Shown: positions 1 to 64,000 of the stretch, piece by piece | How positions within the stretch are numbered: the first letter of the stretch is position 1 | Layout: every line of letters starts with the position of its first letter | DNA from: Methylobacterium nodulans ORS 2060 | GTDB taxonomy: Bacteria; Pseudomonadota; Alphaproteobacteria; Rhizobiales; Beijerinckiaceae | DNA: 64,000 nt | Assembly: GCF_000022085.1 (NCBI RefSeq) | Contig: NC_011894.1 | Location: 6,508,501-6,572,500, forward strand | Reading direction: 5' to 3' | Program-made: the position numbers and the translations under genes | The notes under the pieces: model-generated | Told to the model about the DNA's origin: nothing | Database searches by the model: none | What the model saw: the letters and a program-made list of their open reading frames with translations, nothing else

Positions 1-619
1 CCAGGCCTGATTGGAGATCGGCATCTGCAGCGATGTGGGCGGCGATGCCCTGCTTGATCTCAGCGGCCTGGGCCTTCAGCTCTGCGATGCTTGTCAGCAA
101 GGACCTTTCAACAAGATCGGGACAGCCACGCGTCCGCGCCTGCTCCAGACGGTTCTCCTCTCGCCGGAGATCGGCTTCCAGGTCATCGAGACGGGCGATC
201 AGGCTCTGAAGGTCAAGCAGGGCCTTGGCCGGGGGCGACCAGAGTTTTGGGCGCACCAACAGGCCGTAGCGGGCCAGAAGATGGGCATCGATCCGGTCAG
301 TCTTGCCGAGAATGCCGAGGGCCTTGGCGAAGCTGCGCACCCGCGCCGAGTTGACGATGGAGACCCGCAGGCCCGCTGCGGCAAGCCGCTGTGCGGCCAC
401 CTCATGGTAGGCTGCCGTATGGTAGGCTGCCGTGGCCTCGACGATCAGATGCGTGTCTGCCGCCTCTGCTCCAGACACTTGGGCGACCCAGCGTGCGACC
501 CGATCAGCGCCTTCCGGGCTGTTGGGGAACGAGCGTCGGCCCACTAGCTTGTCACCTACCGACGTTAGGACCGCGCAATCCAGGCTAGCCTTCGCGACAT
601 CCATGCCAAGAAGTACCAA
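1..619 (-). CDS. IS110-family transposase, N-terminal part (runs off window)
   Basis: This is the catalytic N-terminal half of an IS110-type DEDD transposase, which uses a RuvC-like fold and acts on its own element DNA. The reading frame is open to the left edge, so the C-terminal domain with the active serine lies outside the window. Near the start the frame reads LLGMDVAKASLDC, whose first aspartate matches the first catalytic residue. Further on is GKTDRIDAHLLARYG, with the later acidic residues. I chose the TTG at 619 because GAGGAG lies 8 bases before it; the ATG at 604 is an alternative with no such site. The family call is firm. Whether the element is intact cannot be seen. Confidence 0.82.
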   Translation of the reverse strand, partial: MVLLGMDVAKASLDCAVLTSVGDKLVGRRSFPNSPEGADRVARWVAQVSGAEAADTHLIVEATAAYHTAAYHEVAAQRLAAAGLRVSIVNSARVRSFAKALGILGKTDRIDAHLLARYGLLVRPKLWSPPAKALLDLQSLIARLDDLEADLRREENRLEQARTRGCPDLVERSLLTSIAELKAQAAEIKQGIAAHIAADADLQSGL

Positions 620-804
620 GGCGTTGTCTCCTCGTTCGAGGTGCCCCTACGCTGATCCACCTTGTTGATGCAGGCTCATCCCCTGCGGGGAGGCCTTCGC
701 TACCGTCCAATCTCGTCAGGGGCGCAGTGGGAGAGGCCGGGCGCACGATCTACGTCTCAGACTCGTGGTCTCACGTCTCATTCGGGCTGACCCGGCCTCA
801 TACC
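620..804. other. Short gene-free junction between IS remnants
   Basis: This stretch lies between the IS110 start and the broken IS6 gene. It probably holds the outer end of the IS110 element and the breakpoint that cut the IS6 gene. I see no coding signal. Confidence 0.4.
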
Positions 805-1140
805 TCAGGAGAGACCTGGGGCGCCGATCAGATACAACGTCTCGTCGACGCGCACCGATCCGCAGTGCGGCTTGCGGAACCGACGCAGCCGGCGCTCGAT
901 GGCGGGCGCGTAGGCCAGCACCCACCGATTGATGGTGGAGTGGTCCACCTCCATCCCGCGCTCGAGGAGCATCTCCTCGATGTCGCGGTAGCTGAGGGCA
1001 TAGCGCAGGTACCAGGAGACGGCCTGCACGATCAGGCTGGCCTCGAAGTGCCGCCCCCTGAAGTCGCCGCGGGCCTCTCTCTTCAGCTTGAGGGCGAGGG
1101 CGTTCAGGATCATGGGCCGGCTCCGAAGCGGAGGCGGCAA
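805..1140 (-). pseudogene. IS6-family transposase, 3'-truncated
   Basis: The frame carries the N-terminal part of an IS6/IS240-type DDE transposase, including DFRGRHFEASLIVQAV, LSYRDIEEMLLERG and HSTINRWVLAYAP, and reaches the first catalytic aspartate in RVDET. It then diverges and stops, so the second Asp and the Glu are missing and the protein cannot be active. About half of the usual length of roughly 230 residues remains. A terminal-repeat-like stretch (about 1163-1198) lies upstream of its start, suggesting the left side of the element survives and the right side was lost by deletion or another insertion. ATG 1113 is a likelier start than 1140. Confidence 0.75.
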
Positions 1141-1187
1141 GCTGAGCAGGGATGGCTAACGAGCCGTGAACGCGGGCCCGTTCGCGT

Positions 1188-1826
1188 TTGCGACAGGCCC
1201 CCATGCTCTTCCCCGTCGCCGGGCGCGGCCGGCCGCGTCAGCATGACGGGCCGGATCAGCCCTCGGTCGCGGCCGAGACCGCGCTGGAGACCATGGCCGG
1301 GCGCGTCGTGACGTGGCGGCGCGGCACCAAGGGCCGGCTGAGCGCCCGCTTCTGCGCCGTGCGGGTGCGTGCCGCCGATGCTCCAACCCAACGGATCGGA
1401 GCGATGGGCAACCAGCACCGGCCGGGCGAGGAGGTCTGGCGGGTGGGCGAGTTCCGGACATCGGGCGAGCGGAAGTACTATCTCTCGAACCTGCCGCCTG
1501 ATGCGACGCTCAAGCAGCTCGCCGGCCTCATCACGGCACGTTGGATCTGTGAGCAGGCGCACCAGCAGAGGAAGGCAGAACTCGGCCTCGACCACTTCGA
1601 GGGCCGCTCGTGGACCGGGCTGCACCGGCACGCGCTGATGACGATGATGGCCTATGCCTTCCTTCAGTTGCGCCGTCTCGCGGCCGTTGGCCGGAAAAAA
1701 AGGAACGGCTGCCCGCCGCCACAGCCGACCTTGCCAGCGGTCCGGCAGGCCATCCTAGATCATCTCAGCCGGCCGCCGCTGCGGAGATGTCCGCACTGTG
1801 ACGCCCTGCTCCCGCGGCCCTCGTGA
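1188..1826 (+). pseudogene. IS701-family transposase, 5'-truncated
   Basis: About 200 C-terminal residues of an IS701-type DDE transposase remain. Recognisable parts are KYYLSNLPPDATLKQLAGLI, ARWICEQAHQQRKAELGLDH (with the catalytic glutamate context) and FEGRSWTGLHRHALMTMMAY, followed by a cysteine pair, RRCPHCDALL, near the end. The N-terminal half with the two catalytic aspartates is absent, and the frame joins the IS6 end at about 1190. It is a remnant without activity. Confidence 0.75.
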
Positions 1827-1909
1827 ACACGACCTGCCAAAGTAGTGCTAATCTGAGGCGTGTTGCTAAATTGCAACTGCCTTTATAGCTTGAGCATTGG
1901 CCGGAACCG

Positions 1910-2890
1910 CTATTCGTCAAAAATCGAAATGCCTGTGCGCACCTCCCAATCGTTTCCGGTGCGCCCGATCGAAGACAGGGCCCCGACGGCTCGATCGAGC
2001 GACGTCCACGGGAGGAACGGGTTACGCTGACCGATTCCCCAGACTTCAACTCGCGTCGACGGACGGGCGCTCCGGCCGCGGGCGTGAAAGCCGAATGTGT
2101 CCGCAACCACAAGGGTATTGGCCGGCACGGCAACAGGTATGGGCATCTGGAAACCAAGATCCTCCAGCTCGGCCTCACTGATCCGGAAGGAACCTTGCCT
2201 CGTCTCAAAATCAGCCGAGGAAACTGCGGTTAGGCTCATGCGCCGTTCCCACTCAAGGCGCTGTGGAGTGAGTCGATGGGAGCCGCGGACATAAGTAAAT
2301 GGACCGCTGTCCTCTTCAACATCTGTGAGAAAAAGCCAAGCCTTGACCGTAGGATGAAACGTATCAGCGTGCAGCACCGTCTGCGGGTCGTCCTCACCGT
2401 CGGAGGCTTGCTGCAAAACGGCTTGCAGGAACATGCTCGGTTCCGAGTCCCGGCTGCCGACGTAACGGATGAGCCCTTGCCACGTCTCTGATCCACAAAC
2501 CTGTTTCAAGCTCGGCAACTGATCAAGCAGCTTACTGCCAATCGTCACCTTGCGCAGAACCGTCCGCCCCTCGGCTTTTTCCCGGATGGGCCCTCTGTAA
2601 GCCTGGACCTCGTCGCGCAGTCTTGCGAAGGCATCATCAGGCAGAAAGCGACGCTTGATCACGAAGCCGTCTCGGTCGAAAGCGGCGCGGTCTTCGCCCG
2701 ACACTCTGGACGCGAGCCTTGCGCGACGAGCCGCTGCGAGGCGGGCCGCAAGTTCGACCCGCTTGGCGTGCAGCCCCCACCGGTTGAGCTGGCGGCTTCC
2801 GATCAGGGGGTTGTGCTCGAACGACTTGGCAGCAGTCGCGAGCTGCAGAGGCCACAGCGGAGCAGTGGCTACATGTACTAAGCTGCGCAT
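1910..2890 (-). CDS. Phytanoyl-CoA dioxygenase (PhyH)-like oxygenase
   Basis: This 326-residue protein probably belongs to the PhyH branch of Fe(II)/2-oxoglutarate dioxygenases, which hydroxylate small or lipid-like substrates. A likely metal triad is H174 and D176 in LHADTFHP and H269 in GFHARGRS; the arginines just after H269 could hold 2-oxoglutarate. The segment GPFTYVRGSH is typical of the family. The start at 2890 is supported by GGAGGAG about 7 bases upstream. It is transcribed away from the glycosyltransferase gene at 3287, with a gap of about 400 bases. No neighbour indicates the substrate. Both genes are flanked by IS debris on the left, which suggests horizontal acquisition. The fold assignment is solid; the substrate is unknown. 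Confidence 0.8.
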   Translation of the reverse strand: MRSLVHVATAPLWPLQLATAAKSFEHNPLIGSRQLNRWGLHAKRVELAARLAAARRARLASRVSGEDRAAFDRDGFVIKRRFLPDDAFARLRDEVQAYRGPIREKAEGRTVLRKVTIGSKLLDQLPSLKQVCGSETWQGLIRYVGSRDSEPSMFLQAVLQQASDGEDDPQTVLHADTFHPTVKAWLFLTDVEEDSGPFTYVRGSHRLTPQRLEWERRMSLTAVSSADFETRQGSFRISEAELEDLGFQMPIPVAVPANTLVVADTFGFHARGRSARPSTRVEVWGIGQRNPFLPWTSLDRAVGALSSIGRTGNDWEVRTGISIFDE

Positions 2891-3286
2891 GCGCGCCTCC
2901 TCCCAACTGTGCTGATGTGTGCAAACGGAAACGGTTCTGCCAGAAACGGTAGTTGATTTAACGACAACGTAGATGGATGTGTTCGGACGGATTGTGACAT
3001 ATTTTGGGCAGCAATCGAGTGATAACCTGTGTTTATTCTGCTGGGAAAATTCGTCGCGAGCCCGACGTGGTCAGCAGGACGATTACCGCGGGTCCATCGC
3101 AGACGCGAGTACCGCCGGGCCCGAGCGCCGTCGCCTCGCCCCCACACGCGGCGGTTCGCTGACGAGGGGGATCAATCATCACGGCTTAAGCTGGGGCGGT
3201 GCCCATGTGCGGCATCGCCCAGACGCTGGCCTCCGCAGGCAAGGCCGTCTATGGGCCGGCCCGGCTTCCTCCTCGACCAGTCCTGC
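2891..3286. other. Divergent intergenic region
   Basis: About 400 bases separate the divergent dioxygenase and glycosyltransferase genes. The left part is AT-richer than its surroundings (for example around 2990-3045) and probably holds both promoters. I could not identify defined boxes or a gene. Confidence 0.4.
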
Positions 3287-4558
3287 ATGACAGATCGCCC
3301 CGTCGTCCTCGACATCACCCGCCTCGTCCTTCGTCTGGCCCATGCGAGCCCGACCGGCATCGACCGGGTCGATCTCGCCTATGCGCGGCACTACCTCGGG
3401 CAGGAGGCGCCGCGGTTCGGGCTGATCACGACGCCCTTCGGACCCAAGCTCCTCGATCGGGGCGAAGCGTCGGCGATCGTGGAGGCGGTCGCCTCGGGCT
3501 GGGTCGAGGGCAGCACTGCGGAGGCCGACCCGGTCTACCGCGCCCTCGCGTTGCGCCTCGGCACCAGCGTCGCTCCGGCTCCGTTGGCGCCGCCTCCGCC
3601 CCGGCGCCGGCGGATCCAGGCGGCGATTCGGTGGCGGGTCGCCCGAGCCCCCGGGATCGGCGGGCTGCCGCGCGGCGCCCTCTATCTCCACACCTCGCAC
3701 CTGCGCCTCGACCGGCCCCGCCGGTTCGACTGGCTCTACGAGCGCTGCGACGTGCGGCCGGTCTTCTTTGTCCACGACATCATCCCGATCGAGTATCCCG
3801 AATACGGGGGTGACGGGGAAGCGGTGCGCCACGCGGTGCGGATGCGGACCGTCTCGCGCCACGCCGCCGCCGTGGTGGTGAACTCGGCCGATGTCGGGTC
3901 GCGGTTCTCCGCTTACCTCGCGGCGCGGCGCCTCCACGTCCCGCCCGTCACGATCGGCCCGCTCGGCATCGAGCCGGCGTTCTCCGACCGCACGGGGCCG
4001 GCGCTCACGCCGGACCGCCCGACCTTCATCGCCTGCGGGACGATCCAGCCCGTCAAGAACCATTACGGGCTTCTCACCCTCTGGCGGGAGCTCGATGCCC
4101 GGCACGGGCCGCGCACGCCGCGCCTCGTCATCGCCGGGCGCCGGGGCTGGAAGAGCCGGAACGTAATTGACCTCCTCGACCGCTGCCCGGCGGTGCGCCG
4201 GCATGTGGTTGAGGTCGCGGGGCTCTCGACGGCGGGTCTCGTGCGGCTGATGCGGGGCGCCACCGCCCTGCTGATGCCCTCCTTCGCGGAGGGCTACGGC
4301 CTGCCCATGGTCGAGGCGGCCGCCGCGGGCCTTCCGGTCGTGGCCTCAGACATCCCGGTGCACCGGGAGGTCGCGGAGGCCTTCGCCGCGTTCATCCACC
4401 CGCTCGACGGATTGGGCTGGATGCGGGTCGTGGAGGAGTTAATGGCAACCCACTCGCCGCTACGCCGGACCCTGGCGGAGCGCCTGGTCGGCGTCGCTCC
4501 GCCGACCTGGGATGACCATTTCGCGCGGGTCGATCCGATGCTGGCGGATCTTGCATGA
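3287..4558 (+). CDS. Glycosyltransferase family 1/4 (GT-B fold)
   Basis: This protein of about 423 residues is predicted to transfer a sugar from a nucleotide-sugar donor to a glycan or lipid acceptor at the inner face of the membrane. The C-terminal donor domain shows FIACGTIQPVKNHYGLL, LVIAGRRGWKS and the signature EGYGLPMVEAAAAGLPVV with its E-x7-E spacing. The N-terminal acceptor domain begins PVVLDITRLVLRL and contains FVHDIIPIEYPEY. This layout is typical of mannosyltransferase-like enzymes in exopolysaccharide or O-antigen clusters. An in-frame ATG at 3251 is a possible earlier start; neither start has a strong ribosome site. The gene stands alone, with no other polysaccharide genes nearby, so the product is unknown. 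Confidence 0.82.
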   Translation: MTDRPVVLDITRLVLRLAHASPTGIDRVDLAYARHYLGQEAPRFGLITTPFGPKLLDRGEASAIVEAVASGWVEGSTAEADPVYRALALRLGTSVAPAPLAPPPPRRRRIQAAIRWRVARAPGIGGLPRGALYLHTSHLRLDRPRRFDWLYERCDVRPVFFVHDIIPIEYPEYGGDGEAVRHAVRMRTVSRHAAAVVVNSADVGSRFSAYLAARRLHVPPVTIGPLGIEPAFSDRTGPALTPDRPTFIACGTIQPVKNHYGLLTLWRELDARHGPRTPRLVIAGRRGWKSRNVIDLLDRCPAVRRHVVEVAGLSTAGLVRLMRGATALLMPSFAEGYGLPMVEAAAAGLPVVASDIPVHREVAEAFAAFIHPLDGLGWMRVVEELMATHSPLRRTLAERLVGVAPPTWDDHFARVDPMLADLA

Positions 4559-4948
4559 TGCGCGTGGCTTCCCTCGCGCGCGGGTGAGGGGATCCCACGA
4601 GGCCTGTCGCTAACGCAGCGGCGTTCACGGGCTGTTAGGCATGCCCGCCCAGCGTGCTGCCTCCATCCCGGAGCTGGCCACGATCCGCACCGTCCTCTCA
4701 ACCAACCGAGGGTAGTCGGTTCCATACGCCGCCCTTATGCGAGCGAGGCCTTCGTGAGACGCGGGCAGGCTGAACGGGTCGGCTGACTGAACCTCGCGAC
4801 GGTCTGTGGGCTGATGAACGTCTGGAGCGGCGCCATGATGCCATGATGTAACTCCGCTCAGGCCGGGACACCCCACCCCGTGAGGAGGCGCACCTTGAAC
4901 GCGGGCACCCTCTTGAGAGAAGCATGCATAAGCTACGACAGACGATAC
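4559..4948. other. Gene-free stretch with a dispersed repeat
   Basis: Nearly 400 bases without a convincing gene. A 26-base motif at 4718-4743, read on the minus strand as CTCGCATAAGGGCGGC then GTATGGAACC, recurs near 12962 and, partly, near 58660. See the separate repeat entries. Confidence 0.45.
4718..4743 (-). repeat. Dispersed 26-bp motif, copy 1
   Basis: Read on the minus strand it is CTCGCATAAGGGCGGC followed by GTATGGAACC. It matches the copy at 12962-12987 in 24 of 26 positions and the shorter copy near 58660 over about 17 positions. It is not palindromic. It could be a recombinase core site or an element end. Function unknown. Confidence 0.5.
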
Positions 4949-5407
4949 CTATTTGGGGTAGTGCGGCAGACCCGACGCGCGCTCGGCAGCGTCACGCGCC
5001 TTCCGGTCTGCGGCCTTCTCGGCGAGATCGGCCGCCCGGCGGGCCTCGTCGTGTTTGGCGGCCTGGGCCTCGCAGCGTTGGCGCAGCTCCTCCAACTCCT
5101 CCACGGTGAGGTGCTCGATGCCGATGTAGCGGTTCTGGGCGGCGCTGGTCCGGATCAGCTCGTCAAGTTTGGCCTGGATGGCGGCCCCGTCTCGGTTCTG
5201 CGTGTTCTGGATCAGGAACACCATCAGGAACGTCACGATGGTGGTGCCGGTGTTGATGATGAGCTGCCAGGTGTCCGAGTAGTGGAACAGCGGCCCGCTC
5301 ACCGCCCAAGCCAGGATCACCACCAGGCAGAGAAGAAAAGCACTTGGCCGGCCGGCGGCGTGGGCAATGGCCGAGGCGAACGTAGTGAAAGCCTCGCCGA
5401 GCGCCAT
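4949..5407 (-). CDS. Low-affinity iron permease family protein
   Basis: This 152-residue protein resembles bacterial members of the low-affinity iron permease family (Pfam Iron_permease). It has two predicted membrane helices, around residues 20-45 (SAFLLCLVVILAWAVSG) and 50-70 (LIINTGTTIVTFLMVFLIQ), followed by the conserved NTQNRDGAAIQAKLDELIR. A charged, Ala/Arg-rich C-terminal tail follows, probably helical and cytoplasmic. ATG 5407 has AGGAG 9 bases upstream. The family name comes from fungal homology; in bacteria an iron-transport role has not been firmly shown and these proteins are often found in accessory regions. The gene is followed upstream by another small minus-strand gene at 5447-5695. 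Confidence 0.78.
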   Translation of the reverse strand: MALGEAFTTFASAIAHAAGRPSAFLLCLVVILAWAVSGPLFHYSDTWQLIINTGTTIVTFLMVFLIQNTQNRDGAAIQAKLDELIRTSAAQNRYIGIEHLTVEELEELRQRCEAQAAKHDEARRAADLAEKAADRKARDAAERASGLPHYPK

Positions 5408-5446
5408 GCGCAGGTCTCCTGGTCGAAGGCATGGCCTATGGCACCG

Positions 5447-5695
5447 CTATCCCACCCTCGCCAGCAGGATCGCGGTCCGGACGGCCACCCGTCGCCGGGC
5501 AACGGTGACGTCCTTGCGCCGCATGGCCTCCGCGGCTTGGCGGCAGGCGGCTACGGCCGCGTCGATGTCGAGGGTCAGGCCGTCGGCGATCTGGCGGGGC
5601 CCAGACGAGGGGTGGGCAAGGTAGCCCATCACGGCGGCGTCGACCTGCTCGTCAGTCAGGCGCTTGGCCGTGCGGAGGTCTGCGATGGTGGCCAT
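5447..5695 (-). CDS. Small protein of the AVRTA family, copy A
   Basis: This 82-residue hypothetical protein is one of three full copies and one fragment in this window. Each has an N-terminal segment like LTDEQVDAAVMGYLAHPSSG, then an IADGLTLDIDAAVAA-like helix and a C-terminal RRRVAVRTAILLAR. The N-terminal part could fold as a small helical bundle. No catalytic or metal-binding residues stand out. It lies just upstream of the iron-permease-like gene on the same strand. I do not recognise a named family. The repeated presence of the same pattern makes a real gene likely. Confidence 0.6.
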   Translation of the reverse strand: MATIADLRTAKRLTDEQVDAAVMGYLAHPSSGPRQIADGLTLDIDAAVAACRQAAEAMRRKDVTVARRRVAVRTAILLARVG

Positions 5696-6057
5696 GGGCG
5701 AGCACCTACAGCTGCATGCTGGAACGAAGCTGTCCTGCGGCCCCAGGCTGCCGCTGGAGCCCGTCAGGGCTTCGTCAGCGGCCGATCAGCCTTGGCCGCC
5801 AGGGGGGGTTGAGCCCGCAAAGCTTAGCAGCCGTCCAGACCCGCCCAAAGCCCGGGAAGGGGTGTTCCGTCTGGTGTCGTGGAGAGTGGGAACAACGGCG
5901 GCCTCTGCCGCCAGCGGCCGCGAAAGGGTCAAGATTTCAGCTGCGCTGACTTGGGCGCAACCGCAGGGGCGCTCTCATGGCCCAGGTCCGCCTTCTCGAC
6001 CCGATCACCGGCCGGATCGTGATCATCATCGTCTCGGACTGAAGCTCGTCCCGCTCG
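5696..6057. other. Gene-free stretch
   Basis: About 360 bases with no convincing gene on either strand. It is the upstream region of the 5447-5695 gene. A 21-codon frame at 5977-6042 lacks a ribosome site and is not called. Confidence 0.4.
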
Positions 6058-6126
6058 CTAGGCGGCGATGACGAGTCCGGTGAGCAGGATGAGGAAGAAA
6101 TTCGAGAAGAGGAGCGCGCGGATCAT
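6058..6126 (-). CDS. 22-residue hydrophobic membrane peptide
   Basis: A very small frame reads MIRALLFSNFFLILLTGLVI followed by AA and a stop, which is essentially one transmembrane helix. GGAGG lies 6 bases before the ATG at 6126, a strong ribosome site for a frame of this size. Similar small hydrophobic peptides lie at 6790 and 8068 on the same strand, which supports it being real. No function can be read from the sequence; membrane insertion is the only inference. Confidence 0.5.
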   Translation of the reverse strand: MIRALLFSNFFLILLTGLVIAA

Positions 6127-6159
6127 GGCGGCCTCCGTCCTGGAGCGCCGCCATGATGA

Positions 6160-6600
6160 TCATGCCAGTGCCGCCGTAAAGCGATTGGAAGCGCCGCCAG
6201 CGGCATTTTCTACACCTGAAGCTTGGAGAAAGCAGCCCGCATGCGCGAAAGCCGGCCAGCGGGCGCCTAATGACCAGGAAACGGTTATCTGGGCCGTCGG
6301 GTGTTGCGGAGGGCGGGGCCATAGCGTCGTAGCCGCGACGACTCGTGCGGGTCTCGCCAGCCGGATCGCGGTCCGCACCGCTATGCGCTGCTGGGCCTCG
6401 GGCGCATTCTCTCGGGCGAGCACCTCGCGGGCATAGGGGTGGGCCAACACGACTGCGGCGAAGTCGAGAGCGATACCTTCCGCGATCAGGCGCATGCCGG
6501 GCGTCGGGTCGTTCAGGTCGTCGCGGACGACCGCATCGATCTGCTCGTCCGTGACGTGCTTGAGCTTGTACAGTTCGCCGACCGTCGGAGTGTCAGCCAC
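6160..6600 (-). CDS. AVRTA-family protein, copy B, extended C-terminus
   Basis: The first 90 or so residues match the family at 5447 and 7006: VTDEQIDAVVRDDLNDPTPG, then a LIAEGIALDFAAVV helix, then QQRIAVRTAIRLARPA. The remaining 56 residues have no counterpart in the shorter copies and look like read-through past the ancestral stop. The start is GTG 6600 with GGGAG 7 bases before it. Its first codons overlap the stop of a fragment that matches the end of the protein at 11406-11840, so the gene sits on a recombination joint. Function unknown. Confidence 0.55.
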   Translation of the reverse strand: MADTPTVGELYKLKHVTDEQIDAVVRDDLNDPTPGMRLIAEGIALDFAAVVLAHPYAREVLARENAPEAQQRIAVRTAIRLARPARVVAATTLWPRPPQHPTAQITVSWSLGARWPAFAHAGCFLQASGVENAAGGASNRFTAALA

Positions 6601-6650
6601 GGCCGAACTCCCATACCGGGATCCCCCGATACCGCCCCGGCTTACGGCAG
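6595..6650 (-). pseudogene. C-terminal fragment related to the protein at 11406-11840
   Basis: On the minus strand this stretch encodes KPGRYRGIPVWEFGRG and a stop. It matches KPGRYRGIPVWECGK near the C-terminus of the gene at 11406-11840. Nothing of the rest of the protein is visible upstream. Its stop overlaps the start of the 6160-6600 gene. It is the residue of a second copy removed by deletion. Confidence 0.55.
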
Positions 6651-6789
6651 CTGATGAGGACGCCGAGGCAGGGGAACGAGTTCATTGAACCCGCGTGCCA
6701 CGCCAGTCAGAATGGCCTCGCGACGGCTCCCAAGGTGCGGACGCGCGCCGGTTGTATCAGTTCCTGGATTGTCGGAGCAGGCGGTAGCT

Positions 6790-6909
6790 CTAGGCCCGTC
6801 TTAGCCCCCACAGGGCCCGCAGCGGCGCGCTCGCGGCGTTGAGCATGGCGCTGACGGCCAGAACGATAAGAACCGTCAGAAGCGTGGCAGAGATGCTGAG
6901 CAAACGCAT
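6790..6909 (-). CDS. 39-residue single-helix membrane protein
   Basis: The frame begins MRLLSISATLLTVLIVLAVS, one strongly hydrophobic helix, and ends in a short basic tail (RALWGLRRA). GGGAGGAC ends 3 bases before the ATG at 6909. The tail charge suggests that the C-terminus stays in the cytoplasm. It is one of several such peptides in this island. Function unknown. Confidence 0.5.
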   Translation of the reverse strand: MRLLSISATLLTVLIVLAVSAMLNAASAPLRALWGLRRA

Positions 6910-7005
6910 GCTGTCCTCCCTCGTGTGGCCTACGGCCTTGGACAGCATCAGGCGACGCTTAACGTGGCCAGATTGAGCCCGCCCAACTTCGGTTGGGCAG
7001 GCTCT

Positions 7006-7329
7006 TCAGGAAAGTGAGTGTGCCCGAGAGCCGGTAGGTCGCCCTGAGCGATGGGGCGCTGTCGGCGGCACTTGGTAGGGCTTTGCCAGCAGAACCGCGG
7101 CCCACACGGCATGCCGCTTCCGAGAGTCAGGAGCCCCCTTGTCCCTGAGGGTGAGGCGAGCGTAGGCGCTCGCCTCGATCGCCTCAGCAACATCAATGAC
7201 GAGATCGTCGCCGATTACGTGGATCGTTGTTGAGGGGTCAGCAAAATACAAATCAAGTATATTATCTATATCGGCGTCCTTTACTTTGAGATTTGCATAA
7301 TGGTCCATGATCGCCTCACACGAAAACAT
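7006..7329 (-). CDS. AVRTA-family protein, copy C
   Basis: This 107-residue protein is the third full copy of the small repeated family. It has DADIDNILDLYFADPSTTIH, then a VIGDDLVIDVAEAI helix and SRKRHAVWAAVLLAKP at the position of the C-terminal motif. I took ATG 7329 because GGAGG is 7 bases upstream; a longer frame extends upstream but lacks support. A second possible start at 7308 also has GAGG. The gene and its upstream region are AT-richer than the surroundings. No function is recognised. Confidence 0.55.
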   Translation of the reverse strand: MFSCEAIMDHYANLKVKDADIDNILDLYFADPSTTIHVIGDDLVIDVAEAIEASAYARLTLRDKGAPDSRKRHAVWAAVLLAKPYQVPPTAPHRSGRPTGSRAHSLS

Positions 7330-7639
7330 TTGCGATCCTCCACGTATTTTATTTTTGAATTCGCAGGAGTTGCACGCAAACTCGGGCTCAAAGCTTACCA
7401 TGCACCTCCGTGCTGCCGCCGCTAGGCCAGCTTGGCCGGTACCACCGATGATGGCAGGGGCAACGATTCGGCGGAAGTTAAATTTTTGCTCAAGCCGGGA
7501 TGCGTCTGCGCTCGCAGAGGGCCATGAGTGGTTGCATCCAGCGGCTCCAGAATGGCCCCGATGCCATAGTAGTCCAGAGACTAGTCGCACGACAGCCGCG
7601 GGCCTTTGGAGGCCGTTCTACTCGGCCTCGACTGGCGCC
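7330..7639. other. Gene-free stretch
   Basis: About 310 bases upstream of the 7006-7329 gene. Reading frames here are shadows of one another without ribosome sites. I see nothing identifiable. Confidence 0.35.
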
Positions 7640-7868
7640 CCGCGCGGACCGGAGCGGAATGCTTCCGAGCACTTCCGCGCGCTGGGCGCGATCCACGCTG
7701 CACCGCGCTGGCTCTGGCCCGCGCTGGTCGAGCGCCTCGTCGCCGAGGGCCTGACCGTCGAGGCGACCCGCAAGCTTGTCGCTGATAAGGACACCGAAGC
7801 GCCGCCGACATCGCCAGCGCCATCGTCAACGGCTCGATGCGCAAGGCCGAGGTGCATCCTCCGAGGCG
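7640..7868 (+). pseudogene. Degenerate fragment, possibly ParB-like
   Basis: A plus-strand frame reads ASEHFRALGAIHAAPRWLWP and VERLVAEGLTVEATRKLVAD, then continues in a shifted frame as ADIASAIVNGSMRKAEVHP. The helix-rich pattern faintly resembles part of a ParB/KorB-type partition protein, but I am not certain. The frame change near 7800 and the lack of a start and N-terminus indicate decay. Confidence 0.3.
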
Positions 7869-8067
7869 AAAGCGTTACACGCACACCTGACAGCCAAGAC
7901 ATCACGATATCCTGACACCCCGCGCAAGCTGGGTGCATCGCGGCTTCCAGGCCCGTTTCAGGGTCGCCGGCTACCTTACACCTGCCGCATCGGAACGGCC
8001 GCTGGCGGCGACCCCTCACCGACGCAAACGGCATCTTGGGAAACGGCCAGGATGGAAGACGACAGGC

Positions 8068-8175
8068 TCAGTCCCGCGAGAGGGTGCGGCCCACGAGCGC
8101 GACCACAGCGATGATCGCCAGGACGACGCCGGCCGCGAGGACCATCGCGCCCACACCCTCCAGCACGTCAGCCAT
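8068..8175 (-). CDS. 35-residue single-helix membrane protein
   Basis: The frame starts MADVLEGVGAMVLAAGVVLA and is almost entirely one transmembrane helix, ending VALVGRTLSRD. GGGAG lies 8 bases before ATG 8175. A longer frame from 8310 has no good start signal. It is the third hydrophobic mini-protein on this strand in 2.1 kb. Function unknown. Confidence 0.45.
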   Translation of the reverse strand: MADVLEGVGAMVLAAGVVLAIIAVVALVGRTLSRD

Positions 8176-8355
8176 GGAGCGCACTCCCGCGTGCACGGCC
8201 CTACGAAGCAGCGCGGCTCGCTGCGACCGGATACCAGCTCGGCCCGTCCTCGACGCAAGGCCGAGGACGCTGGCAATAGGCTGTGTGCCGAAACACCACA
8301 GCTCACTCACAAGTTAGCTACTCCCACTTGGCAGTGCAGGTCGAGGAGACGCTCT

Positions 8356-8595
8356 ATGCGCCAGACCCACCTTCCAGTGTGGTGGTACCGATTGCGGTAC
8401 ACCGCCGAAGGTCACCTCGCCCTAGCCGTCGCGATCGTCGTAGCTCTACTAACGGCAGCTGTCGTTGGCGGAGTGCCGGAGATGCTCGCGGCTCGAGAGG
8501 AAGCCCTTAAGGCTGCCTGTGTGAAGCGTGGCGGTCATATTGAGTACGAGCGTGGGACCAAGGGCGGGATCTTCCCGGTCTGTCGTCACGGCTGA
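8356..8595 (+). CDS. 79-residue membrane protein, hypothetical
   Basis: A basic, aromatic N-terminus (PVWWYRLRYTAEGH) is followed by one helix (LALAVAIVVALLTAAVVG). A soluble tail follows with two cysteines, AACVKRGGHIEYERGTKGG and FPVCRHG. GAGGAG is 8 bases before ATG 8356, so the start is well supported. The orientation would place the Cys-containing tail outside the cytoplasm, where a disulfide could form; that is inference. No family recognised. Confidence 0.55.
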   Translation: MRQTHLPVWWYRLRYTAEGHLALAVAIVVALLTAAVVGGVPEMLAAREEALKAACVKRGGHIEYERGTKGGIFPVCRHG

Positions 8596-8833
8596 CAGGC
8601 GCCTCGCTGCGCGCGATGCCCGTCTGATCGACCTTGTCGAGTCCGGGGAGGTGGTGACCGAGGTCATCCAGGAGCTGCGGGACGAAGCCCGCACCCTGCC
8701 GGCGAGCATCGCGAACTCCGTCGTCCGCACTCGCGTCGAAGAGGAGCTATCGGCCATCTTTACCAAGGCCGAGGATCGGCTTTCCGTCGTGATGAGAAAC
8801 CTGCAGGCGACCGGCCGAAGCGGCCTCTGTTGA
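8528..8833 (+). CDS. Small helical protein, doubtful start
   Basis: The frame encodes a mostly helical, charged sequence (LIDLVESGEVVTEVIQELRD, RVEEELSAIFTKAEDRLSVV) that looks like a real soluble protein. The only ATG, at 8528, overlaps the preceding gene by 68 bases and has no clear ribosome site, so translation may start elsewhere or depend on the upstream gene. Unknown function; could also be chance. Confidence 0.35.
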   Translation: MAVILSTSVGPRAGSSRSVVTADRRLAARDARLIDLVESGEVVTEVIQELRDEARTLPASIANSVVRTRVEEELSAIFTKAEDRLSVVMRNLQATGRSGLC

Positions 8834-8839
8834 CCGCCA

Positions 8840-9043
8840 TCATCCACCAATCCCGCCAACGACGCGCTCAATCCCGTCGATGTAGGCGCGGATCTGCGCC
8901 GCCCGTTCCTGCAGAGCCGCTACCTTCAGACGACCGGGCTCGGCGTCCGTCCACCAACGGCCGCCGTCGATGACCCGGAGGAGCTGGCCCAGACGCTCGT
9001 GCTCGTGCTTGAGCGCGTCGATGAGGTCCTCGTTGCACGCCAT
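8840..9043 (-). CDS. Small hypothetical protein, 67 residues
   Basis: The product is hydrophilic and helical: EDLIDALKHEHERLGQLLRV, then GGRWWTDAEPGRLK and a C-terminal helix ending GGIGG. ATG 9043 has a GGGGAT..GAG stretch before it; an earlier ATG at 9067 is possible. It converges with the plus-strand frame ending at 8833, leaving only 6 bases between them. Likely an accessory-region protein; no family recognised. Confidence 0.45.
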   Translation of the reverse strand: MACNEDLIDALKHEHERLGQLLRVIDGGRWWTDAEPGRLKVAALQERAAQIRAYIDGIERVVGGIGG

Positions 9044-9137
9044 CTCAGGATCCCCGCGGGCCATCACGATACGACAACGCGGCTCCTCGCTCTGGGAACC
9101 AACTCGCGCCTATAACGCGCTCCAAACGCGACCGAAC

Positions 9138-9167
9138 CGAAGAAAGGCCCCGCCGCAGGGCGAGGCC
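9138..9167 (-). terminator. Rho-independent terminator after the MucR gene
   Basis: On the minus strand GGCCTCGCC and GGCGGGGCC form a strong stem with a four-base loop, followed by TTTCTTC. It lies about 40 bases past the stop of the 9206-9487 gene. Confidence 0.7.
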
Positions 9168-9205
9168 TTCTCGATGTCACTGTCCGTGTTGATCAGGTGG
9201 GCCGG

Positions 9206-9487
9206 CTATTCGGCTTCGGCGGCCGTCTTCGGCCGGCCGCGGCCCTTCTTCGGCCCCACAGGCGCACTCACCTTCGCGTCCTCTGCCGCCCGCTTCTCGG
9301 CAGCGCGCTGGCGGCGGATCTGGCCGAGGCCGAGGCTCTTGGCGAGTTCGGAGCGCTGGGCCGCGTAGTTCGGGGCGACCATCGGGTAATCGGCCGGGAG
9401 GCCCCATTTCCGGCGGTACTCCTCGGGCGTCAGACCGCGCTTCGTCAGGTGCCGCTTGAGCGACTTGTAGGGCTTCCCGTCCTCCAA
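9206..9487 (-). CDS. MucR/Ros-family regulator, shortened at the N-terminus
   Basis: The C-terminal half of a MucR-type DNA-binding protein is present: [54 protein letters not shown], then a basic tail with KGRGRPK. This part normally carries the zinc-finger and DNA-binding fold. The oligomerising N-terminal domain and the region with the first zinc cysteine are absent: upstream of LEDG the frame is unrelated and hits a stop. The best start is TTG 9487, within the motif itself. The usual length is about 140-150 residues versus 93 here. It may be a remnant, or a stand-alone DNA-binding piece able to interfere with full MucR proteins. The terminator behind it argues that the 3' end is original. 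Confidence 0.6.
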
Positions 9488-9717
9488 TCTGGCGAACCGG
9501 GCGCAGGTCTGGGCGGCCGTGGTGATGGACCGGACCCGGGTCGCCTACAGCCCCACCCCCGACGAGGTGAGGGCGCTCAGCGGGCGCTTCCAGCTGCGGG
9601 ACTGCCGCGACAAACGCTCCCTGTGACGGACCCGGCGCCCAGGTCACAGGCGCCGCCTTGGCTTAGCTGGCCGCCAGGCAAGGATCTGGCAGTGCCTCTC
9701 GCGCTACGATCCAGCTC

Positions 9718-10365
9718 ATGTGCAATCTCTACAGCCTCTCCCGCTCGCAGGACGAGATCCGCCGCAGCTTCGGGGTCGTGCGCGACGAGACCGGCAACCT
9801 GCCGCCGCTGCCCGGCATCTTCCCCGACCAGATGGCCCCGGTGGTCCGGATGGCGGACGGCGGGCACGCGCTGACGATGATGCGCTGGGGCTTCCCGCCC
9901 CCGCCGAAGCTCGGCACCCAGCCGGTCACCAACCTCCGCAACGTGACCTCGCCCTACTGGCGCCCGTGGCTCAAGCCGGAGTTCCGCTGCCTCGTGCCGG
10001 TCTCCTCCTTCAGCGAGTCCGCCGACACCAAGCCGCGCAAGACGCCGGTCTGGTTCGCGCTCTCGCAGGAGCGGCCGCTGTTCGCGTTTGCGGGGATCTG
10101 GCGGCCCTGGACGGGCCTGCGCGGGCCGAAGCGGGAGGAGCCGATCGAGGAGGAGCACCGGCTGTATGCCTTCCTGACCACGGAGGCGAACGGGGTGGTC
10201 GGCCCCGTCCACCCCAAGGCCATGCCGGTGCTGCTCACGACCGCCGATGAGTGGCGCACGTGGCTGGAGGCGCCGGCCGACGAAGCGCTGCAGCTGCAGC
10301 GTCCCCTGCCGGACGACCAAATGACGGAGGTGGCGCGCGGCGAGCGGCGGGACGCGGCCGAGTGA
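9718..10365 (+). CDS. SRAP (YedK/HMCES-type) abasic-site protein
   Basis: This 215-residue protein is a member of the SOS-response-associated peptidase family, which captures abasic sites in single-stranded DNA through a covalent bond with Cys2. The sequence starts MCNLYSLSRSQDEIRR, with Cys2 exposed after removal of Met. It contains MRWGFPPPPKLGTQPVTNLR (active-site Asn), RCLVPVSSFSE, FAFAGIWRPW and VHPKAMPVLL, with the conserved catalytic His. Length and motif order fit an intact enzyme. The gene is single, with a terminator hairpin about 145 bases downstream. Such genes are frequent on mobile DNA in this group. Confident assignment. Confidence 0.9.
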   Translation: MCNLYSLSRSQDEIRRSFGVVRDETGNLPPLPGIFPDQMAPVVRMADGGHALTMMRWGFPPPPKLGTQPVTNLRNVTSPYWRPWLKPEFRCLVPVSSFSESADTKPRKTPVWFALSQERPLFAFAGIWRPWTGLRGPKREEPIEEEHRLYAFLTTEANGVVGPVHPKAMPVLLTTADEWRTWLEAPADEALQLQRPLPDDQMTEVARGERRDAAE

Positions 10366-10372
10366 TGGCTCC

Positions 10373-10421
10373 TTACGCGGGCCTCGCCAGCGGGATCGCC
10401 GTCCTCACCGCCATGCGCCGA
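10373..10421 (-). pseudogene. C-terminal fragment of the AVRTA small-protein family
   Basis: On the minus strand this short stretch encodes RRMAVRTAIPLARPA and a stop, the end of the family seen intact at 5447, 6160 and 7006. The upstream part does not match the family, so it is a leftover of a fourth copy. Confidence 0.5.
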
Positions 10422-10508
10422 GGCCCCCTTACCTATCGCATGGTCAGGCGCGATGCGGTTCGCCGACTCGTTCGCCGCGACGACCGGGCCGACGTCGAGG
10501 CTGATGCT

Positions 10509-10540
10509 GCCCGGCGCTGCCGCGGCGGGGCTTTTCTTTT
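10509..10540 (+). terminator. Hairpin followed by TTTTCTTTT
   Basis: A GC-rich hairpin with GCCC and GGGC at its base is followed directly by TTTTCTTTT on the plus strand. It would end transcription of the SRAP gene. Confidence 0.55.
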
Positions 10541-10918
10541 CAGACCTCCTCATCCGGCCACGGCACGTCCCGTCCGACCACCTTGTAGTGCGCCGGCAGC
10601 GGACCGGCTGACCTCATGCCCCAGCCCGTCCGCGCGTTGATCCGAGCGTAGATCCCCAGCGTGTCGCGCATCACGCCCACCTCCCGCGACCCACAGGCCG
10701 AGCATCGCAGCCGGAGCGCGATGTCGGGGAAAGGCAGGTCCGCAGGGAACCAGTCGGTGCTGATGATCGCGTGGTAGCCCACACCCGTGGCAGATGACCG
10801 TCGCGGTTCGGTCGCCCTCTGCGCGTAGCAGGCCGATGGTCGGCGGCGGGATCTCCCGGCCATTCTCGTTGTAGGTGCGACGGGGATGCGGTGTCTTGGG
10901 CTGCCACTCACTGCGCAA
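10540..10918 (-). pseudogene. Small cysteine-motif protein with a one-base frameshift
   Basis: The N-terminal part (SEWQPKTPHPRRTYNENGRE, then TATVICHGCG) lies in one frame. The C-terminal part (YHAIISTDWFPADLP, IALRLRCSACGSREVGV) lies in the next. The two join smoothly if one G is removed from the GGG near 10779. The restored protein would have a CHGCG and a CSACGS motif, probably a four-cysteine zinc ribbon. Proteins of this type are common small hypotheticals in Methylobacterium-like genomes. The 5' end overlaps the stop of the gene at 10908-11393, suggesting translational coupling. The shift is either real decay or a base-count error. Confidence 0.5.
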
Positions 10919-11393
10919 GAAGCTTGTTCTTGACCAGATATTTCAGCCCGCGCTCAAAGGAGAGGTCGTTGTCGCCCCTAATGTCCACGCTGTACGCCCT
11001 CTCCGGGGAATCGGATTTTAGGTCCTTTGCGTACACATTGATGTTCAGGATCAGATTGGATACCTTCTGGATCTCTCCTGTGAAGACCACGTCTGCTCCA
11101 ACCTTCTTTGCAAGGTCTTCAGCGCAGCCGTTGCAGTGCCGGAGGTCGCTTTTCGCAGCCTCCGCTTCCACGGGATCGATCGAGACGATCTCATACCGGC
11201 CGCTGTCCTTGAGCAACGAGCGGAGCTGGTCGGTGAGCGGGCCCAGGCGGTCTTTGTCGGCCTCTGTCGGAGGTGAGGCTCCCAGGTTGGCAAGCTGGAA
11301 ATCGAAAACCGCGGCCTTCTGGCCTTCGGCATGAGTAGCCGCTCCGGTGAGCAACAGCGCTGCAAGAGCAGCGAGACAACGGCGAGCCCTCAT
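10908..11393 (-). CDS. Secreted DUF2380/DUF3280-type protein
   Basis: The 161-residue product begins with a clear signal peptide (MRARRCLAALAALLLTGAAT, cleavage probably after THA). The mature part has the pattern of DUF2380 proteins: KAAVFDFQLANLGASPP near the start, LLKDSGRYEIVSIDPVEAEA in the middle, then HCNGCAEDLAKKVGADVVF and ERGLKYLVKNKLL. Two cysteines in HCNGC could form a disulfide in the periplasm. The order resembles a small alpha/beta periplasmic domain related to TolB-like folds; that is an inference. In related bacteria the family occurs near methylotrophy and secretion genes but its role is unknown. Confidence 0.7.
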   Translation of the reverse strand: MRARRCLAALAALLLTGAATHAEGQKAAVFDFQLANLGASPPTEADKDRLGPLTDQLRSLLKDSGRYEIVSIDPVEAEAAKSDLRHCNGCAEDLAKKVGADVVFTGEIQKVSNLILNINVYAKDLKSDSPERAYSVDIRGDNDLSFERGLKYLVKNKLLAQ

Positions 11394-11405
11394 GGAAGCG
11401 TACCC

Positions 11406-11840
11406 TCACAAGCAAGTTCTACGTCCTATCGCGCATGCCGTGGGTCCGGTTGCAGGCCGCTGCTTGCCACACTCCCACACCGGGATCCCGCGATACCGCC
11501 CCGGCTTGTCCCGTGGGATCGTCCAGAGGTGCTTCCGCATGAAGTCGGGCCGCGCCTCCAGGACCGGGTAGGTGCACGGCAGCAGCACGCCCGACGGGCC
11601 GCCGCAGATCACGCCGGACTTCGGATGGCAGCCGAACAGAGTGATCATGTCCCACCCGAGCGCGTCAGCCTGCGGACCGAAGTCGTCCACGAAGCGCCGG
11701 CAGTTCGCGAGCGTCTCGACCCACTCGTCGGGCCGGAAGCCAGGGCACGGCGGCTGGCCCGGCGACAGGCTGGCGAGGCCCTGGCTCCAGGCCAGGACGG
11801 TGGACGACAGGGAGGACGGAGGGAGATCGGCGGCTGTCAT
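11406..11840 (-). CDS. Hypothetical protein of accessory regions
   Basis: A 144-residue soluble protein with WVETLANCRRFVDDFGPQAD, ALGWDMITLFGCHPKSG, RKHLWTIPRDKPGRYRGIP and VWECG. Conserved Trp, Phe and Gly positions suggest a small compact domain. A fragment of a second copy (KPGRYRGIPVWE) lies at 6595-6650, so this gene has been duplicated or moved. It is on the same strand as the DUF2380 gene, just upstream of it (gap 12 bases), so the two may be cotranscribed. No functional family recognised. Confidence 0.55.
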   Translation of the reverse strand: MTAADLPPSSLSSTVLAWSQGLASLSPGQPPCPGFRPDEWVETLANCRRFVDDFGPQADALGWDMITLFGCHPKSGVICGGPSGVLLPCTYPVLEARPDFMRKHLWTIPRDKPGRYRGIPVWECGKQRPATGPTACAIGRRTCL

Positions 11841-12333
11841 ACGCGCCTGCTAGGGTCGAGAGCTGGGGCGAGGCTTTCGAGAGGAGCTGCAGGGATGGCC
11901 AGCACCGAGAGGCCCCCGGAACCATCGCGGGCCGCCGCGCGATGAGGGGTGTCATCAACGGATTCCTTCCCTGACGCCGGCCGGGTCTTATACCCGAGCC
12001 GGCGTTCTCTTCGTCTTGAGCATCAGGAGGAGCTCGGGCCGAGTGCGTGTTGATCGAGGCCCTTCACACCCGGCCCGCTGTCCCGCGCCCGGGTGGGAGA
12101 CGAGGGTGGAACGGCGGCGCTCCTTGCATAGAACGTACCCTAGATCAACGTAGTACATCCGCTCACTCGTGAGGCCCGGCCAGAGGCCGATCAACTGGCC
12201 CTCAACTGCCGGCCAGCGCGAGGCCCGCGCGAGATCCTGCGAAGACTGTCCGGAGGGCCGGTTTCGCGTTCCATACACGCGCTTGCGCGCCTCCTGCCCT
12301 CACGCGCACGGGCTAGAGCGGTGCCCGACCAGA
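11841..12333. other. Gene-poor stretch with a long hairpin
   Basis: About 490 bases without a convincing gene. A near-continuous hairpin lies at 11973-12004: ACGCCGGC pairs with GCCGGCGT and an inner GGGT pairs with ACCC. It is followed by TCTCTTC on the plus strand and could act as a terminator. A 96-codon minus-strand frame from 12278 has no supporting signals. Confidence 0.4.
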
Positions 12334-12597
12334 CTACTCGCAGTCCGTGCAGATGCTGCTGTCGATCGCGTCGTCGCGCTTCTCCTCGCGGGTGAGGTCG
12401 TCAATCCTGCGCTCCAGTGCGCGATCCGCCTCGCCGGCCCGCGGTACTGTCTGGCCAGTGGACCGCGTGTAAGGGGCCGTGATCGTCGTGCCCGGACCTC
12501 CGCCGGTGCCGGTCCGATCAGCATCCGCCTGAGCCTGCGCCGCTACGGGCAGCAGCAGGAGGCCGCCGACCACCAGGATCCTCGCCGCGCTCATCAT
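12334..12597 (-). CDS. Small secreted protein
   Basis: An 87-residue protein with a signal peptide (MMSAARILVVGGLLLLPVAA, probable cleavage after AQA). A short Gly/Thr-rich mature part follows, then a charged helix (ALERRIDDLTREEKRDDAID) and a C-terminus with two cysteines (SSICTDCE). Either of the two adjacent ATGs (12597 or 12594) may be used. It is probably periplasmic. The terminal Cys pair could bind metal or form a disulfide. Unknown function. Confidence 0.5.
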   Translation of the reverse strand: MMSAARILVVGGLLLLPVAAQAQADADRTGTGGGPGTTITAPYTRSTGQTVPRAGEADRALERRIDDLTREEKRDDAIDSSICTDCE

Positions 12598-12887
12598 CGC
12601 CTGCTCCCATCCGCCGGACGGATGGGGAACTCTCACCGATGGCGGCGAGGAGCGCAACCTGTGCGCTGAGAGTCTGTCACGCCCGTTTAGAAGCCGCAGG
12701 GCCATTCCCCTGGTCTCAGGTAGGTAGTAGCGGCCGGGTCGAGAACGGCCGTTTTCGGCGGCAACGCCCACCTCTCAGGACGGTATTGGCGGACCCAGAC
12801 AAGATGCCACCTGGGCAGGGATCCATGATTACGGCTGCTGCCTGCCGGGGGTGAATTCGATTTCGATGCTCATTTTGCAGAGCGATA

Positions 12888-12915
12888 TGTCCGTGAGGGT
12901 ATACCGCAGCGGACG
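12888..12915 (+). promoter_or_regulatory. Orphan res-like recombination site
   Basis: A 28-base dyad reads TGTCCG, 4 bases, GGTATACC, 4 bases, CGGACG. The outer arms are inverted repeats (one mismatch) around a palindromic centre with TA in the middle, the layout of a serine-resolvase crossover site. It shares a 17-base identical core, inverted, with the site at 32993-33020 next to a serine recombinase gene. No recombinase gene is next to this copy. The surrounding 12598-12993 has no convincing gene. Confidence 0.5.
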
Positions 12916-12961
12916 ATCCCGGCCTCAAGACCTAGACGAGGCTCTCCGTGGTACCGCCGTT

Positions 12962-12987
12962 CGCATAAGAGCGGCGTATGGAACCAG
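12962..12987 (+). repeat. Dispersed 26-bp motif, copy 2
   Basis: It reads TTCGCATAAGAGCGGC followed by GTATGGAACC, matching the copy at 4718-4743 on the opposite strand with two differences. It lies 47 bases after the orphan res-like site. Confidence 0.5.
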
Positions 12988-12993
12988 GGTTCC

Positions 12994-13107
12994 TCAGCGC
13001 ACGCGCCACAGTGCGCCGACCAGGCCCATGTTGAGGAGCGCGAGGAGGAGGGCTTGTCGCAAACTCGAGTCCAGGCCGCAGGAGGGCCTGCTCGGCCCCG
13101 CTTTCAT
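12994..13107 (-). CDS. 37-residue hydrophobic peptide, doubtful
   Basis: The frame ends with a hydrophobic helix, LRQALLLALLNMGLVGALW. Its ATG overlaps the stop of the preceding frame (ATGA), which may couple the two, but there is no independent ribosome site. It is listed because similar mini-proteins occur nearby. Confidence 0.3.
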   Translation of the reverse strand: MKAGPSRPSCGLDSSLRQALLLALLNMGLVGALWRVR

Positions 13108-13208
13108 GCTTTGTTCGCGACGGGAAGACCGAAGCAGTGGGCGAGCAGCTGGTTCTGCTCGCGCACGGTCCACGCCCCTGAGAACCCGAAGCCCTTGCGC
13201 AGCCATAC

Positions 13209-13220
13209 TTTCTGCTGCGC
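13209..13220 (-). pseudogene. Continuation of the interrupted IS200-type tnpA
   Basis: These bases encode AQQK, which follows the FRAL of the fragment at 14283-14412 once the IS630 is removed. Beyond this point the frame diverges (VWLRKGFGFSGAWTV, stop at 13104) and no longer resembles IS200 TnpA, so the tnpA was already broken, or broke later, just here. Confidence 0.5.
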
Positions 13221-14282
13221 TAGAGCCGCTCCCGATCAGGTTGAAGCGTAAGCATCATCCTCGTATCCAGCAGCTGTGAAGTAGTTGCGGCACTCAGCCG
13301 GCGAGAAGCATTTGAAGGCTTGGTGGATCGCCGCCCAGAGTTCACTGACACTGCGGGCCGCCGCCCTGCGCAACAGCGCTTTCAGCTTGGCGAAGGCCTG
13401 CTCAATCGGGTTGAACTCAGGTGAGTACGGAGGAAGATAAAGCAGCCGGGCCCCGGTTGCCGCGATCGCCTCGCGCACGCCGGCCACCTTGTGAGCGCCC
13501 AGATTGTCCAGGATCACGGTGTCGCCGGGTCTCAGGGTGGGGACCAGGGTGTCGGTCACGTAGGCGCGGAAGCGTTCGCCCGTCACAGGGCCGTCCAGCA
13601 GAGCGATCGCGTCAGGCCCGCTCGTGCGCAGCCCGGCAATCACAGTGGTGGTTTTCCAGTGCCCTGCGGGTGCCGCGAGGCGGCAACGCTCGCCGCGCGG
13701 GGCCCAGCCGTAGCGGCGGACCATGCTGGTGGTGGCGGCGGTCTCATCCAGGAACACCAGTCGCTCCGGATCCAGCTCAAGCTGGCCGGCAAACCACGCC
13801 TCACGAGCCGCCTTTACATCCTCCCGCTCCTGCTCAGCTGCGTACGTCGCCCTTTTTTCCGCGTGATGCGGTGCCGGGCGAAGAAGCGCGACAGGCTACT
13901 GCGGCTGACCGGAACGCCTTGCTCCTGGAGCGTCTCGCAGAGCTCATGCAGGAAGCTCTGCGGGTGGGCTTGGTAGGTCTGCAGGATGAGCTCGGCATGA
14001 GCCTCGATGCGCTGCGAGCGCTGGTCGCCGCCCATGGGCTTGGGCGTGACATCTCCCTGGCCCTCCTGCTGCCTGGACCAGCGGCTGACGCTGGCCACGC
14101 TGACCCCGAAGCGCGCGGCGGCCTGATGGCAGGAGGCGCCTTCTGCAACGGCCGAGACGACGCGCTGGCGCAGGTCGACAGACAAAGCTGAGGGCATGGG
14201 CCACCTCCGTTGAGCCGCCCCCCCGGGGACCGGCCAACGCGTTGCCATCACCACGGTTTCAACCCGCTCGGACCCCGCTCTA
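13221..14282 (-). mobile_element. IS630-family element, complete
   Basis: The element is bounded by TA on each side. The terminal sequences read inward as TAGAGC, 14 less similar bases, then TTGAA at both ends. It carries a two-frame IS630 transposase (13236-14197). Removing it and one TA restores an open frame in the interrupted IS200-type tnpA (FRAL joined to AQQK), so the insertion site is certain. Confidence 0.8.
13236..14197 (-). CDS. IS630-family transposase, two frames with -1 slippage
   Basis: The first frame (13814-14197, 127 residues) encodes the helix-turn-helix part, starting MPSALSVDLRQRVVSAVAEG and including HQAAARFGVSVASVSRW. The second frame (open through 13236-13757) encodes the DDE domain: MFLDETAATTSMVRRYGW with the first Asp, VILDNLGAHK with the second, and YSPEFNPIEQAF with the Glu. 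Both frames cover the run CGGAAAAAAGGG near 13852. A one-base backward slip on the six A residues joins RITRKK to ATYAAEQEREDVK, giving a full-length transposase of about 320 residues. Such A-run slippage is usual in this IS family, so the element is probably functional. Confidence 0.78.
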
Positions 14283-14412
14283 GAGCGCGGAACACCTCGC
14301 CGAGATGCGGCCGAAGCGTCCCATAAAGTGCCTTCCGACGTCCCTTCGGTATGAACACGACGTGGTATTTGCACGTCCACTTGGTGTGACTTAGACTCTC
14401 GAACTCGTCCAT
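14283..14412 (-). pseudogene. IS200/IS605-type TnpA, N-terminal fragment
   Basis: The frame reads SLSHTKWTCKYHVVFIPKGR, then RRKALYGTLRPHLGEVFRAL, the start of a Y1-transposase of the IS200 group. It lacks the His-x-His motif and the catalytic tyrosine. It was cut by the IS630 at 14282. The hairpin at 14499-14515 upstream probably belongs to the element's end. Confidence 0.75.
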
Positions 14413-14498
14413 CGTTGAAGATCTTCCCGTGTGCTTGGCGGCTCACGGAGAGAAATTCTTAGATGGACACTGCAGGAAACGTCAAACTCCTACTGCCA

Positions 14499-14515
14499 CC
14501 CCGGCAAAGCCGGGG
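14499..14515. repeat. Hairpin at the IS200-type element end
   Basis: CCCCGGC and GCCGGGG form a perfect 7-bp stem with an AAA loop. IS200-type elements carry subterminal hairpins recognised by TnpA, and this one lies about 90 bases before the tnpA start. Confidence 0.55.
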
Positions 14516-14534
14516 GAACTCCCGATGGGATTAG

Positions 14535-14609
14535 GTCAAGGAAGCGTTCGAATGGGTGATCTGCAGCGACGTGCGCTTTCGCTTCGTCATCGACATGGCG
14601 ACGCTCTAG
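14535..14609 (+). pseudogene. C-terminal fragment of a zinc-type alcohol dehydrogenase
   Basis: The frame reads VKEAFEWVICSDVRFRFVID followed by MATL and a stop, the typical end of NAD(P)-dependent alcohol dehydrogenases of the YahK/AdhA type. The rest of the gene is missing; the IS200-type end abuts it. It points toward the aldo/keto reductase gene, which converges with it. Confidence 0.6.
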
Positions 14610-14665
14610 CGGCGGGGGAACGGCATTCGGTTGGGCATCGACCGGATGCCGTAACCATCTGATCG

Positions 14666-15640
<975 letters not shown>

Positions 15641-15705
15641 GGCTAATTCTCCAATCAATCAATGGGGCGAGCGGCGTATGCGGCTTCCGCTCTCCATGTC
15701 GGAAG

Positions 15706-15828
15706 TCAGCTCAGGTCCGCTGCTTGATAGAGTTGACGATAGGCGCTGACTAGCTGATCGAGGCTGAACGCCCGATTTCGCCCGCTGGGATTGGGCAGGA
15801 CCCACACCGCAGCGCCGGCCGGCGGGGG
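15706..15828 (-). pseudogene. mug: C-terminal fragment of mismatch-specific uracil-DNA glycosylase
   Basis: The minus-strand frame encodes VWVLPNPSGRNRAFSLDQLV and SAYRQLYQAADLS with a stop. The LPNPSGxN motif is characteristic of Mug-type glycosylases, which remove uracil or thymine from G mismatches. Only about 40 residues remain. The upstream part was replaced by the IS66 fragment. Confidence 0.6.
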
Positions 15829-15833
15829 CGATC

Positions 15834-16085
15834 CACCTTGCGCTCAGCCATGCCCTCATCGTTGGCGGGCCGTGGCGGAGGGGTAGGCCCGATGGCCAGA
15901 TCCGCGAGGTCGAGCGGGAGTTGATCGACGTCGATCACCGCCGCCCGCTCCGAGCGTGCCCCGAAGAGGAGATCCTTCAGGGTCCGCACGATTGCCCGCA
16001 AGCTCTCGTTCTCCGCATCCAGCGCCAGCACCAGCGCAACCAGACGAGCCGGGTCGGAGGGCACATCCTCGGGGCGGAGCCGCAT
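15834..16085 (-). pseudogene. IS66-family TnpC, N-terminal fragment
   Basis: The frame starts MRLRPEDVPSDPARLVALVL and continues with ENESLRAIVRTLKDLLFGAR, the leucine-zipper-like N-terminus typical of IS66 transposases. It then joins unrelated sequence after AERKVD. The catalytic domain and the accompanying tnpA/tnpB genes are missing. Confidence 0.7.
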
Positions 16086-16109
16086 GCTCCCAAGCTACCG
16101 GATCAGAGC

Positions 16110-16247
16110 CCGTTTCACCATCCACATCACTCAGATCACCCCATCCGCGAGGTCTTCGCCGCTTTCATCCAAGATGAGTGCCGCACCCGCCTCAACGCCA
16201 CAGGCTACAACGCGTATGACCTCATCGTGCACCAATCCAGAGATTGA
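16110..16247 (+). pseudogene. Possible IS630-type transposase C-terminal fragment
   Basis: A plus-strand frame ends with IREVFAAFIQDECRTRLN and ATGYNAYD. It resembles the end of IS630-type transposases such as the one at 13236 (AECRNYFTAAGYEDDAYA). It is too short for certainty. Confidence 0.35.
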
Positions 16248-16258
16248 ATTGCGATTGC

Positions 16259-17173
16259 TCAGGGAGCTTTCTTTGATGGGAGACGTGCTCGCAGGCGCGG
16301 TGCAGCGAAGTCTAGGAAAGTTCGCACTTTGCGCGGCAGTGGCCCTTGAGCCGCATAGATAAGGCTCACCGGAATGGGTGGCGGCTCGAACGCGTCAAGG
16401 ACTACCTGCAACTTGCCATCCTCAAGTGCTCCAGCAGCTTGGTAGGAGAGCACGCGTGTGAGTCCCACACCAGCTACGGCAGCGTCGAGAGCCGCTTCCG
16501 CCGTGTTGACCGACAGGCGTGACCGGACCGAAACGGCCCTCAAGCCTTGATCCCCGCCATCGATGAACGACCACGAGGTCACCGAGCTCAGCACATCGAA
16601 CGTCACGCACGGCAATCCTGAGACTTCATCCGGCTTGGTTGGGGTGCCATACTTCGCAAGGTAGCTCGGACTTCCGCAAACGACCTTGCGCACGGTCCCG
16701 ACCTGGGTGGCCATCATCGAGCTGTCCGGCAGGATGCCGATCCGCACAGCAAGGTCGATGTGGTCGTCCAGCAAGTGAGCGTTCCGGTCGGAGAGCAACA
16801 GCCGGACATCGACGTCCGGATACGTCAACAGGAACTCGCTGACGATCGGAAGGACGTGCAGCCGCCCGAACACGACCGGCGCCGTAACGACAAGCTCACC
16901 CTTCGGGACGGCATACTCCCCGGACGCCTTGCGCTCGATGTCCCCGATCTCCTCAAGGATGCGCTTGCAGCCGGCCACGTAGTCAGCCCCTGTCTCGGTC
17001 AGCGCGAGCCGTCGCGTGGATCTGGTAAGCAACCGCGTGCCCAGGTGCGCCTCCAGCTCGGCCAGCTTCCGGCTGACCGTGGGTAGCGGGATGCCCAGCT
17101 TCCGGCCTGCCGCCGTGAAGCTGCCCGTCTCCACCACAGCGACGAGGATGGTCATCGCCTCCAGACGATCCAT
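16259..17173 (-). CDS. LysR-family transcriptional regulator
   Basis: This 304-residue regulator has an N-terminal winged helix-turn-helix (MTILVAVVETGSFTAAGRKL, LPTVSRKLAELEAHLGTRLL) and a C-terminal substrate-binding domain (residues 90-290) with LDDHIDLAVRIGILPDS. It belongs to the CrgA/AaeR-like group. It is transcribed away from the export genes starting at 17588, with a truncated carboxymuconolactone decarboxylase gene in between. This arrangement suggests it controls the MFS/HlyD pair in response to an aromatic or drug-like effector. The intergenic region 17174-17290 should hold the operator. No distinct LysR box was identified with certainty. Confidence 0.88.
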   Translation of the reverse strand: MDRLEAMTILVAVVETGSFTAAGRKLGIPLPTVSRKLAELEAHLGTRLLTRSTRRLALTETGADYVAGCKRILEEIGDIERKASGEYAVPKGELVVTAPVVFGRLHVLPIVSEFLLTYPDVDVRLLLSDRNAHLLDDHIDLAVRIGILPDSSMMATQVGTVRKVVCGSPSYLAKYGTPTKPDEVSGLPCVTFDVLSSVTSWSFIDGGDQGLRAVSVRSRLSVNTAEAALDAAVAGVGLTRVLSYQAAGALEDGKLQVVLDAFEPPPIPVSLIYAAQGPLPRKVRTFLDFAAPRLRARLPSKKAP

Positions 17174-17290
17174 CCGTTATCTCACCCAGCAAAACATTGC
17201 CTCTCAAACTTAGGGCATTATCGCACCGCCTGTAAGAGCCTACCTCTCCGCCTGTGGCTGACCTCTCAGCCACCGCCAAAGGAGGCAACC

Positions 17291-17413
17291 ATGTCCCGTA
17301 TCGGCATCCCTACACAGGATGAGGCGCCGGAGGCTTCGAAACCGATCCTCGATGCCGTGGACAAGCAGCTCGGCGTCATCGCCAATTCGCGCTGTGTCGC
17401 CACGTTCGTCTGA
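17291..17413 (+). pseudogene. Carboxymuconolactone decarboxylase-like gene, truncated
   Basis: A good ribosome site (GGAGG) precedes ATG 17291, and the frame begins MSRIGIPTQDEAPEASKPIL, then DAVDKQLGVIANSR, like AhpD/CMD-family proteins. It diverges after 33 residues and stops at 41 codons, so the CxxC redox site is missing. It keeps the original position next to the divergent LysR gene and may still be translated as a short peptide. Confidence 0.6.
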
Positions 17414-17587
17414 TTGGCCTCGCTGACGTGTTACGTCACCGATCATGACGACCTGCTGTGAATTCTCTCGCGTACGCGGGAACAGGAAGCTTTGCCGGCA
17501 GGGAAGGCGGCCGAATTCGCGGCTGTTCGCAATCAGCTGAGCAGTCAAAGCGTAACAGCCTTGGGCGTGTCTTTCGGAGTCTCCGCG

Positions 17588-19117
17588 ATGGCCCTCAAAC
17601 CTCTGATTGGCCTGCTCGGCGTGCTCGTTGCCGCCCTCAACGCTCAATTCAACGAACTCGTGATGGCCGCGGCCCTGGCCGACGTGCGTGGCGCCTTCGG
17701 AATCAGCCACGATCCTGGGCTCTGGATCGGAAGCGTGTATGCGTCCGGTGTTGTGTTCGGGATGGCCCTTGGCCCCTGGCTCGCCGTTACCTTCACGCTG
17801 CGCCGCTTTACCCTGTTCGCCATCGGCCTCGTCTGTGGCACGACGCTGCTCATACCCTTCGCGCCTGATCTGTCCGTGATGCTGGGCCTGCGCCTGTTTC
17901 AAGGTCTGGGCGGAGGCTTCACCATTCCCTTGCTGATGATGACGGCATTGCGCGTGCTCACTCCGCCGATCCGTCTCTATGGGCTTGCCATCTACGCGCT
18001 CACCGCAACCTTCTCGCCCGCCATCAGTAGCTCCATCGCAGCACTCTGGACCGATATCGTCGACTGGCGCTTCGTGTTCTTTGAGGCACTGCCGCTCGGC
18101 GCCTTAGCAGCCGTTCTTGTCTGGCACGGGCTGCCGCAGGATCATTCGCGCTACGAGCGCTTGCACCAGTTCGACTGGCGAGGCGCCTTGCTCCTAGCTA
18201 TCGGGGCGGGCACCCTAACTACGCTGATGTATCACGGCGACCACAAGGACTGGTTCAACTCGGAAGAGGTCTGGGTCCTCGTCCTCCTCTGCGCAGTCAC
18301 TTTCGCGCTGCTCGCGCTCAACGAGTGGCACCACCCGCTCCCCGTGCTCAAGCTGCAGCTGCTCAAGCAGCGGAATTTCGCCTACGGGGTGCTTGGGCTG
18401 TTCCTCTTCGTCGTCCTTAGTCTGTCATCGTCACTGGTGCCGCAGACGTATTTGGTTGAAATCCAGGGCTATCGTGCCCTGCAGGGGCACTGGATCACGC
18501 TCCTTATTGCGCTCGGGCAGTTCCTGATGCTGCCAGCAGTGGCGTTCTTGCTCGATCATCGGTGGGCTGATGCCCGCATAGTGACACTGTTCGGGTTGGC
18601 ACTCATTGGCATGGCCTGCCTTGGAAATGCTGCGCTCGACGCCTCTTGGAACCGGGAGCAGTTCTATCTCTGGCAAGCTCTGCAGGCGGTCGGTCAGCCA
18701 ATGGTCGTCTTGCCTCTGCTGATGATGGCAACGAACACTGTGAAGGGACCGGAGGAAGGTCCGTTCGCCTCAGCGCTAGTCAACGCGACCCGCAGCCTAG
18801 CCGCACCAGTTGGCATCGGCATTCTGGAATTCATCGAGCGGTGGCGCGGCGCACTCCATTCTGAGCGTCTCGTTGAGCAAGTCGGACAGACCCGCTTCCA
18901 GCCGATGTTCGCTCCCAACAGCCTGCTGCCCGGTAGCTCACCCGCTGTGAGCGAGCAGGGGGAGCGGCTCGCCCGTGCCGTAGTGGCCCAAGCGAACGTG
19001 CTGACGGCCGCAGACACTTTCCTGATCCTGGCCGCGTTCGGCGTCGCTCTCGCGCTGCTCGTCGTGTTGCTGCCCGTCCGCACCTACCCGCCGCGCATCC
19101 TGTTCGCGAGGGGCTGA
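17588..19117 (+). CDS. MFS transporter, DHA2 (EmrB-like) family
   Basis: A 509-residue inner-membrane exporter with about 14 predicted helices. It shows the motif-A-like loop around FTLRRFTLFAIGLVCG and LRLFQGLGGGFTIPLLMMTA in the motif-C region, as expected for DHA2 drug:H+ antiporters of the EmrB type. Late in the protein lies NATRSLAAPVGIGILEF. ATG 17588 is chosen because GGAG lies 8 bases before it; the longer frame from 17492 reads through the truncated upstream gene. It is followed after 6 bases by the HlyD/EmrA-like gene, so the two form an export pair that pumps toxic compounds across both membranes with an outer-membrane channel encoded elsewhere. It is probably controlled by the divergent LysR gene. 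Confidence 0.88.
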   Translation: MALKPLIGLLGVLVAALNAQFNELVMAAALADVRGAFGISHDPGLWIGSVYASGVVFGMALGPWLAVTFTLRRFTLFAIGLVCGTTLLIPFAPDLSVMLGLRLFQGLGGGFTIPLLMMTALRVLTPPIRLYGLAIYALTATFSPAISSSIAALWTDIVDWRFVFFEALPLGALAAVLVWHGLPQDHSRYERLHQFDWRGALLLAIGAGTLTTLMYHGDHKDWFNSEEVWVLVLLCAVTFALLALNEWHHPLPVLKLQLLKQRNFAYGVLGLFLFVVLSLSSSLVPQTYLVEIQGYRALQGHWITLLIALGQFLMLPAVAFLLDHRWADARIVTLFGLALIGMACLGNAALDASWNREQFYLWQALQAVGQPMVVLPLLMMATNTVKGPEEGPFASALVNATRSLAAPVGIGILEFIERWRGALHSERLVEQVGQTRFQPMFAPNSLLPGSSPAVSEQGERLARAVVAQANVLTAADTFLILAAFGVALALLVVLLPVRTYPPRILFARG

Positions 19118-19123
19118 TCAATC

Positions 19124-20302
19124 ATGTCGATTTCTGCGTTCCTCCCCCGACCGTCCGCACCTGACGCCCCTGCCTCGCCGCCAGTCACCGATGAGGCGGC
19201 TCCGAAGAAGGTTTGGTTCGCGCGACTCTGGCCATGGGCTCTCGCGAGCCTCATCGTCCTGGGGTTCGTGGGTGTGGTGACCTGGCACATCATCGCGCCG
19301 CATCCAAACGTCTGGACCGACAACGCCTACGTGCGCGTGCACTACGCCGCCATCGCGCCACGCGTCCCCGGCCAGGTCACAGGGGTCCGCGTCGAGAACA
19401 ACGATGTGGTCAAGGCCGGGCAAGTGCTGATTGAGCTCGATGATCGTGACTACCAGGTGGCCGTCGCCTCTGCCGAAGCGAACCTCGCGCGTGACCGTGC
19501 CGCAGTCGAGAACGCGGCGGCGTCCATCGTCCGTCAAGGGCCGCTCATCGAGCAGGCGAAGGCGCTCGTGAAAACCGCAGAGGCTCAGCTCTCGTTCTCG
19601 GAAGCCGACGCCAAGCGCTACGATTATCTCGCTACGACCGGGTCTGGCTCGATCAAGACCCAGCAGCAGGCCGACAGCTCCCTGCATCAGAGCAGGGCCA
19701 GTCTGGATGGAGCGAAGGCCGCTTTGGAGGCGGCTCAGGCGCAGCTGAAGATCCTGCAGACCCAGGAGGCCTCAGCCAACGCGAGCGTGCGCGCCAGCGA
19801 AGCGCAGCTTGAACAAGCAAGGCTCAATCTCTCCTATACGACGATCCGGGCTCCGGTGGACGGCATGGTCGCCCAGCGCGGCGTGCAGGTGGGCAACTAT
19901 GTCAGTTCGGGCACCGGACTGATGGCCGTCGTGCCTCTGTCCGAGGTCTACGTCGAGGCCAACTACCGCGAGGTCGAGCTCAAGCACGTTCAAGCCGGCC
20001 AACGCGCCCGCATCCACGTGGACGCCTACGACATCGACCTGGAAGGCACGGTGGTCGGTGTGCCAGCCGCCACGGGGGCGACTTTTGCGACGATCCAGCC
20101 GAACAACGCCACCGGCAACTTCACCAAGATTGTCCAGCGCCTGCCTGTGCAGATCGTGATCGCGCCGAACCAGCCGCTCGCCCGGCTGCTGCGGGTCGGG
20201 CTCTCGGTCGAGACGACGATTGAGACACAGCTTGCTGACATCGTTGGCCAGCACCGTGACGCGGCGCAACCGGCCGTCGCCCGCTTGCTCTCACCGCGCT
20301 GA
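19124..20302 (+). CDS. HlyD/EmrA-family membrane fusion protein
   Basis: This 392-residue periplasmic adaptor has one N-terminal helix (LWPWALASLIVLGFVGVVTW). A split lipoyl domain follows (NAYVRVHYAAIAPRVPGQVT, with the second half at TTIRAPVDGMVAQRGVQVGN). Between the halves lies a long coiled coil (about residues 110-235), then a beta-barrel domain (VYVEANYREVELKHVQAGQR). It connects the MFS pump at 17588 with an outer-membrane channel. GAGGGG lies ahead of the ATG, and the 6-base gap to the MFS gene indicates one operon. A perfect 10-bp hairpin at 20349-20370 follows the stop. Confidence 0.9.
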   Translation: MSISAFLPRPSAPDAPASPPVTDEAAPKKVWFARLWPWALASLIVLGFVGVVTWHIIAPHPNVWTDNAYVRVHYAAIAPRVPGQVTGVRVENNDVVKAGQVLIELDDRDYQVAVASAEANLARDRAAVENAAASIVRQGPLIEQAKALVKTAEAQLSFSEADAKRYDYLATTGSGSIKTQQQADSSLHQSRASLDGAKAALEAAQAQLKILQTQEASANASVRASEAQLEQARLNLSYTTIRAPVDGMVAQRGVQVGNYVSSGTGLMAVVPLSEVYVEANYREVELKHVQAGQRARIHVDAYDIDLEGTVVGVPAATGATFATIQPNNATGNFTKIVQRLPVQIVIAPNQPLARLLRVGLSVETTIETQLADIVGQHRDAAQPAVARLLSPR

Positions 20303-20348
20303 GCCTCCACTCAGCGCCGCGTTCCATTGAGAGCGGCAGTCATCAGCC

Positions 20349-20370
20349 GGAGGGTCGGTTCCGACCCTCC
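20349..20370 (+). terminator. Perfect 10-bp hairpin after the export operon
   Basis: GGAGGGTCGG and CCGACCCTCC pair perfectly around TT. It lies 46 bases after the HlyD stop. No T run follows, so it may only stabilise the 3' end of the message. Confidence 0.45.
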
Positions 20371-20416
20371 TCGGCCACTCAGCGTCCCTACTGCGGACGG
20401 CCCTTCTGCCCCATCT

Positions 20417-20481
20417 GGAAGGCCTGTTCCAGGCCAGCGCATGGTACAACGGCTCAAGATCAACGGCGATGGTCAGGGAGA
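20417..20481 (+). pseudogene. Fragment of a second MOSC-domain gene
   Basis: The frame encodes RPVPGQRMVQRLKINGDGQG followed by DL, which matches TPVEGRRKVLRLNIDGDGQG followed by DL in the intact MOSC fusion protein at 21150-22910. Only about 22 residues are left, ending just at the start of the NTF2-like gene. Two bases appear missing before it. Confidence 0.5.
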
Positions 20482-20487
20482 TTTGAT

Positions 20488-20868
20488 ATGGAAGACCGAG
20501 ACATTCGAGCAGCTCTGGATCGCCACTGGGCCGCCTCCGATGCGAACGACCTTGAGGGGGAACACCAGATTTACCGAGAGGACGCCGTGCTCGAATATCC
20601 GCAATCGGGCGAGCGCATCCGCGGGCGGCGGAAGATTCAGTTGTCCCGCGACGCGCAGCCGAACCAGAAACGCTTCACAGTTCGGCGGATAACCGGCACA
20701 GGGGATCTTTGGGTCACCGAGTATGTGCTAACCTATGACGGACGGCCGTCTTACACCGTGAGCATCATGGAGTTTCTTGATGGGAAGGTGGCCCGCGAGA
20801 CCCAGTATTTTGGCGATCCGTTCGAGCCGGGGCCCTCGCGCGCGCAATGGGTTGAGCGTATACTCTGA
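20488..20868 (+). CDS. NTF2-like (SnoaL-type) protein
   Basis: A 126-residue single-domain protein of the nuclear-transport-factor-2 fold: RDIRAALDRHWAASDANDLE, QIYREDAVLEYPQSGERIRG, VTEYVLTYDGRPSYTVSIME and FLDGKVARETQYFGDPFE. Such proteins act as small isomerases, hydrolases or binding proteins in the cytoplasm; the specific activity cannot be inferred. AGGGAG lies upstream, within the MOSC fragment, so the gene may have replaced the rest of that copy. No operon partner on the plus strand. Confidence 0.75.
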   Translation: MEDRDIRAALDRHWAASDANDLEGEHQIYREDAVLEYPQSGERIRGRRKIQLSRDAQPNQKRFTVRRITGTGDLWVTEYVLTYDGRPSYTVSIMEFLDGKVARETQYFGDPFEPGPSRAQWVERIL

Positions 20869-21149
20869 AAATTGGCCATCATAAGGATGACCACTATTTA
20901 CTGAGGCTGTGCGAGAACGCCGGCGTTGGCGTCGTGCGTAGAATGATGTTCTCCTAAGTAGCGGCGATCAGCCCCTTGACAGGTGCTTTTCTGGAGCATG
21001 ATATGCCAGATCGAGAGCAGCATAGGAAGTTATTTTATGACGGCCTGGGTGACTGTGTTTTCACACAGCCCGCACCCAAGCGACTCTTCGGAATGTCTGC
21101 TGGCCGGCACATCGACATGGCAAGTATCGTGATCGTTTGGCGCCAAGCT
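20869..21149. other. Intergenic region between convergent genes
   Basis: About 280 AT-richer bases between the NTF2-like gene and the end of the MOSC fusion gene. A plus-strand frame from 20976 runs into the opposite gene and has no ribosome site. Nothing else is seen. Confidence 0.35.
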
Positions 21150-22910
21150 TCAAAGATCGATGACGATATCACCTTGAGGTCGCGAGCAGCAGATCAGCAC
21201 GTTACCTTCAGCTGGCGCATCGATTGGGTCGGGTTCGTAGCAGATTGTGCCTGCTATGAGACCGGATTCGCAATTGTGGCACACTCCGGTCCGGCAGGAC
21301 CACCGTACAGGGACGTCGCAGGACTCTGCGAGTTCAAGCAAGCTGGAGAACGTCGAGCCCCAGCGGACATTCACTCCGCTGCGTGCGAATGAGACGAGTG
21401 GTCCTGAGCCGGGAAGTCCTGCCGGCGGATGCGGCAGCCGACGTGGCGATGCAGCCACGCCCGGAGTGAGGGAAGGACCAGCGCCGAACGTCTCGGTATG
21501 GATGCGATCTGATCCAACTCCGGCATTAGCAAGCCCGAGAATCATTTCGCTCATGAACGTCACAGGTCCGCAGACGTAAAAGTCCCCGTCACGAGGCAGG
21601 CTAAGCTCCCGGAGCACTTGCATGCTGAAACGCCCAGGAGCATCGAAATCAATTTGGGGCCGATCATCGGGATCGGGCGAACTGTAGCGAATGTGGCGAT
21701 GGCAGTTTGGAAGCGGCTTGAGAAGCGTGCGCGTTTCCTCGGCGAAGGGGTGTTCGCGACCGTTTCGGGTCCCGTACAACCACCAAATCTCCCTCGTCGA
21801 GGCCACGGCCGCCAAGGCGTGAAGCATCGCAAGCACCGGCGTCACGCCGATCCCGGCACTCAGCAATACGACAGGCGTGCTGCCCGGACGAAGGGTGAAG
21901 TTGCCGCGCGCAGCGCTCACACGCACGACATCACCCACGTCAAGCTCGTCGTCGATGTAGGTGCTAGCCACACCATGCGCTTCTCGCTTCACGCTCACAC
22001 GATAAGACGAGGCGCTCGGCTCTGCTGACAGCGAGTAGCTCCGCATAATCGTGGGTATGGTCGCCGACCCAAGCTGCAGTACAACGTACTGTCCCGGAAG
22101 AGCCATGGGAAGAGATTTCCCATCCATCGGCTCTAACCTGAGCGAGATGACGTTGCCGCCCTCGCGGACCTTGCGCGAGACACGAAACGGGCGGAACCCA
22201 GGCCAGGCCGGAGGTGGGCCGGAGGCCGCGACAAGTCCGGCGTTTCCGGTTGTTATGCCGTTCTTGCGATCCTGCGCGAGAAGCGCTTCAAAGGATCTGC
22301 GCCAACCGATGCTGAGCGCTGGGATGCGTAGCGCTCGCTCCAACTGATCACGGGGGTGACCAGACATATAGAGTAACGCATTGACTTCCGAGACGCTCAT
22401 TTTCTCCGGCCCGGCCTCTACGAGCGTAATCTCATCCCCGGCCTGCACCTCACCTTCCTCCAGCACACGAAAATAGAAGCCAGGCCTTCCATGCGTGACC
22501 AGCAGGGCGGCCATTCTTGGCTCATTCATCCGAATGCCGATCCTGTAGCAAGTGACACGCGGCTGCGTAACCTCGAACAAAGTGCGGCCAATGAGATATC
22601 GATCTCCGATACAGACCTGCGTGTCTGGAAGACCCTCAACAGTGAAATTCTCTCCGAATTGCCCATAATCGAAGCCTTGCCGACCCAGCTGATTCCGCCA
22701 ATATCGGTACGAATCGATTTGGTAAACGAACACGGCACGATGTTCACCGCCGTGGCCGGCCAAGTCTCCTTGCCCATCGCCATCGATGTTAAGCCGCAGA
22801 ACTTTACGCCGGCCTTCAACCGGTGTCTTCCATATGCCTGTATGAACGGTCTTCCCTTGCCATATGATGTCCCGCGGCAGGCCCACATTGACCGAAAGCA
22901 GACGTGCCAT
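21150..22910 (-). CDS. MOSC / ferredoxin-reductase / 2Fe-2S fusion protein
   Basis: A 586-residue three-part redox protein. Residues 1-165 form a MOSC domain with GHGGEHRAVFVYQ and the conserved C121 in QPRVTCYRIG, the part that handles the molybdenum cofactor or N-hydroxylated substrates in YiiM/mARC-type proteins. Residues about 240-480 form an FAD/NAD(P)H reductase (RSYSLSAEP for flavin, LLSAGIGVTPVLAMLHAL for the nucleotide, FYVCGPVTFM). The C-terminus is a plant-type ferredoxin with C-x4-C-x2-C (CRTGVCHNC) and a distal Cys in LICCSRP. It is thus a self-contained electron chain from NAD(P)H to the MOSC part. GGAGG lies 5 bases before ATG 22910. A related fragment lies at 20417. Confidence 0.87.
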   Translation of the reverse strand: MARLLSVNVGLPRDIIWQGKTVHTGIWKTPVEGRRKVLRLNIDGDGQGDLAGHGGEHRAVFVYQIDSYRYWRNQLGRQGFDYGQFGENFTVEGLPDTQVCIGDRYLIGRTLFEVTQPRVTCYRIGIRMNEPRMAALLVTHGRPGFYFRVLEEGEVQAGDEITLVEAGPEKMSVSEVNALLYMSGHPRDQLERALRIPALSIGWRRSFEALLAQDRKNGITTGNAGLVAASGPPPAWPGFRPFRVSRKVREGGNVISLRLEPMDGKSLPMALPGQYVVLQLGSATIPTIMRSYSLSAEPSASSYRVSVKREAHGVASTYIDDELDVGDVVRVSAARGNFTLRPGSTPVVLLSAGIGVTPVLAMLHALAAVASTREIWWLYGTRNGREHPFAEETRTLLKPLPNCHRHIRYSSPDPDDRPQIDFDAPGRFSMQVLRELSLPRDGDFYVCGPVTFMSEMILGLANAGVGSDRIHTETFGAGPSLTPGVAASPRRLPHPPAGLPGSGPLVSFARSGVNVRWGSTFSSLLELAESCDVPVRWSCRTGVCHNCESGLIAGTICYEPDPIDAPAEGNVLICCSRPQGDIVIDL

Positions 22911-23034
22911 CACGCCCTCCGCTAGGCTGAATCGCTTGATCCAAAAGAAACCGGGAACCGCCTTCCCCCTGCGGGCGAAAGCGTTGACACGTCCCCGGTA
23001 AGGTGTCGGTGCCAATCGGCTCCCGACGATGAGG

Positions 23035-23982
23035 TCAATTTGCCTTGGTCTGAGGAATGAACCCGGGCACGCCTGTCTTCACAACTTGGTTGAACCGAAC
23101 GGTTGTCGTGACGTGCTCCTTAATCTCCTCCATGGCGTCTTCAGGTAGGCTCGATATATCGAAATTCTCTTGAATTCTGCTGCGATTGGTCGAGGTAGTT
23201 AGGAAGGCTGTGCCACGCTGTACAGCCCAGGCGAGCGAGACCTGGGCAGGTGTCTTCTGGGCATGTTGGGCAATGGCCGTGATTACTGGATCCTGTAGCA
23301 CGCTGGGTTCTAAACCATGGCCCAACGCTGCGAACGCTTGCATAACAATGCCGTGCTCTCGGCAGAAGTCGAGTAGCTCCCATTCGGGAAGATAGGGATG
23401 AGATTCGACCTGCACTACGGAAGGCTTGATCCGTGCTGGCGCGAAGATCTCCTTCAGCTTCTCCAATGAAATGTCTGATAAGCCGATCGACTTGCATCGA
23501 CCGTCGTCTACAAGACGCTCCAGCGCCTGCCAGGTTTCGAGCAGAGTCACTTCGCGGTCGTAAATGACTTGGCCGTGCTCATCTCTGGGATCCTGTTCGT
23601 CTCCGGGCTGAAAGGCAAAAGGAGTGTGGATGAGATAGCAATCGACGTAGTCGACCTGCAGTCGTCGGCAACTTGCTTCGAAGGCGGATCTGACCCGCTC
23701 GGGGCGATGATTGGTATTCCAAAGCTTTGTCGTGACAAAGACTTCTTCTCGCTTAATGGCACCGGACTTGAACATTTCTTGCATGGCGCTGCCCACCGCA
23801 TCCTCGTTGCGATAGCGTTCCGCGCAATCAAGATGACGAAATCCCACGTCCAAGGCCACCTTAGTTGCTTGTTCTGTCGCGGCAGAGTTGGGAATCAACG
23901 TACCGAACCCAACTGCTGGGAGTTCACCCTCTCCATGCGTAAGGGGTATTTTAGTGTAACGGAGCGCTTCGTGAACTGTCAT
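23035..23982 (-). CDS. Aldo/keto reductase (AKR5-like)
   Basis: A 315-residue NADPH-dependent reductase. The catalytic residues are D52 (HLDCAERYRNE), Y57, K86 (VTTKLW) and H119 (YLIHTPF). The C-terminal cofactor part includes AFLTTSTNRSRIQENF, with an STNRSR basic patch for the phosphate. GGAGGAG lies 8 bases before ATG 23982. It resembles 2,5-diketo-gluconate/aldehyde reductases (AKR5/AKR4 type). It is unlike the AKR at 14666 in motif details, so it is not a recent duplicate. It follows the MOSC fusion gene on the same strand with the same direction; 124 bases separate them. Confidence 0.87.
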   Translation of the reverse strand: MTVHEALRYTKIPLTHGEGELPAVGFGTLIPNSAATEQATKVALDVGFRHLDCAERYRNEDAVGSAMQEMFKSGAIKREEVFVTTKLWNTNHRPERVRSAFEASCRRLQVDYVDCYLIHTPFAFQPGDEQDPRDEHGQVIYDREVTLLETWQALERLVDDGRCKSIGLSDISLEKLKEIFAPARIKPSVVQVESHPYLPEWELLDFCREHGIVMQAFAALGHGLEPSVLQDPVITAIAQHAQKTPAQVSLAWAVQRGTAFLTTSTNRSRIQENFDISSLPEDAMEEIKEHVTTTVRFNQVVKTGVPGFIPQTKAN

Positions 23983-24361
23983 GGCTGTACTCCTCCGTTG
24001 CGAGGGCAGCGCTGCGCAGCGGCGGACGGTCTTCGGTTGCGTTCGCCCATCTCCATCTTAACGGCTTGACAAGATGGCATCCAGAACTGCTTGGCGACTA
24101 AGCGGCATCGTTGTGCTTGTGAAAACATGCCCGTATTTTGAGAGTCGCGGCGCCGCAAACGCTGCTGCCCGCACTCAATAAAGCGTTCTGCTGTTCATGA
24201 TGCGAGGCGGGCTGAACGCTGTTCTCAGCCTCCTTCAGAGGCCGTGTCTGATAAATGAGGATGGAGAGCGGCACCCTGATCGTGACGCCGCACGCGAGCG
24301 ATATTCCTGCCGCGGCCGAGGCCCTCAATGCCGAAATCAGCGAAATGTATCCCCTGGTTGT
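23983..24361. other. Gene-free stretch with an insertion joint
   Basis: About 380 bases lie upstream of the aldo/keto reductase. It should contain that gene's promoter. A plus-strand frame from 24255 runs into the dehydrogenase fragment but its first 35 residues do not match that family, which places a joint near 24362. Confidence 0.4.
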
Positions 24362-24848
24362 CGCCACGCGGGGCGAGATCGAGCTTCATCGCCGGGAAGG
24401 CCGCCCGTTGCCGGAAGGTTGGGCTCTCGACAACGAAGGCCAGCCTACAACGCAGCCAGAGGCCGCACTGGTAGGCGCGATGCTCCCCTTCGGTGGGCAC
24501 AAGGGCTCGGCCATCTCGACCATGATTGAGCTCTTGGCAGGCGTGATGATCGGAGATCTGACCAGCCGCGAGGCGTTGGATCGATTGGGCACCATGACGC
24601 TCGCGCCACGTCACGGCGAGCTGATCATAGCCCTGAGCCCGGAGCGGTTCGCCACCGGTCGGCCCGGCCATCCATTCGAGCGTGCTGAGGTTCTGTTCGA
24701 TGGCATCCTGAGCCAGGGAGCCCGATTGCCGTCGCGACGCCGATTTGTCGTGCGCGAGCGGGCGATGCGGGACGGCGTGGTTCTGAGCGCGGCGGAGGTC
24801 AGCCAATGGGACTGGCTGCAGGTGCTCGGCCTGGACGCGGTCTCCTGA
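24362..24848 (+). pseudogene. Malate/L-lactate dehydrogenase (Ldh_2) family, C-terminal fragment
   Basis: The frame reads TRGEIELHRREGRPLPEGWA and LVGAMLPFGGHKGSAISTMI, characteristic of the Ldh_2 family of NAD(P)-dependent 2-hydroxyacid dehydrogenases. The N-terminal half with the catalytic His is missing. About 160 of 340 residues remain and end at a normal position. It is inactive. Confidence 0.68.
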
Positions 24849-24920
24849 CCGAGAAGCTATGGGGAGGACGGCGGGCTCTGGCACCCTCGCCGGCATCGAA
24901 AGCAGGCGGAGGCGCCCCAC

Positions 24921-26082
24921 ATGATCCACGTGGATGATCTGAGCCGTTCCCTCGTACCCTTCGAACAAGACGGCACCTTGGTGACCGTACTTGAGATGAG
25001 CCAATCGAGCTGGCTGGCGGCCGCGGTTGTCCCCGGCGTCGACCGACGGCCTCTGAAGAAGCTGGAGCCGGACCCGGCTGCGTTGATGCGGTTACTGGGC
25101 AAATGGCGCGGGCAGGCGGAAGCCGCCGGGCGGCGCGAGGCGGGTGGTGTTGGCCTTCGAGGCTGGGCGGGACGGTTTCTGGCTGGCGCGGTGGCTGCGG
25201 GCCCAGGGCATCGAGGTCTATGTCGTTCACTCCACGAGCGTAGCGGTCTCACGCGACCATCGCCGGGCCAAGACGGATCGGCTCGACACCGAAATGCTGA
25301 TCCGGGTGTTTCTGGGCTGGCTGCGCGGCGAGCCCCGGCACTGCAAGATGGTCGCGGTTCCGAGTCTTGAGGAGGAAGACGCCAAACGTCCCAGCCGCGA
25401 GCGCGAAAACCTCGTCGGTGAGCGAACGAGGATCATCAACCGCATGAAGGCGGCCCTCATCCGGCTCGGCATCCGGGCGTTCAAGCCGGAGCTGGCGAAG
25501 GCGCCTGAGCGCCTCGAAGCGCTGAGGACGCCGGAGGGCGTACCGATCCCGCCCACCATGCTGGCCGAGATGAGACGCGACATGGCCCGGCTGGCCTGGG
25601 TCCGCGAGCAGATCGAGGTGATCGAGCGCAGCCGCAGGGAGCGCTTGGAACAGGCTCCGGCCGATGACGCGCATGCAACGGTTCGGCTCCTGGCGCGCGT
25701 CGTCAGGATGGGTCTGGAGACGGCGGATCTGCTCGTCCGGGAGGTCCTCTCCAGAAACCTTCGGGACCGCCGGGCGGTGGCCCGCTATGCCGGCGTGACG
25801 GGATCACCTGACGAAAGCGGGGCCAAGCGTCGGGAGCGAGGCTTGGCGAAGGCCGGAAATGCAAGGGTCCGACGTGGTCTGATGCAGCTGGCTTGGCGGT
25901 TCCTGCGGTTCCAAAGCGAGAGCGCGTTGGCCAAGTGGTACCGGGACAGAACGGAGGCGGGCGGCAAACGCAAGACGACCATGATCGTGGCGCTGGCCCG
26001 CAAGCTGCTCATTGCCCTGTGGCGACTGGTGACGATTGGGGAGATCCCGCCAGGCGTCAGGTTGCGAGCCGTGGCGGCCTGA
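24921..26082 (+). pseudogene. IS110-family transposase with a frameshift
   Basis: The first frame (24921 to about 25140) carries SLVPFEQDGTLVTVLEMSQS and LLGKWRGQAEAAGRREAG. The second frame (25144-26082) continues with VVLAFEAGRDGFWLARWLRA, HRRAKTDRLDTEMLIRVFLG and the C-terminal LAKAGNARVRRGLMQLAWRF. The shift lies near 25140, between two catalytic aspartates. A typical IS110 would read through here in one frame. It differs from the IS110 at the left edge. Inactive unless the shift is a base-count error. Confidence 0.72.
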
Positions 26083-26511
26083 ACCTTACGACTGACGCGT
26101 TCGACGGCCGCGGCGATTTGCGGGCAGGTCGCCGATCGTGATCCGAGGTGGCGGGGACCCGAACACAGCCTTGGCTTCGACGCCGAACCGAGAATGGGCC
26201 CGCCGCCTCGGAGCCAAGCCGCCGAAGCGAATGATTGCTTCATGGTCCGGGTCATGAATGACCGAACCGAATACAAGGTTGTGGCGCGGAATGCGCCCGG
26301 GCGAAGGCTCCCCTCGGATCACATCATCGAAACAGAAAGGTGAAAGCCAATGCGGTGACAGGCATTGACAAAACAAATCCCATACAAGGCCGTATGATAA
26401 TGCGTCATGAGCACGTGACGTTGGAATGGTGAGAGTACAGTTTACCAGCCGTTCATGCGTGGCCAGATCGCGCCGACGTGGCGGGCGCCGTCCACAAGGC
26501 GATCTGACCAA
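26083..26511. other. IS110 3' flank and gene-free stretch
   Basis: The first 200 bases are probably the non-coding right end of the IS110 element. The rest, up to the IS1182 boundary, shows no gene or clear site. Confidence 0.35.
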
Positions 26512-28294
26512 TGTAAAGAAAACGGCCGGATACTGTTGGCGAATTCGGCCGCTATGCAGCGAGAGCCTCGAAGCGTGAGGTGCGCGTGGGGGCCAGCGGG
26601 CGGTGCGAGAACCAAGCGGCGAGACGATCAAGATTGAGAGCGGCCGCCGTCGCCACGCTCTGCAGGGTCATCTTCGCCAGTCCGCGATAGCGCGCTCGGC
26701 GCAAGCCGAAGCTCCGCACGCCCTGCGCGATCGTCGCCTCAATGCCTTGTCGCTGCCCGTAGAGCTGCCGGCCCTCCTCGCTCTCCTGCCGCATCCGCGC
26801 GGCCGCCAGCGCCTCGTGCTCCGCACGCGGATGCAGGCTGAGCCGGCGGCTCCCCGCCCGGGTGCACCGCGGCTTGGCTGGACACACGCGGCAGACGGCG
26901 GGGCTGAAGCCTGCGCGTATGAACGCGCGTCCGCTCACCTTGTCCCTGTACGTGCCCCAACTCGTACTCTCGCGGCCCTCGGGGCAGCACACGCGACAGC
27001 GCTCCCAGTCGACCGCGAAGTCCGTGACGTGGAACGCCCCCTCCTCACGCGTCTGCCAACTCTGGTTCGACCGCGCGGGGCCGATCAGGGCGATGCCGTG
27101 CCGCTCGTGCGCCGCGACCAGATGCTCGGCGCTGATATAGGCCGCGTCGACCAGGTGCTCGGAGGGGATCAGATCCAGGCCCGCCAGGGCGGCATGGATC
27201 ACGCCGGTGCGCATCGCCTCATGCACATTGGCCGGAGTGGTGTCGGCGTGAACGACCAACCGAGGCAGGTCGGGGTCGCAGGTCTCGGTCAGGTGGACCA
27301 TGTAGCCGGTCCACTCCGTTCCAGACTTGGCCCGGAACCGCGCCTCGACGTCGTAGGGCGACTCGACCCGGTCGCCGGGCCCGCGTCCCTGCACCGGGCG
27401 CAGCCGGACGCTGGTGCCGGCGGGTGGACTTCCGTCCCCTGCGCGCTCGAAGTGCCGCGCCCATACCCGGCGCAGCACGGCCACGGCAGGCAAGGCGACA
27501 GCGAGTGGCGGCGCGCTCGCGCCATCCAGCGCGTCGAGCAGGCGGTAGCCGTCCGCCCCGACCTGCAGCACGTAGGCCTCGCGCTTGGGGCCGGTCTCCG
27601 GCAGTCGCGCATCCTCGATGCGGCGATCGTAGCGCTCGTGCCAGTCGGGCGGGGCGACACGGCGCAGCCAGTCGGGGGCGAGGGCCGCGACCGCGTTGAG
27701 AGCCGCCCGCAGCGTCTCGGCCAACAGCTCGACCCGGTTGAGGTCGCGCACCGCGGCGAGCACGTGGGTGCTGTCGGTGCGCTGGCGCCCGCGCGCCTTG
27801 AGCACGCCCTGGTCGCGCGCGGCATCGAGGATGCGGGCCAGCAGCCGCCCGGTGGCCTCGTGCTGCAGCAGCCGACCGCGGAACTCGCACAGGACGCTGT
27901 AGTCGAAGCCGGGATCGGCCAGATCAAGTCCCAGCAGGTACTTCCAGTCAATCCGCGCCCGGACCGCCTCGGCGGCTTGGCGATCGCTCATGCTCTCCCG
28001 AAACTGCAAGAGCGTGACCAGGGCCAAGCGCCAGGGCGCGTAGGCGGGCTGGCCGCGTGCGGGATAGAGGTCGGCGAACGCGGCATCAGCGAAGATTGTG
28101 CCGAGCCGCGTGCGCAGGAGCAGGTAGGGGTTGCCGCGCCGGAACGCGGTTTGGGCCACCCGGGCGGTGTCCTCAGGGACCGGTGGGAGTGGGTGGTGCG
28201 GCCGGAGCGACATGAGCGACCTCCGAGCGGGACGGTCAGCCTACACCCAGCACCCCCCGGAATTCGCCAACAGTGTCCGGCCGTTTTCCTGACA
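26512..28294 (-). mobile_element. IS1182-type element 1, complete
   Basis: Both ends share GAAAACGGCCGGA, then T or C, then ACTGTTGGCGAATTC, read inward, and weaker similarity extends to TGT further out. A single uninterrupted transposase gene fills the interior. The inner part of the repeat, TGTTGGCGAATTC, recurs at both ends of the small element near 58.5 kb. Confidence 0.72.
26552..28213 (-). CDS. IS1182-family transposase
   Basis: A 553-residue DDE transposase in one frame. The N-terminal part (YAPWRLALVTLLQFRESMSD, RIDWKYLLGLDLADPGFDYS) and the catalytic core (RQRTDSTHVLAAVRDLNR with the first Asp, LIPSEHLVDAAYISAEHL with the second) are present. The late YGQRQGIEATIAQGVRSFGL holds the Glu. 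A zinc-finger-like cysteine cluster (CRVCPAKPRC) lies before the last block. It appears intact. The long plus-strand frame opposite it is an artefact of GC-rich codons. Confidence 0.88.
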   Translation of the reverse strand: MSLRPHHPLPPVPEDTARVAQTAFRRGNPYLLLRTRLGTIFADAAFADLYPARGQPAYAPWRLALVTLLQFRESMSDRQAAEAVRARIDWKYLLGLDLADPGFDYSVLCEFRGRLLQHEATGRLLARILDAARDQGVLKARGRQRTDSTHVLAAVRDLNRVELLAETLRAALNAVAALAPDWLRRVAPPDWHERYDRRIEDARLPETGPKREAYVLQVGADGYRLLDALDGASAPPLAVALPAVAVLRRVWARHFERAGDGSPPAGTSVRLRPVQGRGPGDRVESPYDVEARFRAKSGTEWTGYMVHLTETCDPDLPRLVVHADTTPANVHEAMRTGVIHAALAGLDLIPSEHLVDAAYISAEHLVAAHERHGIALIGPARSNQSWQTREEGAFHVTDFAVDWERCRVCCPEGRESTSWGTYRDKVSGRAFIRAGFSPAVCRVCPAKPRCTRAGSRRLSLHPRAEHEALAAARMRQESEEGRQLYGQRQGIEATIAQGVRSFGLRRARYRGLAKMTLQSVATAAALNLDRLAAWFSHRPLAPTRTSRFEALAA

Positions 28295-28351
28295 GCGCGA
28301 AAAGCCATCTCCGCTGACGCGCTTGACGCGAGAGCGCGACGCGGCGGCGGA

Positions 28352-28414
28352 TGTCAGGAAACCGTGTCAGGAAAACAACTGTCAGGAATATCTTGATGCG
28401 GCACTATCCTGACA
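28352..28414. promoter_or_regulatory. Resolvase binding region (res-like)
   Basis: TGTCAGGAA occurs three times in direct order (28352, 28365, 28380), and TATCCTGACA in inverted order ends at 28414. The last pair forms a 35-base dyad directly at the recombinase start codon. This is the arrangement of a res site upstream of a serine recombinase, which here is broken. Confidence 0.5.
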
Positions 28415-28731
28415 TGCTCGTCGGCTACGCCCGCGTCTCCACCCAGGACCAGAACCTTGACCTCCGGCGCGACGCCCTGACAAGGCCGGCTGAGAGCGCC
28501 TCTTCGAGGAGAAGAAGTCCGGCAAGGCTGGCACTAAGCGCCCCGAGTTCGAGGCGGCCCTGGCCTTCCTGCGCCCCGACGACGTGCTCGTGGTCTGGAA
28601 GCTCGATCGGCTCGGCCGCTCGCTGGTCGAGATGATGCGCACCATCGACGGCCTGCGCCGCCAGGACGTGCACTTCCGCAGCCTCACCGAGCAGTTTGAC
28701 AGCGACACCGCGCATGGGCGCTTCGTGATTT
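28414..28731 (+). pseudogene. Serine recombinase (resolvase), frameshifted and truncated
   Basis: The first frame reads MLVGYARVSTQDQNLDLRRD, with the catalytic Ser in RVST. After about 28480 the homology continues in another frame (ERLFEEKKSGKAGTKRPEF, DVLVVWKLDRLGRSLVEMMR, FRSLTEQFDSDTAHGRFVI), and a TGA lies where Cys is expected. It ends abruptly after RFVI, where the dehydrogenase gene's end begins. The DNA-binding domain is missing. Confidence 0.72.
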
Positions 28732-28742
28732 GCGCCGTACCA

Positions 28743-29744
28743 CTATTTCATAGTGATGACGACTTTGCCCTTCGAGCGGCCAGCTTTGACAAAACCGAGT
28801 GCCTCCCGGGTCTTCGAGAACGGGAAGACTCGATCAATAACCGGCCGGACGGCACCAGCATCGATGAGCTCGGCGATCTTGCGAAGCTGGTCGCCGTTCG
28901 CCCTCATGAACAGGAACGAATAGCTGACGCCGCGCCGGTCCGCCTTCTTGCGGATGCCTCGGCTGAGGAGGCGCATGACGAGCTTCAGGGGCCACGCCAG
29001 GCCAAGTTGCTCCGCGAAGCGAGGGTCAGGCGGACCGGCAATCCCGACAAGCCGCCCACCAGGTTTGAGTACGGTCAGCGACTTTTCGAGCGTCTTTCCG
29101 CCGAGCGTGTCAAAGACGACATCGAAATCACTGAGGAGTTTCTCGAAGCTGTCCCGCCTGTAGTCCACGACGATGTCGGCTCCGAGGCTCTTCACAAGCG
29201 CGACGTTCGACGTGCCCGCCGTCGTCGCGACGGTTGCGCCGAGATGCTTGGCGAGCTGAATGGCAATCGTTCCGACACCGCCGGACCCTGCCTGGATGAG
29301 CACCTTCTGACCCGGCTGCAGTCTCGCCTCTTCGACGAGAACCTGCCAAGCGGTCAGCGCGACCAGCGGGACCCCGGCCGCCTCCTCCATCGTCAGCGTC
29401 TTCGGCTTCAGGGCCAAGTCGGCCTCGTTCACCGCGATGAACTCCGCGAATGTTCCAATCCGCCCGTCCGCGGCCCGGCCGTAGACCTCGTCGCCGACTT
29501 TGAACCGTTGCACGCATGAGCCAACCCGGACGACTACGCCCGCCAGGTCATGTCCGAGGACGAGGGGCATCCGGTAGCGCAGGATCAGCTTGAACTCACC
29601 GTCGCCGAGCTTGGCGTCCAGAGGGTTCACGCTCGCGGCGTGGATCTCGACGAGGACGTCCCCGTCCCCGACCTCCGGAACGGGTATGTCGCGTGCAACC
29701 AACCCCTCCTTGCTCTTGTAGCGGTCGATGCCGAACGCCTTCAT
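28743..29744 (-). CDS. Zinc-independent quinone oxidoreductase / MDR-family dehydrogenase
   Basis: A 333-residue medium-chain oxidoreductase that transfers hydride from NADPH to enones, quinones or aldehydes. It has an N-terminal GroES-like domain (VLVEIHAASVNPLDAKLGDG, LVLGHDLAGVVVRVGS) and a Rossmann domain (VLIQAGSGGVGTIAIQLAKH). The cysteines that bind zinc in true alcohol dehydrogenases are not in place, so it groups with quinone oxidoreductases. ATG 29744 has AAGGA upstream; the longer frame to 29993 reads through the intergenic region. It is the second gene of an operon with the SDR at 29798, 53 bases downstream, and is probably controlled by the divergent MarR gene. Confidence 0.86.
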   Translation of the reverse strand: MKAFGIDRYKSKEGLVARDIPVPEVGDGDVLVEIHAASVNPLDAKLGDGEFKLILRYRMPLVLGHDLAGVVVRVGSCVQRFKVGDEVYGRAADGRIGTFAEFIAVNEADLALKPKTLTMEEAAGVPLVALTAWQVLVEEARLQPGQKVLIQAGSGGVGTIAIQLAKHLGATVATTAGTSNVALVKSLGADIVVDYRRDSFEKLLSDFDVVFDTLGGKTLEKSLTVLKPGGRLVGIAGPPDPRFAEQLGLAWPLKLVMRLLSRGIRKKADRRGVSYSFLFMRANGDQLRKIAELIDAGAVRPVIDRVFPFSKTREALGFVKAGRSKGKVVITMK

Positions 29745-29797
29745 GGCTGGTCCTTGCGATTGAGCTTGGGCAGGTTTCCGGAAACGGCGGCGTCCCG

Positions 29798-30625
29798 TCA
29801 GGACAGCCGCATGTCCTTCCGCAAAGCTTTGTCGAACATCGAGGCGGGTGCGAAGCGGCGGAGCAGCGCGAGGCGGCCGGCCATCTTGCCCGAGGTGTAT
29901 CGCGCACCGGGCCTGGACGCCTGGGCCGCCCGGACGACCGTCTCGCCGACTGAAGCGGCTGTGTCCGCCAGCTTCATGCCCTCCGAGAGCCAACGGGCGG
30001 CATTCGCGCGTCCGTCCTCATAGACGGGCAGAGGTCTGTCAGGCGCGGACATGCTCTGCTCGAAGCCGGATTTCGTCAGGGCGGGCTCGATCAGGATGAC
30101 GCGGATGCCGAAGGTGCGCACCTCGTGGTCGAGCGACTCCGAGTAGCCCTCCAGTGCATGTTTAGTGGCCGCGTAATGGGCACCGAAGGGACTTGGGATC
30201 AGGCCGAGGATGGAGCTGATGTTGATGATGCGGCCGGAGCCTTGCCGTCGCATGGCGGGTAGCACTACGTTGGTCATGCGCAGCACGCCGTAGACGTTGG
30301 TGTCGTACAGCGCGTGGACGGCCGCCATCGAGCATTCCTCGGCCGCGCCATGGATGCCCACGCCTGCGTTGTTCACGAGGAGGTCGATCTGACCTGACCG
30401 GGCCAGCACGCGTTCGACCGCGGTGTTCACGGACTCATCGGAGGTGACGTCGCAGCGCACCATCTCGATCCCGTCGAGCGCGTCGCCGTCTTGAGCCTTC
30501 CGACTCGTGCCAAGCACGCGATAACCGGCGTTCAGGAGTGCGCGTCCGGTTGCTTTTCCTATGCCTGAGGAAGCCCCCGTTACGAGGGCGACCTTGCCAT
30601 GGGCACGGCCGATTGTGGGGGGCAT
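29798..30625 (-). CDS. Short-chain dehydrogenase/reductase
   Basis: A 275-residue classical SDR. The cofactor-binding TGASSGIG is at residues 16-23, NNAG at 86-89, the catalytic Ser at 138-139, and Y152 and K156 in HYAATKHALEG. Sequence around the C-terminus resembles SDRs that act on steroids or small ketones, but the substrate is not defined. It starts 35 bases beyond the inverted repeat at 30656-30667, which is shared with the divergent MarR gene. It is followed by the quinone oxidoreductase gene at 28743. Confidence 0.87.
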   Translation of the reverse strand: MPPTIGRAHGKVALVTGASSGIGKATGRALLNAGYRVLGTSRKAQDGDALDGIEMVRCDVTSDESVNTAVERVLARSGQIDLLVNNAGVGIHGAAEECSMAAVHALYDTNVYGVLRMTNVVLPAMRRQGSGRIINISSILGLIPSPFGAHYAATKHALEGYSESLDHEVRTFGIRVILIEPALTKSGFEQSMSAPDRPLPVYEDGRANAARWLSEGMKLADTAASVGETVVRAAQASRPGARYTSGKMAGRLALLRRFAPASMFDKALRKDMRLS

Positions 30626-30655
30626 GATGAACGTTTCCCTACCTCGATCTCATAC

Positions 30656-30667
30656 TTGAGTGCTCAA
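30656..30667. promoter_or_regulatory. Candidate MarR operator
   Basis: TTGAG, TG, CTCAA form a perfect 12-base inverted repeat between the divergent SDR and MarR genes. MarR-type repressors bind such short palindromes over the promoter, which would give autoregulation and control of the SDR operon. Binding is inferred. Confidence 0.5.
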
Positions 30668-30737
30668 CCATCTAGCCGGGGGCGACCACCTTTGCAATGG
30701 TTTTGCCCTCAACTATTTTAGGAGGATGACGACACCG

Positions 30738-31250
30738 ATGACCGGAGCCTCAGCCGAAGACGGCCTCGCCGCCGTAGACGCGCTTCCCTGCACGAACAAC
30801 GCGCTGAGGCGCGCGACCCGTCAGCTTGGCGCTCTTTATGACGAGGCCTTCGCGCCGACCGGGCTGAAAGGAACGCAACTCCTGCTGATGTGGCGGATCG
30901 CCGAGCTCGGCGGTGAGGGCGGCCCGACCATCCTGTCGTTGTCGGAGCAACTCGCCGTCGGCATCTCGGCGCTGACGCACGCTCTGCGCCCTCTGGTGCG
31001 GGATGGCCTCGTCGAGCTCCGGCCGGACGCGCAGGACAGGCGTTCCAAGCGCGCTACCCTGACGGCGCTCGGACGGAAGCGCTTAGATGAAGGCATCCTG
31101 CTTTGGTCGGCGGCCAACCGTCGCGTGGAAACCCTCCTCGGCCCAGCCTCAGCGCAGGTGCTTCGCGCCATCGCGGATCAGGTCGCCTCGGAGGAGTTCG
31201 CATCCGCCTTTCGGTCGGGACTAGGGGGCGTTGCGTCCTCCTGCGCTTGA
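30738..31250 (+). CDS. MarR-family transcriptional regulator
   Basis: This 170-residue (approximately) winged-helix regulator has the core LLLMWRIAELGGEGGPTILS, SEQLAVGISALTHALRPLVR and the wing DAQDRRSKRATLTALGRKRL. Short helices at each end form the dimer interface. AGGAGG ends at 30725: ATG 30726 directly follows it and is too close, so ATG 30738 (12 bases away) is preferred, though not certain. It faces away from the SDR/quinone oxidoreductase operon and most likely represses it until an electrophile or aromatic ligand binds. Confidence 0.83.
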   Translation: MTGASAEDGLAAVDALPCTNNALRRATRQLGALYDEAFAPTGLKGTQLLLMWRIAELGGEGGPTILSLSEQLAVGISALTHALRPLVRDGLVELRPDAQDRRSKRATLTALGRKRLDEGILLWSAANRRVETLLGPASAQVLRAIADQVASEEFASAFRSGLGGVASSCA

Positions 31251-31294
31251 CGTAAGGGGCCCGATTACAGAAGATGGGATCCAGCTCGACAGAT

Positions 31295-31564
31295 TTAGGT
31301 AAGATCCGCGAGGGTCGCCCGAGCGCTTCGCAACAACTCCCTGATCTGCCGCCTCAAGGCGATCATTTCCGCCGACCGCAAACCATTCCGAAAGCGGCCG
31401 TTCGCACTACCGCGCGGTGCGCCGCTTCCCACTGCCCCGCCGTGAATGCGGCATCGCTTCCTGCCCTTCATCGCGGGCGACTGACACTCCGTCCCGCGCC
31501 GGGTCTTGGCGCAGCAGCGGCGCGCCAGGCGCAACTGCGAGGGCTCGTTGGTCGACAGGTCCAT
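31295..31564 (-). CDS. HGG-motif small basic protein
   Basis: An 89-residue basic protein with four cysteine or histidine positions in CCAKTRRGTECQSPAMKGRK and CRIHGGAVGSGAPRGSANGR, then FRNGLRSAE. The HGG-x-SGAP-x-G-x-x-NG-x-Y/F-x-x-G pattern marks a widespread small protein found on mobile DNA next to the gene upstream of it here. A C-x8-C...C-x-x-H arrangement could bind zinc. It overlaps the end of the 31407-32210 frame by 158 bases, which suggests that the latter reads too far. Function unknown. Confidence 0.6.
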   Translation of the reverse strand: MDLSTNEPSQLRLARRCCAKTRRGTECQSPAMKGRKRCRIHGGAVGSGAPRGSANGRFRNGLRSAEMIALRRQIRELLRSARATLADLT

Positions 31565-32210
31565 AGGCTTGATGTCCGTTTTCGAGAGATCCCCCGCCCC
31601 CCGGGGTGGTGACGGCGCCAACGACCGCCTGGCCGCCGTGGTAAACGTGGACGTGTTCGACACGGACCGTCTGCTCGCCGCCCCGGCGTAGCTTGGCGAG
31701 CGCCTCGATCTGGGCAACGAAGGTCCGCTGGAGCTTGGTCGCGAGTGCGCCACATCGCTCCATCACGGTCAGGTCGTCCGCTGCCTTGGCCCGCATCAGC
31801 ATTGACATTGCGGCCTCATGCGTCGCGACGGCCTGGAGTGCGAGCAACGCTTCGACCTCGTCCCGAGGGGCGAAGGCATTGAATGCAGCAAGGGCAGCAT
31901 TCAATGCATCCTGGGTCGGATGGCTCGCGCCGCGCTGATGCATGGCCGCTCCGAGCCAGCCGATTGCGTGCGCGCTGAAGGCGTCGGACGTCGTCCCGAA
32001 GGTCTCGAGCCTGTGCAGGCGATACCCGACCTCGTCGGCATGGGGTGCGCCGAGCACCGGTGTGGTCCCGTCCTCGCCGATCTCCATCGTGAAGGCGAGC
32101 GCCACCGGACGCTTCTTCTGCCGCTCCCGAGCGCGTTGGATCGTCCGCTTCTCACGCTCGCTCGGCTGCCGCGGAGCGGGAGGTTTCGCAGTCGCCGGGT
32201 ACTTCGCCAT
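31407..32210 (-). CDS. Hypothetical protein paired with the HGG protein
   Basis: The product has helical sequences (DEVEALLALQAVATHEAAMS, CGALATKLQRTFVAQIEALA) and a C-terminal beta-like motif VRVEHVHVYHGGQAVVGAVT. That motif marks a known but unnamed family always located just before HGG-motif genes on genomic islands. After the G/C run near 31600 the frame continues into the HGG gene in another frame for about 65 residues, probably not part of the ancestral protein. An indel in that G run would explain the overlap. Function unknown. Confidence 0.55.
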   Translation of the reverse strand: MAKYPATAKPPAPRQPSEREKRTIQRARERQKKRPVALAFTMEIGEDGTTPVLGAPHADEVGYRLHRLETFGTTSDAFSAHAIGWLGAAMHQRGASHPTQDALNAALAAFNAFAPRDEVEALLALQAVATHEAAMSMLMRAKAADDLTVMERCGALATKLQRTFVAQIEALAKLRRGGEQTVRVEHVHVYHGGQAVVGAVTTPGGGGSLENGHQAYGPVDQRALAVAPGAPLLRQDPARDGVSVARDEGQEAMPHSRRGSGKRRTAR

Positions 32211-32261
32211 GGTCGGTCACCTCGCTCGAGATGGGATGGTCCGGATACGAACGAAACGGCA

Positions 32262-32897
32262 TCAAGCCGCCCAACGGGCCAAGATGGTCTCGGCCTCGGC
32301 CGGGTCCTTGTAGATCCGGTAGATGGTCTGCCGAGATAGGCCGGTAGCCCGCGCGATGGTGGACGCACCCACCCCCTGCGCAAGCATGCTGCGGACGATG
32401 TCGAGCTGATCGCGGCTGTAGGACGGCTTGCGACCGCGATAGGCATCCTCCCGGGCCTTGGCGTGCTCGATACCGGCCCGCTGGGCCTCGCGCGTCGCCT
32501 CGGCCTGCGCCTGCGCTGTCGCGGCCATGAAGCCGATCAGCGCGTCCCTGACCGCCATCTGCATGGGGTCCTGCGTGGCGCCGTCGAACGTCAGGCCGTT
32601 GATGACGGTTCGCACCACGACCCCGCGCGCCATGAAGGCACGGATGGTCTCGCACACGTCGGCGTAGTCCCGGCCGAGCCGGTCCACCCATCGGACCACG
32701 AGGGTGTCGCCCCGGCGCAGCATGTCGAAGAGCCGGCGGCCCTGCGGGCGATCGGCGAGCCGGGTGCTGACGCCGCTCATCCCCTCATCCGCCACGACGT
32801 GATCGATCCGGAAGCCCGCCTGCTCAGCCTGCGTCCGCTGGTGCGCAGCGGTCTGCTCGGAGGTGCTGACGCGAACGTAGAGGATGGTCTGCGACAT
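32262..32897 (-). CDS. Serine recombinase (resolvase/invertase type)
   Basis: A complete 211-residue small serine recombinase. The catalytic domain has YVRVSTSEQTAAHQ with the active Ser, GDTLVVRWVDRLGRDYADVC with conserved Arg residues, and the long E-helix ALIGFMAATAQAQAEATRE. The C-terminal helix-turn-helix is GVGASTIARATGLSRQTIYR. It cuts and rejoins DNA at res sites to resolve cointegrates or invert segments. Directly upstream lies a perfect 28-base dyad site (32993-33020) and further half-sites, which fit a res region. It could be the resolvase of a lost transposon. Confidence 0.87.
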   Translation of the reverse strand: MSQTILYVRVSTSEQTAAHQRTQAEQAGFRIDHVVADEGMSGVSTRLADRPQGRRLFDMLRRGDTLVVRWVDRLGRDYADVCETIRAFMARGVVVRTVINGLTFDGATQDPMQMAVRDALIGFMAATAQAQAEATREAQRAGIEHAKAREDAYRGRKPSYSRDQLDIVRSMLAQGVGASTIARATGLSRQTIYRIYKDPAEAETILARWAA

Positions 32898-32938
32898 GCC
32901 CAGAAACCGTCCGTAGTGACGGTGTCCGTATGAAGGCG

Positions 32939-32970
32939 TGTCCGTAGACCGAAATCAACCCTAGCGGACG
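32939..32970. promoter_or_regulatory. Possible accessory res sub-site
   Basis: TGTCCG and CGGACG flank 20 bases in inverted orientation, using the same arm as the main site at 32993. A further TGTCCG at 32923 lies just before it. The longer spacing fits an accessory site where the recombinase binds without cutting. Confidence 0.4.
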
Positions 32971-32992
32971 GTGCTGAAACCCCGTCCGCTGC

Positions 32993-33020
32993 TGTCCGCT
33001 GCGGTATACCTGAACGGACA
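32993..33020. promoter_or_regulatory. res-like crossover site of the serine recombinase
   Basis: The 28 bases read TGTCCG, 4 bases, GGTATACC, 4 bases, CGGACA: perfect inverted outer arms around a palindromic centre with TA at the middle. It is about 95 bases before the recombinase start. Its core is identical over 17 bases (inverted) to the orphan site at 12888-12915. Confidence 0.6.
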
Positions 33021-33090
33021 ATCTGCCCTGCTTGACAGGGCGGCAGGTGTATACGGAGGTTGACTGCTGTGGGGTGTTCTGGAGTGGCAC

Positions 33091-33456
33091 TCAGGCGAAG
33101 AGCACCTGGGCGATACAAGCGACCTCGAAGGGCTTCTCATAGTGGCGCACGCCTGCGTAACGGGCCGGGATCGCGGTCTTTTCGTAGCCGGTGGCGAAGA
33201 TGAACGGCACGCCTCGCGCCTGCAGCGCATCCGCGACAGGGTAGACCATCTCATCCTGCAGGTTGATGTCGAGCACCGCTGCATCGATCTGCGGCGTCGC
33301 CGCGATCAGCGCCAGCGCCTCCTCCACGCGCGGCACCGGGCCCAGCACCTCGGCCCCGCACTCCTCGAACTGACGCTGCAGGTCGTCGGCGATGAAGTAC
33401 TCGTCCTCCACCACCAGCACCCGGCGGCCAGCAAGTGGGTTTGTGGCTGAGGTCAT
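33091..33456 (-). CDS. Single-domain response regulator
   Basis: A 121-residue CheY-like receiver without an output domain. Key residues are visible: the acidic pair in VLVVEDEYFIADDLQ, the phosphorylated Asp in AAVLDINLQ, the switch Thr in IFATGYEK and the Lys in HYEKPF. Its ATG overlaps the stop of the upstream kinase gene (ATGA), so the pair is translationally coupled. Receivers of this type paired with HWE kinases often act as phosphate sinks or relay partners in alphaproteobacterial stress signalling. Confidence 0.88.
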   Translation of the reverse strand: MTSATNPLAGRRVLVVEDEYFIADDLQRQFEECGAEVLGPVPRVEEALALIAATPQIDAAVLDINLQDEMVYPVADALQARGVPFIFATGYEKTAIPARYAGVRHYEKPFEVACIAQVLFA

Positions 33457-35360
33457 CGGCTACCACTCTGCTTGACGCGCTCCGTGAGCGGCAGATCGAT
33501 GGAACAACGCAGCTCGCTCTCGCCCAGTTCGTAGCTCGTCTTGGCCTGCAGGGCGTAAGGCAGCGCCCGCTCGATCAGCTCGCGCCCATAGCCGCGTCGG
33601 ATCGGGCTCTGATCCTCCGAAGAATGACTGATGCCCTTCTCCACCCAGTGCAGAACGACCCGCCGACCTCCACCCTCGGGTACATGAGCCCGCCATGTCA
33701 CCGTGAGCCGGCCCTGCTCGTTGCTGAGCGCGCCGTACTTGCGGGCGTTGGTGGCCAGCTCGTGCAAGGCCAGCGCGAAGGTCTGCACACTGTCCTTGCG
33801 CAGGGCCACAGGAGGGCCATCCAGCACGATGCGCTCCTGCATGCCTGCAGCCCCGAGCGCATCCAGCTCCGTTTGGATCAAGGCCCGGATGGTCACCGGC
33901 TCTTGATCCGCACGAGAGAGCAGGCCTTGAACACGCGACAGCGCGGCCAAGCGGTCGTTGAACTGCGTCCGGAACGCCTCGAGTGAGGGGCTGGTTGCCA
34001 GCGTCTGCTGCGCGATCGAGCGCACGACCGTGATGAGGTTGCGGGTGCGGTGCTGCAGCTCGGCGACGACGACAGTCTGCTGCTCCTGAAGCTGGCGCAG
34101 GGCGTCGATGTCGGTGGCAGCGCCAAAGCACTGCGTCGTGCGTCCCGCATCATCGCGGACGGGCTCAGCGCGGCCTAGAAACCAGCGATACTGCCCATCA
34201 GCGCTCCGGATACGGAGCTCTCGGCTGAACGGCTGTCCCTGCTTCATCAGGGCTCGGAAGTCGTCAAGGCACCGCTTACGATCCTCCGGGTGGACGGCAT
34301 CGAGCCAGCCGTAGCCCTCTGCCGCCTCGCGGGACTGACCCGTGTAGGCAAACCAGCGCTCGTTGAACCACGTCACCTGGCCAGCCGGATCGCTGCTCCA
34401 GAGAACGTCCGGAACGAGGTTGGCGACGGCCCGGAAGCGCGCCTCGCTCTCGCGCAGGGCCTCGTCGGCCTCGCGGCGTTCGGTGACGTCCTGACCGATC
34501 TTGAGGAACCCGCGCGGCGATCCGTCCAGATGGTGAAGCGTAGTCAGGGAGCCCTCGATGAACACGCGCGAGCCGTCCTTGCGGAGGTGCCAGCGCATGT
34601 TCGGCGCAGAGCCTTCCCGGCGCGCTGTCTCGATCTCCCGCTCGGGCTCGTTGGCCTCCTGATCTTCCGGCGTGAACAGGATGCTGCCGGGCTGCCCAAC
34701 GATCTCCTCGGCTGTCCAGCCGAACACGGTCTCGGCGCCCGAGTACCAGTCGATGATCCGGTCCTCGGGATCAGTGACGAAGATTGCGTAGTCGCGTGCG
34801 TTCTCGACCACGAGCCGGAAGCGCTCCTCAGTCGTGCGCAGAGTGCCCACCGTGTGCAGACGATCGATCACCGGGCCGAGGATGATGGTGTAGGTGCGCA
34901 GGAACTCGGTATCTTCGTTGCCGAACTCGCGCGGCTCGGTCGCGTCCACCTGCAGGAGACCGTAGGCTTTGCCGCCGGGCAGAAAGATCGGCACGTTGGC
35001 CAGTGCAACCACGCCGGCCTTTCGCATGAACTCGGGGACGTCGAAGCGCTCCTCCTTGGCGATGTCCTGCGTGATGACGGGCTTGCCCTCCTTGATCGAG
35101 TAGGTCTCGGAGGAGCGCTCGCGCATGGGCAGGCGGAGCTGCCCGACGATGCCAGGATCCCAGCCGACACCGGCCCGCACGAACAGGCATCGCCCCTCCT
35201 CCTGGATCTCCAGGATCTTGGCCCGATCGGTTCCGAGCGCCGCACCGACGAGGCGGCAGGCCTCGGTGAGCACCTCATCGAGGTTCTGACTGCGCAGGGC
35301 GAACTCGCCGAAATCAGCCAGCACGCGCTGGCGCTTCATGATCTGCTCGTGATCGGGCAT
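33453..35360 (-). CDS. GAF-PAS-PAS HWE-type sensor histidine kinase
   Basis: A 635-residue soluble sensor kinase without membrane helices. A GAF domain occupies residues about 10-170 (GTDRAKILEIQEEGRCLFVR). Two PAS domains follow (FRLVVENARDYAIFVTDPED and FRAVANLVPDVLWSSDP with its PAC part). The C-terminus is an HWE kinase: the phospho-acceptor His in ELQHRTRNLITVVRSIAQQ, the N box LALHELATNARKYGAL, and the family-defining WE in VLHWVEKG. GAGGAGG precedes ATG 35360. The domain set suggests sensing of a small ligand, light or redox state in the cytoplasm. It is cotranscribed with the receiver gene at 33091. Confidence 0.88.
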   Translation of the reverse strand: MPDHEQIMKRQRVLADFGEFALRSQNLDEVLTEACRLVGAALGTDRAKILEIQEEGRCLFVRAGVGWDPGIVGQLRLPMRERSSETYSIKEGKPVITQDIAKEERFDVPEFMRKAGVVALANVPIFLPGGKAYGLLQVDATEPREFGNEDTEFLRTYTIILGPVIDRLHTVGTLRTTEERFRLVVENARDYAIFVTDPEDRIIDWYSGAETVFGWTAEEIVGQPGSILFTPEDQEANEPEREIETARREGSAPNMRWHLRKDGSRVFIEGSLTTLHHLDGSPRGFLKIGQDVTERREADEALRESEARFRAVANLVPDVLWSSDPAGQVTWFNERWFAYTGQSREAAEGYGWLDAVHPEDRKRCLDDFRALMKQGQPFSRELRIRSADGQYRWFLGRAEPVRDDAGRTTQCFGAATDIDALRQLQEQQTVVVAELQHRTRNLITVVRSIAQQTLATSPSLEAFRTQFNDRLAALSRVQGLLSRADQEPVTIRALIQTELDALGAAGMQERIVLDGPPVALRKDSVQTFALALHELATNARKYGALSNEQGRLTVTWRAHVPEGGGRRVVLHWVEKGISHSSEDQSPIRRGYGRELIERALPYALQAKTSYELGESELRCSIDLPLTERVKQSGSR

Positions 35361-35762
35361 CACGCCTCCTCAATCGAGATCAATCCCCCGCTACTGGAGG
35401 AGGAGGTATTCAGACCGCGTGTGACTGTTCAGCTGTGCATGTGAACGCACGAATAGCTCTGGTGGATGCAGCACGGGATCAGCCGCTATCGCGCAGGGTG
35501 TGGCGCCCGCGCGATGCCGTGGAGGATCAGCTGCCGGTGCGCATGCCATTGCGCGAGGCTGCTCTCCAGCATCTGAAGCAGGGCTCGTGCTTCGCGGAGC
35601 TTCCAAGAGCCTACCGGAACAAGCATGCGCTCCGAGCATGCCTCAGCTTGTCCGTTGGGGAATACCTCCGCGGGCAGCACGAAGAAGAATGTCTGCAGGG
35701 GTGGGACGCGATCCTATCCGCGGCTCAGTGCTCTCGGGGGCCACCACATGGGCCCACGGTAT
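35361..35762. other. Intergenic region of about 400 bases
   Basis: It lies upstream of the kinase gene and downstream of the exchanger gene. A minus-strand frame (35486-35680, GTG start) encodes a plausible basic 64-residue protein (LREARALLQMLESSLAQWHA) but lacks a clear ribosome site. Otherwise nothing is identifiable. Confidence 0.35.
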
Positions 35763-36800
35763 TCACCGCGATAGAAGATAAACCACAGCTGCAAGGTAAA
35801 CAGCGTAAGCGCCCACGAAGAGCGAAACGCGACTTGGTCCGAGTTCCTGCCCTCGCCGGAAATGGTTGAACGTGATGTAGGCCAGCAACACGAAGGCGAG
35901 GAAGGTGAGGTTCACAAGGTAGAGCGCCGGATCACCAACCGCAGCTCCAATCAAGGCGGGCGGGACCAGCGCAACGGTCAGTGAAACGATGCCGTCGGCC
36001 ATGGCGGTGGAGACTGCAGTGGTGGTCTTGCCCTCGCGAGCAAGGCGCCAAGCGGCGAAGCTCTCCGGCAAGGCACAGAGCAGGCCGATGACAAACAACC
36101 CGACCACCAAGTCCGAGGCCCCGAATGCGTCCCCCAACCACCGCGCGGCCACAACACTGGCCAGCGCTCCCAAGGCGATGGCAGGCACACCGAGGAGTGC
36201 GCGGGTGATCGGGGCCTTGTTGGCGGGGTGGGGCTGCGCTGGAGCTTTGCGCGGACGCAGCAACGCACGGGCGAGATACACGCCCCAAGCTGCTAGTAGC
36301 AGGAGCCCATCGAGTGGCTGCAGGCCTGCCCATCGGGGTGGCAGCGTGAGCGCCGCAAGCAGTAGGACAATGAGCAGGTAGGGTAGGGCCTGCACCTCCA
36401 CCGCGGTCGGTGCGACGACAGGCAGGGGCGGCTCGCCTGCCGCAGCACCGACCGAGGTCGGCTTCAGCGCGGGAGCCTGAGCGGCTTTCCCCAGCTTGTG
36501 AGCCGAGCGGAGTGACAGCCATGAGAGCAGGATGATGAGTGGCAGTGCCGGAACGTTGGAGCCCAGCGCAGCCCCAAGCCCCAGGTCAGGCCATCCGAAC
36601 GCGACACTGACGATGTTGACGGAGATCTCTGGGGATGCGGTGGCTATGCCGAGCAGCGCGCCCGTCACTGTGCCCCGCATGCCGGCGCGGCCGGCATAGG
36701 CATCAAGAGCGTCTGAGGCGCGCGAGGCGCCCCATTGCATGGCGCCGATCCCCACGATGACCAGAGCCAACCAGAGCAAGAGCAGGAGATTGCCAGCCAA
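35763..36800 (-). CDS. Na+/Ca2+ exchanger family (CaCA) membrane protein
   Basis: A 345-residue inner-membrane cation antiporter with about ten helices. The two alpha repeats that form the ion path are visible: GALLGIATASPEISVNIVSV with LGAALGSN, and VIGLLCALPESFAAWRLARE with STAMADGIVSLTVALV. The acidic residues in TASPEIS and ALPESFA are the expected cation-binding Glu. A cytoplasmic loop (about residues 105-140) separates the halves. TTG 36800 is preferred because AGGAAAG lies 7 bases before it; another TTG at 36857 would add a basic N-terminal tail. Probably exports Ca2+ in exchange for Na+ or H+. Confidence 0.78.
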   Translation of the reverse strand: MAGNLLLLLWLALVIVGIGAMQWGASRASDALDAYAGRAGMRGTVTGALLGIATASPEISVNIVSVAFGWPDLGLGAALGSNVPALPLIILLSWLSLRSAHKLGKAAQAPALKPTSVGAAAGEPPLPVVAPTAVEVQALPYLLIVLLLAALTLPPRWAGLQPLDGLLLLAAWGVYLARALLRPRKAPAQPHPANKAPITRALLGVPAIALGALASVVAARWLGDAFGASDLVVGLFVIGLLCALPESFAAWRLAREGKTTTAVSTAMADGIVSLTVALVPPALIGAAVGDPALYLVNLTFLAFVLLAYITFNHFRRGQELGPSRVSLFVGAYAVYLAAVVYLLSR

Positions 36801-37032
36801 TGTGCGTCTTTCCTGTGAGGCGCAGCAGCGCTGGCCGAGTGGAGCTCGTGCAATCAACCATGCGGGATGTGGTCTGTTCAGGTGCAGCTCGGGGTCCTGC
36901 TGCGCGCCCCATCAGCTGACTTCATTCCTGCCCGTTGAGGTATACCCCTGTCCGCCGTCAGCGCCCGTGAGACAGCTTGGGGCCTTTCACGACCGGAGGA
37001 TGGCTGGTTCATCGTAGCCCCCAGGAGCGAAG

Positions 37033-37407
37033 ATGAAGCAGACATCCGGGCCGGCGCGGAAGCCGGCAGAGGCGGTGATCAAGGACATCCGCCGCGCCAC
37101 GCGCCGGCCGTTCTCGGCCGAGGAGAAGATCCGCATCGTGCTGGAGGGCCTGCGCGGCGAGGACAGCATCGCCGAGCTGTGCCGGCGTGAAGGCATCGCC
37201 ACCTCGATGTACTACGGCTGGTCCAAGGAGTTTCTGGAGGCTGGCAAGCGGCGGCTGGCCGGCGACACGGCCCGCGCTGCCACCGCCGATGAGGTCAAGG
37301 ACCTGCGGCGCGAGGCCAGCGCGCTCAAGGAGGTTGTGGCCGATCTCACGCTGGAGAACCGCCTGCTCAAAAAAAGCATGAGCGGGGCTGGGGAGGACGG
37401 GGCATGA
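37033..37407 (+). CDS. IS3-family transposase OrfA
   Basis: A 124-residue DNA-binding subunit with a helix-turn-helix (RPFSAEEKIRIVLEGLRGED, IAELCRREGIATSMYYGWSK) and a C-terminal leucine-zipper-like helix (LREASALKEVVADLTLENRL-type pattern). A run of seven A residues near 37369 allows slippage into the orfB frame. It overlaps orfB by four bases (ATGA), so orfB may also be translated alone. CAGGAG lies just before the ATG. Confidence 0.85.
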   Translation: MKQTSGPARKPAEAVIKDIRRATRRPFSAEEKIRIVLEGLRGEDSIAELCRREGIATSMYYGWSKEFLEAGKRRLAGDTARAATADEVKDLRREASALKEVVADLTLENRLLKKSMSGAGEDGA

Positions 37408-38384
37408 GGTACCCGGCCCCTGAGAAGCTGGAGATCATCCGGCTGGTCGAGCAGTCCCACCTGCCGGTGCGCCGCACCCTGGAGAAGCTCGGCATCCCGC
37501 GCGCCACCTTCTACCGCTGGTACGACGCCTACCAGCGCGGTGGACCCGAGGCCCTGGCCGACCGACCCTCTCGGCCCAGCCGGGTCTGGAACCGTCTGCC
37601 CGAGGAGGTCCGCGAGCAGATCGTCGCCCTCGCGCTGGAGCAGCCGGAACTCAGCCCACGCGAGCTGGCGGTGCGCTTCACCGACGAGCGGCAGTACTTC
37701 GTCTCGGAGGCGACGGTCTACCGTCTGCTCAAGGCACAGGACCTGATCACCAGCCCGGCCTACATCGTCGTCACGGCGGCCGACGAGTTCCGCGACACGA
37801 CCACGGCCCCCAACCAGCTCTGGCAGACGGACTTCACCTCCCTGAAGGTGGTCGGCTGGGGCTGGTACTACCTGTCGACGGTGCTCGACGACTACTCACG
37901 CTTCATCGTGGCCTGGAAGCTCTGCGCCACGATGCAGGCCAGCGACGTCACCGCCACGCTCGACCTGGCGCTGAGCGCCGCCGGGCTCGATCAGGTGCAG
38001 GTCGTGCATCGGCCGCGGCTGCTGACCGACAACGGATCGAGCTACGTCGCCGGTGACTTGGCCCCATGGCTCGGCAGTCGCGGCATGCCCCACATCCGCG
38101 GGGCCCCGCGCCATCCTCAGACCCAGGGCAAGATCGAGCGCTGGCATCAGACGCTCAAGAACCGCATTCTGCTCGAACACGCCTACCTGCCCAGCGAACT
38201 GGAGGCGCGGGTCGCTGCCTTCGTCGAGCACTACAATCACGTCCGGGCTCACGAAAGCCTCGGCAACCTCACGCCGGCCGACGTCTACTTCGGCCGCGGC
38301 GAGGCGATCCTGCGCGAGCGGGCGCGCATCAAACGCCAGACCCTCACCGATCGCCGCTTGCGCCACCACGCGCAGGCTGCCTAA
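37404..38384 (+). CDS. IS3-family transposase OrfB (DDE integrase)
   Basis: A 326-residue catalytic subunit with the rve integrase core. The catalytic residues lie in NQLWQTDFTSLKVVGWGWYY (first Asp), LLTDNGSSYVAGDLAPWLGS (second Asp) and HPQTQGKIERWHQTLKNRIL (Glu). The N-terminal part has a second helix-turn-helix for DNA (RTLEKLGIPRATFYRWYDAY). Everything expected of a functional IS3 transposase is present. Confidence 0.9.
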   Translation: MRYPAPEKLEIIRLVEQSHLPVRRTLEKLGIPRATFYRWYDAYQRGGPEALADRPSRPSRVWNRLPEEVREQIVALALEQPELSPRELAVRFTDERQYFVSEATVYRLLKAQDLITSPAYIVVTAADEFRDTTTAPNQLWQTDFTSLKVVGWGWYYLSTVLDDYSRFIVAWKLCATMQASDVTATLDLALSAAGLDQVQVVHRPRLLTDNGSSYVAGDLAPWLGSRGMPHIRGAPRHPQTQGKIERWHQTLKNRILLEHAYLPSELEARVAAFVEHYNHVRAHESLGNLTPADVYFGRGEAILRERARIKRQTLTDRRLRHHAQAA

Positions 38385-38470
38385 CTTCTCAACCCAGATG
38401 GACCAGAGCCTCCGCTCCTGAGCGTCGCAAACCGTCTCAAATCATCTGACGACGGACAAACGAGAGGAAT

Positions 38471-38641
38471 TCATGCTGGGAACGCGGCGTAGGGCATCAG
38501 GACAAGCGCAGTCTTGACGTCGGACGGGTTCATGGCTGCTGCGTGAACGGCGACCAGTGCATCGCTGGCTGTGACCGCGCCGAGCCGGACCTGCTCGATG
38601 GGCGGCCTCAGGCATCTCGCCTCCGAGACCTTCTCGATGGG
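38471..38641 (-). pseudogene. MDR-family oxidoreductase, N-terminal fragment
   Basis: The frame encodes QVRLGAVTASDALVAVHAAA and MNPSDVKTALVLMPYAAFP, matching the beginning of quinone oxidoreductase-like proteins, then stops at the point where PGRDFAG would be expected. It ends 31 bases from the IS3 boundary. The rest of the gene is absent. Confidence 0.55.
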
Positions 38642-38921
38642 TTGCACCGTAATAATATCATTGCCTTGCGTCGAAGTCGGTGGGGACTGATGCGTCACGC
38701 CTGTCATCTCATCGGCCTCGCTTCGAGGCGGCATACGAGGCCAGGCTGGCGTCACACCCCGGCCCAGTATCGGACTGAGCGATGCATAAATATGAAGGCT
38801 CTCCAGATCCCTTAAAGCTCTTTGCCTGCCAGGTGAGCAGTTTCAGTCCCGAGCGCATCCTATCAACTCTACAGCAATCCGGCTCTCTTTCGACCCAACC
38901 CATTGCCCGGTACGCCTGAAT

Positions 38922-39410
38922 ATGCGGAAGCCACGTCGTGCCAGAACCGCTTCGTTCCGCCAGACAGCGACGAACGATGAGAGCGGTGACCTCTCCTCGC
39001 CCCTGGCGAACAGCCCGGGCTTCCTGCTGAGACTCGCCCAGCTACGAACCTTCGACGAGTTCTATCGAAGCTTCGCAGGCCTTGGCGTCACGCCCGCCGG
39101 GTTCTCCGTCCTCGCTCTCATCGCTGCTAATCCGGGCGTGCGCCCGGGCACTATCGGCGAGGAGTTGCGGATGAAGCCGTCGAACGTCGCCGCGCTCGTG
39201 AACATGCTCGCCGCTGCAGGGTACGTGCAGCGGAAGACCGACGCATCGGAAATGCGCGCCAGTCTGCTCCACATCACCGAGGCAGGCGCCGAGGCTTGGC
39301 GGGAAATGGAGCAGATCCACCGGGAGACCGATGCACGCTTGATGGAGCATCTTACCTCCACGGAACGTGAGTGGTTTGTGGCCTTGCTGCGCAAGTTCCT
39401 GCGGCGCTGA
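38922..39410 (+). CDS. MarR-family transcriptional regulator of the catabolic operon
   Basis: A 162-residue winged-helix regulator: GVTPAGFSVLALIAANPGVR, IGEELRMKPSNVAALVNMLA (recognition helix) and RKTDASEMRASLLHITEAGA (wing). It is encoded just before, and in the same direction as, the seven-gene catabolic operon at 39546-46436. A perfect inverted repeat at 39494-39514 in the gap is a likely operator. MarR regulators next to acyl-CoA ligase and crotonase genes usually respond to the CoA ester of the substrate. The start lacks a strong ribosome site; an internal start is possible. Confidence 0.82.
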   Translation: MRKPRRARTASFRQTATNDESGDLSSPLANSPGFLLRLAQLRTFDEFYRSFAGLGVTPAGFSVLALIAANPGVRPGTIGEELRMKPSNVAALVNMLAAAGYVQRKTDASEMRASLLHITEAGAEAWREMEQIHRETDARLMEHLTSTEREWFVALLRKFLRR

Positions 39411-39493
39411 CTGTTCCTGCTCTGGTATTCGCGAACGACTCTTCACTCAAGCTGGGCCCTGAAGGCGGTTGCACTTGCGCGGGTTGGCTCCAA

Positions 39494-39514
39494 GATTTAT
39501 GGATCGTCCATAAA
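39494..39514. promoter_or_regulatory. Palindromic operator before the catabolic operon
   Basis: ATTTATGGA, TCG, TCCATAAAT is a perfect 9-base inverted repeat with a 3-base spacer, AT-rich in a GC-rich context. It lies 32 bases before the first start codon of the operon, where a promoter is expected, and downstream of the MarR gene. It is the obvious candidate for MarR binding. Confidence 0.6.
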
Positions 39515-39545
39515 TAGACCTGACTGATTCGGTCGGGAGGAACAC

Positions 39546-40331
39546 ATGAGCGCTGAGGGAGCAGTCAGCTACGAACTGCGTGAGCGCGTAGCCTGGATCG
39601 GCCTCAACCGGCCGCTCAAGCGCAATGCCATCAACGACGCGCTGCTCTCTGAGCTTGAGGCCGCCGTGCGCCGTGCGCAGCACGACGCCCGCGCGCTGGT
39701 GGTGTTCGGCCACGGCCCGTGCTTCTGCGCCGGACTCGACTTGGCCGAGCACCGCGCCCGTGAGGCGGCGGAGGTGTTCCATCATTCGCGCTCCTGGCAT
39801 GCAGCCTTCTCGGTCCTCCGCCGCGGCCGAATCCCGGCGATCGCGGCGCTGCATGGCGCGACGGTCGGCGGCGGGCTGGAATTGGCCGCCGCCTGTCACC
39901 TGCGGGTGGCCGACCCTTCGGTCTTCTTCGCCCTGCCGGAGGGGCAGCGCGGCATCTACGTGGGCGGCGGCGCCTCAGTGCATGTCGCCCGCCTGCTCGG
40001 CGCCTCACGCATGATGGACATGATGCTCACCGGCCGGGTTCTGGACGCAGCGGCGGCCGAGCGCGCCGGCCTGGTCAACTACTTGGTTGAAGCTGGCGCG
40101 GCCCAGGACAAGGCGGGCGAACTCGCCGCCAAGGTGGCCGCGATGGCGCCGCTCACCGTGCTCGGCGTTCTACAAGCGCTGCCGCGCATCCAGGACATGG
40201 CGGAGGAGGACGGGCTGTTCGTCGAAAGCATGATGGCAGCGCTTGCCCAGACCGGCCCGGAGGCCGCCGCGCGCCTGGCCGATTTCGTGGAGAAGCGCGG
40301 CGCCAAGGTGACTGGACCCTCGGAGACCTAA
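39546..40331 (+). CDS. Enoyl-CoA hydratase/isomerase family protein
   Basis: A 261-residue crotonase-fold enzyme acting on CoA thioesters. Oxyanion-hole segments are GPCFCAGLDLAEHRA and LHGATVGGGLELAAACHLRV. Acidic residues in GGGLELA and FALPEGQRGIY occupy the catalytic positions. GGGAGG precedes ATG 39546. It is the first gene of the operon behind the MarR operator. Together with the ligase at 41406 it resembles a CaiD/CaiC-like pair (hydration of an enoyl-CoA such as crotonobetainyl-CoA), but other enoyl-CoA substrates cannot be excluded. Confidence 0.85.
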   Translation: MSAEGAVSYELRERVAWIGLNRPLKRNAINDALLSELEAAVRRAQHDARALVVFGHGPCFCAGLDLAEHRAREAAEVFHHSRSWHAAFSVLRRGRIPAIAALHGATVGGGLELAAACHLRVADPSVFFALPEGQRGIYVGGGASVHVARLLGASRMMDMMLTGRVLDAAAAERAGLVNYLVEAGAAQDKAGELAAKVAAMAPLTVLGVLQALPRIQDMAEEDGLFVESMMAALAQTGPEAAARLADFVEKRGAKVTGPSET

Positions 40332-40424
40332 CGGACCCGCATCGCCCGTTTCTGCGGGACGACACGTGCGCCAGGGTTGGCAGGCCATTTCCGGAAGGGC
40401 GAGGGAGGAGGGGAGCGTCGTGCA

Positions 40425-41375
40425 ATGAGCGGATCCGCGATCGAGCGCGTGGCCGTCATCGGCACAGGGGTCATCGGGGCGAGCTGGGCCACCGCCTTCC
40501 TGGCCCGGGGCCTCGACGTGACAGCAACCGATCCGGCGCCCGGCGCCGAGGCGAACTTACGCGCCACGGTGCGGGCGCACTGGCCGGCGATGGAGGCCAT
40601 GGGCTTGGCGCCCGGTGCCTCTCTCGACCGGCTGTGCTTCACGGCCACCCCCGAGGAGGCCGTCGCGGACGCGCACTTCGTGCAGGAGAACGGTCCCGAG
40701 CGGCTCGACCTGAAGCAGGATCTCTTCCGCCGTCTCGACGCCGCCGCCCCGCTCGACACCATCCTGGCCACCAGCTCCTCGACCATCATGGTGAGCGAGT
40801 TCCAGGGTGCCTGCACCCGCAATCCAGAGCGCGTGGTGCTCGGCCACCCCTTCAACCCACCGCACCTGATCCCGCTCGTGGAGGTGGCCGGCGGGCAGGC
40901 GACTTCGGCATTGGCCGTCGAGCTGGCGCTCGGCTTCTATCGCGCCATCGGCAAGCACCCAATTCACCTGCGCCGGGAGATCAAGGGCCATGTGGCCAAC
41001 CGGCTCCAGGCGGCCCTCTGGCAGGAGGCGTTCCATCTGGTGGCGGCCGGCGTCGCCAGCGTGGCCGACGTGGATGCCGCCATCGCCCACGGGCCGGGTC
41101 TGCGCTGGGCGCTCCTCGGCCCCTTCGTCAACTTGCACCTGTCGGGCGGCGCAGGCGGCATCGGCGCCCTGTTCGACAAGCCGCTCTGGGCCGCGACCGA
41201 GGGCATGTGGCGTGACCTCGGCCACGTGTCCGTGAATGCTGGGCTGGCAACTCAAGTGGCGGACGGCGTCGCGGATGAACTTGCCTTGCGCGACCAGGGC
41301 GAGTTGGTCCGGCAGCGCGACAGGGTGCTGCTCGCCCTCCTTCAGCTGAAAACAACAGCGAAAGACCTGCCCTGA
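40425..41375 (+). CDS. 3-hydroxyacyl-CoA / carnitine dehydrogenase-like enzyme
   Basis: A 316-residue NAD-dependent beta-hydroxyacid dehydrogenase. The Rossmann part begins VAVIGTGVIGASWATAFLAR, followed by ILATSSSTI and the family signature LGHPFNPPHLIPLVEVAGG with its catalytic His. The C-terminal part (IKGHVANRLQAALWQEAFHL, GPGLRWALLGPFVNLHLSGG) is typical of L-carnitine dehydrogenases and their close relatives, which oxidise the free beta-hydroxy acid rather than a CoA ester. ATG 40425 follows a GGAGGGGAG stretch. Its neighbour BKACE enzyme would take the 3-keto product, as in carnitine breakdown. Confidence 0.83.
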   Translation: MSGSAIERVAVIGTGVIGASWATAFLARGLDVTATDPAPGAEANLRATVRAHWPAMEAMGLAPGASLDRLCFTATPEEAVADAHFVQENGPERLDLKQDLFRRLDAAAPLDTILATSSSTIMVSEFQGACTRNPERVVLGHPFNPPHLIPLVEVAGGQATSALAVELALGFYRAIGKHPIHLRREIKGHVANRLQAALWQEAFHLVAAGVASVADVDAAIAHGPGLRWALLGPFVNLHLSGGAGGIGALFDKPLWAATEGMWRDLGHVSVNAGLATQVADGVADELALRDQGELVRQRDRVLLALLQLKTTAKDLP

Positions 41376-41405
41376 TGAGGCAAGCGGGAAGGGGAGGACG
41401 ATTGA

Positions 41406-42989
41406 ATGACGAGCGTGGTTCTTCCCCTGCACGGCCTTGGCCAGCCACGGCCCGATGTCGCGACTGTCTCGGCCATCTTCAATCACACGGTCATCACCGC
41501 ACCGGATACGGTGGCACTCCGTCATCTTGGGAGCTCCATCACCTACCAGGAGGAGAGGCGGGCCGTGCAGGCGCTGGCCCGGCGCCTCGTGGCAGCCGCG
41601 GATCGCGGCGACGTCGTCGCGCTAGTCCTGCCCAACTCCATCGAGTTCTGCATTGCCTACTTCGCGACCCTGAAGGCGCTGGTCGTCCCGGCGCTGCTCA
41701 ACCCCCTCTACCCCAGGGCCCAGCTCGAGCCGCTGTTGCGAGACGTAGCACCGCGCGCGGTGGTCTGCTCGCCTCAGACGCGGGATCTGGTCCTGGAAAT
41801 TGGCGAACGACTCGACATCCCGACGGTTATCTCGCTCGGGGACGAGGTCACGGTTGCAGCTTTGGCAGCCGAACCTGAGGTGCCGCTCGACCGCCCTGAA
41901 GCGAAGCCTGACGCGGTCGCGGCCCTGCTGTTCACGGGAGGAACAACCGGCCTCTCCAAGGCGGTGGAGCACACCCACGAGCGGCTCGTGATCGCGACGC
42001 GCTGCACGGAATACATGTGGCCGACCCGCATACAGGGCGAGGTGTTCCTCCCGATCGCGCCCTTCACGCACATCTACGGCTTCCTTGGAGGCGTGCTCGC
42101 TCCGGTCTCGGCTCGCGCTGAGACCGTCATCCCAGACCGCTTCCAGCCGGAGCACGTGATCGAGCTCATGACCTGCCACCGGGTGACGGTGTTCGGCGGC
42201 GGACCGCCGGCGATCTACGCCGGGCTGCTCGCCGCCAAAAACCTCGTCGGGGCTGACCTGTCCGCCCTGCGCGTGTGCCCGGCCGGCGGCGCACCTATGC
42301 CAGTTGAGCTTCTAGAGCGCTGGCGCCGGGCGACCGGGGTCGAAATTCACGAGGGCTACGGCATGACCGAGATGGCGCCGATCAGTGGCACCACGGACCT
42401 TTCAGGGATCCGGCCGGGCTCGGTCGGCAAGACAATCCCCTGCAACACGATCCAGATCGTGGATCTTGAGACCGGTACCCGCGTGTTGGCGCCGGGCGAG
42501 CGTGGCGAGGTGAGGGTGCAGGGCCCGCACATGATGACCGGCTACCGCAACCGTCCGGACGAGACCGCCCAAACCCTGCGCGACGGCTTCATCCACACCG
42601 GCGACATTGGCCACCTCGACCCGGACGGCTTCCTGTTCATCACCGACCGCAAGAAGGACGTGGTGCTCGTGAAGGGCTTCAACGTTTTCCCACGCGAGGT
42701 CGAGGAGGTGATCCACACCCATCCGAAGGTCGGCGGCGTCGGCGTGGTCGGCGCGCCGGACGCGCGCACCGCGGGCGAGCGCCTGATCGCATTCGTGGCG
42801 CCCCTGGCGGGCGAAACCTTAACTGAGGCGGAGATCGCCCGGCACTGCGCCGAGCATCTGGTCGGCTACAAGTGTCCGGCCGAGGTCAGAATTGTCGACG
42901 TCCTGCCGATGACGGGCACTCAAAAGCTCGACCGCATCGCGCTCCGCCGCGAGGCGCGCGAAGACCGCGAAGAAAAAGGCCAGGTTTGA
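41406..42989 (+). CDS. Acyl-CoA synthetase (AMP-forming)
   Basis: A 527-residue ANL-superfamily ligase that activates a carboxylic acid with ATP and CoA. It shows the P-loop LLFTGGTTGLSKAVEHTH, the A5 motif EGYGMTEMAPISGT, the hinge region FIHTGDIGHLDPDGFLFITD with RKKD, GFNVFPREVEEVIHTHP and the C-terminal lysine in TGTQKLDRIAL. Substrate preference cannot be read safely; it fits medium-chain or carnitine/crotonobetaine-type ligases. It lies 30 bases after the dehydrogenase gene in the same operon. Confidence 0.87.
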   Translation: MTSVVLPLHGLGQPRPDVATVSAIFNHTVITAPDTVALRHLGSSITYQEERRAVQALARRLVAAADRGDVVALVLPNSIEFCIAYFATLKALVVPALLNPLYPRAQLEPLLRDVAPRAVVCSPQTRDLVLEIGERLDIPTVISLGDEVTVAALAAEPEVPLDRPEAKPDAVAALLFTGGTTGLSKAVEHTHERLVIATRCTEYMWPTRIQGEVFLPIAPFTHIYGFLGGVLAPVSARAETVIPDRFQPEHVIELMTCHRVTVFGGGPPAIYAGLLAAKNLVGADLSALRVCPAGGAPMPVELLERWRRATGVEIHEGYGMTEMAPISGTTDLSGIRPGSVGKTIPCNTIQIVDLETGTRVLAPGERGEVRVQGPHMMTGYRNRPDETAQTLRDGFIHTGDIGHLDPDGFLFITDRKKDVVLVKGFNVFPREVEEVIHTHPKVGGVGVVGAPDARTAGERLIAFVAPLAGETLTEAEIARHCAEHLVGYKCPAEVRIVDVLPMTGTQKLDRIALRREAREDREEKGQV

Positions 42990-43054
42990 CGCCAGGGCCT
43001 GGCCGCCAAGCATCAGCGACGCTGCTCCACCAAACCACATTCAGGGAGGAGATC

Positions 43055-43954
43055 ATGGTGAGTGAAGGCAAGGTGATCGTGACGGTGGCGCCGACCGGCG
43101 GCATGGCGTCGAAGGCGCAGAACCCGAACCTGCCCACCCAGCCCGAGGAGATTGCGGAGAGCGTGCACAAGTCCTGGAAGGAGGGGGCTGCCATTGCGGC
43201 CCTGCACGCCCGCCGGCCCGACGACGAGGCCACCTGCAACGCCGACATCTACCGCGACATCAACGCCCGCATCCGTGAGCGCTGCGACATCATCATTAAC
43301 AACTCCACCGGCGGCGGCTCCTCCGGCGACATGCTGGTGCCGCGCCCGGACGGGCTGTTCGAGTCGAGCTTCGAGGAGCGGCTGAAAGGCTGCGAAGCCG
43401 GGGCCGAGATGGCGACGTTCGATGGCATGACCTTCGCGGACGTGCATGGAGGGCGCGAGATCGTGGTGATCACCACGCCCTCGCGCTGCGAGGCCCTGGC
43501 CAAGCGCATGCAGGAGAGAGGCATCAAGCCGGAATGGGAGGTGTTCGGCCCGCAGCACATCCTCCAAGACGTGACGCGGCTGATTCAGAAAGGTTACGAC
43601 AAGCCGCCCTACTACATCAACATGGTGCTCGGCGCCGACCGCGGCTTCCAAGGGGCGATGCCGTATAGCCACGATATCCTGGCAGCGATGATCCGCCTCC
43701 TGCCGCCGCAGTCGATCTTCTGCGTGTCGGCGATCGGGCCGGCGCAGCTGCCCGCCACCACGCAGGCCATCCTCTTGGGCGGCCACGTCCGGGTGGGGCT
43801 CGAGGACAACAACTACTACAGCCGTGGCACGCTCGCCACCAACGAGCAGCTTGTCGCCCGCACAGTGCGGATCATCAAGGAGCTCGACCGCGAGGTCGCC
43901 TCGTCGGCCGAGGCGCGCGAGATCCTCGGGCTGCCCACCGTCCCACGCGCCTGA
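43055..43954 (+). CDS. Beta-keto acid cleavage enzyme (BKACE) family
   Basis: A 299-residue TIM-barrel metalloenzyme of the former DUF849 family. These enzymes cleave a beta-keto acid with acetyl-CoA to acetoacetate and a CoA ester, for example 3-dehydrocarnitine to betainyl-CoA. Visible features are ITVAPTGG-like VIVTVAPTGGMASK, CDIIINNSTGGGSSGDMLV and EWEVFGPQHILQDVTRLIQK, which includes the late Glu region. The metal-site motif is unusual: instead of HLHAR there is ALHARRPDDEATC, so one of the two zinc histidines is replaced by Ala. AGGGAGG precedes ATG 43055. Confidence 0.83.
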   Translation: MVSEGKVIVTVAPTGGMASKAQNPNLPTQPEEIAESVHKSWKEGAAIAALHARRPDDEATCNADIYRDINARIRERCDIIINNSTGGGSSGDMLVPRPDGLFESSFEERLKGCEAGAEMATFDGMTFADVHGGREIVVITTPSRCEALAKRMQERGIKPEWEVFGPQHILQDVTRLIQKGYDKPPYYINMVLGADRGFQGAMPYSHDILAAMIRLLPPQSIFCVSAIGPAQLPATTQAILLGGHVRVGLEDNNYYSRGTLATNEQLVARTVRIIKELDREVASSAEAREILGLPTVPRA

Positions 43955-44025
43955 GTGGCACCGGCCATAGCCTTGCGCCCGGAGGGCGCCTGTTTGGCGC
44001 GCCAAGCCGGATACGGGAGGAAGTC

Positions 44026-44589
44026 ATGCAGTTCTTCAGGAAGGCCGGTCTGGCCGCCGTGATGGTCCTCGGGGTGGCCGGAGCGCCCCGTGCTGCATCG
44101 GCAACCGACACCGGCGGCTTCGAGCCCCCGAAGCCTCAGCTCGAATACATGGCCCGCTTCACGGTCGACCTGGAAGCGCCCGTCTGGGAGCTGGGCAAAA
44201 CGAGCGATCTCGGCGCCCGGCGCATCATCCCGATCACCGGGGGAACGTTCTCGGGGCCGCTGCTCAACGGCGAGATCCTGAACAATGGCGCCGATTGGCA
44301 GGTCGTCACGGCCGACGGCCTGGCGATCATCGACACGCGCTGCCTTTTGAAAGCCAACGACGGCTCGCTCATCTACCTTCAGACCAAGGGCTACCGCTAC
44401 GGCCCTTCGGAGGTGCTGGCAGAGGTGGCCAAGGGCAACCCGGTCGACCCGAACAAGTACAGCTTCCGCCTCACCATGACCTTCAAGACGGCCTCGCAGA
44501 AGTACAGCTGGCTCAATCGAGCGATCGGCGTTGGCTACGCCATGCGCCTCGGCAAGGCCGTCGTCTATGACGCATACCTGGTCAAGTGA
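44026..44589 (+). CDS. Exported DUF3237 protein
   Basis: A 187-residue protein with a signal peptide (LAAVMVLGVAGAPRAASA) and a DUF3237 beta-barrel-like domain: QLEYMARFTVDLEAPVWELG, RRIIPITGGTFSGPLLNGEI, DWQVVTADGLAIIDTRCLLK and YSWLNRAIGVGYAMRLGKAV. DUF3237 proteins often accompany catabolic operons for aromatic or hydroxy acids; their exact role is not established. The export signal places this one in the periplasm, next to the substrate-binding protein encoded downstream, so it may bind or process the substrate before uptake. Confidence 0.8.
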   Translation: MQFFRKAGLAAVMVLGVAGAPRAASATDTGGFEPPKPQLEYMARFTVDLEAPVWELGKTSDLGARRIIPITGGTFSGPLLNGEILNNGADWQVVTADGLAIIDTRCLLKANDGSLIYLQTKGYRYGPSEVLAEVAKGNPVDPNKYSFRLTMTFKTASQKYSWLNRAIGVGYAMRLGKAVVYDAYLVK

Positions 44590-44696
44590 CCTCCCGCAGC
44601 CGGGGCTCATCAAGGCCGAGAAGGAATCCCGGAGTGAAGTCATGTCGTTGCATAGAGGCTATCGTGAAACACGATCATAAAAAGTGGCGACCTGCA

Positions 44697-45905
44697 ATGA
44701 AGAGAAAAGCCGTTTTGATCTTGGCTCTGGCGGGCACGTTGCTCCCCGGCCTCGCGTCAGCCCAGGATAAATCGATCAGGATCGGTGTGCTGAACGACCA
44801 GTCCGGTCCCTATGCGGACTTCCAGGGCATCGGCTCGGTGATCGCGGCGCAGATGGCCGTCGAGGATTACGGCGGCACGGTCGCCGGCCGGAAGATCGAC
44901 GTGGTTTCCGCCGACCATCAGAACAAGACAGATGTCGGCGCCAACATTGCGAGAGCCTGGATCGATCGCGACGGGGTCGACCTCATCGTCGATGTTCCGA
45001 ACTCGGCCGTTGCGCTTGCGGTCAGCAATATCGCTCGCGAGAAGAACAAGGTCCTGATCGGATCAGGGGCGGGCAGCGCGGAACTGACCGGACGCCAATG
45101 CTCTCCGAATACGGTTCATTGGACTTACGACACCTGGTCCCTCGGTCACTCGATCGCCCATGCGGTGGTTCAGCGCGGAGGCAAGAATTGGTTCTTCCTC
45201 ACGGCTGATTACGCCTTCGGGCACGACCTCGAGCGGCAAGCCAGCGAACAGGTGCAGAAGGACGGGGGCACGGTGCTCGGCACGGCCCGCCACCCGGTCG
45301 GAACCCCGGATTTCTCGTCGTTCCTGCTGCGCGCCCAGAGCTCGGGCGCGCAGGTGCTGGGCTTGGCTAATGCCGGTGCGGATGAGACGACCGCGATCAA
45401 GCAGGCCGTGGAATTTGGGCTTACGCAGCAGATGAGCCTGGTCGGGCTTGTCTTCGACCTGAACAACGTCCCGGCGCTTGGTATGCAGACGGCTCAGGGC
45501 ATCCTGACCGTCAACGCCTGGTATTGGGACCTGAGTGATCCGTCGCGGGAGTTCGCCAAACGGTTTGCGGCTCGTCATCCGAAGCGCGACATGCCGAACC
45601 ACCATCAGGCAGGCGTTTACGCGGGGGTGCTTCACTACCTGAAGGCGGTCGACAAGGCCGGCAGCGCCGAGAACGGCAAGGCCGTTGTCAGTGCCATGAA
45701 GGCCTTGCCCACCGACGATCCGCTGTTCGGGAAGGGTAGCGTGCGGCAGGACGGGAGGGCGATCCACCCCATGTACCTGCTTCAGGTGAAGACGCCCGAA
45801 CAGTCGAAGAGCACCTGGGACGTGTTCAACGTGCTAACGACCATTCCGGGCGAGGATGCATTCCGGCCGCTAGAGGCGGGCGGGTGCCCTCTGGTGCAGA
45901 AATGA
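44697..45905 (+). CDS. ABC-transporter substrate-binding protein (branched-chain type)
   Basis: A 402-residue periplasmic binding protein of the Peripla_BP_6/LivK family. It has a signal peptide (AVLILALAGTLLPGLASA), then SIRIGVLNDQSGPYADFQGI, the first lobe. Later motifs are WFFLTADYAFGHDLERQASE and HHQAGVYAGVLHYLKAVDKA. It likely captures the operon's organic acid substrate for an ABC importer. No permease or ATPase gene is present in this operon, so the partner must be encoded elsewhere or the protein serves a shared importer. The start is ATG 44697, chosen because it gives the signal peptide. Confidence 0.86.
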   Translation: MKRKAVLILALAGTLLPGLASAQDKSIRIGVLNDQSGPYADFQGIGSVIAAQMAVEDYGGTVAGRKIDVVSADHQNKTDVGANIARAWIDRDGVDLIVDVPNSAVALAVSNIAREKNKVLIGSGAGSAELTGRQCSPNTVHWTYDTWSLGHSIAHAVVQRGGKNWFFLTADYAFGHDLERQASEQVQKDGGTVLGTARHPVGTPDFSSFLLRAQSSGAQVLGLANAGADETTAIKQAVEFGLTQQMSLVGLVFDLNNVPALGMQTAQGILTVNAWYWDLSDPSREFAKRFAARHPKRDMPNHHQAGVYAGVLHYLKAVDKAGSAENGKAVVSAMKALPTDDPLFGKGSVRQDGRAIHPMYLLQVKTPEQSKSTWDVFNVLTTIPGEDAFRPLEAGGCPLVQK

Positions 45906-45980
45906 GCGCGCGGAGCCCCGCCGTCATACGAGGCCGGGCCGCTCAGGCCTTGCCACTACTCCGTTCCAGGAGAACAGGCG

Positions 45981-46436
45981 ATGAAAACGTTCAGCTACGA
46001 GCGGCGTCTCCACTGGAGCGAGTGTGACCCGGCCGGCATCATCTTCTTTCCGCACTACGCGCGCTGGATGGTTGAGGGCCTGAATTTCCTGTTCCTCTCG
46101 ATCGGGGTCGACCCTAACGGCCGCATCGACAAGGAGACAGTCGCGGGAATCCCCTCGGTCGGGTTCTCGATCAGCTTTCACCAGCCGCCGCGCCTGCACG
46201 AGATAGTCACGCATGAGATCACGATCGAGAAGATAGGCCGGAGTTCGCTGACCGTGAACCATCGGTTCCTGCGAGAGGACATCTGCCTTGCGGAGGCCAA
46301 AGAGACCCGCGTGTGGGCCGCGCACTCGCTCGCAGACGCGGGCGTCAAGTCGGTACCCATCCCGGACGAGGTGCGAAGACAGTTGGAAGACGGCGGCGAG
46401 CAAGCCCCACCGGTCGGGAGCAAGAGGCTGTTATGA
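45981..46436 (+). CDS. Acyl-CoA thioesterase (4HBT hot-dog fold)
   Basis: A 151-residue hot-dog-fold thioesterase with the family active-site segment RLHWSECDPAGIIFFPHYAR, the Asp being catalytic, and RRSSLTVNHRF-like GRSSLTVNHRFLRED. It would hydrolyse the CoA ester released by the BKACE step; in carnitine degradation this is betainyl-CoA thioesterase, often fused to the dehydrogenase but here a separate gene. Last gene of the operon, 75 bases after the binding-protein gene, with a ribosome site (CAGGAG) before the ATG. Confidence 0.84.
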   Translation: MKTFSYERRLHWSECDPAGIIFFPHYARWMVEGLNFLFLSIGVDPNGRIDKETVAGIPSVGFSISFHQPPRLHEIVTHEITIEKIGRSSLTVNHRFLREDICLAEAKETRVWAAHSLADAGVKSVPIPDEVRRQLEDGGEQAPPVGSKRLL

Positions 46437-46646
46437 GTCCCGGCAGCCCATAAGCACTTTGCCGACCGGGGCGACGAGCTTCGTAGAGCTTTGGTGGGAC
46501 CAACTGAGACTACGTTTGACAGCCATGGTTCGCTAGAGCTGATGCTTTGAGATATGTCCTAATCTCACTGACCGGATGTCGTCCATTATCTCCGAACTCC
46601 CTCTCCGTGCAGGCCTGGGCCGTGGCGGTAGGGGCCAAGACGGCGC

Positions 46647-46895
46647 GTGCGGCGACGCGACCGCGAGGCGGTGGCGCAGGGTCTGTGCGAGTTCATCCTG
46701 CCCCTCATCCAGATCCGCAATCGTCGGAAGGGCTACGCTGTGTCGATCATCAAGGCCGGCATGCGGGTGATCGGCCGAGACTCCGGTCCGGTGCGCAGCC
46801 CGTTGGCGGACTTGACGGCGGGCGAGCAAGCAGAGCTCGCCGCGTTGGTGGACCGTATCTCGGCGACCGGCGCCCAGCTCGCAGCTGCAGAGTGA
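46647..46895 (+). pseudogene. 5-dehydro-4-deoxyglucarate dehydratase, C-terminal fragment
   Basis: The frame encodes [20 protein letters not shown] and [20 protein letters not shown], characteristic of the end of KdgD-type dehydratases of the DHDPS family. The N-terminal barrel with the catalytic Lys is missing. About 80 of 300 residues remain. Confidence 0.62.
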
Positions 46896-47610
46896 CCTGT
46901 CGGGGCGGCCTCATCGCAGGTCGCCTCTCACGCGTACATCATGCCAATCCTATCCAGATGATGGATTTGCCAGAACATGAACCGAGGCAAGAGGAACAGA
47001 TGGACCTTTGACTCCGGGCTCTGCCCGTCTTGGTCGGCCAGTGCGGGTCTCCAAACTAATACCGGACTGAGGAAACACGGGACTATCTTCCGCTCGACTT
47101 ACGATATATCATGCTGCTCAGTCGCAGAAAGTGATCCTAACTCAGAGATAAACCGGAGTTTCAACGAGGCGGCAGCTTCTAGACACGCTTAAGACCGGGT
47201 TGGGGGCACGACGCACCTTAAGGTCTCGCTCAAGACCATATCGAGACGGAGCAACCGGCTTGCGAGGGGCACACACGTCCGAGTTGTCGCCCTAAACGAC
47301 CGGGATCAGGCGATTGGGGCCGGGCATACCGATCGGGCAGGGCGGCTCCAGGACACGAGGCCTTCGGGGAGGCGCCGGTCCGCAGAGTCGGGCGGGACGG
47401 GTCGGGGTCCCCGTCCAGTCCCGCTGGGGCTGCAGGGCGTCATCAGGTGTCTTGGATTGCACCTTCCCCCGCCGGTTGATGTCCATCCTCGGAACTGGCG
47501 GGGTGGAGGGTTGATCGTCGAGACAACGGCCCGATGTTTGTAGAAAACTATATAGTTGTCCCGTGTCTGCGTGCGCGTGATTGGTCCCCCTCGCCGCCCC
47601 CCTCGCGCGG
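46896..47610. other. Long gene-free stretch
   Basis: More than 700 bases without a convincing gene. Frames on both strands lack ribosome sites and recognisable motifs. Some parts are AT-richer (47040-47170), as in old insertion debris. Confidence 0.4.
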
Positions 47611-47734
47611 GTGGTCGAACAGCCAGACCGAGGGCCAGATCATCCGGCTGAAGCTGATGAAGCGGCGGATGTTCGGCCACCACGCTGTCGAGAGGACCGC
47701 CGTGCGTACATCTCCAAGGTCCAGTGGAGACTAG
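47611..47734 (+). pseudogene. ISL3-family transposase, C-terminal fragment
   Basis: The frame encodes WSNSQTEGQIIRLKLMKRRM and FGHHAVE, like the conserved end of ISL3-type transposases (TEGQI-x-RLK-x-x-KR-x-MYG). Only about 40 residues remain. Confidence 0.55.
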
Positions 47735-48740
47735 GCTAACAACCCAGAGGGTGACACGATGCCCAAAGACACAGATTACTCTCGCGAAGTGTCCCGCCCG
47801 GCGGTTGCACGCGCTTGGGACGTGGTTCTGCGTTGGCTGCGGGTCTTGTGGGTCTGCAGGGTAAGCGCCGTAAGCGCGGGACTGGGCATCGCCCTCTTCA
47901 CGCTCGCCAGCCCAGCACGTGACCTGTTCATGGAGATCCAGGCCTACTGGCTCTACTGGACCGCGTTCTTCGCCGTGGTTCTGGCCTGGTCCCTGATCGT
48001 CCATTATGCGGCGCGAAAGGTTCTTGAGCAGCAGGCCTGGGCGGCGCCCGGAGAGGTCATGCTGCCCGGAGATCCCAGGCTCGCGAAGTTGATAGAACGG
48101 TACCGCTTGCCCGCCGCCTGGGTGCCGCGCATCCTCGGACTGCTATGCATCTACGCGGTGTGGCTGGGCATCACGGGCGCGGCGCAGGACCTCGCGGCCG
48201 CCCGGCGGGCGCTTGATCTTCCGGATCCGAGGCGGCTCCTCTGGTTCCTGGTCGCCGCGACCGCGGCCTACGTGGCCTACGTGGTCGTCCGCAGACGGCT
48301 TGTCGATCCGGCGTCTCGTAGTGAGCCATTGGGGGACTACCTCCACGACCTGGTAACCGGCGGGGGCGGAAGCCTGCTCATTGAGCCGAACCCGTTCTGG
48401 TTCTTCGACCTCGCCACCCGGACGGGACGTCAAGCCCGCCGACGCGGGCCGAGCGTGAGGTGGGATGTCATCGCGGTCGTCCTCCTGCTCTCGCTCGCCG
48501 TCGTCTGGGTCATCGCCGTCATCTGGCCGTGGCTGGTCGAAATCGTGACGCCCCGCGCCCTCTTCGTAATCCTGATGCTCGGCCTGCCGGTCTCGCTCCT
48601 AGCCTTCCTCTCGGTGCTGTCGCACTACCTGCGTGTGCCCCTGATCGCCGGTTTGATCCTGCTCCTTTCGGTCTTGACCGGCTTGGTGCCCACCTTCCAC
48701 GATCTGCGGCAGGTCGAAGGGCGCAACGTGACACGTCTAG

Positions 48741-50206
48741 GAGCCCGTCCGAGTAACGGTTTGATGCGTTGGGACTAAGGTTGAGATCTGGGCGGATGGC
48801 TCCTGCGCCACAGGCTCAGCGCGCGGCCTGCGCCAGCTTCAGGAGGTTATGGGCGGTGCAGATCATCGCCCACTCGCCGCGGACCTGATCGAGCCCACGT
48901 AGCAGGAACTGTCGGAAGCCTCTGGCCTGCTTGATCTGCCCGAACACCGGCTCGACGACCTGCTTCCTGAGACGGTAACGGCTCCGGCGCCCAGCCCGCT
49001 TCAGGCGGACGGCCATCGCGCTCATCAGGGGCATCTTCGTCAGCCTCCGGCGACCTGCTGCATCCGCCTCGCCGTGACGGGCACGGCCCGGAGCGAGATA
49101 GGCTGTGATCCGTCGCTCCTGCAGCGCGGCCAGGTTCGCCTCGGTGGCAAAGCCGGCATCTCCGGAGACCTCCCGCGGCTTGCGCCCGAGATGGGTGCAG
49201 ACGCCGTCGACGAGCGGCACGAGAGCGCGCGAGTCGGCGGGGTTCGTCACGAGCCGATGCGCGACGATCACCTGATGGGCCGCATCAACCGCAATCTGGC
49301 CGTTGTAGCCCTGCACGAACCCGTCGCGCGTGGGCAGGATGCGGCTGTCCGGGTCGGTGAAGTTGCGCTGCGCCCGGTCGGGCGGACCGCCGTCCTCGCC
49401 CCGCAAGGGCCGACCTTGCCAGCGCATGCCCGACGAGGCCCCCGGCCCGTCCTCGTCCTCCGGATCGGGCGGATCGGCAGCCTCTGCCTCCAACGCGGCC
49501 TTGGCGGCGCGGATCGTCTCCAGCCGCCGCTGCTTGTCGGCCATCCAGGCCGGTGTCTCGTCGCCACGATGGTCGGTCCCATGAGCCCGATCCTCCGCCG
49601 CGTCGGCCTCGCGCGCTTGATCCAGCCAAGCCTCGACCTCGGCGGCCAGCGTCGACTCGGCCGCCTTCATCCGGCCGTAGCTCATCGCCTTGTGGCGCGA
49701 GGCGTTGGCCTTCAGCTTGGTGCCGTCCACCGCCACGTGGGCAAAGCCGACCAGCCCGGCCGCCCGGCACAGCCGCAGCACCTGCACGAACAGGTCCGAG
49801 AGCGCCGTCAGATGCCGCTTGCGGAAGTCAGCGATGGTGCGGAAGTCGGGCCGGTTCAGGCCGGTCACGGCCATGAAGTCAACCCGCTCCTCGCAGGCGC
49901 GGGCGAGCTGACGCGACGAGTACAGACCGCGGCTGTAGCCGTAGAGGAGCAGGGCCACCATCATGCCGGGATGGTAGGGCGGGTAGCCGCGCTCCTCGGT
50001 GTAGGTGTCGAGAATGGCTGAGAGGTCGAGCGCCTCGCGCACCGTATCGCGCACGAAGTGCGCCATGTGCCCGGGCGGCACGAACTCATGCAGCGAGGGT
50101 GGCAGCAGCCAGCCCTGATCGACGTCCCAGGAGCGAAACACCTTGGCCATGAGCCGAGTGAATCATCCCAAAGCGCCGCCGTCGAGGTACTTACTCGGAC
50201 GGGCTC
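48741..50206 (-). mobile_element. IS1182-type element 2, complete, with target duplication
   Basis: Perfect 16-base terminal inverted repeats GAGCCCGTCCGAGTAA mark both ends. The 4-base target CTAG is duplicated at 48737-48740 and 50207-50210. The reading frame of the host gene is restored by precise excision, so both borders are exact. Confidence 0.92.
48816..50150 (-). CDS. IS1182-family transposase
   Basis: A 444-residue DDE transposase: MAKVFRSWDVDQGWLLPPSL at the start, RPDFRTIADFRKRHLTALSD, VAVDGTKLKANASRHKAMSY with the first Asp, EVSGDAGFATEANLAALQER with the second and KQVVEPVFGQIKQARGFRQF with the Glu. All catalytic parts are present and the frame is uninterrupted. It is different from both other IS1182 elements in this window. 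Confidence 0.9.
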   Translation of the reverse strand: MAKVFRSWDVDQGWLLPPSLHEFVPPGHMAHFVRDTVREALDLSAILDTYTEERGYPPYHPGMMVALLLYGYSRGLYSSRQLARACEERVDFMAVTGLNRPDFRTIADFRKRHLTALSDLFVQVLRLCRAAGLVGFAHVAVDGTKLKANASRHKAMSYGRMKAAESTLAAEVEAWLDQAREADAAEDRAHGTDHRGDETPAWMADKQRRLETIRAAKAALEAEAADPPDPEDEDGPGASSGMRWQGRPLRGEDGGPPDRAQRNFTDPDSRILPTRDGFVQGYNGQIAVDAAHQVIVAHRLVTNPADSRALVPLVDGVCTHLGRKPREVSGDAGFATEANLAALQERRITAYLAPGRARHGEADAAGRRRLTKMPLMSAMAVRLKRAGRRSRYRLRKQVVEPVFGQIKQARGFRQFLLRGLDQVRGEWAMICTAHNLLKLAQAAR

Positions 50207-51717
50207 CTAGGGCTAAAGGAGGCGGTCGACCGATGGGTCCGCCTCAACTGCAACCTGCCGCAGGACGCCGACCCGAAACCCTGCGGCGCGCGCCCGGTGA
50301 TCCTCGCGAGCGCGGGCGGGGCGAGCCGCGCCGCTTTTTTCACCGTCTCGGTCGTGGGAGACATCCTTGACGACGGCCAAGTCGACCTGCGCCGCCGCCT
50401 CTTCGCGATCTCGGGCGTGTCTGGGGGCTCGGTTGGTGCGGCCGTCATCCGGGCGGCGCTGGACGATGCCGGACTGGACGGGAGGGCACCCTGCCAGCGC
50501 GTGGGGCGTTCGTGGTTCCGTTTTCACGACGACCTCACGCCCCCGTACTCCTGGAGGGTGTGCCTGCAGGCCCTGACCGCGGGCGATTTCCTCTCGCGAC
50601 CCTTCATCGGCTTGGCATTTCGCGACCTGTTCGGCTTTCCCCTTCATCTCTTCGGGATGTCCGACCGTGCCGCCCTGCTGGAGAACGCGTTCGAGGATCA
50701 GTATCGCTACCTGATCGACCCGGACCGCCGCGCCGATAGCGGGTTGACCCGCGCCGTCGGCGAGTTCCCGCATGGTAAGGAGCGCTGGGTCCCCCTGCTC
50801 GCGCTGAACACCACCTCCGTCCTCGACGGTCGACGCTCAATCGTCTCGGACCTGCTGACTTTCTGGTGCGATGGGAGCAAGGCGGTTCCGTTCTTCCCGG
50901 CGGCGGTCGATCTTTTCGAGACGCTCGGCGCGACCCGCACCTGCGCGGATGGGAAGCCGGTGCCGGACGCGAGCACGCCGGCCGTGCGCCTGTCATCGGG
51001 AGCGACTGCAAGCGCCCGCTTTCCGGTGATCTCGCCCTATGCCGGAATCCGCAATCGGCAGGGCGAGGTCGACCTCGTCGTCGACGGGGGCTACTTTGAA
51101 AATGATGGCCTGACCTCGGCGCGGCAGCTGGCCGAGGCCATGCATACCGTGCAGCCCGACCTTCCGCGACCAGTCATCCTGCACGTCACGAACAATCCGA
51201 CATCCGAATCCATAGGCGACCCGGACGTGGCGCCCCGGTCGCCCCGGGATCCAAAGTGGTACGATGCCTACATCGCCCCGCTGGCAGCCCTCGTGGAGAC
51301 CCGCGACGGTCACGCGGCGGAAGCCTTCAAGGCGGCGCAAGAATCTCCGGTCGTGGAGAAGGTGCTCTCGTTCCAGGTCTACGACGTTGTGCCGTCGCGT
51401 GGTGCTGCGCGCGCCTGCTCGCTCTCGCGCGCGCAGGACTTAGGCGCCGAGGGCGGGCCCGTCGAGCGCATCAAGGACTTGTCGATGAGCTGGTGGCTGT
51501 CGGGAGCCGTCCAGGCCTACCTCGACAGTCAAGTCTGCAACCGCGCCAACGTCGACAGATACAAGGACTTGGTCCGCCTCGTCGGCGCGGGCGAGAGGAA
51601 GTGAACGATACGGGCGCAGGCGACGAGCTCACGGCCGCCGAGACTGTCTTCCGCCCGCGCGCTCGGCGTGGTTGTAGGACGAGGATCGTGTCATTTCCGA
51701 ATGATACCGGCGCGCGG

Positions 51718-53253
51718 GGCCTGTTGAAAAAGGGTGGTTAGGCTTTGTCACGGCGGTAGAGCAGTGATTCCCTTCCAGTGTTGGTGGCTGGGAGGGCCCC
51801 ATGCTGGGTCGGCGGGATCGGGATCAACCCGAGTTGTTCGTGGCAGGCTCGCTGCGCCAGATTTTGCCGGATGATCACATCCTGGTGCGGGTCGACCGGG
51901 TGCTCGATCTGTCCTGGCTGCGGGCGAGCGTGGCAGACCTATACTGCGCGACCACCGGCCGACCAGGCATCGATCCCGAGGTCGCCGTGCGGCTGATGCT
52001 GGCCGGGTTCCTGCTCGGGATCGTTCACGACCGCCGCCTTTTGCGTGAGGCACAGGTCAACCTCGCGATCCGCTGGTTCGTCGGCTACGGCCTACACGAG
52101 GCGCTACCGGATCATTCCTCGCTCACCCGCATCCGCCAGCGCTGGGGCGCGGAGCGGTTCAAGGCGATCCTGGTGCGCACGGTGGAGGCCTGCGTGGCCG
52201 CCGGGATTGCCAAGGGTGAGGTGGTCCACATCGACGCCTCGCTGGTGCGCGCCGACGTGACCTGGGACGCTATCGCCGACGCTCACGCCGAGGCCGTCAC
52301 CCGGGCGCACGCGCCCTTGCCGGACACGACCCCGCCCGCGCCGTGCCAGGAGCCACGTCCGGCGCCCACCTCGGGCCGCACAAGTGCGGGTAGCAAGCCG
52401 CGGCGTGTCTGCACCACCGATCCGGACGCCTCCCTGGGCAAAATACGAAGCAATCTGCCCGCCCAGCCCTCCTCCAAGCAGCACACCGCCGTCGATGCCG
52501 CGTGCGGGGTCGTCCTCGACATCTTGGTCACGACGGGGGCCGCCCACGAGAGCACCACCGTCGAGGACCAGCTCGACGCCGTGACGGCCGCCACCGGCCA
52601 GCCGATCCGGATCGCTACGCTGGACGCGGGCTACGCGATCACGCGCCTGTTGGCGAGCCTGGAGGCGCGCGGCATCGAGGCCATCGTTCCCACCCGACCC
52701 GAGCGGCCGCCCCGGCCCGGCGTCATCCCTGTGCGGCGCTTCAAGCTCGATGCCCGCCACAACCGCGTGCGCTGCCCGCGAGGCCGCACGCTGCGCCCCC
52801 ATGGCAAGCCGGACGCCGACGGGTTCCAGGCCTACCGCGCCCTGGTGAAGGACTGCACTGCCTATCCGCTGCGCCCGCGCTGCTTCAGCCCGACCCTGAA
52901 GCGGCGGGCCATCCTCCTGCACAAGGATCATCCCGCCCTGATCCGAGCCCGGCGCAAGCACCGGGCCTGGGGGCCACGGGAGAAGGCGCTCTATGCCTCG
53001 CACCGCGGCCGGGTCGAGGGCGTGCATGGCGAGGCCAAGACCTGGCATGGCCTGGACCGCGCGATCCGGCGCGGGCTCGGCAACATGAGCATCCAGGCCT
53101 ACCTGACCGCTGCCGCCATCAACCTCAAGCGCCTCGCGGCCGCGATCCGTCTGCTTCTGCGCAGCCTCCAGCTCTGGCACGCGCACCTGGGTCATCCCGT
53201 CGCGCGGCCAGCCGCGTAAGCCAACAAACTTAAACTGGCTTCTTCAACGGGCC
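51718..53253 (+). mobile_element. IS1182-type element 3, complete
   Basis: The ends read inward as GGCCTGTTGAAAAAG (left) and GGCCCGTTGAAGAAG (right), nearly identical inverted repeats. A single transposase gene lies inside. CG-rich flanks on both sides hide any target duplication. Confidence 0.75.
51801..53219 (+). CDS. IS1182-family transposase
   Basis: A 472-residue transposase: VLDLSWLRASVADLYCATTG, HEALPDHSSLTRIRQRWGAE, VVHIDASLVRADVTWDAIAD with the first Asp, ATLDAGYAITRLLASLEARG with the second and HRGRVEGVHGEAKTWHGLDR with the Glu. Between core and C-terminus a cysteine-bearing insert (CTAYPLRPRCFSP) is typical for the family. No interruption, so the element may be active. Confidence 0.9.
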   Translation: MLGRRDRDQPELFVAGSLRQILPDDHILVRVDRVLDLSWLRASVADLYCATTGRPGIDPEVAVRLMLAGFLLGIVHDRRLLREAQVNLAIRWFVGYGLHEALPDHSSLTRIRQRWGAERFKAILVRTVEACVAAGIAKGEVVHIDASLVRADVTWDAIADAHAEAVTRAHAPLPDTTPPAPCQEPRPAPTSGRTSAGSKPRRVCTTDPDASLGKIRSNLPAQPSSKQHTAVDAACGVVLDILVTTGAAHESTTVEDQLDAVTAATGQPIRIATLDAGYAITRLLASLEARGIEAIVPTRPERPPRPGVIPVRRFKLDARHNRVRCPRGRTLRPHGKPDADGFQAYRALVKDCTAYPLRPRCFSPTLKRRAILLHKDHPALIRARRKHRAWGPREKALYASHRGRVEGVHGEAKTWHGLDRAIRRGLGNMSIQAYLTAAAINLKRLAAAIRLLLRSLQLWHAHLGHPVARPAA

Positions 53254-53406
53254 CGCGCGTTTGCCCTGATCCGTTCACATGGGGTTTGTCGAAGACAGCG
53301 CAGAGTACGACGGGGCCATCGCGGCATTCGCCATGAGGTGTCTGACCACCGAACGCTGAACATCCCGCGGCACCGAGTGGACGATCATTGCCTCAGCGAT
53401 AGGAGC

Positions 53407-53928
53407 TCAACCGCGATACCAGGAGATCAGGCCAGCCCCAGGCGCGAGCAGGATGAACGACCATGCCAGGGCTGACGGCAGATTCGCTGCCTGGAAGACT
53501 AAGCGGCGCACGCCAAAAACCCCTGCGACGAGCGGGATCACCGCCCGGATTGGCCCGAAGAAGCGACCCAGCGCCACCGCGCCGGCACCCCAACGCGCGC
53601 AGAAGGCATCGGCCCGCGCCACGGCCTTGGGGTATCGCCGCATCGGCCACATGCGCTTAGCGTCGTCCTTGAAGTAGCGGCCGAACTCGTACGAGAGCCA
53701 GTCGCCGAGCGCTGCCCCGAGCGCAGCGCAGAGCACCACGGGCCAGAAGGCGACATCGGCGGCCGCGATCATCGGGCCGATGGCGAGCAGGATGACTGTC
53801 GCGGGCACCAGGAACGACAGGAAGGCGACGGACTCGCAGAAGGCGAGCACGCCCGCGATCAGTGGCGTCCAGGCCTTGTGGGCTTCCACGAAAGCGAGCG
53901 TTGCTTGGCGGATTGCGTCAAAGTCCAT
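53407..53928 (-). CDS. DedA-family membrane protein
   Basis: A 173-residue inner-membrane protein of the DedA/VTT superfamily, thought to flip polyprenyl or phospholipids or support proton-driven transport. Family motifs are visible: FCESVAFLSFLVPATVILLA with the acidic Glu, ALGAALGDWLSYEFGRYFKD, and ALGRFFGPIRAVIPLVAGVF with the essential Arg residues. Two re-entrant and three to four full helices are expected. ATG 53928 is chosen; a GTG at 53940 is possible. Slightly shorter than typical (about 200). Confidence 0.86.
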   Translation of the reverse strand: MDFDAIRQATLAFVEAHKAWTPLIAGVLAFCESVAFLSFLVPATVILLAIGPMIAAADVAFWPVVLCAALGAALGDWLSYEFGRYFKDDAKRMWPMRRYPKAVARADAFCARWGAGAVALGRFFGPIRAVIPLVAGVFGVRRLVFQAANLPSALAWSFILLAPGAGLISWYRG

Positions 53929-54108
53929 CAAGAGGATCACCTGCCGAGGGAAGCGAGAGAGGGTGGTGAGGGGCGCCCCGAGACCATGAGCTAGCGACGC
54001 TCAACTCGCGCGAACGCTTTTCGCTCCTCGGCGGTTGAAACCGGTCTTGGGGATGCCCTGCGATCTGGTCGGAGTACCGACCCGATACCCACAAGTGCCA
54101 CCACCGAG

Positions 54109-54324
54109 TTGCTGGCGGGGCCGGTTCCGAACCCGACGGGCACGGATCACGCGACGAAGACGGGGTTCTGGACGCTCACGCTCGGCTCCGTGGGCGTCGT
54201 CTACGGCGCCATCGGCACCAGTCCGCTCTACGCGCTCAAGGAATCGCTGCATGCGGCGGCGGGCGAAGGCAGGCCTCACGGTCTCACGCGCGAGATGGTG
54301 TTCGGTGTCGTCTCCCTGATGCTC
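54109..54324 (+). pseudogene. kup: Kup potassium transporter, N-terminal fragment
   Basis: The frame encodes FWTLTLGSVGVVYGAIGTSP, LYALKESLHAAAGEG and TREMVFGVVSLML, the beginning of a Kup K+ uptake protein. The conserved Asp of the GDIGTSPLYA motif is Ala here. After VSLML the match ends and the same frame runs into a hydrolase fragment. Only about 10 percent of the gene remains. Confidence 0.7.
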
Positions 54325-54350
54325 GACGGCGCTCACGCGCAGGTTCATCA

Positions 54351-54603
54351 TCCTGTGACGCCTGTGCGAGCGGCCGCCGCGGCCATCTTTCTCATGTCTC
54401 TCGCCCTGATGGCGGCCCAGACGCGGAGATGGGCTCGCGAGGCGGAAAAGAGGAATCCACCGCTCGGGCGCTTTATCGAGACCGACGGCGTTCGCCTGCA
54501 CTACGTCGAACGCGGATAGGGCCCGCCGCTCATCGTGCTGCATGGAATCGGCAGCTTGGCGCAGGAATTCCTTTTGGGAGACTTCATTGCCCTCGCCAGC
54601 AGA
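54351..54603 (+). pseudogene. Alpha/beta hydrolase, N-terminal fragment with stops
   Basis: In frame with the kup fragment comes a membrane helix (AAAAAIFLMSLALMAAQ), then GRFIETDGVRLHYVERG and a TAG. The homology continues past the stop with GPPLIVLHGIGSLAQEF (oxyanion HG motif), stops again and shifts frame. The Ser/Asp/His triad is not present. Confidence 0.6.
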
Positions 54604-54667
54604 AGTTCCGGGTGATCCGGGCGACCAGGCAACTGTTGGATGTCTCGTCCAATCCCGTCCCTTCCGC

Positions 54668-56059
54668 TCAGAATGACCCGCCGGTCCTGAAATCGTCGCC
54701 GCCGAAGGCCCCACCCGTCCCGAAGCTGTCCGGGGGCGGGATGGGCAGTCCACCACCAAAGCCGGAATCCCACGGACTTGGCCCCCGGTGAAAACCACCA
54801 TGCAGGACTTGCCCTAGGACCGCGCCGCCAATCGCGCCCGTGAGAACGCCGCCCAGCACATTGCCTAGGGCGGCCTCGTTGCCGAATGTCCCGTAAGGGG
54901 TGTCGTAGCCCTGATGTCGAAGCTGCTGCCACTCGTGCTCGATCATCGCGCGGCGCTGAGCCGTCTCCTTGAGCTGGCGGTGAGCGTCGACCGCCTGTCG
55001 CAACGCTTGGTTGATCATGACATCGGTCGCCTGGATGCGAGCGACGATCTCTTCGTCCCGTGGTGTCGGGGTCGCAAGAGCCTCCCGGTAGAGTTGGTCG
55101 AGGTTCTCGCGTTCGTCGGCGGCAGCCAACAGCTCGATGGCCTCACGATACGGGGTGTCCCCCTCCAGGACAGAGGCGTCGTAGGAGCGATCTAACACAG
55201 CAAGGGACTCGCGCGCCTCAGCGAGCCTGTGCTCCGCGTCGGACAGGGTGTCGCGCGCCTTGGCCGCCTTGGTCTCTGTCGTCTCGATGCTGGCCTCGAT
55301 GAGCGCCTTGCGCTCTATGGCGGTGAGCCTGGCACGTGCCTCGCGGAGGTCGCTGATGATGCGCCTGGAATGCTCCCGGAGCCGCTCGGGAATCTCGTTG
55401 AGAAGGGCATAGTTGGCCCGCGCCTTGTCGTAGCCGACGACACGCGCAACCAGACGATCCATGTAGCGAGTGAACGGATTAACTCGGTAGGCAGCCGTGC
55501 TGAACTTCCGGCTCCACAGGTACATGAACAGTGGGTCGGCCTCATAGGGTCGGCGCTTTTCGTCCCGGTCGGCCTCCGCCTGCACAGCCTTCTTCTCGGC
55601 CTGCCGGGCCTGTCCGGTGATCTCATCAACCCGAGCCCGGACCGAGATCCACTCGGGGTCGATGCTGATTTTCGCCTCGACCTTCTTGCGGGTGGTCTCG
55701 ACCTCCCCCAGGGCCTTTTCCAAAGCGTCAGTGGCGGCCTGCCGCTCCGTCTCCGCCTGCCTCACCCGCTCCTCAGCTTGCCGGCGCCGCTCAGTCAGTT
55801 GCTGCAGGGCATCCTGGCGGCTCTTGAGAAGGCTGACGGCTTGGCGTTCGGCGGCATCAAGTTGGCTGACGACTTTATCCTTCGTGATCGCGTCCAGCTT
55901 CAGCCGTGCGAGTTCGCGGAAGGCCTCCGTGCGTTGGATGCGCAGGCGGCCGACCTCCTTAGTCGCCGTGGTATAGGCCCGCTCGAGCTGCGCCTCCTGC
56001 TGGCGAGCCTTTTCGATAGTATGCTCTATCTGCGCGAGCGCCTGCCGTCCTGAGATCAT
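54668..56059 (-). CDS. Coiled-coil protein with a Gly-rich tail, third gene of the DUF6384 operon
   Basis: A 463-residue protein dominated by long helices likely to form coiled coils (residues about 10-160 and 220-370, for example KARQQEAQLERAYTTATKEV and QDALQQLTERRRQAEERVRQ). A globular segment around DPLFMYLWSRKFSTAAYRVN and PFTRYMDRLVARVVGYDKA interrupts them. Near the C-terminus lies a glycine-zipper stretch (LGNVLGGVLTGAIGGAVLGQ), which could enter a membrane, and then a Gly/Pro/Phe-rich tail. No enzyme motif is visible. Its ATG is 5 bases past the DUF6384 stop region, so the genes are coupled. Function unknown. Confidence 0.72.
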   Translation of the reverse strand: MISGRQALAQIEHTIEKARQQEAQLERAYTTATKEVGRLRIQRTEAFRELARLKLDAITKDKVVSQLDAAERQAVSLLKSRQDALQQLTERRRQAEERVRQAETERQAATDALEKALGEVETTRKKVEAKISIDPEWISVRARVDEITGQARQAEKKAVQAEADRDEKRRPYEADPLFMYLWSRKFSTAAYRVNPFTRYMDRLVARVVGYDKARANYALLNEIPERLREHSRRIISDLREARARLTAIERKALIEASIETTETKAAKARDTLSDAEHRLAEARESLAVLDRSYDASVLEGDTPYREAIELLAAADERENLDQLYREALATPTPRDEEIVARIQATDVMINQALRQAVDAHRQLKETAQRRAMIEHEWQQLRHQGYDTPYGTFGNEAALGNVLGGVLTGAIGGAVLGQVLHGGFHRGPSPWDSGFGGGLPIPPPDSFGTGGAFGGDDFRTGGSF

Positions 56060-56063
56060 CCTG

Positions 56064-57044
56064 TCACCATCGTAGGATCGCGCCGCCGAGGACCGGCATC
56101 TGGTAGTCGACGTCCAGATAACCGCGCCGCTTCTCGCCCAAACGATTGCGCTGCACGATGCCGTCGTCGTTCTTATCCTGCTGCACTTGCATGGCCGTGG
56201 CCTCACTCACACGCACGCCCCACTTAGACGTGGTCACCGTCTGGCCGTCCTCTTCGCTGGTGACCGGTAGGCTGAGGATCCGACCATCGGGGGCCACCGG
56301 CTCCACAATCAAATAGTAGTTTCGCCCTGCTGGGTTGCGCGGCGGCACGCGCCAGATGCCGGTGGGCTCGCCTGGGCGGGAGACGATGCGCAAGATATAC
56401 TCGCGGCGCAGATCTGCTCGCAGAGCCTCTAGATTGTTTATGGCTTGCCGTGCGCCTTCCGCGTCCTTCCGCTCGATGGCAGCTTTTCCGTCCGCCAGGA
56501 TCTGGTCGGCTCTCTCCCGCGCCGCCGGAAGCTGCGCCTCGCGCAGCACGTCCTCGTGCCCTTGTTCCAGGGCAGCCGGCAATCTCTCGGCGAGATCGGT
56601 CCGCTCTCGCTCGGTCCGAGCCTGCTCCTGCGCCGCCCGCTGCCGGGCGGGCTCGACGACGCCGAACTGATAAGCGCTCCAGCCGAGGCCGAGAAGCGCC
56701 GCGATGGTCAGGAGAGTCCGGCCTACACGCCCGCGGTTGATCCAGGCCCGCGCCACGGTGCGTGAGAAACTCGGGCCGGGTGGGGTGTAGGCGAAGCGCT
56801 GCTCCTTGAGGGCTCGCACCCCTTCCAGAAGGATGCGATCGGGCACCTCGATCCCCTGCCCGCGATAGATGTCGCGCAGCCTCTGTAGAAGCTGAGCGTC
56901 ACGAACCTCCTCGCCAAGTTCGCGGCTGACAAGGTTCTCCTGATGGCGAAGCGTGTCCACCACGTCCATTGCGAGCATTACCTCGTCGAGGCTCTGGGGA
57001 GCCTTTCCGGCGTCCTGCCCGGTCAGTGCGGCTTGGTCAGCCAT
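56064..57044 (-). CDS. DUF6384 family membrane protein
   Basis: A 326-residue protein with the DUF6384 hallmark LDEVMLAMDVVDTLRHQENL (residues 19-38), then LGEEVRDAQLLQRLRDIYRG and QGIEVPDRILLEGVRALKEQ. A single helix (TLLTIAALLGLGWSAYQFGV, about residues 110-129) anchors it. A coiled coil follows (residues 130-230), then a beta-rich C-terminal domain (GRNYYLIVEPVAPDGRILSL, RRGYLDVDYQMPVLGGAILR). The frame from 57278 is artefactual; ATG 57044 overlaps the stop of the first gene by 8 bases. Known only as a domain of unknown function. It probably bridges a cytoplasmic domain and a periplasmic domain. Confidence 0.8.
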   Translation of the reverse strand: MADQAALTGQDAGKAPQSLDEVMLAMDVVDTLRHQENLVSRELGEEVRDAQLLQRLRDIYRGQGIEVPDRILLEGVRALKEQRFAYTPPGPSFSRTVARAWINRGRVGRTLLTIAALLGLGWSAYQFGVVEPARQRAAQEQARTERERTDLAERLPAALEQGHEDVLREAQLPAARERADQILADGKAAIERKDAEGARQAINNLEALRADLRREYILRIVSRPGEPTGIWRVPPRNPAGRNYYLIVEPVAPDGRILSLPVTSEEDGQTVTTSKWGVRVSEATAMQVQQDKNDDGIVQRNRLGEKRRGYLDVDYQMPVLGGAILRW

Positions 57045-58213
57045 TGGCCGGCAATGCCTGCCCTTCCGCCACCAGGCGGGCAATGCGCCGCTTGCCGTCC
57101 TCAACGGCATCGCGGATCTCCGTCGAGTTCTGGGTCGCGAGCCGGCGCATCTCACCGATGATCTCCAGGGAGCGCTCCTGGAACGTGATAACCGAGTCCA
57201 CGAGCTTCTTGACCGCGTCGGCCCGGATGGTCGGTCCGTAGCCTGCCTTAACGGCGGCTTCGCCGACCTGATCGCCAATCTCGGCCAGCACCTCCAGGCT
57301 TCGGGACACGCCCTCCTTCATCTCGTTCAGGGTCTGGGTCGCCTCGTGCAGCCCGAACATGCCGGTGAACGACGCCTTTAGCGCCGTGAACACAGAATCA
57401 TTCGTCGAGAAGAAGGTCACGGCCTGAGCATAGACACGCTCCTTGGCGTTGGTCATCTGCATTAATCGCGCCATGATGACCTCGGAAGTGTTGTAGCTGA
57501 CCGTCAGGTTATCCGCGAGGTCCTTGGCGATCTGGTAACGCTTCTCTTCGTCCTGGGTGCGACGGAGCTGTTCGTCGCGGGTTAGCTCAAGCCGGGCGCG
57601 CTCGGCCACCTCTGTACCCTTGAAGTTGACGACGGCATCGGATGCCCTCTGCAACCCCGCCTTGGCCGCCTCAAGTTTCTGCTCCGCGGTCCGGAGCACC
57701 TCTAGAGCCATCACCTCGGCGTGCTTGAGAGCGCCGCGGAAGTCGCGGTAGGCATCGAGGATAATCTGCTCGCGCTGGATCTGATCCTTGGTCGACCGAG
57801 TCACATCGAGATAAACCTCCTTGATCTTGTCGAAACGATCCACGACGTCTCCTCTGGATATCTTCATCCATACATTTGTGATACGCTCCATGAAATCGAT
57901 CGTATGATCTTCAAGCTGGTCTACCATCTTCTTCGTGTCGTCGCGAATGGAGTAAGGCCTCGGTAATCTGGCGGTAGCGCTCCCCAATTTCCATTGCCTG
58001 AGTCTGCTCACGCACGACCTCGTTGAACACGCTGGTCTGACCGAGAGTGCGGGCGATGACTACGATCCGGTCCTGATCCAAGTCCGAGATCTTCTCCAAT
58101 AGACCGTTGATGGGGGCATCCATGGCTGCAGGAGGAACAATCCCCAAGTCACGCAGGGCGGAGGTGGCCTTGTCGAGGTACTGCATAGGGGACCTCACGA
58201 CGACATCGGACAT
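57037..58213 (-). pseudogene. Coiled-coil protein, first gene of the DUF6384 operon, one-base frameshift
   Basis: The first frame, from ATG 58213, runs to FNEVVREQTQAMEIGERYRQ and ITEA. The second continues YSIRDDTKKMVDQLEDHTID to the end. They join in frame if one T of GCCTTACTCC (near 57954) is removed, giving 391 residues. Further conserved stretches are NVWMKISRGDVVDRFDKIKE, ILDAYRDFRGALKHAEVMAL, YNTSEVIMARLMQMTNAKER and FFSTNDSVFTALKASFTGMF. The protein is almost wholly helical, with no signal peptide or membrane helix. I recall relatives annotated loosely as cell surface proteins, without evidence. The shift is either inactivating or a sequence error. Confidence 0.7.
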
Positions 58214-58545
58214 GGCGCATCCTTCCAAAACGTTATCGAGGCTCCCGGTCTCTGACCGTGCGGATGCATCGAGAGAGGGAAATATGAAGGTTTGCTTCGC
58301 CTTTGGAAGCACAGGTTCCAATGAGCTAGGTGCCTGGCGGTTCCAAGAACCGCCTTCCGCACCGAATCACCAGTGGTCCCATTTCCGGCTGAAAGCGCCT
58401 GTACATCAGCGGCGCGAGCTGCTTGCGCGCTAATAGATTGCCCTCCAAGCAAAAGCTAGACAGTGCCGGAACCTTAACCTTAAATGAGTTGCGGCATTGC
58501 ACAGCTTGATCAACCCCCACCGGGTGGCTCTTCGCGAAGTTTGAT
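58214..58545. other. Upstream region of the DUF6384 operon
   Basis: About 330 bases without a gene. It should contain the promoter of the three-gene operon. No obvious operator or hairpin other than the small element that starts at about 58546. Confidence 0.35.
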
Positions 58546-58666
58546 ATTGTTGGCGAATTCCGATCAGGCCCGCCGCGGAGCTCGGGACGGAACCAGCGTC
58601 ACGCCCGTGCAACGGCCGCGCCAAACGCCCCGCCGAAGAGCCACCCGAATTCGCCAACAGTATACC
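58546..58666. mobile_element. MITE-like element with IS1182-type ends
   Basis: About 120 bases bounded by inverted repeats ATATTGTTGGCGAATTC (left) and ATACTGTTGGCGAATTC (right, read inward). The shared TGTTGGCGAATTC is the same as in the ends of IS1182 element 1 at 26512-28294. No gene lies inside, so it is a non-autonomous or deleted relative. Confidence 0.6.
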
Positions 58667-58680
58667 GCCCTTACGCGAAC
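58660..58680 (-). repeat. Dispersed motif, copy 3 (partial)
   Basis: Read on the minus strand it contains TTCGCGTAAGGGCGGTATA, resembling the copies at 4718 and 12962. It abuts the MITE-like element, so the element may have inserted into or beside the motif. Confidence 0.4.
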
Positions 58681-58842
58681 GGGAGGACGGTCAGAAGATG
58701 CGGTTCTGGAATGCCGAAAGGTCCGCTGTAAGACGGCGAGCGGCCGCTCCAGCGGCCCTGCTCGAAGGTCCGGAAGTGGCGCGAAGCGGCTGCCGGCTCA
58801 GCGTCCGCAGAGGCTCGCGATCGAACCGCATGACACGTTCCA

Positions 58843-58881
58843 CTCAAGAGAGAAGCCCGCCGCGGCAGGGCCGGGCGGGCT
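58843..58881 (-). terminator. Terminator at the end of the prophage genes
   Basis: On the minus strand AGCCCGCC pairs with GGCGGGCT, followed by TCTCTCTT. It lies just past the last prophage gene (58905). Confidence 0.6.
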
Positions 58882-58904
58882 CGGGAGAGGGGAGGGGGCG
58901 GGCG

Positions 58905-59453
58905 CTACTGGTCGTGCGCGTACTCGTACCCGCTGTCCGTGATCGGCCTCACGAGCTCCGCAAGCGGCGAGAGGTCCGGCCGCTGCATCACCAGCCAGAC
59001 GACGAGCACAACCATCCCCATCCACATCGTGCCGAGTTGCACCTTGTCGCGCGGCGGCACCCCTTTGCCGAACAGATCCGGCACCGTGATCGAGATCACG
59101 AGCGCAACAACCCCGAACACCACCCAGAGGTCGAAGAACGGGTTATTAATCGGATGGGCGGGCTGACCGGACAGCCGCCAGAACAGCCCGATCGCGCAGT
59201 TGAGAGTGAGGCCGACACAGAACAGGAAGATCATCAGCGCGTAGAGGTGCGGCCCGTCCGGCCAGCCGCGCGTGAGGATCGCGGCCTTCGCCGGTCGCCA
59301 GTAGGCGAAGGCGGCCCAGCCGGACAGGACGAGGAAGACCGCCCGCAGACCGTCGCCCCGCGGCACGATCGGGGTCAGCGTCACCAGCAGGACGTAACTC
59401 GCGGCGACGACCAGCAGGGTCCACAGCATCCGGTACTCGAACACGCGCCGCAT
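58905..59453 (-). CDS. Phage membrane protein, four helices
   Basis: A 182-residue protein with four to five hydrophobic segments (YRMLWTLLVVAASYVLLVTL, LRAVFLVLSGWAAFAYW, YALMIFLFCVGLTLNCAIGL, WVVFGVVALVISITVPDLFG, MWMGMVVLVVWLVM). It is the last gene of the minus-strand prophage block, one base past the next gene's end. A role in lysis or in blocking superinfection is possible given the position behind endolysin and holin-like genes, but no family is recognised. Confidence 0.65.
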   Translation of the reverse strand: MRRVFEYRMLWTLLVVAASYVLLVTLTPIVPRGDGLRAVFLVLSGWAAFAYWRPAKAAILTRGWPDGPHLYALMIFLFCVGLTLNCAIGLFWRLSGQPAHPINNPFFDLWVVFGVVALVISITVPDLFGKGVPPRDKVQLGTMWMGMVVLVVWLVMQRPDLSPLAELVRPITDSGYEYAHDQ

Positions 59454-59684
59454 CTAGTTCGCGCCTTTCCTGGCTCGGCTGGCCCGGTCGATGGTGCGGC
59501 CCAGCAAGTCCAGCATCGCCTGATCCGCGCCCCGCATCTGCGCGGCCTGCGCCTCGATCGAGCGGACCTTCTCGGCGGTCTCCGCGCGCTGCATCGCCAG
59601 CGCCCGGCTCACCTGCTCCTGCTCGGCCGCCCGCTCCGCGGCCCGTCCGCTCAGCATCCGCCACATGGCCTGAAACACCCCCAT
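59454..59684 (-). CDS. Small helical phage protein
   Basis: A 76-residue hydrophilic helix: MGVFQAMWRMLSGRAAERAA, then AMQRAETAEKVRSIEAQAAQ and MLDLLGRTIDRASRARKGAN. It starts two bases after the stop of the 59687-60103 gene. The ORF extending to 61391 in this frame is a read-through of other genes and was not used. Unknown function; the position suggests a lysis-cassette accessory protein. Confidence 0.55.
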   Translation of the reverse strand: MGVFQAMWRMLSGRAAERAAEQEQVSRALAMQRAETAEKVRSIEAQAAQMRGADQAMLDLLGRTIDRASRARKGAN

Positions 59685-59686
59685 GG

Positions 59687-60103
59687 TCAGCGCCCCGCCG
59701 TCTGGCGGTCGATCTGACCCCGCATCTCGTTGATCTGGCGGTTGCTGTCGCGCGCGACGTCCTCGAGTTCGCGCAGCGCCGCGGTGTGCGCGTCGATCGT
59801 CTTCTCCACGCGCTCGTCGCGCAGGAGCTGCTTGTCGAGCGCCCCCCTCGCCCAAAGGTCCATGGTCTGGACGGTGGTGATCAGGGATTGCTGCGATTGC
59901 TGGAGCCCCGTCATCGCGTCCTTGAGTGCCCCCAAGATCCGGTTGGTCTCGGCGGTGGTGATCAGGGTCTCGCGCGCCTCCTTGAGCCGCTGCTCGGCCT
60001 CGGTGTCGCGCTTGCGCTGGAGGTAGCCGATGACGATCAGCATGATGACCAGCAGGGCGCCGACGACGCCCTGCTCGGCGATCTTCTGAAGGGCGCCGTC
60101 CAC
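59687..60103 (-). CDS. Phage membrane protein with coiled coil
   Basis: A 138-residue protein with one N-terminal helix (GVVGALLVIMLIVIGYLQRK) followed by a long coiled coil (RDTEAEQRLKEARETLITTA, ALRELEDVARDSNRQINEMR). The layout resembles small spanin-like or DUF2730-like phage proteins located next to the endolysin. It starts ten bases after the stop of the next gene upstream. No lipobox is visible. Confidence 0.6.
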   Translation of the reverse strand: MDGALQKIAEQGVVGALLVIMLIVIGYLQRKRDTEAEQRLKEARETLITTAETNRILGALKDAMTGLQQSQQSLITTVQTMDLWARGALDKQLLRDERVEKTIDAHTAALRELEDVARDSNRQINEMRGQIDRQTAGR

Positions 60104-60112
60104 GTCCGCGCC

Positions 60113-60678
60113 TCAGCGCTTCGCCACGACCGAGGGCAGGATCGCGTTGATCTGCGCGTCCTTCTGCTGGCTGGAGCGGGACGAGCCGAGCCAGAAGGCG
60201 ATGGCGGTGCCGAGCGCGAGGTTCGAGGCGCCGTAGGCTTGGCTCAGGAGCTGGTAGACCCGCTCGGGGATCTCGCCCTGGATGAAGTAGAGCGCGCCGG
60301 TCAGCAGCGCCCAGGCGGTCAGGATCGCGATGGTGACGATCGCCGGCATCGAGGCGGTCCAGTGGTTCGCCTGCGCCAGCCCGACCTGCATCTGGCGGGC
60401 GCTGGCGAGGTCGCCCAGCTCGGCGAGCTGCACCTTCGCCGCCGCGTCGATCTCGGCGAGCTTGATTTGCGCGCCGGTCGGGTCGGCCTGCACCGCCTGG
60501 GTAATCGCCTGCGGGGTCGCCGGCACGCCCAGCGCCGCGCCGATGGCGGCCGCCGCGCCTCGCCCGATCGCCGCCCCGATGCCGCCGCCGGCGGCCCGGC
60601 CAGCGTGGTCCCGATGAGCGTGCCGAGCGAGGGCAGCCCGACTTGCGCGAGCTGCCCGGCGAGTTGGAGCCAATCCAT
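60113..60678 (-). pseudogene. Holin-like phage membrane protein with a one-base frameshift
   Basis: The first frame, from ATG 60678, reads MDWLQLAGQLAQVGLPSLGT and LIGTTLAG. The next frame continues with GGGIGAAIGRGAAAAIGAAL, IKLAEIDAAAKVQLAELGDL and two membrane helices (PAIVTIAILTAWALLTGALY, ASNLALGTAIAFWLG). The parts join if one base is added near 60598 in a G/C run. Composition and position before the endolysin fit a class of phage holin-like proteins with an Ala/Gly-rich N-terminus. Decay or base-count error. Confidence 0.55.
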
Positions 60679-60694
60679 GTCGTAAGGTCTCCGG

Positions 60695-61630
60695 TCAGGC
60701 GGCCTTGCGGCCGAACAGGCTCTTGAGCCACGCGCCCAGGCCGCCGGTCCGCACCATGCCGGGCGCGGGCGGCGGCTCCTCGACCACGGGCGGCAGGGGC
60801 GGGGCGATGTCCGCCAGCGTGGGCTTCGCGGTGTTGACGGGGACCGGCGGGATCGGCGCCATCGGCGCGAGCGGCGCCCCGACCTGCGGCTGCACGACGA
60901 GGCTGGGTTCGATCTGCGAGGTCGCCGTGGTCCCGGGTCGGTACCCGGCCGCCTCCAGCGCCCGCTTGAACGACCGGTAGTAGCCGGCGACCTTCAGGCC
61001 ATTGGCGTCCGGGTTGACCATCGCGCGGGCGTTGGTCGGGTCCTCGCGCTGGGGGCCGAAGTAGTGCGCGAGCTTCTTGCCGGTATACCAGCCCTCGCTC
61101 AGCCCGATGAACAGCATCGCGGCGGCGATCCGGTCGTCCAGCATCAGCGCTGGCGTCGAGACGAGATCCTGCTCCGGCGTGAGATAGCCGAGCCTGCGCA
61201 GCCGCACCGACGCGCGCTGCGCGTTGTCCTTGCCGGTGGACTGCACCAGCCCCATGCCGCGAAAATCCCAGCCGTCCGTGGAGGGGGCCGGGGCGTTGCC
61301 GAGGCGCCCGCCGTAGACCTTGATCGCCAGGGCCTTCGGGTTGCGCACGTAGGGCGCTGCTGCGGCCTCGGTCGGGAAGCGACTCGGCCACACGGCCTTG
61401 ATCCGCGCGGCCGAGGTGTAATTCAGGCTCTCGGTGCGCGGGATCATCGCGCCGCCGGTTTCCCAGAAGGCCGTCGCGAAGCAGCAGGCGAGGGCCGTAA
61501 GCAGGAGGTCGGGCGGGGCCATGTCGAGCATGGCGTTCATCCCGTCGACCTGGGACTGGGTGAGGCTGCCGCCGAAGGGCTGCTGGCGGACGGCATCGTA
61601 GAACGCCCGCCGATCGAGGGCAGCGGTCAT
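60695..61630 (-). CDS. Phage endolysin, GH19-like
   Basis: A 311-residue cell-wall hydrolase. The lysozyme/chitinase-like domain (residues 1-215) has AFWETGGAMIPRTESLNYTS with the two Glu expected for catalysis (E57, E67), then WDFRGMGLVQSTGKDNAQRA (the Gln/Thr region of the active site) and GYYRSFKRALEAAGYRPGTT. A Pro-rich linker and a short C-terminal tail (GGLGAWLKSLFGRKAA) follow. There is no signal peptide, so it needs the holin-like protein encoded just downstream to reach the wall. Confidence 0.82.
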   Translation of the reverse strand: MTAALDRRAFYDAVRQQPFGGSLTQSQVDGMNAMLDMAPPDLLLTALACCFATAFWETGGAMIPRTESLNYTSAARIKAVWPSRFPTEAAAAPYVRNPKALAIKVYGGRLGNAPAPSTDGWDFRGMGLVQSTGKDNAQRASVRLRRLGYLTPEQDLVSTPALMLDDRIAAAMLFIGLSEGWYTGKKLAHYFGPQREDPTNARAMVNPDANGLKVAGYYRSFKRALEAAGYRPGTTATSQIEPSLVVQPQVGAPLAPMAPIPPVPVNTAKPTLADIAPPLPPVVEEPPPAPGMVRTGGLGAWLKSLFGRKAA

Positions 61631-61665
61631 GCGGATCTCCGGTGTCTGGGGTGGGCGGGGTGCGC

Positions 61666-62061
61666 CTAGACGATGGGCGTGGTGGGCTGCGCCGCGGCGG
61701 CGTCGAGGCTCAGCGTCAGACCGAGGCTGGCGAGGACGGCCAGGACGCCCGCCTCCGAGGTGGCCGCGTCGATCGCGACGTTCGTCTGCATCCGCGCCAT
61801 CTCCAGGCGGGTCGAGTCGGCCGCCATGGCATCGACCATCTGGGCCATCTCAGTGTCGGAGATGCCCCGGATCTGAGCTTCCTCGTGGATCATGTCGGAG
61901 GCGCCGCCGGCCAGGACCCGGCGGGCCTCCTGGAGCTTCAGGACGTACATCGCCCGCAGGGTCGGCTCGACGCCATCGCTCTCGGCGATCGACACGAAGT
62001 AGCTCTGCGCCCGCTTCTTGGCGGCTTCCTTCAGGGTGGTGAGGTCCGGACCGAGGATCAT
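61666..62061 (-). CDS. Hypothetical phage protein
   Basis: A 131-residue protein rich in helices: LKEAAKKRAQSYFVSIAESD, LRAMYVLKLQEARRVLAGGA, ISDTEMAQMVDAMAADSTRL and a hydrophobic end SEAGVLAVLASLGLTLSLDA. Its ATG overlaps the stop of the next gene upstream by four bases. The position between tail fibre and endolysin suggests a tail-fibre assembly role. Not recognised. Confidence 0.55.
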   Translation of the reverse strand: MILGPDLTTLKEAAKKRAQSYFVSIAESDGVEPTLRAMYVLKLQEARRVLAGGASDMIHEEAQIRGISDTEMAQMVDAMAADSTRLEMARMQTNVAIDAATSEAGVLAVLASLGLTLSLDAAAAQPTTPIV

Positions 62062-62501
62062 GCCGTCACCTCCAGCGTGATCGCCGCGCGCCGGGCGGGG
62101 AACGGCTCGATGGTCAGCGTGTACGTGCCGGGGATCGAGAAGCCGATCGCCAGATCCCCGCCCGGGTGCTCGATGCTCCCGTTGTAGGGGCCGGCGAAGC
62201 GGACCGGGCCGGCCGGCACGGCGGGGATCGTCACCTCCTCGCCGGCGGCGGCCGTGAGGCTCGCCGGCAGCTCCAGCACCGGGCGCTCGCGCAGCTCGGG
62301 CGCGTCGCCGGACAGGTCAACGTAATGCGTCGCCTGCTGGCCCTCGCCGGGCAGCATTCGGTGGCCCTGCAGCCGGGCGATCTGGAGCACGCCGCCGGCC
62401 ATGCGACCATGGACGGTAAGACGTCCGGTGTCGTCGTAGGCCACGTAGGAGACCTGCTCCACGAGGGCCGGGTGGGCGGCGTCCTCCACGCCAGCGCTCA
62501 T
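62058..62501 (-). CDS. Hypothetical phage tail-associated protein
   Basis: A 147-residue, mostly beta protein: VEQVSYVAYDDTGRLTVHGR, LPASLTAAAGEEVTIPAVPA and a C-terminal sandwich-like IPGTYTLTIEPFPARRAAIT. It overlaps the tail-fibre gene stop (62498) by four bases and is probably cotranslated. It may be a fibre-tip or chaperone protein; this is inferred only from position. Confidence 0.55.
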   Translation of the reverse strand: MSAGVEDAAHPALVEQVSYVAYDDTGRLTVHGRMAGGVLQIARLQGHRMLPGEGQQATHYVDLSGDAPELRERPVLELPASLTAAAGEEVTIPAVPAGPVRFAGPYNGSIEHPGGDLAIGFSIPGTYTLTIEPFPARRAAITLEVTA

Positions 62502-64000
62502 CGCGACAACTCCGTAACCTTGAGGAATGTGGTGCCACTAGCCCTGGCGGCATTGCTGTTGACCAGACGATACCAGTAGACGCCGGGATTTGCGACGGTA
62601 TCGACCGTCACGTAGCAGGTCGGTCCCATGTAGACCAAGTTATTGGTACTGTTTATGTGGTAGGCGCAGTTGCCCGCCAGGATATGAGGCCCGTCGCTCC
62701 GGTAGACGTCGAGCGCACCGATAGCGGTCCCGAGAGAATAGCCGTTTCCGCCCGTGCCGGAAAAATACATGCCGATCTCGACACGAGTGTTGGGTTGTCT
62801 GATGTTGATCCAGCAGTAAATGTCGTCGCCGGTACCAGTCTGTCCCCACACCGTCTGCGAGATGGCGTTGTTGTTGACCTGCAAGTTATCGACAACCAAG
62901 TTGCCGATCTGCGCCGAGTAGGAGATGAGCTGCCCGGTCGACAGCTCGCTGGCGGTGATGGAGTTGGCGACGAGCTTGTCCGCCGAGATCGAGCGCGCCC
63001 AGATGCCGCCGCCGTTGAGGCCGGTGCCGTTGATGATCAGGTTGCCGGCGGCATCCCACATCGCGAGGCCCCAGCCGCCGCCGGAAAGATCCTCGATGTA
63101 GCCGACCGCCACGCGCAGCACGCCATTGCTATCGCGCGAGAACATCCGGCCCCAGCCGGCCTCCGGGCGGGCCTGGAGCACGAAGTAGTCGGAGCCCACG
63201 CGGATGTCGGCCGACGACAGCATGCCCGCGCCGATCTTGTCGGCGGTGACCTGCGCGGCGCCGATGTGGCTGGCCTGGATCTGCCCGGCCGCGATGTGGC
63301 TGGCCTGGATCGCGTTGGCGGCGATCTGGTTGGCGGTGATGGTGCCGGTGTTGATCCGGGTGCCGTCGATGATCGTGCCGCCATAGACGGGGTTGAGGCC
63401 GGCATACCCGTCATACGAGCACATCAGGACGGTGTTCGTATTGGCGAAGATGTCCGGCCAGTTGTTTGCGGCAGCATAGAGCACGCTGGGGGTCGTCTTG
63501 TCCCACCAGACGTAGACATAGGCGCCGCCTCCTCCAAAGCTGCCGGCCGGCACGAGGCTCGACACGATGTTGCCGGCATCATCGATCCACAGGACGTAGC
63601 CTGCGGTCCATGAGAGGACGCGGGTGTTCTTATCGACCGAGAAATCGAGGTTGACCGTGCGGATGGTCGACCGGCCAGACCACGGTGAGCACGAACAGGC
63701 CGGCGTGGGTCCGATCGCTGTCGAACGGCAGCCCGTCGAGGGCGGCGGTGTTCGGGTGAGCGCCGCCGGATCGAGGCGGGCGAGCTGGTCGGCGTAGCGG
63801 CGCGCCCACTCCTCTTGGTGGGCGGTGAGCCCGATGGTGCCGCCCTCGCGCCGGCCGGTGGCGGGGTTGATCCGGCCGACCAGATCGAGCGCCACGTCCC
63901 GCGGGTTGCGCCCCGCCACCATGCCGGCGGTGAGCGCCGCGCGGATCATGGTGCGCTGGTCGTCCACGATCTCGGTCACTTTTCGCGAGGAATGGGGTCC
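62498..64000 (-). CDS. Phage tail-fibre protein joined to a head-protein segment (runs off window)
   Basis: The frame is open to the right window edge. Its first 80 residues or so (QRTMIRAALTAGMVAGRNPR, INPATGRREGGTIGLTAHQE, EWARRYADQLARLD) match phage head-morphogenesis (Mu F/SPP1 gp7-like) proteins. After about 63750 the sequence becomes a tail-tip/fibre protein: VNLDFSVDKNTRVLSWTAGY, repeated I-x-A-x-x-I units (IAANAIQASHIAAGQIQASH), VGSDYFVLQARPEAGWG and a beta-rich end. Between 63665 and 63750 another frame reads LDGLPFDSDRTHAGLFVLTV, probably the true tail sequence, so the joint is out of frame and compensated. This is a deletion fusion inside a decayed prophage. Confidence 0.6.
   Translation of the reverse strand, partial: GPHSSRKVTEIVDDQRTMIRAALTAGMVAGRNPRDVALDLVGRINPATGRREGGTIGLTAHQEEWARRYADQLARLDPAALTRTPPPSTGCRSTAIGPTPACSCSPWSGRSTIRTVNLDFSVDKNTRVLSWTAGYVLWIDDAGNIVSSLVPAGSFGGGGAYVYVWWDKTTPSVLYAAANNWPDIFANTNTVLMCSYDGYAGLNPVYGGTIIDGTRINTGTITANQIAANAIQASHIAAGQIQASHIGAAQVTADKIGAGMLSSADIRVGSDYFVLQARPEAGWGRMFSRDSNGVLRVAVGYIEDLSGGGWGLAMWDAAGNLIINGTGLNGGGIWARSISADKLVANSITASELSTGQLISYSAQIGNLVVDNLQVNNNAISQTVWGQTGTGDDIYCWINIRQPNTRVEIGMYFSGTGGNGYSLGTAIGALDVYRSDGPHILAGNCAYHINSTNNLVYMGPTCYVTVDTVANPGVYWYRLVNSNAARASGTTFLKVTELSR

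Follow-up and report, generated by a model that had tools for sequence, protein, structure and literature searches.

Proteins of the TelA family (PF05816), including YaaN of Bacillus and KlaB (TelA) of RP4, are helical and encoded in small operons that occur on plasmids and in phages. Ter stress systems can include a biosynthetic module made up of StiP, a gene named for resistance to tellurite-like stress, and its partners. SSB and FtsZ each end in a docking tip that follows a flexible linker, ClyA-type pore formers possess a hydrophobic insertion segment, and the Wadjet and MksBEF condensins combine an SMC ATPase with partner subunits. DUF6384 (PF19911) is a family without a function, and the papers of the literature searched name it neither by its label nor by its accession.

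The three adjacent genes described here, A, B and C, lie in the window, by which we mean the whole 64,000-nucleotide stretch of Methylobacterium nodulans ORS 2060 that was analysed. B is a full-length member of PF19911, scoring 427.1 bits against a gathering cut-off of 25 and spanning positions 3-308 of the 308 in the model; it is the present analysis that describes, for this family, a constant A-B-C unit, a topology and a terminal tryptophan. A is like the TelA proteins in being helical, of similar length and encoded in a small operon found on plasmids and in phages, but it lacks a PF05816 match, and one query each against plasmid records returned 700 matches for TelA and 11 for A. C is like SSB and FtsZ in its Gly/Ser-rich linker and short conserved end, which finishes in Phe, but differs from them in sequence, in its coiled-coil body and in having no Pfam match. 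The SMC ATPase and partner subunits of the condensins are not part of the unit, and phage Dfl-JY45 is the one case in which they were observed close to B and C. StiP was seen with the trio, directly upstream, only on two Pseudomonas megaplasmids, pMPPla107 and pBASL58.

Three genes conserved as one unit

The sequence-only reading had described three minus-strand genes with overlaps or gaps of a few bases, and the coordinates bear this out (Table 1), as A (end 57037) overlaps B (start 57044) by 8 bp, and C starts 4 bp past the stop of B. It had also put the restored A at 391 residues; intact Microvirga relatives have 392 aa. Both A pieces are under strong purifying selection, with dN/dS values of 0.045 and 0.040 against G316, the nearest relative used, and hence the frameshift that separates them is either recent or a sequencing error. 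Against the same reference B and C gave 0.127 and 0.159, making A the slowest-evolving part of the trio, and 50 of its positions are at least 97% identical among 263 sequences.

Table 1. Features of the three-gene locus, in window coordinates
Feature	Position	Strand	Basis or remark
Gene A	58213-57037	minus	split by a frameshift into two frames
Gene A, frame 1	57911..58213	minus	100 aa to stop, with residues up to about 86 belonging to A; A4 profile 112.7 bits
Gene A, frame 2	57037..57957	minus	remainder of A to stop; A4 profile 484.3 bits; dN/dS ~0.04
Gene B, DUF6384 protein, 326 aa	56064..57044	minus	PF19911 427 bits, E 4.7e-128
Gene C, coiled-coil protein, 463 aa	54668..56059	minus	A5 profile 523.8 bits (profile includes the window's C as one row)
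B motif LDEVMLAMDVVDTLRH, predicted cytoplasmic	56943..56990	minus	LDEV.LAMDVVDTLR invariant in 23-row alignment
B predicted membrane helix, residues 112-130	56655..56711	minus	hydropathy peak 1.47
B C-terminal beta-rich domain, predicted periplasmic, Trp end	56064..56399	minus	AlphaFold2 model of relative L007
C central block PLFMYLW...Y	55484..55546	minus	conserved in alignments A3 and A5
C terminal tip FRTGGSF + stop	54668..54691	minus	[TS][GST][GDRKE]xF at very end
C second tip copy FGTGGAF	54704-54724	minus	sequence

No other Pfam or NCBIfam family exceeded its cut-off in any of the window's pieces of the trio, and scans for promoters, tRNAs and Rfam families found no feature above chance. 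A and C fell below every Pfam cut-off in the members scanned; the A family ran to 7,998 scored candidates, all past E 0.001, with no Pfam domain among the 120 candidates listed. Weak scores of single A or C members against TetR_C_24 (E 1.3e-4) and DUF7217 (E 5e-4) were under the cut-offs; these, and a further weak score against Flagellin_C (E 0.0012), were put down to chance similarity among helices.

The three genes make up a single conserved unit, and their order is the same on bacterial chromosomes, on large plasmids and in a giant phage. The sequence-only reading had made conserved adjacency beyond close relatives the check on its proposed system, and the trio proved to be kept far beyond them, so that this check does not refute it. 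Across 81 DUF6384 loci, for which 80 of 139 relatives were kept, A adjoined B in every locus and C was present in 77, the misses being at contig ends; the second frame of A (P0002) was matched in all 81 and the first (P0001) in 78, with the misses at contig starts. No fourth gene recurred in these loci outside Devosiaceae synteny, and therefore the unit consists of these three genes. A and B occurred together in 80 of the 297 genomes of the window's order, with A alone in one and B alone in two, weak cases, and the neighbourhoods of the trio varied across the order; within the window's genus the distribution was patchy (3/111 over the cut-off). The order recurred in another class, where all three genes were called in 10 of 11 loci; a class represented by 48 genomes gave no match, from which nothing is concluded. 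The A-B-C order was found on all 11 A-bearing plasmids, and jumbo phage phiR1-37 carries the trio in order as g190-g191-g192. The tree of relatives, in which bootstrap support was not settled, has no row for the window, the pieces of which were too short.

Tellurite, defence and phage contexts

A tellurite-like device was among the earlier suggestions, and the trio could be a distant TelA-containing operon, akin to KlaA-KlaB-KlaC of RP4 or XpaC-YaaN of Gram-positives, that acts with a Ter-type signal. KlaABC resembles the trio in its three genes and in the helical nature of A, and all three of its proteins are required for fertility inhibition (FiwB; PMC5696584). On pMPPla107, StiP, with PELOTA, metallophosphoesterase and a PTH2 protein, is directly upstream of the trio; the annotation of the pBASL58 record places StiP and peptidyl-tRNA hydrolase genes upstream; and a DUF533 gene with a weak TerB score is downstream in two loci. 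When the profile of A was aligned globally with that of TelA, represented by a 28-row alignment, the result also exceeded reversed controls (13% and 3.8%, against 0.1-0.2%). However, the profile-profile probability across all comparisons was 3-13% and became lower with a deeper A alignment, and the local scores (5.0, 5.3 and 3.3%, with reversed controls across the comparisons at 0.1-0.3%) were similar to those between A and C from the same three rounds (5.2, 1.6 and 2.8%) in two of the three comparisons, A-TelA being higher in the third. Neither the window's A pieces nor ten diverse A proteins matched PF05816 at E 1, the window's genome had no match at E 0.001, and TelA was not among the 25 of 29 families listed in a Pfam scan of 13 members. 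StiP was not found in the window's genome or in any of the 80 genomes that carry the trio among those examined in the order, its one occurrence among the 297 being in a trio-less genome, and the 9-14 kb retrieved from each of the trio-bearing plasmids FeN3W, pNY8709-IMP and PA83 contain no annotated StiP. Kinship of A with TelA, which had looked likely by eye, and Ter membership of the trio, at which the two megaplasmids had hinted, were both set aside. The tellurite link is weak, resting on StiP of these two megaplasmids, and we regard a Ter/Tel-type stress system as unlikely.

The sequence-only reading had also raised a phage-response device, and the trio might serve in defence or superinfection exclusion, keeping incoming phage or plasmid DNA out at the membrane. 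It is carried by phiR1-37, a lytic phage, and by megaplasmids, its B and C are also carried by phage Dfl-JY45, and it lies near integrase-like genes, named by eye, on IMG/VR contigs L182 and L183; its patchiness in the window's genus is likewise consistent with such a role, and the prophage that adjoins it in the window is a circumstantial hint. However, no known defence model fits. The PADLOC matches of the trio all stayed above E 0.002, with best scores of 0.0023 for C (JetC, a coiled coil) and 0.0064 for the first A piece (JetA), none for B, and none for the C of phage Dfl-JY45. The frequency of the trio in the order, its varied neighbourhoods and the lack of neighbours recurring outside Devosiaceae synteny, as judged by general family recurrence rather than by a defence-gene scan, also argue against a defence role, making it quite unlikely. 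Viral contig scans with three of the five queries found no relative. Near B and C in phage Dfl-JY45 are DUF3584 (653 bits) and MksE (28.8 bits), a condensin link that was put aside as one case with no PADLOC match there.

Upstream of A, strict EcfG, RpoE, RpoH and LexA-type motifs were not enriched in 105 non-redundant loci, with strict EcfG in none and the LexA-type in 1/105 and 0/105; regulation by SOS or stress was rejected on these grounds, and the phage-response suggestion is weakened by the same result. Relaxed EcfG was observed four times against 2.2 expected in these loci, and sigma-54-like (2/105 against 0.1 expected) and sigma-70-like (4/105 against 0.3) motifs, though more frequent than chance, were too few to use. 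By eye, Devosia loci share a conserved element upstream of A. Since a lytic phage itself carries the trio, a role in phage biology is possible, in either direction.

Predicted architecture and terminal motifs

A relaxed form of the B motif was found in 71 of 85 non-redundant B proteins, and a terminal tryptophan, which is new here, in 82 of them, both counts leaving out six duplicate loci, L093-L122 and L187-L199. The single membrane helix attributed to B is predicted in 20 of 23 aligned B proteins at a Kyte-Doolittle value of at least 1.6, but the window's own B, with its lower peak, is among the three misses. The N-terminal flank is richer in Lys/Arg in 17 of the 20 with a predicted helix, and not in the other three; helix and charge bias thus back the envelope link within the envelope-linked complex that had been proposed. 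An AlphaFold2 model of B from the Microvirga relative has pLDDT values mostly above 90 in the C-terminal domain. A fold search of solved structures (PDB) with B gave no significant relative, and when the A and B sequences were compared with those of PDB chains no hit fell below E 0.07; the lack of a fold match does not speak for a new fold. A BFVD fold search with B reached G4KKD0 at 4e-14, nameless in the tables. At 440 aa G4KKD0 equals phiR1-37 g191 in length, a match by length alone.

A has no predicted membrane segment, as no aligned row (0/23 in A1, 0/13 in A4) held a 19-residue window of at least 1.6, and its structure model, with long helices, was poor (mean pLDDT 65.5). It is very improbable that A belongs with ClyA-type or BAR-like helical proteins, inserting into or bending membranes under the restraint of B and C, as the hydrophobic insertion segment of ClyA-type pore formers is absent from these rows, the model is poor, the Foldseek E-values were 0.017 or worse, and helical bundles can score comparable Z values in fold comparison without being related.

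The end of C is defined by a conserved tip, new here, in which [TS][GST][GDRKE]xF-COOH closes 67 of 76 non-redundant C proteins and is absent, as defined, from nine, four plasmid copies among these; the count leaves out six duplicate loci and L093-L122, its 111 entries, with some genomes twice, being redundancy-reduced to 76. Most plasmids and two phages retain the tip, although the identity of C as a whole drops to 17-19% on the aligned Pseudomonas plasmids and to 18% in phage Dfl-JY45. The pattern F-x-T-G-x-x-F-stop has a single match in the whole genome, at the window's C. The glycine-zipper tail ascribed to C, residues 397-422, reaches a hydropathy of 1.6 or more in only 5 of 23 proteins (the window's and four from Microvirga); the tail feature that is kept is the last residues. 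C also has long heptad-like stretches, and these, with the long helices of the A model, the weak SMC-like scores of C and the terminal docking tips known from filament proteins such as FtsZ, would suit a cytoskeletal system in which B tethers filaments built from A and from C with its coiled coil and Gly/Ser tail. However, the SMC-like scores, from E 0.002 to 0.3, lie in the range expected by chance for coiled coils, and neither A nor C matched a nucleotide-binding family; such a filament is improbable.

A candidate membrane scaffold

The reading that we tentatively favour, though somewhat short of calling it probable, is that the three proteins assemble into a single complex on the cytoplasmic side of the inner membrane, a B-anchored scaffold with a tip-docked C. 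Firstly, B would be the anchor, with about 110 residues in the cytoplasm, LDEVMLAMDVVDTLRH among them, then a single membrane helix and, in the periplasm, a beta-rich domain ending in the terminal tryptophan. Secondly, A would be a soluble, elongated helical bundle, and C a coiled-coil rod whose Gly/Ser tail is flexible. Thirdly, the last residues of C, (F)x[TS]x[GD]xF-COOH, doubled in several cases, would be a tip that docks either on A or on the cytoplasmic portion of B. The three proteins would thus bind one another, with a partner reading the tip, and the membrane-linked scaffold would support the inner membrane, or seal it, when the envelope is perturbed; uptake of the trio by megaplasmids and jumbo phages may have served the same purpose. 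Envelope-related neighbours, namely an MscS-like gene upstream twice, DUF533 downstream twice, a rhomboid, LysM-BON and a penicillin-binding protein, occur in isolated cases, amid many other genes, and could reflect chance. Counting against this reading are the poor model of A, the lack of a significant structural relative of B, the absence of a prominent stress-sigma or SOS motif upstream, the B proteins that miss the hydropathy cut or the charge bias, and the C proteins that lack the tip.

For phiKZ-like phages, vesicles of host membrane around the incoming genome are described (PMC13282480). It is conceivable, if distinctly improbable, that the trio is a self-contained machine of bacteria and jumbo phages for remodelling or sealing the inner membrane, in which the tip recruits C, and which targets the genome-enclosing compartment of host membrane in phage and damaged or bent inner membrane in bacteria.

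Hence a protein from a family of thousands, a domain of unknown function and a coiled-coil protein belong to one unit, frequent within a single large order of bacteria and present on megaplasmids and in a jumbo phage as well. The constancy of the trio, and the conservation of a tip of just five residues, the partner of which is expected either within the complex or to be a host protein, make its function testable.

Conservation and layout of the trio

Genes A (a helical protein), B (DUF6384, PF19911) and C (a coiled-coil protein) are minus-strand neighbours that overlap or almost touch, within a genome of 8.84 Mb in 8 contigs. The sequence-only reading had described this layout, a DUF6384 protein as the middle gene and an adjoining prophage, all of which are upheld by the coordinates and family matches.

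Features in and around the trio (window coordinates)
Feature	Position	Strand	Evidence
Gene A	58213-57037	minus	two reading frames
Gene B	57044-56064	minus	full-length DUF6384 protein, 427 bits
Gene C	56059-54668	minus	
K+ transporter gene fragment	54109-54519	plus	immediately downstream of C; K_trans, 34 bits over the first 46 of 454 model positions
VTT-domain (DedA-like) gene	53407-53940		
Transposase-like gene 1	48816-50150	minus	phrog_8928, weaker transposase phrogs
Transposase-like gene 2	51801-53219	plus	phrog_8928, weaker transposase phrogs
17-nt inverted repeat	58544-58560 and 58647-58663		94% complementary, 86 nt apart; between trio and prophage
Prophage end adjoining trio	58905-63979	minus	matches to phrog_181 (endolysin) and phrog_3517 (head morphogenesis)

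The two transposase-like genes are related to each other, and the K_trans fragment is a gene remnant.

The trio is conserved as a unit. With B as the sole query, 139 relatives were retrieved; in the best 80 of these plus the window, A adjoins B in all 81 loci, the N-terminal piece of A occurs in 78 and C in 77; the genes share one strand and run A-B-C. The misses (three and four, respectively) coincide with contig ends, as judged from contig ranges. Across 297 genomes of the order, A was matched in 81, B in 82 and both in 80; the two genomes with B and no A have B scores under Pfam's cut-off. The one with A and no B (G518) encodes a remote A-like protein (118 bits; locus L159, 9385-10368, minus strand), possibly a paralogue outside the trio. 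B occurs in 2/299 genomes evenly sampling the phylum, and exceeds the cut-off in 3/111 of the genus. In another class of the same phylum, 13/274 genomes have A; 10 of 11 fetched loci have the full trio, and the other has A and C, B not being called by a simple gene finder. Hence the anticipated co-occurrence extends beyond close relatives.

The frameshift does not argue against function of the A family. Relative to G316, dN/dS is 0.045 and 0.040 for the A pieces, 0.127 for B and 0.159 for C; strong purifying selection thus acts on each piece of A, and relatives have unbroken copies, therefore the break is recent or a sequencing error.

Neither A nor C of the window reached the cut-off of any Pfam or NCBIfam family, nor a convincing PADLOC score. 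Ten diverse A relatives matched nothing at any Pfam cut-off. Scans of 13 A and 13 C relatives yielded nothing beyond weak, scattered Pfam scores, for A among the 25 of 29 families listed. In the literature library searched, no paper named DUF6384 or PF19911.

Neighbouring genes

No fourth gene family recurs in the 81 loci outside Devosiaceae and alphaproteobacterial bins, single loci excepted. Genes seen in single cases elsewhere are MscS-like genes upstream (L069, L080), DUF533 downstream (L027, L080), a rhomboid (L073) and a patatin (L013); an AI-2E transporter lies upstream in Microvirga (L007), LysM-BON downstream in L077, and a penicillin-binding protein gene divergent from A in L157. Devosia loci have a conserved element upstream of A, seen by eye and possibly a promoter; it is located around TTGCAATTGTCAG, and GCAATCTA lies downstream of it.

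StiP, whose name refers to tellurite-like stress resistance, occurs in 1/297 genomes of the order, and that genome lacks the trio. Among Pseudomonas megaplasmids (L088, L123, L092, L124), a dCTP deaminase gene follows the trio on three, and StiP and peptidyl-tRNA hydrolase genes precede it on two. On pMPPla107, StiP-PELOTA, metallophosphoesterase and PTH2 protein genes lie upstream of A, and type I-F Cas genes begin ~9 kb from it; on pBASL58, the record's annotation names StiP and peptidyl-tRNA hydrolase upstream.

Plasmids, phages and descent

All 11 plasmid records with A have the trio, in Microvirga, Bradyrhizobium, Methylorubrum, Rhizobium and Pseudomonas hosts. The lytic jumbo phage phiR1-37 encodes A, B and C in the usual order as g190 (452 bits), g191 (93 bits) and g192 (44 bits). 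Besides this copy, A occurs on four IMG/VR contigs; three have the trio, two of them with a nearby integrase-like gene, named by eye. Jumbo phage Dfl-JY45 carries B and C; a single query found no A. In the stretch L090 8339-16150 (also L125), these two genes are followed by one for a MukB-like protein with DUF3584 (653 bits) and one for an MksE-like protein, and no PADLOC model matches them.

In a tree of 97 A proteins, two Desulfobacterota sequences nest in a mostly gammaproteobacterial group (100/96). Microvirga, G316 and one Bradyrhizobium plasmid cluster together, with AM1 and G355, of the window's family, placed apart. The tree has some long branches, and its bootstrap values were not yet stable; the topology fits vertical descent in some families plus repeated transfer.

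Published work describes Ter (tellurite-type stress) components in jumbo phages (PMC7824862), ties of Ter to phage or colicin resistance (PMC6955997), the three-protein system KlaABC (PMC5696584), XpaC-TelA in Listeria (PMC12791056) and jumbo phage vesicles (PMC13282480). PMC4848604 treats phiR1-37 transcription, with neither g19 nor gp19 found in its main text, and the passages searched in PMC13030884 do not name g190-g192.

A possible membrane complex

Because the genes are tightly linked, overlapping and transferred together, we infer that A, B and C may bind one another. A short terminal motif behind a flexible linker usually marks a docking peptide, and most C proteins end in a motif of this kind, their conserved last residues closing in Phe behind a Gly/Ser-rich tail. 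With B as the putative membrane anchor and A the most constrained member, the simplest model would place the three in a complex at the inner membrane, with the tip of C binding to A or B. By a further step, we infer that the trio would have a role in the envelope.
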